A stretch of DNA of 35,582 bases from an uncultured bacterium. GTDB taxonomy: Bacteria; Krumholzibacteriota; Krumholzibacteriia; LZORAL124-64-63. The translations under genes and the position numbers were made by a program. Below the pieces are notes generated by a model that searched no databases, was not told where the DNA came from, and saw only the letters and a program-made list of their open reading frames with translations. Position 1 is the stretch's first letter. Each line of letters starts with the position of its first letter. Positions 1 to 35,582 of the stretch are shown here, piece after piece. The DNA lies in NCBI GenBank assembly GCA_903859215.1, contig CAIOLW010000122.1, positions 1-35,582 of the forward strand, written 5' to 3'.

Positions 1-53
1 ACATGCTGGCCGAGACGGCCTGGCCGAAGCTCGCCTCGCACCGGGGGCTGTAG
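1..53 (+). CDS. 3' end of an upstream gene, possibly hemC (partial)
   Basis: An open frame enters from the window edge and stops at TAG 51-53. It encodes only about 17 residues (MLAETAWPKLASHRGL preceded by a partial codon), too few to identify a family. It lies two bases upstream of the hemD start and so is almost certainly the previous gene of the same operon. Porphobilinogen deaminase (hemC) is the only step between glutamyl-tRNA and protoheme without a gene in this window, and hemC-hemD adjacency is very common, so hemC is the best guess. That identification rests on context, not on the residues. Confidence 0.45.
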   Translation, partial: MLAETAWPKLASHRGL

Positions 54-55
54 CC

Positions 56-748
56 TTGGCCGCCGGCCGCCGCATCGTCCTGACCCGCGAGGCGCAGGGC
101 AATGCACCGTGGCTGGATCAGCTGCGTTCGCTTGGCCTCGAGGCGCTGGACCTGCCGCTGCTGCGCTACGAGACGCTGGCGGCGCCGGCCCCCGAGGGCC
201 GCTGGGACTGGGCGCTGGTGACATCACCGCAGGGCGCGCGTTCGCTGGCGGAGTGGGACGGATTGCCCGCGGGCGTGAAGCTGGGCGCGTTGGGCGACGG
301 CACGCGCGCCGCGCTGGAAGCCGTCGGGCTGTACGACGTGCTGGGCGTGAACGAACCGGACGGCGCCGCACTGGCCCGCGCGTTCCTGGAATGCGTCGAC
401 GCGCCGTGCCGCGTGCTGCTGCCGGGCGCCGAAGGGCGCCTGCGCGAACCGGGCGCGTCGTTGCGCGCCGCCGGGTGCAAGGTTCTGGAGGTGGCGCTGT
501 ACCGCACGTCGGCGGTGCCCCCGTCGGAACTGCCCGCCGCGCCGCTGGCGGCCGGCGACGTGGTCTTCTTCTGCAGCCCCACCGCGGTGCGCGCCTTTGC
601 CGCCGCGTGGAACGAACGACCGGCATGCGTGGCGATCGGCGCCACCACCGCGGCTGCTGCCCGCGAGGCCGGCTTCGCACCGGAGGTCGCTGCGACCCCC
701 GATCTGGAAGCGATGATCCGGGCCGCCGGCCTGGACCGGGAACCGTAA
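56..748 (+). CDS. hemD: Uroporphyrinogen-III synthase
   Basis: HemD cyclises hydroxymethylbilane with inversion of ring D to give uroporphyrinogen III in the cytoplasm. The 230-residue product has the usual family length (about 240-260) and its weakly conserved two-lobe pattern. It begins with GRRIVLTREAQGNAPWLDQL, typical of the HemD N-terminus. Mid-protein there are CRVLLPGAEGRLREPGASL and KVLEVALYRT, and near the C-terminus VVFFCSPTAVRAFAAAW and ACVAIGATTAAAAREAGF, the 'F.SpsaV..f' and 'a.IG..Ta.a....G' motifs. The start is TTG at 56, two bases after the previous stop, with a G-rich stretch at 42-46 as ribosome-binding site. HemD sequences diverge strongly, so the call uses motif order and neighbours together. 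Confidence 0.88.
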   Translation: MAAGRRIVLTREAQGNAPWLDQLRSLGLEALDLPLLRYETLAAPAPEGRWDWALVTSPQGARSLAEWDGLPAGVKLGALGDGTRAALEAVGLYDVLGVNEPDGAALARAFLECVDAPCRVLLPGAEGRLREPGASLRAAGCKVLEVALYRTSAVPPSELPAAPLAAGDVVFFCSPTAVRAFAAAWNERPACVAIGATTAAAAREAGFAPEVAATPDLEAMIRAAGLDREP

Positions 749-774
749 ACCACCTTCGGACCGGAGTGCACGCC

Positions 775-1749
775 ATGGACATGTACGAACGCCCCCGCCG
801 CCTGCGCACCACGCCCGTCATGCGCGAGATGGTCGCCGAGACCAGCGTCGAGGCGCGCCACCTGATCACGCCGCACTTCGTCGTCGAGGGCACCGGGTTC
901 AAGGACGAGATCGCCAGCATGCCCGGCATCGGCCACGTGTCGGTGGACAACCTGGTCAAGGAAATCGCCGCCGACCTCGAGCTGGGCCTGAAGTCGCACC
1001 TGCTGTTCGGCATCCCCGACAAGAAGGACGCCACCGGCTCGTCGGCGCTGGGCGACGACTCGGTCGTGGCGCGCGCGCTGCGCGAGCTGAAGAAGCAGTT
1101 CGGCCAGGACATCATCACCATCACCGATGTCTGCCTGTGCGCCTACACCAGCCACGGCCACTGCGGCTTCCTGGAGAACGGCAAGGTCGTCAACGACGCC
1201 AGCGTCGAGCAGCTGGCCGAGATGGCCCTGGCCCACGCCCGCAACGGCGCCGACATCGTCAGCCCCTCGGACATGATGGACGGCCGCGTGGGCGCCATGC
1301 GCGAGCTGATGGACGAAGAGGGCTACACCGAGACGTCGATCCTGGCCTACAGCGCCAAGTACGCGAGCGCCTACTACGGCCCGTTCCGCGACGCCTGCGA
1401 CAGCGCGCCGCAGGGCGACCGCAAGAGCTACCAGATGGACGTGCGCAACGGCCGCGAGGGCGTGCTCGAGGCGATGCTGGACGTGGACGAGGGCGCCGAC
1501 ATGGTGATGGTCAAGCCCGCGCTGGCCTACCTGGACATCATCCGCCGCGTGCGCGACGAGGTCATGGTGCCGGTGGTCTGCTACAACGTGTCGGGCGAGT
1601 ACTCGCTGGTGAAGGCCGCCGCGGCCAACGGCTGGGTCAACGAGGCCCTCATCGTGCGTGAAAACCTGCTGGCCATGCGTCGCGCCGGCTCCGATCTCAT
1701 CATCACCTACCACGGCCGCGACGCGCTCGCGAAGGGATGGCTCAAGTGA
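775..1749 (+). CDS. hemB: Delta-aminolevulinic acid dehydratase (porphobilinogen synthase), zinc type
   Basis: HemB condenses two 5-aminolevulinate molecules to porphobilinogen. The 324-residue protein matches the family length. The two Schiff-base lysines are visible: K195 in SAKYASAYYGPFRDAC and K247 in MVMVKPALAYLD. The metal loop DVCLCAYTSHGHCGF supplies three cysteines (C120, C122, C130), the catalytic zinc signature, not the aspartate-rich magnesium-type loop of many plant and proteobacterial enzymes. The frame stays open far upstream, but ATG 775 is chosen because it has CGGAG at 762-766 and gives the standard N-terminus YERPRRLRTTPVMREMV. The stop at 1747-1749 overlaps the next gene. 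Confidence 0.97.
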   Translation: MDMYERPRRLRTTPVMREMVAETSVEARHLITPHFVVEGTGFKDEIASMPGIGHVSVDNLVKEIAADLELGLKSHLLFGIPDKKDATGSSALGDDSVVARALRELKKQFGQDIITITDVCLCAYTSHGHCGFLENGKVVNDASVEQLAEMALAHARNGADIVSPSDMMDGRVGAMRELMDEEGYTETSILAYSAKYASAYYGPFRDACDSAPQGDRKSYQMDVRNGREGVLEAMLDVDEGADMVMVKPALAYLDIIRRVRDEVMVPVVCYNVSGEYSLVKAAAANGWVNEALIVRENLLAMRRAGSDLIITYHGRDALAKGWLK

Positions 1750-3023
1750 GCAACGCGAACTGGTGGGAGCGGGCGCAGAAGGTCATGCCCGGCGGCGTCA
1801 ACAGCCCGGTGCGGTCGTTCAAGTCCGTGCCGGGCGATCCCCTGTTCTTCCGGTCGGCGAAGGGCTGCCGCTTCACCGACGAGGACGGGAAGTCGTACAT
1901 CGACTGGTGCCTGAGCTGGGGCCCGCTCATCCTGGGCCATGCCGACGCCGAGGTGCACGCCGCGGCGCTCGAGGCCATGAACGAGGGTGCGTCGTTCGGC
2001 GCGCCCAGCCGCCGCGAGGTGCTGCTGGCCGAGGCCTTCCTGGCCCGGATGCCGCACTTCGACCAGGTGCGCTTCGTCAGCAGCGGCACCGAGGCCGTGA
2101 TGAGCGCGATCCGCCTGGCGCGCGGTTTCACGGGCCGCGACATCACGGTCAAGTTCAGCGGCTGCTACCACGGCCACACCGACAGCCTGCTCGTGGAAGC
2201 GGGCAGCGGCCTGGCCACGTTCGGCACGCCCAGCAGCGCCGGCGTGCCCAAGGGCTTCAGCGACACGACGGTCGTGCTGCCTTTGGACGACGTCGAGAAG
2301 CTGGAGGCGTTCTTCGCCGCGCGCGGCAGCGAGGTGGCCGCGCTCATCATCGAGCCGGTGCCGGCCAACAGCGGCCTGCTCATCCAGACTGCCGCCTTCC
2401 TGAAGGCCTGCCGCGACCTGACGACGCAGCACGGCGCGCTGCTCATCTTCGACGAGGTCATCACCGGCTTCCGCGTGGCGCGCGGCGGCGCGGCCGAACT
2501 GCTCGGCATCACGCCGGACATGGGCACCTACGGCAAGATCATGGGCGGCGGCTTCCCGGTCGGCGCCTACGCCACGCGCAAGGACATCATGGCGCATGTC
2601 TCGCCGCTGGGCTCCGTGTACCAGGCCGGCACGCTGAGCGGCAACCCGGTGGCGATGGCCGCGGGACTTGTGACTTTGGAGAAGACGGGTCGACCCGGCT
2701 TTTACGAGGAGCTCGAGCGCAAGGGCGCGCGGCTGGAGGCTGGCCTGAAGAAGGCCGCGTCGGATGCCGGCATCACCGCCAGCCTGGCGCGGCAGGGCTC
2801 GCTGTTCTGGTGCGTGTTCCAGCCCGAGGCGCCGCGCGCGGTCGAGGCCGTCGACGGCTCGAAGATGCCCGTCTACGGCCGGCTGCACCGCGACCTGATC
2901 GACCGCGGCATCTACCTGGCCCCGTCGGGCTGGGAAGTCGGGTTCGTGAGCGCGGCGCATACCGACGCCGACATCGACGCCACGGTGAGCGCCGTGGCCG
3001 ACACCTTCAAGAGCTGGAGCTGA
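1746..3023 (+). CDS. hemL: Glutamate-1-semialdehyde 2,1-aminomutase
   Basis: HemL is a PLP-dependent aminomutase that converts glutamate-1-semialdehyde to 5-aminolevulinate, the second step of the C5 pathway begun by HemA at the far end of this operon. Diagnostic segments are VMPGGVNSPVRSF near the N-terminus, FVSSGTEAVMSAIRLARG, LLIFDEVITGFR with the PLP-ring aspartate, and the lysine of GTYGKIMGGGFPVGAY (codon 2535-2537). Two in-frame starts compete. ATG 1737 directly abuts GAAGGG with no spacer. GTG 1746 forms a GTGA overlap with the hemB stop and has GAAGGGA about eight bases upstream, so 1746 is preferred (425 residues; 428 from 1737). Confidence 0.95.
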   Translation: MSNANWWERAQKVMPGGVNSPVRSFKSVPGDPLFFRSAKGCRFTDEDGKSYIDWCLSWGPLILGHADAEVHAAALEAMNEGASFGAPSRREVLLAEAFLARMPHFDQVRFVSSGTEAVMSAIRLARGFTGRDITVKFSGCYHGHTDSLLVEAGSGLATFGTPSSAGVPKGFSDTTVVLPLDDVEKLEAFFAARGSEVAALIIEPVPANSGLLIQTAAFLKACRDLTTQHGALLIFDEVITGFRVARGGAAELLGITPDMGTYGKIMGGGFPVGAYATRKDIMAHVSPLGSVYQAGTLSGNPVAMAAGLVTLEKTGRPGFYEELERKGARLEAGLKKAASDAGITASLARQGSLFWCVFQPEAPRAVEAVDGSKMPVYGRLHRDLIDRGIYLAPSGWEVGFVSAAHTDADIDATVSAVADTFKSWS

Positions 3024-3028
3024 CGCGC

Positions 3029-4066
3029 ATGGCCGACCTCAAGGATTGCCTCTTCCTGAAGAACCTGCGCGGCGAGCCGTGCGACCGCACGCCCATCTGG
3101 GTCATGCGCCAGGCGGGCCGCTACCTGCCCGAGTACATGGAGGTGCGGTCGAAGATCTCGTTCAACGACCTGTGCCGTTCGCCCGAGGCGGCCTGCGAGG
3201 TCACCATCCAGCCGATCCGGCGGTTCGGCTTCGATGCGGCGATCATGTTCAGCGACATCCTGACGCCGTTGGAAGCGATGGGCGCCCCGTTCGACTTCTC
3301 GCACGGCGGCCCCAAGCTGGAGCGGCCGCTGCGCGACGAGCGCGACATCCGCTCTCTGGAACGCTACCCGTCGCTCGAGGGTGTGCCGTACGTGGCCGAC
3401 GCCATCAAGCTGATGAAGAAGGAACTGGGCGACAAGACGCCGCTGATCGGCTTCGCCGGCTCGCCGTTCACGCTGGCCAGCTACCTGATCGAGGGCGGCG
3501 GCTCCAAGGAGTACGAGCACCTCAAGACGATGCTGTACTCGCGGCCCGAGCTGCTGCAGGAGCTGCTCGACCTGTTGGGCGACCAGGTGCTGGACTACCT
3601 GAAGATGCAGGTCGCGGCCGGCGTCGACGCCGTGCAGCTGTTCGACACCTGGGGCGGCATCCTGCACCCGGCCGACTACGAGAAGCACGTGCTGCCGGTG
3701 GTGCGCCGCATCATGGACGGCCTGAAGGACTCGGGCGTGCCGCGCATCTACTTCCTGAAGGGCAGCGCGCCGTACAACCACCTCATCTCGACCCTGGATG
3801 TCGAGTGCTTCGGGGTGGACTGGACGCAGGACCTGACGCGCGCCATCACTGAACTGCCGGGCCGCTGCGTGCAGGGCAACCTGGACCCGCTGGTGCTGTA
3901 CGGCAACCACGAGCAGGTGCGCTCGCGCGCGCTGGAGATCTGCCGCAAGGGCGAAAAGGCCCCCGGCCACGTGTTCAACCTGGGGCACGGCATCCTGCCG
4001 CATGCGCCGATCCCCGCGGTGGAGACCCTGGTCCGCACGGTCCAGGAATTCCGGCGCGGTCACTGA
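3029..4066 (+). CDS. hemE: Uroporphyrinogen decarboxylase
   Basis: HemE removes four acetate carboxyls from uroporphyrinogen III to give coproporphyrinogen III. The 345-residue protein has family length. Both family signatures are present: PIWVMRQAGRYLPEY (R27, R31) and GFAGSPFTLASYLIEGGGS. The substrate-binding aspartate is D76 in MFSDILTP. The C-terminal FNLGHGILPHAP motif carries the conserved histidine. ATG 3029 lies five bases after the hemL stop with GGAG at 3016-3019 inside the end of hemL, implying translational coupling. The open frame continues upstream through hemL, but that part is antisense-like and does not match the family. Confidence 0.97.
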   Translation: MADLKDCLFLKNLRGEPCDRTPIWVMRQAGRYLPEYMEVRSKISFNDLCRSPEAACEVTIQPIRRFGFDAAIMFSDILTPLEAMGAPFDFSHGGPKLERPLRDERDIRSLERYPSLEGVPYVADAIKLMKKELGDKTPLIGFAGSPFTLASYLIEGGGSKEYEHLKTMLYSRPELLQELLDLLGDQVLDYLKMQVAAGVDAVQLFDTWGGILHPADYEKHVLPVVRRIMDGLKDSGVPRIYFLKGSAPYNHLISTLDVECFGVDWTQDLTRAITELPGRCVQGNLDPLVLYGNHEQVRSRALEICRKGEKAPGHVFNLGHGILPHAPIPAVETLVRTVQEFRRGH

Positions 4067-4096
4067 TAGAACGACAGAGCGTAAGGACGGACAACC

Positions 4097-5473
4097 ATGT
4101 CCTTGAACATACCGGCCGACTTCGTCGAGAAGTACAACACCGCCGGGCCGCGCTACACCAGTTACCCGACGGTGCCGGCCTGGAAACAGGCTTTCGGCGA
4201 CGCCGAGTACCGCGAGGCGCTGGCCGAGCTGGCCCAGAAACCCGATGACGAGCTGGCCATCTACCTGCACCTGCCCTTCTGCGCCAAGCACTGCTTCTAC
4301 TGCGGCTGCAATGCGCTGGTCACGCGCGAGAAGAACGCCGTCACCGAGTATCTCGACCGCGTCGAGAAGGAACTGGCGATGGTCACCGCGCTGATCGGCA
4401 CGAACCGGCGCGTGGTGCAGTTCCACTGGGGCGGGGGCACGCCGAACTACCTCAGCGAGGCCGAGGTGAACCGCGCCCTGGCGATGTTCCGCGGCGCGTT
4501 CGACCTGGCGCCCGACGCCGAGGTGTCGCTGGAGATCGACCCGCGCATCGCCACGCCCGAGCAGGTGGCCTTCCTGCGCTTGGCCGGCTTCAACCGCATC
4601 AGCCTGGGCGTGCAGGACTTCGAGGAGTCCGTACAGGTGGCCATCGGCCGCCGGCAGGGCCGCGAGCGCACGCTGAACGTGTACCAGAGCTGCCGTGACG
4701 CCGGCTTCCCCGGCGTCAACGTCGACCTGGTGTACGGCCTGCCCGGCCAGACCCGCGAATCGTTCACGCGCACCCTCGGCGAGATCATCGGCCTGCAGCC
4801 CGACCGTGTGGCCTGCTTCTCGTACGCGCACGTGCCCTGGGTGCGGCCGCTGCAGAACAAGGTCGACACGACGCACATGCTGGGCGGCTACGACAAGTTC
4901 GCCCTGTTCCAGCTGACGGTCGACCTGTTCAAGGACGCCGACTACACCTGGATCGGCATCGACCATTTTGCGAAAAAGGGCGACGAGTTGTCGGTGGCGC
5001 TGCAGAACCGCGCCCTGCACCGCAATTTCATGGGCTACGCCACCAAGCCGGCCCCGCACATGCTGGCCTTCGGCATGAGCGGCATCGGCGACGTCTGCGA
5101 CCGCTTCGTGCAGAACGACGCCGAACTGGAGCCGTGGGGCGCGGCCATCGACGCCGGCAAGCTGCCCATCGTCAAGGGCCACAAGCTGAACGACGACGAC
5201 CGCATGCGGCGCCTGGTCATCCTGAACGTGATGTGCAACCTGGAGCTGCCCTGGAAGCTGACCGAGGCCGCCTTCGGCGCCCCGGCCGACCGCCTGCTGG
5301 CCGGCGAACTGGCCGCGCTGCCGCCGCTGGTGGCCGACGGCCTGGTCACGGCCGACGACTTCGGGCTGCGCATCACCGACAAGGGCCGCTACTTCGTGCG
5401 CAACGTCGCCATGATCTTCGACGCGTACCTCGCGGGCGCGGGCGACAAGCCCCTGTTCTCGAGGACCGTCTAG
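4097..5473 (+). CDS. hemN: Oxygen-independent coproporphyrinogen III dehydrogenase (radical SAM)
   Basis: HemN oxidatively decarboxylates two propionates of coproporphyrinogen III to protoporphyrinogen IX by radical SAM chemistry. The cluster motif CAKHCFYCGC gives C62, C66, C69 and C71, the CX3CX2CXC spacing that separates true HemN from HemW-like paralogues. Further HemN marks are the N-terminal YNTAGPRYTSYPTVPAW, the SAM-binding QFHWGGGTPNYLS, ISLGVQDFEESVQ, NVDLVYGLPGQT, and a C-terminal HemN domain ending RYFVRNVAMIFD. At 458 residues it has full length. It starts 30 bases after hemE with AAGGA near 4083. No hemF is in the window, so this step appears oxygen-independent although the organism has an aerobic oxidase. 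Confidence 0.97.
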   Translation: MSLNIPADFVEKYNTAGPRYTSYPTVPAWKQAFGDAEYREALAELAQKPDDELAIYLHLPFCAKHCFYCGCNALVTREKNAVTEYLDRVEKELAMVTALIGTNRRVVQFHWGGGTPNYLSEAEVNRALAMFRGAFDLAPDAEVSLEIDPRIATPEQVAFLRLAGFNRISLGVQDFEESVQVAIGRRQGRERTLNVYQSCRDAGFPGVNVDLVYGLPGQTRESFTRTLGEIIGLQPDRVACFSYAHVPWVRPLQNKVDTTHMLGGYDKFALFQLTVDLFKDADYTWIGIDHFAKKGDELSVALQNRALHRNFMGYATKPAPHMLAFGMSGIGDVCDRFVQNDAELEPWGAAIDAGKLPIVKGHKLNDDDRMRRLVILNVMCNLELPWKLTEAAFGAPADRLLAGELAALPPLVADGLVTADDFGLRITDKGRYFVRNVAMIFDAYLAGAGDKPLFSRTV

Positions 5474-5474
5474 G

Positions 5475-6590
5475 ATGGCCTCTGCGCGGTCATCGCTCGC
5501 CGGTAAGATCGCCGGGTACCAGGCCACGCGCCTGGACCCGGCGCGTCGTACCGGCCTGATCCTGGCCGGCATGGGCGGTCCGGACGGCCCCGGCGCCGTC
5601 GAGCCCTTCCTGCGCAACCTGTTCCGCGACCCGCAGATCTTCCCGGTGCCGCCGCTGCTGGCGCCGATCATCGGCTGGGGCATCGCGCGCAAGCGCTCGC
5701 CCGAGGTGCGCAAGCGGTACCTCATGGTCAGCCCCGACTCGGTGACGCCGCAGCTGGCCACGACGCGGCGGCAGGGCGAACTGCTGGCCCAGCGGCTGCG
5801 CGCGGGCGGGTACGACGTGACCCCGGACATCGCGATGCGCTACTGGCAGCCCTACCCGGACGAGGCCGTGTCGCGCCTGATGCGCGGCGGGGCCGAGCAG
5901 TACATCGTGATCCCGATGTACCCGCAGTTCTCGGCCGCCACGAACGGCAGCACGCTCGACTTCGTGCTCGATTCCCTGAAGCGCATGGCGACCACGGCGC
6001 CCGTGCACGTGATGGCCGACTGGCACCTGCTGCCGGGCTTCATCGAGGCGCTGGCCGCCCCGGCGACGGCGCAGCTCATCGCCTGGGCCGGGGCCGGCGA
6101 GGACCCGAAGTCCTCGGCGCTGCTCTATGTGGCGCACTCGCTGCCGTATTCCTTCATCCAGCGGGGCGACTGCTACGAGGAGCGCACGCGCGCCACCGTG
6201 GCGGCGGTGCACGCGAACGTGACGGCGGCGGTGGCGGCGGCGGGCTTCGCCGAATGGCAGCGCGCACTGATGGCCGGCGGCAACGAGCCGGCGATCACCT
6301 TCCAGAGCCGGGTCGGCCCCGTGCGCTGGCTGGAGCCGAATATCGAAGCCGAGACGAAGCGTATCGCGGGCGCGGGCTGCCGGCGGCTGTTCGTGCAGCC
6401 GGTCAGCTTCACCTGCGAGCACATCGAGACGCTGCTCGAGCTCGACGTCGAGCTGAAGGAAACAGCCGCAAAGGCGGGACTGCACGGCTTCGCGCGGGGC
6501 GCGGCGCTGAACGAGGATGCGGGGTGGCTCGACTCGCTGGCGGCGCACCTGGCCGCGGCGGCGTTCGGGCGGAGGGGTGTCGATGCCTGA
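5475..6590 (+). CDS. hemH: Ferrochelatase (protoporphyrin-type)
   Basis: HemH inserts ferrous iron into the porphyrin. The 371-residue protein shows LILAGMGGPDGPGAVEPFLR (family LLN.GgP.s...V..fL), LRNLFRDPQIFPVP, VIPMYPQFSAATNGS, the metal-binding histidine H221 in YVAHSLPYSF, TFQSRVGPVRWLEP, and VSFTCEHIETLLELD with the conserved His-Ile-Glu-Thr. The wording is that of classical ferrochelatases, and hemN and hemY flank it, pointing to the protoporphyrin branch and away from the coproporphyrin-dependent one. ATG 5475 is one base after the hemN stop. An N-terminal extension of about 25 residues precedes the conserved core. Confidence 0.95.
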   Translation: MASARSSLAGKIAGYQATRLDPARRTGLILAGMGGPDGPGAVEPFLRNLFRDPQIFPVPPLLAPIIGWGIARKRSPEVRKRYLMVSPDSVTPQLATTRRQGELLAQRLRAGGYDVTPDIAMRYWQPYPDEAVSRLMRGGAEQYIVIPMYPQFSAATNGSTLDFVLDSLKRMATTAPVHVMADWHLLPGFIEALAAPATAQLIAWAGAGEDPKSSALLYVAHSLPYSFIQRGDCYEERTRATVAAVHANVTAAVAAAGFAEWQRALMAGGNEPAITFQSRVGPVRWLEPNIEAETKRIAGAGCRRLFVQPVSFTCEHIETLLELDVELKETAAKAGLHGFARGAALNEDAGWLDSLAAHLAAAAFGRRGVDA

Positions 6591-8100
6591 GGCAAGCGGA
6601 CAAGAATCCAGCGGACAAGGACTCAAGGTCGCGGTGATCGGCGGCGGCGTGGCCGGACTGGCCGCGGCGCTGGCGCTGCGCGACCGGGCGCGCGCCCTGG
6701 GCGTGGACCTGGCGGTGACGGTGTTCGAGAAGGACACCGAGACCGGCGGCAACCTGCGCACCCTCAACCAGGGTGGCTGGCAGTTCGAGTGGGGCCCGAA
6801 CGGGTTCCTCGACAACGAGCCGGCCACGCTGCGCCTGGTCGATCGGCTGGGCCTGCGGCCGCGCCTTCTCCGCAGTAGTGACGCCACGCGCCGGCGGTTC
6901 CTGCTCGTGAACGGCAAGCTGCAGGAGATCCCGCTGTCGCCGAAGGCCTTCCTGTCCTCGAAGATGCTGTCCACGCGCGGCAAGCTGCGCATGGCGGGCG
7001 AGCTGCTGGTGCCCGGCCGCAGGGACCTCGGCCGCGCCGCCGTCGACATCACGACCGACGAGACCATCGACCGCTTCGGCGAGCGCCGGCTGGGTCGCGA
7101 GTTTGCGAACGTCATGCTCGACCCCATGGTCAAGGGCGTGTTCGGCGGCGAGTCGAAGCAGCTCAGCCTGGCGGCGGCCTTCCCGCGCATGGTCGAGCTG
7201 GAACGCGAACACGGCGGGCTGTTCCGCGCGATGATCGCCCTCGGCCGCGAGAAGCGCCGCAAGGGCCGCCGCACCGACGCGGGCCCGACCGGCGTGCTTC
7301 ATTCGTTCGACGGCGGCATGGCCGTGCTGGTCGACGGCCTGGCCCGCGCCCTGGACGAGGACGCGCAGGCCGAGGTCGTGCGCGGCGCCGACGTTGCGGC
7401 GATCACGCGCATGGCCGACGGGTGGCGCGTGTCGTGCTCGATCGACGGCTATAGCGTATCTTGGCCGAGCGGCGAGCAGGGTGGCTTCACGGCCGTGCTC
7501 GACGCGGCGCCCTCGCACGCGGCGGCGCGCCACACGGCCGCGCTGGACCCCGCCCTGTCGGCCGACCTGGCCGCCATCCCCTACGCCCCGATGGCCGTCA
7601 TCGCGCTGGGCTACCCGCGCGACAAGGTCGACCACGACCTGAACGGCTTCGGCCTGCTGGTGCCCGGCCAGGAGAAGCGCACCGCCCTGGGCGTGCTCTG
7701 GAGCAGCAGCATCTTCCCGGGCCTGGCGCCCGACGGCCGCGTGCTCTTGCGCTGCATGGCCGGCGGCGCGGGCAATCCCGGGGCGATGACGCTCAGCGAC
7801 GACGAACTGGTGAAGCGGATGCTGGCCGACCTCGGGCCCCTGCTGGGCCTGCGCGGCGAGCCCGAGCTTGTGAATATCATTCGCCACGGGCGCGCGATCG
7901 CGCAATATGTCCCGGGGCACCTGGCCCGGCTGGCGGCCATCGACGCGGCGGCCGCCCGGCACGGGTCGTTGTGGTTCGCGGGGAGCGCCTACCGGGGCAT
8001 CGCCGTGAACGCGTGCGTCAAGGAGTCCGAGATGGTTGCCGACAAGATCCTGGCTGCGCTGACGGGCGCGCGGCCACAGTCCGCGGAGGTGGCGCGATGA
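6583..8100 (+). CDS. hemY: Protoporphyrinogen oxidase, HemY/PPOX type
   Basis: This FAD-dependent oxidase converts protoporphyrinogen IX to protoporphyrin IX, the substrate of the ferrochelatase encoded just upstream. The dinucleotide-binding motif VAVIGGGVAGLAAALALRD sits at about residues 15-33. It is followed by VFEKDTETGGNLRT, WEFxxGPNGFLDNEP-like text (FEWGPNGFLDNEP) and FANVMLDPMVKGVFGGE, all of the amine-oxidase superfamily PPOX branch. The C-terminal FAGSAYRGIAVNACVKE is the second FAD motif. ATG 6583 overlaps the hemH stop by eight bases and has GGAGGGG at 6571-6577. At 505 residues it is slightly longer than the usual 460-480. HemY enzymes normally use oxygen, in contrast to HemN. 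Confidence 0.93.
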   Translation: MPEASGQESSGQGLKVAVIGGGVAGLAAALALRDRARALGVDLAVTVFEKDTETGGNLRTLNQGGWQFEWGPNGFLDNEPATLRLVDRLGLRPRLLRSSDATRRRFLLVNGKLQEIPLSPKAFLSSKMLSTRGKLRMAGELLVPGRRDLGRAAVDITTDETIDRFGERRLGREFANVMLDPMVKGVFGGESKQLSLAAAFPRMVELEREHGGLFRAMIALGREKRRKGRRTDAGPTGVLHSFDGGMAVLVDGLARALDEDAQAEVVRGADVAAITRMADGWRVSCSIDGYSVSWPSGEQGGFTAVLDAAPSHAAARHTAALDPALSADLAAIPYAPMAVIALGYPRDKVDHDLNGFGLLVPGQEKRTALGVLWSSSIFPGLAPDGRVLLRCMAGGAGNPGAMTLSDDELVKRMLADLGPLLGLRGEPELVNIIRHGRAIAQYVPGHLARLAAIDAAAARHGSLWFAGSAYRGIAVNACVKESEMVADKILAALTGARPQSAEVAR

Positions 8101-9032
8101 CCGCGCTGATGACCGTGCTGACGATCCTGCTGCCGATCCTCTACCTGGCGGTGTGGGCCGACTACCTGTGGCTGTTCTACACGGAGCACCCGCTGGCCCG
8201 GCGCACCTGCTCGCGGGCGGCCGGTGTCGTCGTGGTCCTTCACATGGGCGTGATGGTGCTGCGCGGACTGGCGCTGCACCGGCTGCCGATGGGCACGCAG
8301 GCCGAGTTCATGGGCGCCCTCGCGGTGGCGCTGCTGGGCACGTACCTGGTGGTCGAGCGTCGCCTGCGCGCGAAGAACACCGGCTTTTTGACGACGGGCG
8401 CGGCGGGCCTGATGATGCTGTCGGCCGCCGTCGTCGAACCCGGCGGGGCCAAGGTCAGCCCGCTGCTGAGCGATCCCGGGTTCGCCGGCCATGCCGTGCT
8501 GGTGCTGCTGGCCTACACGGCGCTCAGCCTGAGCTTCCTCTACGCTGTCCTGTACCTGGTGCTGGCGCGCCAGTTGATGCGCCGCCGGTTCGGGCTGCTG
8601 TTCCGGCGTTTGCCCGCGCTCGAGACGCTTGAGCGCATGAGCGTCGTCGCGGTGGAGATGGGCGTGCCGCTGCTGTTCCTGGCGCTGGCGCTGGGCCACC
8701 TGTGGATGTACGACCTGGCCGATCGCCCGGGCCTGGACCCGCGGCTGGCCCAGGCGCTGACGCCGTGGGATCCCAAGATCCTCTTCTCGTGGGTCATCTT
8801 CCTGGGCTACACCGCGGGCCTGGTCGGCCACCGCTTCTTCGGCTGGCGCGGGCGGCGCATGAACATCATGGCCGTCGCCGCCTTCGTGACCGTGGTGCTG
8901 GGCATGGGCGCGGTGCACCACTTCTTCCCGACGTTCCACAAGTTCCCCGGCCTCGACGCCTCGGCCGTCACGGCGCCGCGGGGCGACGGACCGGCCTTCG
9001 CCGCGGACCACCAGTTGACCGGGGAGCGGTGA
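8097..9032 (+). CDS. hemX: HemX/CcsA-like cytochrome c assembly membrane protein
   Basis: The product is a 311-residue integral membrane protein with about eight hydrophobic segments, belonging to the CcmC/CcsA/HemX cytochrome-assembly superfamily. Visible family features are conserved histidines near membrane segments (H49, H132, H201, H275/H276) and the late segment LTPWDPKILFSWVIFLGYTA followed by HRFFGWRGRR. This is the HemX-type variant of the tryptophan-rich heme-handling region. In Bacillus-type operons hemX directly neighbours hemA and affects glutamyl-tRNA reductase level; the same adjacency occurs here. ATG 8097 overlaps the hemY stop (ATGA), and its own stop shares a base with the hemA start. 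A direct role in heme export for cytochrome c maturation is the alternative. Confidence 0.82.
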   Translation: MTALMTVLTILLPILYLAVWADYLWLFYTEHPLARRTCSRAAGVVVVLHMGVMVLRGLALHRLPMGTQAEFMGALAVALLGTYLVVERRLRAKNTGFLTTGAAGLMMLSAAVVEPGGAKVSPLLSDPGFAGHAVLVLLAYTALSLSFLYAVLYLVLARQLMRRRFGLLFRRLPALETLERMSVVAVEMGVPLLFLALALGHLWMYDLADRPGLDPRLAQALTPWDPKILFSWVIFLGYTAGLVGHRFFGWRGRRMNIMAVAAFVTVVLGMGAVHHFFPTFHKFPGLDASAVTAPRGDGPAFAADHQLTGER

Positions 9033-10417
9033 TGACCGGCGCGACCACCCTGCACGTGCGCAGCATCAGCCACAAGACCGCGCCGACGGCCATCCGCGAG
9101 CGCGCGCACCTGACCGAGGCGCGCTCCGTCGAGTTGATGGACGCCCTCAGCGCCGGCGCCGCGAGCGAGCCCGCCTGCGTGTCGGTGATCCCCGTCTCGA
9201 CGTGCAACCGCACCGAGATCTACCTGGAAGTGAAGGAGGGCGCCGACCCGGACGCCATCCTGCGCGAGGCCCTGAGTGCCATCGGCGCCGAGGGCGAACT
9301 GTTCTTCTCCGAGCACGCGCTGCGGCTCGACGGCCTCGAGGCCATCGCGCACCTGTACCGGCTGGCCTCGGGCATGGAAAGCATGATGCTGGGCGAGCCG
9401 CAGATCACGGCCCAGCTGAAGGAAGCCTACCGGCTGGCCCGCGCCCACCACGAACCGGGACCGGGCCTGCTGCGCGCCTTCCAGGGCGCCTTCCGCGCCG
9501 GCAAGCGCGTGCGCACCGAGACCAGGATTTCGACCGGAGCGGTGAGCGTGGCCTTCGCCGCCGTCGAGCTGTCGCGCAAGTTCTTCGACCGCCTGGGCAA
9601 GCACCGGGCGCTGCTGGTGGGCGCCGGCGAGACCGGCGCGCTGGCCGCGCGGCACTTCCTGCAGCACGATATCGGCCACCTGACCGTGGTCAACCGCAGC
9701 TTCGAGCGCGCCGAGACGCTGGCCGCCACGCTGCGCGACGAGCAGTCGCGCCAGCTGGTCGAGGCCGACCTCAACATCGAGGGCGAGAGCGCCGCCGCCG
9801 CGCGCGCCATGCGCGGCCCCGACAGCCGCATCATCGCGCGGCCCTGGGACGAACTGGGGGCCGCCATCGCCCATGCAGACGTCGTGCTCAGCACGACGGG
9901 CGCCACCGACCCGGTCATCCTGCCGGCGATGGTCCAGGCCGCGGTGAAGGACCGCCACGGGCTGCCGCTGTTCATGCTGGACATCGCGGTGCCGCGCGAC
10001 ATCCACCCGGACGTCGCGAAGATCGGCAACGTGTTCGTGTTCGGGCTCGAGGACCTCGACGAGATCGTGCAGGGCAACCTGGCCGCGCGGCGCAACCAGA
10101 TCCCCCACGCCGAGCGCCTGATCGGCGAAGAGCTGGCCGAATTCGGCCAGTGGCTGGAAGACATCGACATGCGGCCGACCGTGGCCGAGTTCCGCGCCTA
10201 CCTGGAAGAGCTGAAGGACAAGCAGGTGGGGTTCGTCCGCAAGAAGCATTCGGACGAGATGGCCGACGAGGTCGACCGGAACCTGCAGCAGTTCATCAAG
10301 AAGGTGCTCGGGCGCTCGATGTCGACGCTGCGCAACTCCGATTCCCGCGAGGAGCGGCAGCGGCATCTCGAGACGCTGCGCCACCTGTTCTCCACCGAGG
10401 ATCGCGACGCCGACTGA
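9032..10417 (+). CDS. hemA: Glutamyl-tRNA reductase
   Basis: HemA reduces glutamyl-tRNA(Glu) with NADPH to glutamate-1-semialdehyde, the committed step of the C5 route. The 461-residue protein has the full three-part architecture: a catalytic domain with ISHKTAPTAIRE and the nucleophilic cysteine C58 in VSTCNRTEIY; the signature SMMLGEPQITAQLKEAY; an NADPH domain with ALLVGAGETGALAARHF; FMLDIAVPRDIHPDV; and a C-terminal helical dimerisation region. ATG 9032 shares one base with the preceding stop (TGATG), and GGGGAG at 9021-9026 is the ribosome-binding site. It is the last gene of the operon although it acts first in the pathway. The stop lies seven bases from a convergent gene with no obvious terminator between. 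Confidence 0.97.
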   Translation: MTGATTLHVRSISHKTAPTAIRERAHLTEARSVELMDALSAGAASEPACVSVIPVSTCNRTEIYLEVKEGADPDAILREALSAIGAEGELFFSEHALRLDGLEAIAHLYRLASGMESMMLGEPQITAQLKEAYRLARAHHEPGPGLLRAFQGAFRAGKRVRTETRISTGAVSVAFAAVELSRKFFDRLGKHRALLVGAGETGALAARHFLQHDIGHLTVVNRSFERAETLAATLRDEQSRQLVEADLNIEGESAAAARAMRGPDSRIIARPWDELGAAIAHADVVLSTTGATDPVILPAMVQAAVKDRHGLPLFMLDIAVPRDIHPDVAKIGNVFVFGLEDLDEIVQGNLAARRNQIPHAERLIGEELAEFGQWLEDIDMRPTVAEFRAYLEELKDKQVGFVRKKHSDEMADEVDRNLQQFIKKVLGRSMSTLRNSDSREERQRHLETLRHLFSTEDRDAD

Positions 10418-10424
10418 CGGACCG

Positions 10425-12164
10425 TCACCGCGCCGGCGCCGGCGCCGGCGCCCGCTCAGCCGCGGCCGTGACTATCGCCAGCAGGTCGCGCGCGCCCTCG
10501 TGTGACGGGTCCAGTTCCAGCGTCCGCCGGCAGCGCGCCGCGGCCTCCGCCCGGTCCCCCTGCCTCGCCGCCACCACCGCCAGGTTGTACTGCAGCGACG
10601 CGAGGTTAGGCCGCCTGCCCGCCGCCGCCAGCAGCACCGCCCGCGCCTCGTCCAGCCGCCCCTGCATGCCCAGCAGTGAGCCGAGGTTTTGCGACGCCTC
10701 ACAGAAGCCGGGATTCAGCCTCAATGCCGCCCGGTAACATTCTTCCGCCTCGGCGCCGCGCCCCAGCGCAGCCAGGATGTTCGCCTTGTTGAAGTTCGTC
10801 TCGCTGCGCGGATGAATGGCGATGGCGGCGTCCAGGTGCGACAGCGCCTCGTTCGGCTTGCCGGCGGCGTCGAGCAGCACGGCCAGGTTCTGGTGCGCCA
10901 GATCGTTGTCGCGCGTGACGGCCAGCGCGTGGCGCCACAGGTCCTCGCCGGTGCGCCAGGCGAACGTCTGCTTTCGGGCGCTCCCCGCAAGCATCCCGAC
11001 CGCGACGACAGCGACGATGATCGCCCCCACGCGCAGCGCCCGGCGCCCCGCCGTCGCCCGCTCCAGCGCCACGGCCGCGGGCACCCACAGCCCGATCGCC
11101 GCCAGGTAGACGTAGCGATCGCCCATCGGCAACTGGCCGCCCTGCACCAGGCCGATCGACGGCAGCAGGCAGGCCAGGAACCACAGCCAACCGAGGGCCA
11201 CCAACGGCGCGCGGCGGCGCTTCCACACCAGCAGCGCCGTCAGCGCCGGCCACAGCACACCCAGGGCGACGGCCACGGGCGCGGCCAGGCGCAATCCCGC
11301 TTCCGGGTAACGCGCGGCCAGGTTGTGGGGCCAGGCCAGGCGCGCCAGGTAGCGACCCACGCCGGCCGCGGCGTCGAGCACGCGTTGCCCGGCGCCGATG
11401 GCCAGGGGCGCGCCCATCTCGCCCGTGCGCGCGAAATTGACGGTGACCAGCGACACGCCGATGGCCGCGACCGCCAGCAGCGCCAGCAGCGGCAGGTCGG
11501 CGCGCCACGACGGGCGCCGGCCGGGAACCGCAGCCGGCGCGCGATGGTCCTCCCACAGCGACAGCAACAGCAGCAGCAGCGGCAGCACGACGGCCGCTGG
11601 CTTGGCCATCATCGCCAGCACGGCCAGGACGCCGGTCACGACCGTGCGCCGCGCGCCGGCCAACGACAGCCACGCCAGCACCGAACCCAGCAGGAACACG
11701 CCCATCAGCACGTCCTTGCGGGCGGTCACCCAGGCCACGGCCTCCACGTTGAGCGGATGCGCGCCGAAGAGCGCGGCAACCAGGGTCGCCGCGAACGTCC
11801 GGCAGCCCAGCCGACGGGCGATCAGGAAGACCAGCAGCACGTTGAGCAGGTGCAGGACAAGGTTGGTGCGGTGGAAGCCGCCGGGATCCGGCCCGAAGAC
11901 GGCGGCATCGAGCTGGAACGACCACCAGGTGGCCGGCACCCAGACGTCGCCGTGGCGCGCGCTCAGCGCCCAGCCCAGGTTCGCCGGCGTCAGCCCGCCC
12001 ATGACGTGCGCGTTCTGCTCCACGTAGAGGTCGTCGTCGAAGTTGACGAACTTGTACGAGGCGACGTCGCGATAGATGACCAGGGAAAGCACGAGCGGCA
12101 GCAGCACCGGCCACAGGGCCTGGAGCAGCGCGCGCGGGGAAAACTGGCGGCGGGCGGTGTTCAT
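10425..12164 (-). CDS. Polytopic membrane protein with C-terminal TPR repeats (TMTC/glycosyltransferase-like)
   Basis: The 579-residue protein has an N-terminal block of about ten membrane segments (to about residue 400) and a C-terminal block of four to five tetratricopeptide repeats (about 405-565), e.g. HQNLAVLLDAAGKPNEALSH and YRAALRLNPGFCEASQNLG. The N-terminal FVNFDDDLYVEQN, the TWWSFQLD region and FHRTNLVLHLLNVLLVF match the bacterial GT-C-like/TMTC group, whose DD-type acidic loop suggests lipid-linked sugar transfer. The substrate is unknown and activity is inference. The tail is alanine-proline low-complexity sequence from repeated GGCGCC. ATG 12164 has no clear Shine-Dalgarno sequence. 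It is transcribed toward hemA and has no functional link to its neighbours. Confidence 0.8.
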   Translation of the reverse strand: MNTARRQFSPRALLQALWPVLLPLVLSLVIYRDVASYKFVNFDDDLYVEQNAHVMGGLTPANLGWALSARHGDVWVPATWWSFQLDAAVFGPDPGGFHRTNLVLHLLNVLLVFLIARRLGCRTFAATLVAALFGAHPLNVEAVAWVTARKDVLMGVFLLGSVLAWLSLAGARRTVVTGVLAVLAMMAKPAAVVLPLLLLLLSLWEDHRAPAAVPGRRPSWRADLPLLALLAVAAIGVSLVTVNFARTGEMGAPLAIGAGQRVLDAAAGVGRYLARLAWPHNLAARYPEAGLRLAAPVAVALGVLWPALTALLVWKRRRAPLVALGWLWFLACLLPSIGLVQGGQLPMGDRYVYLAAIGLWVPAAVALERATAGRRALRVGAIIVAVVAVGMLAGSARKQTFAWRTGEDLWRHALAVTRDNDLAHQNLAVLLDAAGKPNEALSHLDAAIAIHPRSETNFNKANILAALGRGAEAEECYRAALRLNPGFCEASQNLGSLLGMQGRLDEARAVLLAAAGRRPNLASLQYNLAVVAARQGDRAEAAARCRRTLELDPSHEGARDLLAIVTAAAERAPAPAPAR

Positions 12165-12239
12165 CGGGCGAATATCGGGGAACGGCCGCGGGCCGTCAAC
12201 CGACGAGCGGCGGGGCGGGTGTCCCGAGCCCGAAGGGCA

Positions 12240-12557
12240 CTAGTCCCAGATGCCCAGCTCGGCGCGCGCGTCCTCGGTGGCGTCCACGCGCGGGTCCCAT
12301 GGCGGCGACCAGACGAGGTCGACGCCGCAGAACTTCACGCCGGGCATCCGCAGGACGGCGTTGCGGGCCGCCTCCATGATCTGCGGGCCCATCGGGCACA
12401 TCGGGCTGGTCAGGGTCAGGCCCAGGGTGACGTGCCCTTCCTCCGCCTCGATCTCGACCTCGCGGAGCAATCCCAGGTCGACGATGCTCAGGTTCAGCTC
12501 GGGGTCCATCACCGGGCGCACGGCCTCGATGACCGCCGCCTGCGTCAGCTTGTTCAT
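12240..12557 (-). CDS. sufT: SufT-like MIP18/DUF59 Fe-S maturation protein
   Basis: The protein is a single 105-residue MIP18-family (DUF59) domain with the family motifs VRPVMDPELNLSIVDLGL and TLTSPMCPMGPQI; the cysteine in the latter is the conserved reactive one. Family members assist Fe-S cluster delivery in bacteria and the cytosolic pathway of eukaryotes. It is the last gene of the suf operon, starting two bases after the sufU stop. GGAGG about eight bases upstream of ATG 12557 supports the start. Beyond the shared domain there is an acidic C-terminus ending ELGIWD. Aromatic-ring hydroxylation PaaD-type members share the fold, but the suf context makes SufT much more likely. Confidence 0.88.
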   Translation of the reverse strand: MNKLTQAAVIEAVRPVMDPELNLSIVDLGLLREVEIEAEEGHVTLGLTLTSPMCPMGPQIMEAARNAVLRMPGVKFCGVDLVWSPPWDPRVDATEDARAELGIWD

Positions 12558-12559
12558 CG

Positions 12560-13036
12560 TCAGGCCTCCGTGGTCGCCGGCGCCGCCGGTTTGCCTTCGC
12601 CCTCCGCGTCGAGCGCGGACAGCAACGTGATCCAGGGCAGCAGCGCGCATTTCACGCGTGCGGGAAACTTGCGGACGCCGGTCAGCACTTCGAGGTCGCC
12701 GGGATCCAGGTCGTCGGCCAACACGCCGTCGGCCGAATGCATCGCGGTGCGGAAGGCCTCGGCCAGCACGCGCACCTGCTCCGGCGTGCGGCCGGCCACC
12801 AGTTCGGCGAGGATGGAACTGCTCGCCGTGGCGATGGCGCAGCCGTGGCACTCCACGTGGGCGCCGGTGATGGCGCCGCCCGCGCAGGCCAGTTCCAGCA
12901 CGAGCTCGTCGCCGCACGAGGGGTTCTTGCCCTCGGCGCGCGCATCGGCCGGGCCCGGCAGCGGCTCGCGCCCCCGCGGGCTGCGGTGGTGGTCCAGGAT
13001 CACTTCCCGGTAGAGTTCGTCCATCCCTGTGTTCAT
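12560..13036 (-). CDS. sufU: SufU-type Fe-S assembly protein (sulfur acceptor)
   Basis: The 158-residue protein is in the NifU_N/IscU fold family. It has DELYREVILDHHRSPRG at the N-terminus, NPSCGDEL with the first metal-site cysteine and aspartate, HGCAIATASSSI with the second cysteine, and RVKCALLPW with the third. The roughly 20-residue insertion between the second and third cysteines and the lack of the IscU LPPVK motif identify SufU. SufU accepts persulfide from SufS through a zinc-ligand swap. ATG 13036 overlaps the sufS stop (ATGA, 13033-13036); ATG 13024 is an alternative that removes four residues. The C-terminus is an alanine/threonine-rich tail after the conserved domain. Confidence 0.93.
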   Translation of the reverse strand: MNTGMDELYREVILDHHRSPRGREPLPGPADARAEGKNPSCGDELVLELACAGGAITGAHVECHGCAIATASSSILAELVAGRTPEQVRVLAEAFRTAMHSADGVLADDLDPGDLEVLTGVRKFPARVKCALLPWITLLSALDAEGEGKPAAPATTEA

Positions 13037-14325
13037 GCCCCGAACACGCTCCTCGCGTAGCCGATGCCGTCGACCAGCGCGTCGATGTCGTCGTGCGAAT
13101 TGTACATGCCGAACGAGGCGCGGCTCGTCGCCACCACGCCCAGCCTGCGGTGCAGCGGCTGCGCGCAGTGGTGGCCGGCGCGCACGGCGATGCCCTGCGA
13201 ATCGAGCAGCTGCGCCATGTCGTGCGGATGCACCATCGGGTCGTGGAAGCTGACCAGGCCGCCGCGCTGCGCCGCGTCACGCGGGCCGAAGATCGTCAGG
13301 CCGCCCAGGCGCTCCAGGCGCTCGAGCGCGTAGCCGGTCAGCGAAATCTCGTGCTGCCGCAGGCGCTGCAGCGTGGCCTCGTCGATGGTGTCCAGCGCGG
13401 CGGGGAACGCCGCGGCCGCGCCCACGTTGGGCGTACCCGCCTCGAAGCGGTACGGGACGGCGGCCCAGGTGGCCGAGTCCATGGTCACCGTCTCGATCAT
13501 CTCGCCGCCGAACTCGACCGGCTGCAGGCGCTCCAGCGCCTCGGCCCCGCCAACCAGGAAACCCAGGCCCATCGGCCCGTAGGCCTTGTGGGCCGAGAAG
13601 ACCAGGAAGTCGGCGCCCAGCTCCGCGAAGGTGAAGGGCAGGTGCCCCACCGACTGCGCGGCGTCGACCACGACCAGCGCCCCGCGCCGGTGCGCGGCCG
13701 CCGCGATCTCGGCCACCGGGTTGATCGTGCCCAGCACGTTGGAGACGTGCGTCAGCGCCACCACGCGCGTACGCGGGGTCAGCAGCTGCGGCAGCCGCTC
13801 CAGGTCCAGTTCGCCGTCCGCGGTGACCGGCAGGTGCCGCAGCACCAGGCCCTCGCGGCGCGCGAGCTCGATCCACGGCACCAGGTTGGCGTGGTGCTCC
13901 ATCTCGGTGACGATGATCTCGTCGCCCGGCTTCAGCGACGAGCCGAGGCCGCCGGCGACCAGGTTCAGCGCCGACGTGGCGCCGCGCGTGACCACGACGC
14001 GCTCGCCGGGCACGCCCAGGAAGCGGCCGACGCGCGAACGGCACGCCTCGTACAGGTCCGTCGCCTCGACGCCCAATGTGTGCATGCCGCGATGCACGTT
14101 CGCGTTGTGCTCGCGGTAGTAGCGCGCCTCGGCGGCGATGACCGCGCCGGGCTTCTGCGTCGTGGCGGCGCTGTCCAGGTACACCAGCGGCCGCCCGTTG
14201 ACCTGCCGCTCCAGCAGCGGGAAGCGCTCGGAGAAGATGCGCCCGCAGCGCGAGCAGTCGCCCGCCTGGCCGTCGCAGGGCTCGACACCGGCAGGAGCCC
14301 GCAGGAAATCGCCGCGCGAGGTCAT
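13033..14325 (-). CDS. sufS: Cysteine desulfurase SufS (group II)
   Basis: SufS removes sulfur from cysteine to give alanine and an enzyme persulfide that feeds SufU. The 430-residue protein shows VYLDSAATTQKP, HRGMHTLGVEATD, the PLP lysine K247 in FLVFSAHKAYGPMGLG, and the persulfide cysteine C387 in VRAGHHCAQPLHRRLG, the group II arrangement. The frame stays open upstream through sufD, but ATG 14325 overlaps the sufD stop (ATGA) and has GGGAAGG upstream. Unusual is an N-terminal extension of about 28 residues before FSERFPLL, with three cysteines C17, C24 and C27 (CX6CX2C) that standard SufS proteins lack. It could be a small metal site or unstructured. Confidence 0.95.
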   Translation of the reverse strand: MTSRGDFLRAPAGVEPCDGQAGDCSRCGRIFSERFPLLERQVNGRPLVYLDSAATTQKPGAVIAAEARYYREHNANVHRGMHTLGVEATDLYEACRSRVGRFLGVPGERVVVTRGATSALNLVAGGLGSSLKPGDEIIVTEMEHHANLVPWIELARREGLVLRHLPVTADGELDLERLPQLLTPRTRVVALTHVSNVLGTINPVAEIAAAAHRRGALVVVDAAQSVGHLPFTFAELGADFLVFSAHKAYGPMGLGFLVGGAEALERLQPVEFGGEMIETVTMDSATWAAVPYRFEAGTPNVGAAAAFPAALDTIDEATLQRLRQHEISLTGYALERLERLGGLTIFGPRDAAQRGGLVSFHDPMVHPHDMAQLLDSQGIAVRAGHHCAQPLHRRLGVVATSRASFGMYNSHDDIDALVDGIGYARSVFGA

Positions 14326-15605
14326 GCCCCACCTTCCCTGATCGTCGCCAGCCGCGGGGCCGTGAACGACTCGACCATGGACCGCGCGTCGTCCGGCAGC
14401 CGGGCCAGCGTGTTCTCGAGGAACCCGCGCACGACCAGGCCCATCGCCTCGTGCGGGTCCAGGCCCCGGCTTCCAAGATAGAACAACTGCTCGGGATCCA
14501 CCGGCGCGATGGTCGCCCCGTGGCTGCAGCTGACTTCCTGGTTGTGGATCTCCAGTTCGGGGATGGCGTCGGCCCGCGCCCGTGACGACAGCAGCAGGTT
14601 GCGGTTCTCCTGGTACGCCTCGCAGTGCGTGGCGCGCTCCTCGATGCGGATCAGGCCGGTGTACGTCGACCGCGCCTGCTGCCCGGCGACCGCCTTGTAG
14701 TCGATGCGGCTGGTCGTATGTCCGGCCAGGTGGCGATGGCTGGTGTGCACGTCCGCGTGCTGTTTCCCGGCCACGAGCGCCACACCGACAATCTCGCTGT
14801 GCGCGCCGGCGCCGGCCAGGTCGGTCCCCAGTTCCAGCTTGGTTTCGTCGCCCCCGAACACGCCGCACACGGTCAGGATGTCGGCATCGGCCCCGGCCCG
14901 CGTCCGGACCGCGAGGTGGCCGCAGGTGCCCGGCTCCCAGACCTGCACCACGGCGTGGCGCACGCGCGCCCCGTCGGCCGCATTGATCACGGTGCTGCCC
15001 GCGACGCGCACGTCCGGCCCGCCGCCGGTATGATGTTCGACCAGCATTGCCTCGGCGCCGCGCCCGACATCCAGCCGCACCCGCGGCAACACGGCCGCCG
15101 CGGAGGCGTGCACGCGCACGTGGATCGGCCCGGCCAGCTTCACGCCGGCCGCCACCTGCAGGCCCACGCCCGTGTTCCAGGCCGCGTCGCCCAGTGCGGC
15201 GAAGAGGTCGCCCGCCGGCGCCCCGCCCGCGGCGAAGGGTTCGTCGGCCGCCGTGAACACCAGGGCGCCGACCGGCAGGTCCTCGGCCGTCTGCACGGCG
15301 GGCGCCTGCCCGGGCCACAGGTCGATGGTGACCGACGCTCCGGCCACGGGCGCCGCGGATGTCAAAACAATGTCGGTGGCCGGCGCGCCCGTCACGGACG
15401 CCGGCAGGAGCAGCGCCGGGTTCGTGAAGCGCCACAAGTGCCGCACGCGATCGGGCTCGGCGGCCTTCTCGTAGCGCGCCAGGGCCGCGAGCCGGCGCGA
15501 GACCTGCGCCGCGTCGCCGCCCAACGTCGCCGCCAGGGCCTTGAGCAATCCCTCGTCCAGCGCCGGCCGAGCCGACGCGATCACGGAAGTGGTGTCTTCA
15601 GCCAA
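14322..15605 (-). CDS. sufD: Fe-S cluster assembly protein SufD
   Basis: SufD is the beta-helix partner of SufB in the SufBC2D scaffold complex. The 427-residue protein has the SufBD core, with [20 protein letters not shown] and [20 protein letters not shown], then [10 protein letters not shown]. The histidine in SCSHGATI corresponds to the conserved SufD residue involved in cluster formation at the SufB-SufD interface. The N-terminal half is divergent, as usual. The start is TTG 15605, inside the end of sufB (eight-base overlap), with GGAGGG seven to eight bases upstream. The stop overlaps the sufS ATG. Gene order C-B-D-S-U-T is that of the minimal SUF operons of Gram-positive and many deep-branching bacteria. 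Confidence 0.94.
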
Positions 15606-17085
15606 CGGAACCCTCCATCTCCAGCTCGATCAGCCGGTTCAACTCGACGGCGTACTCCATCGGCAGTTCCTTCACGAACGGCTCGATGAAGCCGTTGACG
15701 ATCATCAGGCGCGCCTTGTCCGGGTCCAGGCCGCGGCTCTGCAGGTAGAACAGCTGCTCCTCGCCCACCTTCGAGACGCGGGCCTCGTGCTCGACGCGCA
15801 CGTCGGACTCGGCCACGTCCATCGTCGGGTAGGTGTCGGAGACGGCGTGCTCGCCGATCAGCAACGCATCGCACTCGACACTCGTCTTGCAGCCGTGTGC
15901 GCCGCGGTTGACCTTCACCAGGCCCCGGTAGCTGCTGCGGCCCTTGCCCTTGCTGATCGACTTGCTGACGATACGACTGGTCGTGTTCGGCGCCGCGTGG
16001 GTCATCTTCGCGCCCGCGTCCTGGTGCTGGCCGTTGCCGGCGAACGCGATCGACAGCACCTCGCCGTGCGCGCGCTCGCCCAGCAGCACGATCGCCGGGT
16101 ACTTCATCGTCAGCTTCGAGCCCAGATTGCCGTCCACCCACTCGACGACGGCGTCGGTGTGGGCGTGGGCGCGCTTGGTCACCAGGTTGTAGACGTTGGT
16201 CGACCAGTTCTGGATGGTCGTGTAGCGGATGTGGGCGCGATCCATCGCCACCAGTTCCACCACCGCCGAGTGCAGCGAGTCCGACGAGTACGTCGGCGCC
16301 GTGCAGCCTTCGATGTAGTGCACCGAGCTGTCCTCGTCGGCGATGATCAGCGTGCGCTCGAACTGCCCCATGTTCTCGGCGTTGATGCGGAAGTAGGCCT
16401 GCAGCGGGATGTCCACCTTCACGCCCTTGGGCACGTAGATGAACGAACCGCCCGACCACACCGCCGTATTCAGGGCCGAGAACTTGTTGTCGTTCGTCGG
16501 GATGATCTTCCCGAACCACTTGCGCACGATCTCGGGGTGCTCGCGCAGCGCCGAATCCATGTCCATGAAGATGACGCCCAGCTTCGTCAGGTCCTCGCGG
16601 ATGGAGTGGTAGACGACTTCGGACTCGTACTGCGCCGTGACGCCGGCCAGGAACTTGCGCTCGGCCTCGGGAATGCCCAGGCGGTCAAACGTCTTCTTGA
16701 TCTGCTCGGGAACATCGTTCCAGTCGCTGGCCTGCTCGCCCTGCGGCTTGATGTAGTAGTGGATGTTCTCGAAGTCGATGCCGTTCAGGCCCTCGGTGTC
16801 GCCCCAACGCGGCATCGGCTTGGCGCGAAAGGTGTCGAGCGCCGCGTGGCGGACTGCGCGCATCCAGTCCGGCTCGTTCTTCTTGCGCGAGATCATCTCC
16901 ACCACTTCATGGTTCAACCCCTTGGGGGCCTTCAGGAAGTAGTCTTCGGGGTCGTGGAAGCCGTACTTCGCCGTATAGTCGTCGTTGAGCGACGTCAGTT
17001 CGGCGCTGCGGGCGGCGCGGGCATCGGCCACAGCATTTGCGGCCACTGCGTTCGCGGTCCCGGACATTTCGTCGTCGCGGTTCAT
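15598..17085 (-). CDS. sufB: Fe-S cluster assembly scaffold SufB
   Basis: SufB is the main scaffold subunit on which SUF builds Fe-S clusters, with SufC as ATPase and SufD as partner. The 495-residue protein is strongly conserved: [69 protein letters not shown], and the C-terminal [20 protein letters not shown], which holds the cysteine acting in sulfur transfer and cluster binding. ATG 17085 overlaps the sufC stop (ATGA) and has GGGAG seven bases upstream. The first 25 residues are alanine-rich and not conserved. Confidence 0.97.
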
Positions 17086-17888
17086 GCGCGGCTCCCTTCG
17101 GGAATGGCAGCTTCTTCAGCCAGCCAGTCGTAGCCCCGCTCCTCGAGCGCGGTGACGAGTTCCATGCCGCCGGTGCGCACGAGGTGCCCGTTCATGAATA
17201 CGTGCACGACGTCCGGCTGCACATGGTTGAGGATGCGCTGGTAGTGCGTCACCAGCAGCAGGCCGTTGTCGGGCCCGCTCGCCAGGTTGATGCCGTCCGA
17301 CACGATCTTCAGCGCGTCGATGTCCAGGCCCGAGTCGGTCTCGTCCAGCAGGCTGAACGCCGGCTTGAGCAGCAGCATCTGCAGGATCTCCAGCTTCTTC
17401 TTCTCGCCGCCGGAGAACCCGTCGTTCAGGTAGCGCGTGATGAACGAGGGGTCGATGCTCATCGTCGCGAACGCCGCGTTCAGTTCCTGGCGGAAGGCGC
17501 GCACCGGGATCTCGGTCCCGCGGCGAGCTGCAAGCGAGGCGCGCAGGAAGTTGGCCACCGTCACGCCGGGCACTGCCACCGGATACTGGAAGCTGAGGAA
17601 CATCCCCCGCCGCGCCCGCATGTGCGGCTCCAGCGCGTCGACGCGCTCGCCGTTCAGCCAGATGTCGCCCTCGACGCGGTAGCTGGGATGGCCCATCAGG
17701 GCAGCGGCCAGGGTCGACTTGCCCGAACCGTTGGGGCCCATCAGCGCATGCTTCTCGCCCCGACGCACGGTCAGGTCGACGCCGCGCACGATCTGCTTCT
17801 CCGTGTCGCCGTCCTTGACGTAGACCTGCACGCCTCGGCAAGCGAAGACGACGGACGGGTGGTCGGGACTCAGCAGCTGGTCAGACAT
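17082..17888 (-). CDS. sufC: Fe-S cluster assembly ATPase SufC
   Basis: SufC is an ABC-type ATPase that drives the SufBD scaffold; despite the ABC fold it is soluble. The 268-residue protein shows Walker [10 protein letters not shown] (residues 51-59), the ABC signature [10 protein letters not shown], Walker [13 protein letters not shown], and a switch histidine in [28 protein letters not shown] is characteristic of SufC rather than of transporter ATPases. It is the first gene of the operon; ATG 17888 follows a leader of up to about 300 bases that is markedly AT-rich. GAGG about nine bases upstream is the ribosome-binding site. No Rrf2-type regulator gene (SufR/IscR) lies nearby. Confidence 0.97.
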
Positions 17889-17945
17889 CTTGGGGCCTCG
17901 GGAGGTTGGGGGGTGGCCTCTAGCGCATTCTCATTCGGACACAAG

Positions 17946-17976
17946 CAAGTATACATAACAATATTCGTCAAGTATA
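17946..17976. repeat. Direct repeat CAAGTATA, two copies 23 bases apart
   Basis: Perfect 8-base copies occur at 17946-17953 and 17969-17976, with a seven-of-eight copy at 18027-18034. The 23-base start-to-start spacing is about two helical turns, which would place a bound protein on one DNA face. Each copy overlaps a minus-strand TATACT hexamer. These could be operator half-sites for a suf regulator or simply -10-like AT-rich words. Confidence 0.5.
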
Positions 17977-18004
17977 AGATGGATATTTGCCTGTGACGGG
18001 GGCG

Positions 18005-18080
18005 CGTTTTCGGCCCAAACACATCGCAAGTATCTATATCACAACATATTGTAAATTTAGACAATTATGTCCCGAAAACG
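18005..18080. repeat. Inverted repeat CGTTTTCGG ... CCGAAAACG
   Basis: Perfect 9-base arms lie at 18005-18013 and 18072-18080, enclosing 58 AT-rich bases that contain the third CAAGTATC word and the partial palindrome ACAACATATTGT (18041-18052). The arms do not extend further. The layout suggests paired binding sites flanking the divergent promoters more than an RNA hairpin, since the loop would be long. Confidence 0.45.
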
Positions 18081-18139
18081 GTTTGGCGCCTGCCGGGGCG
18101 CCGCGCGGATTGACAGGTCCTCCCGCCACAACGAGGTTA

Positions 18140-18191
18140 GGGGCTCCGGTCCCCCATGCCCGCATTGAAGACACCCAACGCCCGGAGCCCC
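18140..18191 (+). promoter_or_regulatory. Hairpin enclosing the Shine-Dalgarno sequence of the MFS gene
   Basis: GGGGCTCCGG (18140-18149) and CCGGAGCCCC (18182-18191) are perfect 10-base complements with a 32-base loop. The 3' arm contains GGAG (18184-18187), the only plausible ribosome-binding site for the GTG start at 18193. If the stem forms, the site is fully paired and the start codon lies two bases beyond it. There is no T-run, so it is not an intrinsic terminator. This suggests translational control, but no known riboswitch or leader-peptide family was recognised. Confidence 0.55.
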
Positions 18192-18192
18192 C

Positions 18193-19473
18193 GTGGACGA
18201 CCTGGACCCGACGAGCACGCCGAATCCCCCAAGCCCCCCGCGCCGCCCCCCGCTGCGCGCCTGGTTCGCCACCACGTTCTCGTCCCTGCAGGTCCGCAAC
18301 TTCCGCATCTACTACGCGGGCCAGACCGCCTCGATGGTCGGCACCTGGGTGCGCCGCACGGCGCTGGGCTGGATCATCTACGAGATGACCGGCTCGCGCG
18401 CGATGCTCGGCACCATCATGGGCCTGGTCCTGCTGCCGATGTTCGTGTTCTCGCCGCTGGCCGGCGCCATGGCCGACCGCGTCGACAAGCGCCGCCTGGT
18501 CATCTTCACGCAGTTGCTGGCCGCGACTTCGTCCGCCACCATCGCGATCCTGGTCTTCGGCGGCTGGGCCAAACCCTGGCACCTGATGGCCCTGGCCACC
18601 GTCGGCGGCATCGCGTTCGCCTTCGAGGTCCCCGCGCGCCAGGCGTTCGTCAGCGACCTGGTCGGCCGCGAGCACCTGCTCAACGCGGTGGCGCTCAACT
18701 CGGTGCTGGTCAACTCGTCGCGGGTGATCGGCCCGGCCATCGCCGGCATCGTGATGGCGGGCGTCGGCGCCGGCTGGTGCTTCGCGCTGGACGCGATCAG
18801 CTACCTCGTCGTGACCGCCACCCTGCTGTCGCTGAAGCTGCCGCCGCACCGCGCCGCGCCGCGCACCACCAGCCACTGGCACGACCTGCTCGAGGGTTTC
18901 GGCGAGGTGCGCCGCAACCGCCGCGTGCGCACGCTGCTCCTGATGCTCTGCCTGATGGGCGTGTTCGGCTGGTCATGCCAGACGCTGATGCCCGCCATCG
19001 CGCAGGACCTGCTGCACCTGAGCGAATGGCAGTACGGGCTGATGATGGCGATGTTCGGCGTGGGGGCGATCGGCGGCGCGCTGGTCGTGGCGGGCCGTAC
19101 CGCGGCCGACACGTCGCGGCTGCAGGTCTTCGGCGGCATCTGGCTGCTGTGCCTGGGCGCGTTCGTGATCGCGGCGACGCGCCATCCGCTGACCATCGGC
19201 GCCGGGCTGGCGGTGGCCGGCTTCGGCGCCGTCATGTTCATGTCGACCAGCAACACGCTGGTGCAGACCAGCGTCGATGACCACCTGCGCGGCCGCATCC
19301 TCGGCATCTGGTCGGTCGGCTTCGGCGGCTCGCTGCCGCTGGGCTCGTTCCTGACCGGCTGGGTGGCCCAGCGCATCTCGCCGTTCACGACCATTGCCGC
19401 GTTCGCGGGCATCCTGGCCGTCTCCAGCTTCTTCGTCTGGCGCCGGCTGCCGCGCCGCCAGCGCGCGGTTTAG
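18193..19473 (+). CDS. Major facilitator superfamily transporter, MFS_3/EntS-like exporter
   Basis: The 426-residue protein has a proline-rich cytoplasmic N-terminus (about 30 residues) then about twelve membrane segments. Its LQVRNFRIYYAGQTASMVGTW opening and DR.DKRR loop (GAMADRVDKRRLVIF, MFS motif A) match the MFS_3 branch, which contains enterobactin exporter EntS, macrolide efflux proteins and many uncharacterised exporters. In the second half, STSNTLVQTSVDDHLRGRI is the family's typical central text. The substrate cannot be read from sequence. It starts at GTG 18193 with GGAG at 18184-18187, buried in a hairpin. It is divergent from suf and convergent with the thiamine operon, so no operon partner suggests its cargo. 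Confidence 0.87.
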   Translation: MDDLDPTSTPNPPSPPRRPPLRAWFATTFSSLQVRNFRIYYAGQTASMVGTWVRRTALGWIIYEMTGSRAMLGTIMGLVLLPMFVFSPLAGAMADRVDKRRLVIFTQLLAATSSATIAILVFGGWAKPWHLMALATVGGIAFAFEVPARQAFVSDLVGREHLLNAVALNSVLVNSSRVIGPAIAGIVMAGVGAGWCFALDAISYLVVTATLLSLKLPPHRAAPRTTSHWHDLLEGFGEVRRNRRVRTLLLMLCLMGVFGWSCQTLMPAIAQDLLHLSEWQYGLMMAMFGVGAIGGALVVAGRTAADTSRLQVFGGIWLLCLGAFVIAATRHPLTIGAGLAVAGFGAVMFMSTSNTLVQTSVDDHLRGRILGIWSVGFGGSLPLGSFLTGWVAQRISPFTTIAAFAGILAVSSFFVWRRLPRRQRAV

Positions 19474-19498
19474 CCGCCCGGCAACGCCCGACCGCCGC

Positions 19499-20041
19499 TC
19501 AATCGCGCGGCAGGCTCCGCCACAGCGCCACCAGGAACACCACCAGGCACACACCCAGCACCCCGTGCACCGCCCCGTAGAGCACGAACCGGATCACCGG
19601 CTGCCCGCCCAGGAACGCCGCGTCCACCTGCGCCAGGTCGGTGGCGCCATGCCGCGCCGCCAGCAGGAAGTGGTAGCCCTTCACCAGCTGCAGCGCCGAC
19701 GTGGCCGCCGCCGCCGGCAGGTAGCCCCACAGCAGCCAGCGCAGCGCGCGCGGCCCCACCTCGCGGCCGCCCGCGCGCCGCGCCATCAGCAGCGCGCCCG
19801 CCAGCGCCAGCGGCATCAGCACGCCCATCGTGAAGACGTGGCCGTGCACCAGCGCCAGGTTAATGACCGCCTCCAGGTGCAGGCCAGCGCCCGCCGCCGA
19901 GAACGGCAGCTTGCGCGCCGACTCCTGGAACGAGATGCCCGTCAGCAGCCCCACCACCGCCATCACGATCGAAAAGCGCAGCAGCGCGCGCAGCGCCGCG
20001 CGGTAGCCCGCCGGCAGTTCCGCAGTCGAAGTCCCGCTCAT
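19499..20041 (-). CDS. Small four-helix membrane protein, DUF2871-like, last gene of the TPP-riboswitch operon
   Basis: The 180-residue protein has four predicted membrane segments (about residues 22-40, 60-86, 102-122 and 150-172) and histidines in or near them: H66 and H68 in ALVHGHVFTMGVLMPLAL, H124 in KGYHFLL and H159 in GAVHGVLG. The 'G...G..f.E' first helix, HGH at the start of helix two and overall plan resemble DUF2871-type membrane proteins of unknown function; this resemblance is from memory and untested. ATG 20041 overlaps the symporter stop (ATGA) with GGAG at 20047-20050, so it should be co-translated with the transporter. A TTG at 20053 is a weaker alternative. Its role may be linked to thiamine uptake, by context only. 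Confidence 0.72.
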   Translation of the reverse strand: MSGTSTAELPAGYRAALRALLRFSIVMAVVGLLTGISFQESARKLPFSAAGAGLHLEAVINLALVHGHVFTMGVLMPLALAGALLMARRAGGREVGPRALRWLLWGYLPAAAATSALQLVKGYHFLLAARHGATDLAQVDAAFLGGQPVIRFVLYGAVHGVLGVCLVVFLVALWRSLPRD

Positions 20042-21441
20042 CGTTCGCTCCAATCAGGTTCAGCCATCAGACAAGCCTCGCCGCCCGGCAGCCACGCCGG
20101 CGCCAGCACCAGCACCGAGACCAGCAGGCCCGGGAAGATCGCCTCGATGCCCAGCCACGGCCCGCCGTGCCCGAGCGCCAGCCAGCCCGCCGACACCAGG
20201 CCGGCCGCCGCCATCGCCACCGCCACCCGCCGCCCGCCCACGCGCCACCGCGTGTGCGCCAGCGCCAGCGGCAACAGCAGCACGGGCGTGCCCGCCGAGC
20301 CCAGCACCTTCCACAGCGTGATCACCGAGCCCGCGACGAGCGCCATCACGATCGTGACCGCCGCGGTCACGGCCAGGCTCCACTGCACCGCCCAGCGCGC
20401 CTGGTCCTCGGTGTGGCCTCGCCAGCGGCCGACGATGTCGCGCCCGAGCGTGACTGCCGCGATGAAGGCGTAGCTGTCGACGGTCGACATGATGGTCGCC
20501 AGCATGCCCACCGTAAAGACGCCCTGCAGGAAGCCCGGCAGCACGCGCGCCGACAACGCCGGGAAGGCCTGCACCGGGTCGGCGAGGTCGGGCAGCAGCG
20601 CCCGCGCATAGAGACCCGACGTGGTCGTCAGGAAGTCGAACAGGATCCAGAAGCCGATCGAGATGAGGATCCCGTTGCGCGCCACCTTCTCGTCGCGCGC
20701 GGCGTAGCAGCGCTGGAAGAAGGCGGGCTCGACCAGCGTCGACATCGCGATGAAGTACCACACGAACACGGCCTGCCAGCCCAGCCCGCCGTCCCAGACC
20801 AGGTGCGAAGGCGGCACGTGCGCGCTCAACCAGTGCCAGCCGCCGAACTTCAGGAAGCAGGCGGGGACCATCACCAGGAAGCCCAGGAACATCAGTACGA
20901 ACTGCACGCACTCGGTCTCCACCACGGCCTTGAGGCCCCCGCGGAACACGAACGCGACCGACAGCACGGTGCCCAGGGTCACCGTCACCCACAGCGGCCA
21001 ACCGGTGGCCAGTTGCAGCAATACGCCCAGCATCAGCACGTACGCCGCCGGCGCCGTCATCACGAACAGCGTCCCGGCGCCGATCAGGGCCGGCGCCCGT
21101 CCGTAGCGCTTCTCGAACAGGTCGGGGATCGACAGCATCCGCGTGCGCCGGGCGCGCGCCGCCAGCAGGAAGGCGAAGATGGCCGCGAAGATGTAGTAGG
21201 GAACGCCGAAGACCAGCCAGTTGCTGATGCCGTGGCGCCAGGTGTACTCGCCCACGCCGAGGATGCCGCCGTAGAACGTCGAGACCAGCGTCGCGACAAA
21301 GGCGGGCAGCGTCAGCCGACGGCCGGCCACCAGGTAGTCGACGGCGCCGGTTACGGGCCGGCGCAGCACGCGCAGCACGGCGTAGAGCAGGTAGAGCGCG
21401 TAGGCCACGGTGGCCCACGACGACATCAGCCCGGCGCCCAT
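20038..21441 (-). CDS. Sodium:solute symporter (SSS family), putative thiamine or precursor transporter
   Basis: The 467-residue protein has about 12-13 membrane segments and the text of the solute:sodium symporter family. VDYLVAGRRLTLPAFVATLV and STFYGGILGVGEYTWRHGIS are in the first helices, LSIPDLFEKRYG follows, and GMLATIMSTVDSYAFIAAVT contains the conserved Na+-site serines. Substrates of this family include proline, pantothenate, sugars and acetate. Here the gene lies directly after thiamine pyrophosphokinase (TAG then ATG with no gap) in an operon headed by a TPP riboswitch and a TonB receptor. Thiamine or a thiamine precursor is therefore the inferred cargo. In comparable Bacteroidetes operons the transporter is usually the unrelated PnuT. 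An SSS transporter linked to thiamine (ThiV) has been predicted in other bacteria; orthology is untested. Confidence 0.88.
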   Translation of the reverse strand: MGAGLMSSWATVAYALYLLYAVLRVLRRPVTGAVDYLVAGRRLTLPAFVATLVSTFYGGILGVGEYTWRHGISNWLVFGVPYYIFAAIFAFLLAARARRTRMLSIPDLFEKRYGRAPALIGAGTLFVMTAPAAYVLMLGVLLQLATGWPLWVTVTLGTVLSVAFVFRGGLKAVVETECVQFVLMFLGFLVMVPACFLKFGGWHWLSAHVPPSHLVWDGGLGWQAVFVWYFIAMSTLVEPAFFQRCYAARDEKVARNGILISIGFWILFDFLTTTSGLYARALLPDLADPVQAFPALSARVLPGFLQGVFTVGMLATIMSTVDSYAFIAAVTLGRDIVGRWRGHTEDQARWAVQWSLAVTAAVTIVMALVAGSVITLWKVLGSAGTPVLLLPLALAHTRWRVGGRRVAVAMAAAGLVSAGWLALGHGGPWLGIEAIFPGLLVSVLVLAPAWLPGGEACLMAEPDWSER

Positions 21442-22164
21442 CTATTCGGGACCGCGTTCGGATCGCGGCGGCTCGGGCTCGCGGTCGACCAGGGCCAGCA
21501 GTGACCCGCTGCCCACCGACAGCAGCAGCGGCGACAGGGTGACGATGTTGCTGATCGCCGTCGGGCCGAAGGCGCCCAGCGTCTCGTTCAGCAGCGGGAA
21601 CGCGGCGCCCTCGGTCGTCACGCCGCGCGCCTCGCCGCCCATGGGCAGCAGCGAGAAATGCGTGCCCGCGGGCAGGTCCCACGACTCGCGCGCGCCGCCA
21701 CCGACGCGCACGCCGTCGGCCAGGTAGCCCGAGATGCACATCCGCAGGCGGTCGCTGAACCGCTCCAGCAGCATGATGTTGAACAGCGTGTGGTCCAGAC
21801 GCCAGCCGGTGGCCCCCAGCAGCACGGCCTCCTCGTAGCCCTGCTCGGCCACGTAGAGCAGCGCCTTCTCGCTGTCGGTCGTGTAGGCGTCGTCCACCTG
21901 CAGGAACAGCGGCCCGCCGCGGCCGGCCAGCACGCGCCCGGCCAGCGAGTCGAAGTCGCCGATGACGACGTCCGGCATCCGCGGCAGGTGTTCGTAAGGG
22001 TGCCCGGCTGCGTCGGCGCAGACGAACAGGTCGGCGCCGTTCAGCCACCACGCCAACTGGTCCGGCGACGGCGGCGGCCCGTCGCACAGGATCACGGCGC
22101 GCGGCCCGCGCTTCTCGAAGAAGGGGCAGCCCGCGCCGCCGGCTTGCTGTCGTTCATCGAACAT
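21442..22164 (-). CDS. thiN: Thiamine pyrophosphokinase
   Basis: The enzyme transfers pyrophosphate from ATP to thiamine to form TPP, trapping imported thiamine. The 240-residue protein has RAVILCDGPPP near residue 22, the ADLFVCADAAG segment, PDVVIGDFDSL (about 65-74) with the catalytic aspartates, TTDSEKALLYVAEQG, and LLGATGWRLDHTLFNIMLL, all characteristic of the TPK catalytic domain. A C-terminal TPK-B1 domain follows (FSLLPMGGEARGVTTEGAAF and GPTAISNIV). The frame stays open for 58 residues upstream, but ATG 22164 shares one base with the receptor stop (TGATG) and begins the conserved part, so the start is set there. The last 20 residues are charged and variable. Confidence 0.92.
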   Translation of the reverse strand: MFDERQQAGGAGCPFFEKRGPRAVILCDGPPPSPDQLAWWLNGADLFVCADAAGHPYEHLPRMPDVVIGDFDSLAGRVLAGRGGPLFLQVDDAYTTDSEKALLYVAEQGYEEAVLLGATGWRLDHTLFNIMLLERFSDRLRMCISGYLADGVRVGGGARESWDLPAGTHFSLLPMGGEARGVTTEGAAFPLLNETLGAFGPTAISNIVTLSPLLLSVGSGSLLALVDREPEPPRSERGPE

Positions 22165-24470
22165 CAGAACCCGCAATCGATCCCGACGGCCACGTTGCGA
22201 CCGGCCGCCGGCGTTTTCCAGTTTTCCCCGTACCAGTAGCCCCAGGTCTCGTAGCGGGCATCGGCCAGGTTGCGAAGATGCGCGAACACGGAAACATCGC
22301 CCTCGTGGATGAACCCGGCCTTGCGCAGGTCCAGCCACAGCGATGCGTCGAGCGTCGTCCAGGAGTCGATGGTGCGGTCACCCAGTCCCGAGTTGTCCAG
22401 CCACTGGCGCCCGGTGCAGCGCACGCGAAGACGGCTGCGCACGGCCTCGCCCCACTGCCCGTCCCAGACCGCCATCGCCAGGTACTCCGGGAACAGGGCC
22501 AGCGGCTTGCCCGCATTATCGTACACCGCGCCGTCCCAATCATGGAAGATGAACTCAACAGCCTCGTCCCACGAGCGCGACGCCGTGACCGACACCACGT
22601 GCGACGCTCCCAACTGGGCCCGCGCACTGAACTCGAGTCCCCGGTGCCGGGTCCGGCCCGCGTTGCCGCGGATGCCGCTGCCGTCGTCCGAAACCCCGCC
22701 GTAGGGCACGATCTCGTTCGTGAAGTCCATCCAGTACCCGCCCAGCGACCAGGCCAGGCTCCTGCCGCGCCAGCCCAGGCCGAACTCGCGGTCGACCACG
22801 CGCTCGGGCTTGACCAGGGGGTCCGACCACTCGACGTACGCCACGCCGCCGTGGCCGTCGGAGACCTCGCGCCGCGACCCGAACAGCGGCTGCGCGCCCA
22901 GGTCGTCGCCGCCGGTCCAGGTGTCGAACAGCTCGCTGTCGGTGGGCTCGCGGTGGTTGATGCCCGCGTTCGCGTACAGCAGCAGCCGTCCGCCGGCCAC
23001 GGCGCCGGGCACCGCCCAGTCGAGCGCGCCCTTCGGATTGAAGAACCCGTCGGTGACCGTGTAGCGGTTCAGCCGGTCGCCCGCGAAGTTGCCGACCGCG
23101 TCCTGCGCGAACGTGTACCGCTTGCGCTGGTACTGCAGGTTCGCCGTCGCCTGCAGGCCGCCGCCCAGCCCCCAGCGCTCGTCCGCGTACAGGGACCACG
23201 CCCTCTTGTCGCCGGTGTATTCGTGGTAGCGCAACGGCGTGGTGAAGGCGTCGGGCGTGAAGCCGTCGGCCCACAGCACCTCGCCCCAGTGGTCCGAGTG
23301 GAACGTGTAGGCGTCGCCGCCCAGCAGCAGGCGCCCGCGGCCCTGTTCCCACACCAGCGACGGCACCCAGCCCGTGTGCCGCTTGCTGACCCACTTGCGG
23401 CGGATGAGGTCGACGTTGTCGCCGGTCGCGGGCCCGCCCGGCAGCAGGTCGAGCGCATAGTTCTCCGCCGACTGGCCCGCCTTGTAGTTCTCGTAGAAGC
23501 CGTCGCCGCGCACGTGGTACAGCCGGCTGACCAGCGTGAGCCGGTCGTTCACGAACCACGTGTGGTGCCACTGGTAGTGCGGCTGCCGGAAGTCGTCGAC
23601 CGCGTTGTGGTATGTCTCCATGTTCGCTGTGCGGTCCACCGCGAGGATCGACTCGGGCACCGCGTCCCACGCGTGGTGCGACAACTCGCGCCCCGTCTGC
23701 ACGCCCACCTGGTCGATGGTCCGCGCGGTGGTCCGCCGCGCACTCCACGCCACGGCCCAGCCCTCGTGCCCCGACCGGTCGCGGTAGCCGGCGGTCTCCT
23801 GCCGCGACAGGCGGATGGCCGTCGCCCAGCCGCCCGCGCCCCGCCCGCTGTCCCAGGCCAGCATCTGGCGCCGGTAGGCGTAGCTGCCGGTGTCCAGCGC
23901 CACGCGCGTGCCCGGCCGCTCGCCCGGCGGCGTGGTCACGATGTCGACCGTGCCGCCGATCGCGGTCATGCCGCCCACCGAGCCGGTCACCCCGCGCTGC
24001 AGTTGGATGTCCTGCACGTCGCTCGCCAGGTCGGGCATGTCGACCCACCACACCTGGTGGTCCTCCGGGTCGTTCAGCGGGATGCCGTCCAGCAGCACGC
24101 CGACGCGCCGCTGGTCGAAGCCGCGCACCTTCAAATAGGTGTAGCCCAGCCCGCCGCCGGCGTCCGAGTACGAGAACACGCCCGGCTGCGACTGCACCAG
24201 CAGCGGCAGGTCCTGGTCGGGCTCGCGCCGGGCCAGTTCCCCGGCCGTCACGTTCGAGACGTTCAGGCGATCGTCCTGCCCGTAGCGCGAGGCCGTGACC
24301 TCCACCCCGGGCGCGGAATAGACCGGCACCTTGCCGTGCCGGATCGCGCCGGTGTCAGGGATGGCCGGCGCTGGATGCGCAAGAGCGGCCGCGAAGCCCG
24401 GCGCCGCGCCGGCGGCGAACCATCCCGCGATGATCAGGAAGTGATGGGGAAACAGTCGATTGCGTCGCAT
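22164..24470 (-). CDS. TonB-dependent outer-membrane receptor, putative thiamine receptor
   Basis: The 768-residue protein has a signal peptide (MRRNRLFPHH then a hydrophobic stretch to about residue 30). A TonB-box-like EVTAS (about 57-61) is followed by a plug domain including LPLLVQSQPGVFSYSDAGGG, YLKVRGFDQRRVGVLLDGIP and MTAIGGTVDI. A beta-barrel runs to a C-terminal phenylalanine (VGIDCGF), the usual outer-membrane targeting end. No N-terminal signalling or carboxypeptidase-like domain is present. ATG 24470 has GGAGG at 24476-24480. It is the first gene after the TPP riboswitch, so thiamine or a derivative is the inferred ligand, as in the OMR1-type receptors predicted for Bacteroidetes. 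Ligand specificity cannot be read from the barrel. Confidence 0.93.
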   Translation of the reverse strand: MRRNRLFPHHFLIIAGWFAAGAAPGFAAALAHPAPAIPDTGAIRHGKVPVYSAPGVEVTASRYGQDDRLNVSNVTAGELARREPDQDLPLLVQSQPGVFSYSDAGGGLGYTYLKVRGFDQRRVGVLLDGIPLNDPEDHQVWWVDMPDLASDVQDIQLQRGVTGSVGGMTAIGGTVDIVTTPPGERPGTRVALDTGSYAYRRQMLAWDSGRGAGGWATAIRLSRQETAGYRDRSGHEGWAVAWSARRTTARTIDQVGVQTGRELSHHAWDAVPESILAVDRTANMETYHNAVDDFRQPHYQWHHTWFVNDRLTLVSRLYHVRGDGFYENYKAGQSAENYALDLLPGGPATGDNVDLIRRKWVSKRHTGWVPSLVWEQGRGRLLLGGDAYTFHSDHWGEVLWADGFTPDAFTTPLRYHEYTGDKRAWSLYADERWGLGGGLQATANLQYQRKRYTFAQDAVGNFAGDRLNRYTVTDGFFNPKGALDWAVPGAVAGGRLLLYANAGINHREPTDSELFDTWTGGDDLGAQPLFGSRREVSDGHGGVAYVEWSDPLVKPERVVDREFGLGWRGRSLAWSLGGYWMDFTNEIVPYGGVSDDGSGIRGNAGRTRHRGLEFSARAQLGASHVVSVTASRSWDEAVEFIFHDWDGAVYDNAGKPLALFPEYLAMAVWDGQWGEAVRSRLRVRCTGRQWLDNSGLGDRTIDSWTTLDASLWLDLRKAGFIHEGDVSVFAHLRNLADARYETWGYWYGENWKTPAAGRNVAVGIDCGF

Positions 24471-24514
24471 GGCCGCCTCCAGGTGAGGTGGCCGGTGCGG
24501 GAACGTCACCGCGC

Positions 24515-24551
24515 AAAAAAGAGGGCGCCCCCCGTTGTCGTGGAAGGCGCC
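24515..24551 (-). terminator. Intrinsic terminator forming the riboswitch expression platform
   Basis: On the minus strand GGCGCCTTCC (24551-24542) can pair with GGGGGGCGCC (24533-24524), giving ten pairs including two G-U, around an 8-base loop, followed by CTC and six T (24520-24515). It lies between the TPP aptamer and the receptor start, so TPP-dependent premature termination is the likely control. The 5' arm also overlaps a small alternative hairpin (GCCGC-AC-GCGGC), a possible competitor. Confidence 0.85.
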
Positions 24552-24560
24552 GCGTGCGGC

Positions 24561-24650
24561 CCGTTTCCCTACGCCGGCATGATCCGGTTCAGGTTCCAAG
24601 GGTCTTTCTCAGGCCAATCCGGTCCAGCCGGCTCGGCCACCCCCAACGGT
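24561..24650 (-). ncRNA. TPP riboswitch (THI element)
   Basis: Read on the minus strand, the highly conserved TPP aptamer blocks occur in order. GGGGGTGGCC comes first, then a variable P3a arm with CCGG/CCGG pairing, then CTGAGA (24612-24607), then ACCCTTGGAACCTGA, CCGGATCATGCCGGCG and TAGGGAA (to 24565). The terminal P1 helix is CCGTT (24649-24645) with AACGG (24565-24561). The match to the consensus is nearly perfect and cannot reasonably be anything else. Being 5' of receptor-thiN-symporter with a terminator immediately after, it should switch the operon off when TPP is abundant. Confidence 0.96.
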
Positions 24651-24657
24651 AGCCGCC

Positions 24658-24686
24658 ACGGTAGCCTCGCCCCCGGGTGCTGTCAA
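24658..24686 (-). promoter_or_regulatory. Candidate promoter of the TPP-riboswitch operon
   Basis: A perfect -35 TTGACA (24686-24681) is followed by a 17-base spacer and a weak -10 TACCGT (24663-24658). Transcription would start near 24651, exactly where the aptamer's P1 strand begins. The -35 and the geometry are good; the -10 is poor (three of six). Confidence 0.45.
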
Positions 24687-24720
24687 CCGCCGCCGGGAAA
24701 AGGACACCGCAGCGACCCCG

Positions 24721-24749
24721 TATACAAGCGGTCACGGGCATGTTACAAT
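24721..24749 (+). promoter_or_regulatory. Candidate sigma-70 promoter for the FGE-like/sulfatase pair
   Basis: TATACA (24721-24726, four of six to the -35 consensus), a 17-base spacer and TACAAT (24744-24749, five of six) preceded by an extended -10 TG at 24741-24742. It lies about 67 bases upstream of the FGE-like start at 24816, in a locally AT-richer patch. Confidence 0.45.
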
Positions 24750-24815
24750 TTTCCATCGGCGCAGGCACCCCCGCCCCCGCGCGCTCCACACCTGGATAGG
24801 AAAGACGACGACGGG

Positions 24816-25745
24816 ATGCCGAACCCCCGGCAGTGCATCCTCATCGCCGCCCTCAGCCTGGCCCTGTTCCTCGCGGACCGGGCGCCGGCGCAGCCCGCCC
24901 AGTCGCAACCCGCCCAGTCGCAGCCCGCCCAGTCGCCTGGCAACGGCGACTCGCCGCGCGACGACGTCGGGCGCGGCCACCTCGAGTTCGTCGTGGTGCC
25001 GGCCGGCACCTTCCTCATGGGCAGCCCCGACACCGAGTGGGGCAGCCGCAACGACGAGACCCGGCACCAGGTCACCATCACCCGTCCCTTCTACCTGGCC
25101 CGCTACGAGATCACCCAGGCGCAGTGGGCCGCGATCACCGGCAACAACCCCAGCTTCCTCTACAACTGCCCCGACTGCCCGGTCGAGAGCATCAGCTGGT
25201 TCGAGGCCGTCAACTTCTGCAACGCCCTGTCGCGCAAGATGGGCTTCCCCTGCGCCTACACGGTCCACGACACGCTGGTGACCTGGAACCGCGCCTCCGA
25301 CGGCCTGCGCCTGCCCACCGAGGCCGAGTGGGAGTACGCCTGCCGCGCCGGCACGACGACGGTGTTCAACACCGGCGATTGCCTCGGCACCGAACAGGCC
25401 AACTACCTGGGCTATGATCCGCAGAAGGGCTGCCCGAAGGGGATGTGGCGCGGCCAGGCGATCGAGGTCGGCAGCTTCGAACCCAACCAGTGGGACCTGC
25501 ACGACATGCACGGGAACATCAGCGAATGGTGCTGGGACCGACACGGCTTCTGGACGGCCGCCGCCGCGACCGATCCCAGCGGACCCGACCGCGGCGCCGA
25601 GCGCATCATCCGCGGCGGCAACTGGCACGAACTGGGCCGAAACTGCCGTTCCGCCGCGCGCCAGAAGGCCTTCCCCGACCAGCAGTTCACGCACGTCGGC
25701 CTGCGCCTGGCGCGCTCGATGCCGAAGGAAGCCGGGGGACGTTGA
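24816..25745 (+). CDS. Secreted SUMF1/FGE-fold protein
   Basis: The 309-residue protein has a Sec-type signal peptide (CILIAALSLALFLADRAPAQ), a short linker with a tandem PAQSQ repeat, and one FGE-sulfatase/SUMF1 domain (about 50-305). Domain motifs are FVVVPAGTFLMGSP, ITRPFYLARYEITQAQWAAI, ISWFEAVNFCNALS, LRLPTEAEWEYACRAGT, WDLHDMHGNISEWCWD and RIIRGGNWHELGRNCRSAAR. The fold covers formylglycine-generating enzyme, EgtB, PvdO and many proteins of unknown role. Authentic aerobic FGE has two cysteines in the last motif; here only the second is present, so FGE activity is doubtful. The protein is unusually cysteine-rich. ATG 24816 begins the signal peptide. A sulfatase follows with overlapping stop and start. 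Confidence 0.88.
   Translation: MPNPRQCILIAALSLALFLADRAPAQPAQSQPAQSQPAQSPGNGDSPRDDVGRGHLEFVVVPAGTFLMGSPDTEWGSRNDETRHQVTITRPFYLARYEITQAQWAAITGNNPSFLYNCPDCPVESISWFEAVNFCNALSRKMGFPCAYTVHDTLVTWNRASDGLRLPTEAEWEYACRAGTTTVFNTGDCLGTEQANYLGYDPQKGCPKGMWRGQAIEVGSFEPNQWDLHDMHGNISEWCWDRHGFWTAAAATDPSGPDRGAERIIRGGNWHELGRNCRSAARQKAFPDQQFTHVGLRLARSMPKEAGGR
24891..24935 (+). repeat. Three tandem 15-base repeats in the linker of the SUMF1-fold gene
   Basis: CAGCCCGCCCAGTCG occurs at 24891-24905, 24906-24920 (one base changed) and 24921-24935, encoding QPAQS three times directly after the signal peptide. The in-frame unit length means copy-number change would only alter linker length. Confidence 0.9.
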
Positions 25746-27121
25746 GCCCCCTGCCCCCCATCTCCCGGCGCGATGCGCTGCGCCTGCTCGGCGCCGGCGC
25801 CGCCACGCTCGCCCTGGCGGACCTGGCGGGCTGCGAACGCGGCGGCAACGCGCGTCAGCCGAATATCCTCATCATCCTGACGGACGACGTGCGCCACGAC
25901 GCCATGGGCTGCGCCGGCGACAAGCGCCTGGAAACCCCGAACCTGGACAAGCTGGCTGCCGACGGCGTGCGCTTCGCGAACGCGTTCGTCACCACCAGCC
26001 TGTGCAGCCCGTCGCGGGCCAGCATGCTCACCGGTTGCTACGCGCACCGGCACGGCGTGCACGACAACTTCTCGCGCGATCCCGAGGCCTCGTGCCCCAC
26101 CTTCGCCGAGGTCCTGCAGAAGGCCGGCTACGACACCGGCTACGTCGGCAAGTGGCACATGCTGCAGAGCGGCACGCCGCGCGCCGGCTTCGACCATTGG
26201 GTCAGCTTCACGGGACAGGGCGAGTACTTCCGCAACACGATGAACATCGACGGCAAGTGGAATCTGGTCATCAACTACGTCACCGACGAGCTGACCGACC
26301 ACGCCGTGAAGTTCATCGAGCGCGAACGCACGAAGCCGTTCCTGCTCGTGCTGGGCCACAAGGCCGCCCACGCCCCCTTCGTGCCCGCGCAACGGCACGC
26401 GCAGCGCTACGCGGGCGTCGACTTCACGCCGCGCGGCAGCCACGGCGGCGCCGGCCTGTCAGCGCAGCCGGACTGGGGCGGGCGCAACGAGGGCGCGCTG
26501 AAGCCGGAAGACCTGCGCAACTACCACCGCTGCCTGCTCGCGGTGGACGAGAGCGTGGGCCGGCTGGTCGAGTCGCTGAAGAAGCGCAAGCTGCTGGACG
26601 ACACCCTCATCATCTACACCAGCGACAACGGCCTGATGCTGGGCGAGCACGGCGGCCTGGGCGACAAGCGCGCCGCCTACGAGCCGTCCATCCGCGTGCC
26701 GATGCTGGTCCGCCACCCGAAATTGGCGCCGCGCGGCAAGGTCAACGAGGAGATGGTGCTCGGCATCGACCTGATGCCCGCGCTGTGCGAGGCCGCGGGC
26801 GTCCCCGCGCCCACCGATGTGCAGGGCCGCAGCTGGCTCCCGCTGCTCAAGGGCGGCAAGGGGCGCGAGGACTTCCTCTACGAATACTTCCGCGAGGAAG
26901 GCCCGGTCCCCACCTGCCTGGCCGTGCGCTCGCGCGACTGGAAGTACATCTCGTACCCCGAGGACGCGAACCTGCCGGCCGAGCTGTACGACCTGCGCGC
27001 CGACCCCGACGAAAGCGCCAACCTCGCGGGCAAGCCTGAACATGCCGCCACCCGGCAGCAGATGGCCGCGCGACTGGCGGCCCTGCTGCAGGAGACCGGC
27101 TACCGCCAGAACCGGGCCTGA
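25742..27121 (+). CDS. Tat-exported lipoprotein sulfatase (arylsulfatase family, cysteine type)
   Basis: The 459-residue protein is an alkaline-phosphatase-superfamily sulfatase. It has NILIILTDDVRHDAMGC with metal-binding aspartates, the sulfatase signature CSPSRASMLTG whose cysteine C88 would become formylglycine, VGKWHM, and TSDNGLMLGEHG with the second metal site. The N-terminus ISRRDALRLLG carries a twin-arginine motif (R9, R10) followed by a hydrophobic stretch and lipobox LAGC (C31), so Tat export as a lipoprotein is likely. The start is TTG 25742, overlapping the preceding stop, with GGGGGA just upstream. Formylglycine must be installed before Tat export, so a cytosolic maturase is needed. 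The sulfated substrate is unknown. Confidence 0.92.
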   Translation: MSPLPPISRRDALRLLGAGAATLALADLAGCERGGNARQPNILIILTDDVRHDAMGCAGDKRLETPNLDKLAADGVRFANAFVTTSLCSPSRASMLTGCYAHRHGVHDNFSRDPEASCPTFAEVLQKAGYDTGYVGKWHMLQSGTPRAGFDHWVSFTGQGEYFRNTMNIDGKWNLVINYVTDELTDHAVKFIERERTKPFLLVLGHKAAHAPFVPAQRHAQRYAGVDFTPRGSHGGAGLSAQPDWGGRNEGALKPEDLRNYHRCLLAVDESVGRLVESLKKRKLLDDTLIIYTSDNGLMLGEHGGLGDKRAAYEPSIRVPMLVRHPKLAPRGKVNEEMVLGIDLMPALCEAAGVPAPTDVQGRSWLPLLKGGKGREDFLYEYFREEGPVPTCLAVRSRDWKYISYPEDANLPAELYDLRADPDESANLAGKPEHAATRQQMAARLAALLQETGYRQNRA

Positions 27122-27148
27122 CCGTCTTCATCCGAAGTTGCCAAGACC

Positions 27149-27183
27149 GCCGCCGCGGGCGCACAATGCCCCGGCGGCTTTTT
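27149..27183 (+). terminator. Intrinsic terminator after the sulfatase gene
   Basis: GCCGCCGCGGGC (27149-27160) pairs with GCCCCGGCGGC (27168-27178) with one bulged C and a 7-base loop, followed by TTTTT (27179-27183). It lies 28 bases after the sulfatase stop and before corA. Confidence 0.88.
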
Positions 27184-27229
27184 CCTGCCGCCGCATCCGT
27201 AACCATCGCCGCCATCCCAGGAGGCCCGC

Positions 27230-28366
27230 GTGCCCTCGCGCTCAGCCCGTTCCGCCCGCACCCACGGCCCGGCCCCCAGGCGCCGCCACGGCAAGCCGGG
27301 CACGTCGCCGGGCACCCTGGCGCCGCGCCCGGACGCCAACCCGTCGCAGATCGAGGTCCTCAGCTACTGCCCGCAGGACGTGTCCGAAGGCAAGGCGACC
27401 GATGCCGCCTCGGCGCGCGCCCTGGCGCTGCCGGGCCACGTCAGCCTGGTCGTCGTGACGGGTGTCGAGGACCACGCGCTGCTGGACGGCTTCGGCGAAC
27501 AGTTCGGGCTGCACCGCCTGGCCCTGGAGGACGTCGCGCACACGCACCAGCGCCCCAAGTTCGACGAATACGAGGACCAGGACTTCGTCGTGCTGCGCGT
27601 GCCCGACGAAGGCGGCCAGACCACGCAGCAGATCTGCCTCTTCATCGCTCCCGGCCTCGTGCTCTGCTTCCTGGAGCGCCCCCTGCCGGGGCTCGACGCC
27701 GTCCGCGACCGCATCCGCCAGAAGCGGCCGCGCCTGATGGCCGGCGGGTCCGACTACCTGGCCTACGCGATCATCGACCTGGTCGTCGACCTCTACTTCC
27801 CGGTCATCGACGCCTACGAGAAGCGCATCGACGACATCGAGGACACCATCTTCGCCAACCCCCGCCGCGTCGAGGTGCCGGTCATCCACGAGATGAAGCG
27901 CGACCTCGCGGCCTGGCAGCGGATCTCGTGGCAGATGCGCGACGTGATCCTGCGCATGCTCGGCGAGGAGATCCCCACGCTCAGCCAGACCACGCGCCTG
28001 CACCTGCGCGACTGCCTGGACCACGCGCGCCAGCTCGTCGACCTGAACGAGGCGGCCCGCGACCGCGCCACCGGCCTGCTCGACCTCTACCTGTCGGTGA
28101 TGAGCAACCGGATGAACGAGATCATGCGCGTGCTGACGGTGATCGCCACCATCTTCATGCCGCTGGCGTTCATCGCCGGCGTCTACGGCATGAACTTCGA
28201 CACGGGGAAATCGCGGTTCAACATGCCTGAACTGGGCTGGGCGCTGGGCTATCCGTTCGCGCTGGGGCTGATGGCCGCCACGGCGGCGGGGCTGCTGCTC
28301 TACTTCCGCAGGCAGGGCTGGTTCGGCGGCGAGGACCGCCCCGATCGCGAGCGCAAGGACCGGTAG
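27230..28366 (+). CDS. corA: CorA-family magnesium/cobalt transporter
   Basis: CorA is a homopentameric inner-membrane channel for divalent cations, mainly Mg2+. The 378-residue protein has a large soluble N-terminal domain and two C-terminal membrane segments. The diagnostic GMN motif is in VYGMNFD (G320-M321-N322) at the end of the first segment, and the periplasmic loop is followed by a second segment ending LLLYFRRQGWF. The LALEDVAHTHQRPKFDEYEDQDFVV region is typical of the family. The first 35 residues are basic and proline-rich and look non-conserved. The start is GTG 27230 with GGAGG at about 27219-27223. The upstream terminator makes it a separate transcription unit. It converges with ctaB 16 bases away. 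Confidence 0.95.
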   Translation: MPSRSARSARTHGPAPRRRHGKPGTSPGTLAPRPDANPSQIEVLSYCPQDVSEGKATDAASARALALPGHVSLVVVTGVEDHALLDGFGEQFGLHRLALEDVAHTHQRPKFDEYEDQDFVVLRVPDEGGQTTQQICLFIAPGLVLCFLERPLPGLDAVRDRIRQKRPRLMAGGSDYLAYAIIDLVVDLYFPVIDAYEKRIDDIEDTIFANPRRVEVPVIHEMKRDLAAWQRISWQMRDVILRMLGEEIPTLSQTTRLHLRDCLDHARQLVDLNEAARDRATGLLDLYLSVMSNRMNEIMRVLTVIATIFMPLAFIAGVYGMNFDTGKSRFNMPELGWALGYPFALGLMAATAAGLLLYFRRQGWFGGEDRPDRERKDR

Positions 28367-28382
28367 GCGGCGGCGAGCGCGT

Positions 28383-29273
28383 TCAGCGCCCCGGCACCAG
28401 CAGCGCGTCGGTCACCAGCAGCACGCAGACCAGCAGCGCGAACGTGTTGATCTCCATGAAGCGGAGCCGGCAGGCGCGCCGGAACGGCTGCAGCGCGGCG
28501 CCCGGGGTCACGCCCGGCACGGCCAGCCGCAGCAGCGCAATCGCGCGGACCACCAGCAGCGCGCCCGCGCCCGCCAGCACGTAGGCCAGCGCCGGCCGGT
28601 CGAACAGGCGCGCCAGCGGCAGCAGCAGCGCCGCCGCACTCACCGCCGCGATCCACAAAAATGTCAGCCGCAGCACCTGCACGCGGTCGAAGCGGTCCAG
28701 CAGCGACGGCAGGCCGCCGCCCTGGTAGTCCTGCGCGTAGAACAGCAGCAGCAGCCAGAAGTGCGGGATCTGCCAGAGGAAGAAGAAGAACGACACCAGG
28801 TGGATGGTCGGGTCCTGCAGGTAGCCGCCCGCCGCCGTCCAGCCCATGGCCGGGGGCAGCGCGCCGATCAGCGCGCCGGGCAGCGCCGCGAACGGCGTCA
28901 CGCGCTTGAGCGGGGTGTAGACCAGGTTGTAGACGACGGCCGCGCCCACGCCCAGCCACGCCGCCGCCGGCGAGTACGGGTACAGGAGCGCCGTCCCGGC
29001 CGCCAGCAACGTCGCGGCGAAAACGCCGGCGCCGGACCGCGAAACGCGCCCGGACGGGATCGGCCGCGCCGCCGTGCGCGGCATCAGCGCGTCGACTTTC
29101 GCATCCTGCACCTGGTTGAACGCGGCGGCGCCGCAGGCCTGCAGCAGCACGCCCAGCGACAGCGGCACCAGCGGCCAGTCGAACCGCCCCCGCGCCATCA
29201 CGTAGCCGACCACCAGCGTGAACGTCGACGCCACGGTGATCCTCAGTTTCAGCAGCTGCAGCCAGGCCTTCAC
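28383..29273 (-). CDS. ctaB: Protoheme IX farnesyltransferase (heme O synthase)
   Basis: CtaB adds a farnesyl group to protoheme to make heme O, precursor of heme A for the oxidase encoded upstream. The 296-residue protein has about nine membrane segments and the UbiA-family prenyl-diphosphate site NQVQDAKVDALMPRTAARPI, with the NX3DX3D acidic pattern and following arginines. VVYNLVYTPLKRVT and FFFLWQIPHFWLLLLFY, a segment diagnostic of heme O synthases, are also present. The start is GTG 29273 with GGGAGAA upstream, 15 bases after the coxB stop. It is the last gene of the oxidase operon. The heme A synthase gene (ctaA) is not in this window. Confidence 0.95.
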   Translation of the reverse strand: MKAWLQLLKLRITVASTFTLVVGYVMARGRFDWPLVPLSLGVLLQACGAAAFNQVQDAKVDALMPRTAARPIPSGRVSRSGAGVFAATLLAAGTALLYPYSPAAAWLGVGAAVVYNLVYTPLKRVTPFAALPGALIGALPPAMGWTAAGGYLQDPTIHLVSFFFFLWQIPHFWLLLLFYAQDYQGGGLPSLLDRFDRVQVLRLTFLWIAAVSAAALLLPLARLFDRPALAYVLAGAGALLVVRAIALLRLAVPGVTPGAALQPFRRACRLRFMEINTFALLVCVLLVTDALLVPGR

Positions 29274-29288
29274 GCCGTTCTCCCGCGG

Positions 29289-30182
29289 CTACTGCCGCTT
29301 GATGTAGTCGATGATCAGCTTGATGTCCTCGTCGTCCAGCTGCCCGGCCATGTCGGGCATCTGCGGCTGGAAGCCCACGACGATGTCGGCCTTCGGCTGC
29401 AGGATCGAGCGGCGGAGGTAGTCCTCGTCGGCCAGCACCTCGCGCTCGACGCCGTTGGTGGTGACGCGCACCTTGCTCCCGAACAGCCCCTTGTAGGTGG
29501 GGCCGACGAGCTTCGAGCCGTCGCTGGTGTGGCAGGCCACGCAGCCCTTGATCTGCATCAGCTTCAGCCCCGTGGGCCGCCCGCCGCCGCGCTCGAGCCA
29601 CACGTCGAATGTGTCGGCCGGGACGGCGATGACCTTCGACAGCATCGCGCTGTGCTTGTCGCCGCAGTACTCGGCGCACATGATGTCGTAGACGCCCTCG
29701 CGCTCGGCCTGGAACCACGCGTGGTTGTGGCGGCCCGGCATGCAGTCCTCCTTCATGCGGAAGGCCGGCACGAAGAAGCTGTGGATGACGTCCGCCGACT
29801 CCAGGTTCACGGCCACCGGCCGGCCGACCGGGACGTACAGCTCGGTGGTCTGCTTGCCGTTCTCGTACTTGAACGACCACGACCACATACGCGCCTGCAC
29901 GGTCACGGGCATGGCGCCTTTCGGCGTCTCGCGCATCACCTTGAAGCCGGCCCAGCCGTAGTAGAACATCACCATCACCAGGACGGTGGGCAGCACGGTC
30001 CACAGCGTCTCGAGCGTGGCGCTGCCCTCGATGTCGCTGGCGACGGGGTGGCGCGACCGCCGGTACTTCACCATGAAGAGGATCATGGTGGCGGTGATGC
30101 CCAGCAGCATGATCACGGACGAACCGAGGATCATCCAGAAGGTCTTGTCCACCATCCCCGAATAACTGGAAGCTCCAGCCAT
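29289..30182 (-). CDS. coxB: Cytochrome c oxidase subunit II fused to cytochrome c (caa3 type)
   Basis: Subunit II receives electrons through its CuA centre and passes them to subunit I. The 297-residue protein has two N-terminal membrane segments (about 15-37 and 61-80) and a cupredoxin domain with WSWSF. The CuA ligands are H134, C169, E171, C173, H177 and M180 (CAEYCGDKHSAM). A C-terminal class I cytochrome c follows with GCVACH (C214-H218) and methionines in MPDMAG for axial ligation. The fusion defines a caa3-type oxidase. A GTG at 30188 is possible, but AGAGGG lies six bases upstream of ATG 30182, which is therefore preferred. It follows subunit IV by ten bases, an uncommon order since subunit II usually comes first. 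Confidence 0.96.
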   Translation of the reverse strand: MAGASSYSGMVDKTFWMILGSSVIMLLGITATMILFMVKYRRSRHPVASDIEGSATLETLWTVLPTVLVMVMFYYGWAGFKVMRETPKGAMPVTVQARMWSWSFKYENGKQTTELYVPVGRPVAVNLESADVIHSFFVPAFRMKEDCMPGRHNHAWFQAEREGVYDIMCAEYCGDKHSAMLSKVIAVPADTFDVWLERGGGRPTGLKLMQIKGCVACHTSDGSKLVGPTYKGLFGSKVRVTTNGVEREVLADEDYLRRSILQPKADIVVGFQPQMPDMAGQLDDEDIKLIIDYIKRQ

Positions 30183-30192
30183 GACCACCCTC

Positions 30193-30540
30193 TCAACGGA
30201 ACGAATAGTCGAAGAACGTCAGGCCCATCACGAGGGCCAGGATCATGATTGCGGACAGGAACATCACCCTGAAGACCGCCGTCTCGTACTTGAGGTGCAT
30301 GAACCACATCAGGATCAGCGCCGCCTTGATCGGCGTGACCACCATCGCCACCCCGATGCCCACCTTGCCCGGGAACCACACCGAGGCGGCCACCGTGACC
30401 ATGGTCAGCGCCAGCAGCGCCACCCAGACCATCACGAACGTGCCGGTCGCGACGGGCGCGTGCGCGGCATGGTCGCCGGCGTGGCCGTCGCCGTGCGCGG
30501 CAGGCTGGGCGTGACCGCCAGTCGTGTGCGAATCGTGCAT
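30193..30540 (-). CDS. coxD: Cytochrome c oxidase subunit IV (prokaryotic, caa3 type)
   Basis: The 115-residue protein has a histidine-rich N-terminus (nine histidines in the first 27 residues) and three membrane segments with VVTPIKAALILMWFMHLKYE, the signature of the COX4_pro/CyoD-like subunit IV family. The subunit stabilises the oxidase and has no redox centre. The histidine-rich tail is unusual and might bind copper or another metal, which would fit a copper enzyme; this is speculation from composition. ATG 30540 has GAGGGG about nine bases upstream and lies 23 bases after the subunit III stop. The open frame extends far upstream through coxC without meaning. Confidence 0.9.
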   Translation of the reverse strand: MHDSHTTGGHAQPAAHGDGHAGDHAAHAPVATGTFVMVWVALLALTMVTVAASVWFPGKVGIGVAMVVTPIKAALILMWFMHLKYETAVFRVMFLSAIMILALVMGLTFFDYSFR

Positions 30541-30563
30541 CGTCAATCCCCTCTCGAGGCCGC

Positions 30564-31217
30564 TCAGTTGGTCAGGTAGAACAGCGGCAGCAGGAAGATC
30601 CAGACCAGGTCGACCAGGTGCCAGTACAGCCCCGTGAACTCCAGCGCGGCGTAGCGCGAGGGCGATACGTGCCCCGAGCGGATGCGCGCCGCGATCGAGC
30701 CCATGACGCCCATGCCCACCAGCACGTGGATGCCGTGCAGGCCGGTCATCATGAAATACAGGTTGAAGAACATGCCTTCGCCGGGCGGCATGGCATGCAG
30801 GTGCTCGCCGCCGGGCCAGATGCCGTGGTGGTGCTTGGCGCTCCACTCGAGGAACTTGATGACCAGGAAGCAGCAGGCCAGGCCGAAGGTGGCGCCCAGC
30901 CAGCGCAGCGACTCGGCCACCCGCGCGCGCTGCAGCGCTCCCACCGCCAGCACCATCGTCAGGCTGCTGGTCAGCAGCACGAACGTATTGGTCACGCCCA
31001 TGGCCTTGTTCAGCTCGTGCGCGGCCTCGTGGAACTCGGTCCCGTACTTGTGACGGTAGACGGCATAGATGATGAACAACCCGCCGAACAGCAGCAGCTC
31101 CGTGAACAGGAACAGCCACATGCCGGTCTTGCTGCCGATGTCGTCACGATGCTCGTGGTGCGCGGCGGCCGCGGGCGAGACGGCCGCCGCGCCCAGGGTC
31201 CCACCCTCGGCATGCAT
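30564..31217 (-). CDS. coxC: Cytochrome c oxidase subunit III
   Basis: The 217-residue protein has about five membrane segments and the COX3 family text: KTGMWLFLFTELLLFGGLF at the first helix, VLLTSSLTMVLAVGALQR, FFNLYFMMTGLHGIHVLVGM, and ALEFTGLYWHLVDLVWIFLLPLFYL at the C-terminus. The length matches the short, five-helix subunit III of caa3 and bo3 oxidases rather than the seven-helix mitochondrial form. ATG 31217 shares one base with the coxA stop (TGATG) and has AAGGAGG seven bases upstream; a GTG at 31220 adds one residue. The subunit protects the active site and supports proton uptake. Confidence 0.95.
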   Translation of the reverse strand: MHAEGGTLGAAAVSPAAAAHHEHRDDIGSKTGMWLFLFTELLLFGGLFIIYAVYRHKYGTEFHEAAHELNKAMGVTNTFVLLTSSLTMVLAVGALQRARVAESLRWLGATFGLACCFLVIKFLEWSAKHHHGIWPGGEHLHAMPPGEGMFFNLYFMMTGLHGIHVLVGMGVMGSIAARIRSGHVSPSRYAALEFTGLYWHLVDLVWIFLLPLFYLTN

Positions 31218-32863
31218 CACTGGGCCTCCTTCGCCGCGGCGGCGCGCAGCGCGGTGTGGTCATAGGGACCGGTCGTTACGGTCGGCGCCACCGCGAAGTT
31301 CAGCTGCGGCGGGGGCGACGTCGTCTGCCACTCCAGCGTCGTGCCGCCCCAGGGGTTGGCCGGCGCCGGCTCGCCGTGCTTGATCGCGCGGATCAGGTTC
31401 CAGACCATCAGGATCAGGCCCGAGACCAGGATCCACGAACCGACGGTCGAGATCAGCTCGGGCGTGTGGAAGCGCGGCAGGTAGTCGGCGTAGCGGCGCG
31501 GCATGCCCATGATGCCCAGCACCAGCATCGGGAAGTAGAGCACGTTGAAGCCGACCATGAAGATGCCCCAGGCCCAGATGGCCCGCTTCCGGTTGTACAT
31601 GCGCCCGAAGATCTTGGGCCACCAGTAGTGCATCGCGGCGAACAGCCCCACGCCCGCGCCGCCGAACATCGTGTAGTGGAAATGCCCCACCACGAAGGCC
31701 GTGTCGTGCACGTGGATGTCGGTGGCGAGCGCGCCGTTGACCAGGCCGGTCAGGCCGCCGATCGAGAACAGGAACACGAACCCGAGCGCCCACAGCAGCG
31801 GCGGCTCGATGCGGATCGAGCCCTTGTAGAGCGTGGCCATCCAGTTGAAGACCTTGATGCCGGTGGGGATGGCCACCAGGAACGTCAGGATGCTGAACAC
31901 GCGCCGCGCCGTGTCGCTCATGCCCACGGTGAACATGTGGTGGCCCCACACCATGTAGCCCACGATGGCGATGGCCATCGACGACAGCGCGATCGCCTTG
32001 TAGCCGAACACCGTGCGGCCGGCGAACGTCGGCAGGATCTCGGAGATGACGCCCATCGCCGGCAGGATCATCACGTAGACGACCGGGTGCGAGTAGATCC
32101 AGAACAAGTGCTGGTACAGGACCGGGTCGCCGCCCCGCGCCGGGTCGAAGAACCCGATGCCCAGCCAGCGCTCCATGATCACCAGCAGCAGCGTGATGCC
32201 CACGACCGGCGTGGCGATGACCTGGATCCACGACGTGGCGTACAGGCCCCAGCAGAACAGCGGCATCCGGAAGAAGCCCATGCCCGGCGCCCGCAGCCGG
32301 TGGATGGTCGTGATGAAGTTCATGCCCGTCATGATCGAGCTGAAGCCCAGCACGAACGCCGCGAACACCGCCAGCGAGACGTTGCTGCCCGACCGCAGCG
32401 CGTAGGGCGCGTAGAACGTCCAGCCCGTGTCCGGCACACCGCCGCCCGCGAACAGCGACGTCAGCGCCAGGACCGCGCCGGCGATGTACACGTACCACGA
32501 GGCCAGGTTCAGCTTCGGGAACGAGACGTCGTCCGCGCCCAACTGCAGCGGCAGGATGAAGTTGCCCATCACCGCCGGGATGCCCGGGACGATGAACAGG
32601 AAGATCATGATGACGCCGTGCAGCGTGAACAGCGAATTGTAGACGCGCGGCGTCACGTACTGCATGCCGGGGTTCATCAATTCCAAGCGGATGAGCACGC
32701 CGAGCATGACCGCCACGGTGAAGAAGAAGAACATGGCCATCATGTACATCAGGCCGATGCGCTTGTGGTCGGTCGTCGTCAGCCAGGCCATCAGGCCCCG
32801 CCGGCGGCCGTAATCCTGCAGGTAGTTGCCGGTCCAGGCGGGCCCGGTCTTCGATTCTGCCAT
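31217..32863 (-). CDS. coxA: Cytochrome c oxidase subunit I, type A2 heme-copper oxidase
   Basis: This is the catalytic subunit reducing oxygen to water and pumping protons. The 548-residue protein has about 12 membrane helices and all metal ligands: H82 (heme a) in FTLHGVIMIF, the CuB site H259 with the cross-linking Y263 in WIYSHPVVYVMILP, H308/H309 in WGHHMF, and H394 (heme a3) and H396 (heme a) in VVGHFHYTMFGG. Type A1 enzymes have glutamate in GHPEVY; here the Y257-S258 pair of the YSHPxV motif replaces it, defining type A2 as in Rhodothermus and Thermus caa3 oxidases. ATG 32863 has GGAGGG about nine bases upstream and follows the SCO gene by four bases. Confidence 0.98.
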   Translation of the reverse strand: MAESKTGPAWTGNYLQDYGRRRGLMAWLTTTDHKRIGLMYMMAMFFFFTVAVMLGVLIRLELMNPGMQYVTPRVYNSLFTLHGVIMIFLFIVPGIPAVMGNFILPLQLGADDVSFPKLNLASWYVYIAGAVLALTSLFAGGGVPDTGWTFYAPYALRSGSNVSLAVFAAFVLGFSSIMTGMNFITTIHRLRAPGMGFFRMPLFCWGLYATSWIQVIATPVVGITLLLVIMERWLGIGFFDPARGGDPVLYQHLFWIYSHPVVYVMILPAMGVISEILPTFAGRTVFGYKAIALSSMAIAIVGYMVWGHHMFTVGMSDTARRVFSILTFLVAIPTGIKVFNWMATLYKGSIRIEPPLLWALGFVFLFSIGGLTGLVNGALATDIHVHDTAFVVGHFHYTMFGGAGVGLFAAMHYWWPKIFGRMYNRKRAIWAWGIFMVGFNVLYFPMLVLGIMGMPRRYADYLPRFHTPELISTVGSWILVSGLILMVWNLIRAIKHGEPAPANPWGGTTLEWQTTSPPPQLNFAVAPTVTTGPYDHTALRAAAAKEAQ

Positions 32864-32867
32864 CGGA

Positions 32868-33680
32868 TCAACCCTCCCCGCGCCGCTTGCGGCGGGTCGT
32901 GAAGTACAGGAATGCGCCGAAGATGACGAGCGTCGTCAGCATCACGACCGCCGTGACGCGCATGATGTTGAACACGTAGGTCCGGCCCTCCGGGTCGTAG
33001 CTGAAGCACATCTTGATCAGCCGCGCCGTGGTCGGCATGACCGTCCCGCGCGAGGCCTCGTAGACGCCCATCTGGAAATCGAACGGCAGGAACTCGTTGC
33101 CCAGCAGGTAGCGCGTGATCTTGCGGTCGGGCGCCAGGATCACCAGGCCGGCCGGGTGCGTGAACTCGCGGCCGGCGCGCATGTAGCGGAAGCCGATCGC
33201 GCCGGTGATGCGGTCGACCGACGCCTGGTCCGCGGTCATGAACCGCCACGCCGACCCGGGGAACGGGCGGCCCACCAGCTTCAGGTAGTTGGCCTGCTTC
33301 TGCCGCGCGGTCTCCGGCGAGTCGTTCGGGTTGAAACTGACGGCCACCAACTGGAACGGCTGCTTGGCCGGGTCCATCTGGCTCTTGCCCAGGATGTCCG
33401 CCACCTCGTTCAGCAACGGCGTGCAGATGCCGGGGCAGTCGTAGTAGACCATCATCAGGATGGTCGGCTTGTCGAAGAGGGCGCCCGTCGTCACCGGTTG
33501 ACCCTGCTCGTCCTTCAGGACGATGTCGCCCGGCACGACCTGGCCCAGGTGCTCCTGGTACTCGACCGCTTCCTCGTTCAACTGCGCCCGCGCGGGCGCC
33601 GGTGCGCTCGTCGCCGCCGCCAGCAGCAACAGCGCCAGCGTCGCCGCCCGGGCGCCGATCGTGTTCGTGCGCTTGGACAT
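32868..33680 (-). CDS. SCO1/SenC copper chaperone with C-terminal membrane anchor
   Basis: SCO proteins deliver copper to, or reduce the cysteines of, the CuA site in oxidase subunit II. The 270-residue protein has a thioredoxin-like domain with the copper-binding pair C82 and C86 in YYDCPGICTPLL and H175 in REFTHPAGLVIL, the three expected ligands. The N-terminus is a cleavable-looking signal peptide (TLALLLLAAATSAPAPARAQ). Unlike the usual N-terminally anchored SCO, it has a hydrophobic segment at about 239-260 followed by TTRRKRR, so it is probably held by its C-terminus. ATG 33680 has GGAGG four bases upstream; ATG 33683 just before it is too close. It heads the oxidase operon. Confidence 0.92.
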   Translation of the reverse strand: MSKRTNTIGARAATLALLLLAAATSAPAPARAQLNEEAVEYQEHLGQVVPGDIVLKDEQGQPVTTGALFDKPTILMMVYYDCPGICTPLLNEVADILGKSQMDPAKQPFQLVAVSFNPNDSPETARQKQANYLKLVGRPFPGSAWRFMTADQASVDRITGAIGFRYMRAGREFTHPAGLVILAPDRKITRYLLGNEFLPFDFQMGVYEASRGTVMPTTARLIKMCFSYDPEGRTYVFNIMRVTAVVMLTTLVIFGAFLYFTTRRKRRGEG

Positions 33681-33683
33681 CAT

Positions 33684-34003
33684 GCCTCCGGCACCACCCT
33701 TCACAACCCGACCCTGCTCCCGCGGCGCCGTGGGCGTCGCCGTTGTCCCCGCCATGGACGGCCCGGGCGGGAGCCCGTTTCCGTGCGTCAACACAGCCCG
33801 CCCCAGGCTGACCCGACCACGAAATTGAAAATCAATATTGCGAAATAATACTAGCTTCATCCGATATATGACCGCAACCAGAAAATTGCCGGGACCGGCC
33901 GGCGCACACCGCCAGGCGGCGATTCCGGTTTGCGCCCGCCCCGCCCGGACGTATCCTGTCAACGGCGCAACCTTGTTCCCGGTAAGCGACTGGAGACCCG
34001 CCC
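33684..34003. promoter_or_regulatory. Divergent intergenic region between the SCO gene and the cNMP-fold gene
   Basis: About 320 bases without a supported gene. Most is GC-rich, but 33820-33890 is clearly AT-rich and is the likely promoter zone for both directions. On the minus strand TTGCGG (33877-33872) with an 18-base spacer and TAGTAT (33853-33848) is the best sigma-70 candidate for the oxidase operon, though weak. On the plus strand TTGAAA (33825-33830) has no properly spaced good -10. No terminator or repeat was seen. Confidence 0.4.
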
Positions 34004-34372
34004 GTGCCCGCTGCCCCCGCCCCCGTCCTGAGCCTGCGGCGCGACGAGCACCTGTTCTCGCGGCAGCCCGACCTGGCCGGCAAGCTGTCCCAGGTCCGGC
34101 GCCTGCTGCCCCTGGCCCCGGACCAGCTGCTGCACGCCGCGGTGCCGGCGGTCTACCTGATCCGGCGCGGCCGGCTGCGGGTGACGCAGCTGTTGCCGGA
34201 CGGGCGCGAGATCACCCGCGCCGTCCTGCAGGCGGGCGCCGGCCTCGAGACGCAGGATGCCGGCGTGGCGGATGCGAACCTCGACACCTACCCGCTGCCC
34301 GACATGGTCCTGGCCGCGCTCGGCGAGACCGAGCTGTGGCAGGTGCCCGCCGGCAGCTTCGACCCGGACTGA
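34004..34372 (+). CDS. Small stand-alone cyclic-nucleotide-binding-fold (Crp N-domain-like) protein
   Basis: The 122-residue protein reads as a degenerate CAP effector domain. VYLIRRGRLRVTQLLPDGRE and ITRAVLQAGAGLE match the beta-roll text 'lyli.sGrvrv..l..dGre.tla.l.pGd'; the later ALGETELWQVPAGSFD matches 'a.edtelL.lp...f'. The phosphate-binding cassette of true cAMP binders (GE.AL...R.A) is not visible, and there is no helix-turn-helix, so DNA binding is unlikely. The start is GTG 34004 with GGAG at 33992-33995. It ends 15 bases before gpmI and is probably co-transcribed. Ligand and role are unknown. A short false gene is unlikely given the coherent fold pattern. Confidence 0.7.
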   Translation: MPAAPAPVLSLRRDEHLFSRQPDLAGKLSQVRRLLPLAPDQLLHAAVPAVYLIRRGRLRVTQLLPDGREITRAVLQAGAGLETQDAGVADANLDTYPLPDMVLAALGETELWQVPAGSFDPD

Positions 34373-34387
34373 CGACCTGGAGATGGC

Positions 34388-35582
34388 ATGACCCACGACG
34401 ACGCGCGGAACAACCCCACCGACCAGGGCGCCCCGAAGGTCGTCCTGTGCATCCTCGACGGCGTGGGCTATCGCGACGGGCCGGACCGCGCCTACGGCAA
34501 CGCCGTCATCGGCGCGCACCCCGCGTACTACGAGTCGCTGCTGCGCGACTACCCGTTCACGACGCTGAACGCCTGCGGCCTGGACGTCGGCCTGCCCGAA
34601 GGGCAGATGGGCAACAGCGAGGTCGGCCACCTGACCATCGGCGCCGGCCGCGTCATCAACCAGGAGCTGGTGCGCATCAGCCGCAGCCTCGCGGACGGCG
34701 AGTTCGCCACGCGCCCCGGCTGGGTGAACTTCTCCCAAGCCTGCCTGAAGGACACCGGCCGCCTGCACCTGCTCGGCCTGGTCTCGCCCGGCGGCGTGCA
34801 CTCGCACACCGAGCACCTCTACGGCATCATCGAGCAGGCGAAAAAGGCCGGCTTCCGCGAGATCTTCGTGCACGCGTTCCTGGACGGGCGCGACACCGAT
34901 CCCCGCAGCGGCCGCGGCTACCTCGAGGAGCTGCAGGCGCAGCTGGACCGCATCGGCGCCGGCCGCATCGCCACCGTCTGCGGACGCTACTGGGGGATGG
35001 ATCGCGACAAGCGGTGGGAGCGCGTCGTGCGCGCCTGGAACCTGATCGTCGACGGCGTCATCGACGACAAGGGCCTCGGCGCCCGCAACGCCGTACAGGC
35101 GGTCGCCGATTCCTATGCGGCCGGCGTCACCGACGAGTTCATGGCCCCGACCGTCATCACCGACGAAGCCGGCGCCCCGCTGGCCACGGTGCGCGACGGC
35201 GACGGCGTCTTCTTCTGGAATTTCCGGGCCGACCGCGCCCGCGAACTGACCTGGGCCTTCCTGCAGGAAGGCTTCGACGGCTTCCCCATCGCCCGGCGCC
35301 CCCGCGTGCACTACCTGACGATGACTCCCTACGACGAGAAGCTGGACCTGCCGTCGCAGTACTCTTCCGAGGCGCCACGCAACGGCCTGGCCGAGGTCAT
35401 GGCAAACGCGGGCCTGCGCAACCTGCGCACGGCCGAGACCGAGAAGTATGCCCACGTGACCTACTTCTTCAATGGGGGCCGCGAGGAGCCGTGGCCCGGC
35501 GAGACGCGCCGCCTGGTCTCCTCACCGAAGGTCGCCACCTACGACCTGCAGCCCGAGATGAGCGCCCCCGAAGTGGCGGCGG
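34388..35582 (+). CDS. gpmI: 2,3-bisphosphoglycerate-independent phosphoglycerate mutase (partial, 3' end beyond window)
   Basis: GpmI interconverts 3- and 2-phosphoglycerate in glycolysis and gluconeogenesis using two manganese ions and a phosphoserine. About 398 of the usual 510 or so residues are present and the frame is open to the window edge. Visible motifs are VVLCILDGVGYRDG with the first metal aspartate, GLPEGQMGNSEVGHL with the catalytic serine, LLGLVSPGGVHSHTEHLYG, FVHAFLDGRDTDPRSG, GRYWGMDRDKRWERV, FFWNFRADRARELT, TEKYAHVTYFFNGG and the final TYDLQPEMSAPEV. ATG 34388 has GGAG at 34378-34381. It belongs to the alkaline-phosphatase superfamily, like the sulfatase in this window, but is unrelated in role. 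Confidence 0.97.
   Translation, partial: MTHDDARNNPTDQGAPKVVLCILDGVGYRDGPDRAYGNAVIGAHPAYYESLLRDYPFTTLNACGLDVGLPEGQMGNSEVGHLTIGAGRVINQELVRISRSLADGEFATRPGWVNFSQACLKDTGRLHLLGLVSPGGVHSHTEHLYGIIEQAKKAGFREIFVHAFLDGRDTDPRSGRGYLEELQAQLDRIGAGRIATVCGRYWGMDRDKRWERVVRAWNLIVDGVIDDKGLGARNAVQAVADSYAAGVTDEFMAPTVITDEAGAPLATVRDGDGVFFWNFRADRARELTWAFLQEGFDGFPIARRPRVHYLTMTPYDEKLDLPSQYSSEAPRNGLAEVMANAGLRNLRTAETEKYAHVTYFFNGGREEPWPGETRRLVSSPKVATYDLQPEMSAPEVAA

Follow-up and report, generated by a model that had tools for sequence, protein, structure and literature searches.

A sodium:solute symporter as the likely inner-membrane thiamine importer of TPP riboswitch-controlled operons in Krumholzibacteriota and several further phyla

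Introduction

The closest described counterpart of the operon considered here comes from Caldithrix abyssi, in which the locus Cabys_3975-3977, reported in 2017, combines a TPP riboswitch, a TonB receptor, a sodium-solute symporter and a thiamine pyrophosphokinase (TPK), and has been read as a thiamine transport locus (PMC5317091). In Bacteroidetes, OMthi, pnuT and tnr3 are found together in one operon (PMC5613172), which agrees with the statement in a first-pass annotation of the present locus that the inner-membrane partner in such operons is usually PnuT. Proteins of the sodium:solute symporter (SSS) family have also been linked to the TPP riboswitch, namely the ThiV of Rodionov and the SSSP of McRose. 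The ThiV of SAR11 is a likely carrier of the pyrimidine precursor HMP, the uptake of which has been measured in SAR11 cells, and signature residues of the ThiV/SSSP proteins have been given as Tyr78, Asp139 and Phe254 in SiaT numbering (PMC11452348). Of the relevant biosynthetic genes, SAR11 lacks thiC only, while thiE and thiG are retained (PMC10881298).

In the literature searched, no paper connects Krumholzibacteriota with thiamine. Here we describe an operon from this phylum in which, as we propose with considerable confidence, an SSS symporter would import thiamine by sodium symport as part of a TPP-controlled salvage pathway. While the gene arrangement itself is already known from C. abyssi (PMC5317091), the new elements are the symporter clade, how widely it is distributed, its association with a thiamine auxotrophy in which precursors are not salvaged, and its lack of the ThiV signature.

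A thiamine operon with a TPP riboswitch and an intrinsic terminator

The window, that is, the whole stretch of 35,582 nucleotides that was analyzed, belongs to a Krumholzibacteriota MAG whose assembly of 4.33 Mb in 391 contigs is rated 100% complete. On its minus strand lies a thiamine operon composed, in order, of a TPP riboswitch, an intrinsic terminator, and genes encoding a TonB receptor, a TPK and an SSS symporter. The aptamer (24549..24654), described at first pass as near-consensus, indeed matches the full length of model RF00059 at 67 bits (E 3e-11), above the gathering score of 54.3, and a search of the assembly revealed it to be the sole TPP riboswitch of the genome. Between the aptamer and the receptor gene is an intrinsic terminator, the probable expression platform (24515..24551, minus strand; GGCGCCTTCC...GGGGGGCGCC, then CTCTTTTTT), in which a hairpin with a 10-pair stem (24551-24524) is followed by a T-run; this feature is missing from the first-pass annotation.

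The three genes that had been placed after the aptamer were all recovered on the minus strand by Pfam and NCBIfam models. The first, preceded by GGAGG at its ATG, encodes a TonB-dependent outer-membrane receptor and probable thiamine receptor (22164..24470; Plug, 48.8 bits; TonB_dep_Rec_b-barrel, 92.3 bits). The second encodes a TPK of the thiN/tnr3 type (21442..22164), with Pfam scores of 64.1 for TPK_catalytic and 31.1 for TPK_B1_binding and an NCBIfam thi_PPkinase score of 94.4 bits, which exceeds the curated cut-off of 76.4 bits. The third encodes the proposed Na+/thiamine symporter, an SSS-family protein of 467 aa (20038..21441, stop included) that matches PF00474 with 103.2 bits against a gathering score of 22.8. 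The junctions read at first pass are likewise present in the sequence: the receptor stop overlaps the TPK start as TGATG, and the ATG of the SSS gene abuts the TAG stop of the TPK gene.

Several further ORFs surround the operon. A membrane-protein ORF of 179-184 aa (19499-20053, minus strand) adjoins the end of the SSS gene or runs into it; its match to DUF2871 is weak and sub-threshold (25.7 against a cut-off of 27.4), and among the related operon loci compared a homologue was seen in the same-genus locus L080 only. Divergent from the operon, ORFs at 24833-27121 (plus strand) resemble, by eye, a formylglycine-generating-enzyme-type protein and a sulfatase. Beyond an MFS gene, ORFs at 13000-17888 (minus strand) resemble, again by eye, SufB, SufC, SufD and a SufS-type desulfurase, and the SufC-like ORF, which served as a marker of synteny, shows 96% identity to its counterpart in L080.

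The symporter, its relatives and its sodium sites

Membership of the symporter in the SSS family (TC 2.A.21) is indicated by the PF00474 score, the predicted fold and the Na2 residues of cTMD8. In a maximum-likelihood tree of 75 rows, built without ThiV rows and with E. coli PutP, PanF, ActP and YidK, plasmid SSS proteins and a paralogue from the same genome as outgroups, the symporter and its relatives form a clade that is split from all outgroups by a long stem with 100/100 support. The tree sets the clade apart from PanF and PutP, two of the three proteins that the first-pass annotation had named for such a comparison; the order among the outgroups is not to be trusted because their branches are long. 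Scores of the window protein against curated NCBIfam models fall well below the cut-offs, both for PanF (TIGR02119, 73 bits against 328) and for PutP (TIGR02121, 43 bits against 515.5). Plasmid SSS matches from tblastn were also considered as ThiV references and rejected, those retrieved adjoining genes for agmatinase, an aminotransferase and other unrelated functions.

An AlphaFold2 model of the symporter is confident (pLDDT 93.1, pTM 0.91). A Foldseek comparison with the PDB ranks human CHT1 first and SGLT2 next, SiaT and NIS coming lower down, and TM is ~0.8 for the CHT1 and SGLT structures; by sequence profile, the top PDB match is a choline-transporter homologue, 9rws.

Residues were mapped by aligning SiaT (5nv9) with 62 clade members in three MAFFT modes, which were concordant. 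At Na2, in cTMD8, S319 is found in 62/62 and T320 in 61/62 members, aligned to S340 and T341 of PutP. At Na3, the position of SiaT D182 is occupied by D in 59/62 and corresponds to E177 in the window protein, with S319, D322 and S323 as the other Na3 residues. From the conservation of these side chains we infer that the symporter would be coupled to sodium. A thiamine importer driven by protons would have a precedent in CbrA, which shows that an SSS protein without its Na2 residues can be coupled to protons (PMC7918813); the present clade, however, retains S319 and T320 together with most residues of Na3, and proton coupling is for this reason considered unlikely.

Conservation within Krumholzibacteriota

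Within the phylum, a sample of 80 genomes was examined, in which presence of the symporter was called at E<1e-40. The symporter occurs in 38 of these genomes, with a single match in each. In the 31 genomes that hold symporter and riboswitch on one contig, both invariably lie on the same strand with the riboswitch 2921-3373 bases upstream, and a linkage maintained on one strand at a spacing of 2.9-3.4 kb in 31/31 genomes exceeds chance. Of the other seven, six have symporter and riboswitch on separate contigs, and in one no riboswitch was found. Two genomes of the same family from which the symporter is missing, G043 and G058, carry a riboswitch and receptor that run into the contig edge, such that the gap is explained by the contig ends.

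TPK is found in 37/38 symporter-bearing genomes and in 0/42 of the others, whereas ThiC is found in 0/38 and 26/42, respectively; as these counts follow family lines and are non-independent, the values of Fisher's test (2e-10 for ThiC, 4e-22 for TPK) overstate the evidence and serve as description only. A further search, covering 78/80 phylum genomes, gave no match above cut-off for ThiE (PF02581) in symporter-bearing genomes, no match for ThiB, and for the PnuT family only a partial match of 66 residues in one genome and no full-length PnuT. PnuT and ThiB were the thiamine carriers searched for, among a larger number of families that also includes ThiT and YkoEDC. ThiC, ThiE, full-length PnuT and ThiB are thus apparently absent, as judged by family searches of MAGs, in which absences may reflect assembly gaps.

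Spread to other phyla

A GTDB scan returned 209 relatives of the symporter, and the best 80 of these, which were kept, include members from Krumholzibacteriota, Zixibacteria, KSB1, Eisenbacteria, Fermentibacteria, Cloacimonetes, Calditrichaeota, Ignavibacterium and others. Operon order varies: TPP-receptor-TPK-SSS in Krumholzibacteriota, TPP-receptor-SSS without TPK in Zixibacteria and, in one Eisenbacteria locus (L156:1580-5478), TPP-SSS-receptor instead of TPP-receptor-SSS. Almost every related locus has a receptor gene immediately upstream. Using a covariance model made from 16 Rfam-confirmed aptamers, a same-strand TPP riboswitch was found in 53/80 of these best-scoring loci, and in 41/45 of those holding at least 3.7 kb upstream.

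Terminator-like hairpins lie within 150 nt past the aptamer in 24/53 related loci, against a background of 3.9% at random places in these loci, and the sequences of their stems differ from one locus to another. Together these observations suggest that the riboswitch works through transcription termination. In an FCB-group MAG (L162), tandem TPP aptamers (3275-3366 and 3423-3537, plus strand) are located upstream of a receptor-symporter operon.

Among 30 symporter-clade genomes tested from other lineages, ThiC was found in none and ThiE above cut-off was missing from 29, the remaining genome giving a fragmentary family match just at the cut-off. TPK is encoded in 20 of the 30, mostly away from the operon, while 10 show none.

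Five clade members (L122, L131, L132 and L166, with long loci, and L117) have no TPP riboswitch and stand among unrelated neighbors, which include a LacI regulator with a ZnuABC-like zinc transporter, an acyltransferase, RNase HII and rhamnose isomerase. Such contexts, as well as the diversity of SSS substrates, speak for a reading in which the symporter is a mere passenger that carries an unrelated small solute, with a different protein taking thiamine over the inner membrane. We regard this as distinctly improbable, since the linkage of riboswitch and receptor persists over many phyla and through differing operon orders, a conservation on which chance linkage of the symporter was rejected, and since PnuT and ThiB, the other carriers searched for in the phylum, are absent, save the one partial PnuT match. 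Moreover, the genomes of the five riboswitch-less members gave no ThiC or ThiE match in any, and four of the five encode TPK. Genome context over many phyla instead supports, as the most likely role of the SSS protein, the one assigned to it at first pass, namely the inner-membrane step in a chain of receptor, uptake and phosphorylation.

Evidence bearing on the substrate

Where TPK is present and neither ThiC nor ThiE is, only thiamine itself could be converted to TPP by a known route. Such cells would be able to use thiamine and not its precursors, which makes sodium-driven import of intact thiamine the most likely function of the symporter. The first-pass annotation had allowed for thiamine or a precursor; the apparent loss of ThiC and ThiE, with TPK mostly kept, supports the former and disfavors the latter. 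An identity with ThiV/SSSP, and with it the import of HMP or some similar vitamer that has been put forward for SAR11, might be suggested by the fact that ThiV likewise belongs to the SSS family and is controlled by a TPP riboswitch, in an organism for which HMP uptake has been measured (PMC11452348). HMP is, however, useless without ThiE, which is missing from the symporter-bearing genomes of the phylum and from almost all others tested, and which SAR11, having lost only thiC, retains along with thiG (PMC10881298). HMP import was rejected on the absence of ThiE and is held to be very unlikely.

The signature residues point in the same direction. Position 78 in SiaT numbering is F in 59/62 clade members and position 139 is Y in 61/62, with no acidic residue in the corresponding helix of the window protein; position 254, which is adjacent to the substrate, is E or D in 62/62, as compared with Q in PutP and L in PanF. 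With Y78, D139 and F254 replaced by F, Y and E/D under three alignment methods, the symporter is not ThiV/SSSP by the published signature, a reading to which its differing genomic partners also contribute. The first-pass annotation had held that a protein other than ThiV would represent a new transporter subfamily, and this is the outcome now favored: the clade is probably a so-far unrecognized branch of thiamine importers.

The conserved acid at position 254 fits a cationic substrate and could accommodate the positively charged thiazolium of thiamine. Choline transporters are among the nearest fold and sequence matches. Import of phosphorylated thiamine (TMP or TPP) in place of thiamine, which would meet the need of the cell and could begin at a TonB receptor, as these can take large solutes, is the least credible alternative, given that the TPK of the operon acts on unphosphorylated thiamine and that the conserved binding-site acid would be better matched to a positively charged substrate than to a phosphate.

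Proposed mechanism and significance

Import of intact thiamine with sodium can be placed in the following scheme. When TPP is scarce, the riboswitch would let transcription pass the intrinsic terminator; the TonB receptor would deliver thiamine to the periplasm, and the SSS protein would move it over the inner membrane with sodium. Conversion of thiamine to TPP by TPK would then trap the vitamin and close the feedback loop. Across several phyla, the SSS clade would serve intact thiamine, filling the place that PnuT holds in Bacteroidetes. It is on balance likely that thiamine-auxotrophic Krumholzibacteriota, Zixibacteria, KSB1, Eisenbacteria and other FCB-related phyla rely as a rule on a distinct SSS subfamily, apart from ThiV/SSSP, to carry intact thiamine over the inner membrane, in place of PnuT.

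If true, this would supply the inner-membrane step that has been missing from thiamine uptake in several uncultured phyla apparently unable to make the vitamin. Within a single transporter family, proteins that carry intact thiamine could then be told apart from those that carry its pyrimidine precursor. Dependency on B1 would become easier to read from metagenomes, including whether thiamine is needed or only HMP, and the symporter would serve as a marker of B1 dependence in bacteria of several further phyla about which little is known. Furthermore, a defined protein would be available in which E238, Y82 and D322 are candidate residues for thiamine recognition.

Comparison with known systems

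PanF and PutP have the SSS family and the Na2 residues in common with the symporter, but lie outside its clade and far from it by NCBIfam score. The choline transporters (SLC5A7/CHT1) provide the best fold match, are among the top PDB sequence matches and have a cationic substrate; identity is ~18%, and substrate and context differ. ThiV/SSSP, of SAR11, Methylobacillus and algae, shares with the present clade the SSS family, TPP-riboswitch control and a link to thiamine, but is tied to HMP use with thiE present, whereas the signature residues Y78, D139 and F254 are all absent from the clade described here.

The C. abyssi locus contains the same four elements as the window operon and was described in passing, from one genome, in a report without subfamily, residue or cross-phylum analysis (PMC5317091). 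The symporter clade includes a member from Calditrichaeota, L160. Finally, the Bacteroidetes OMthi-pnuT-tnr3 operon likewise joins a TPP-riboswitch-linked receptor, an inner-membrane carrier and a TPK, the carrier being PnuT in Bacteroidetes and an SSS protein in the window operon.
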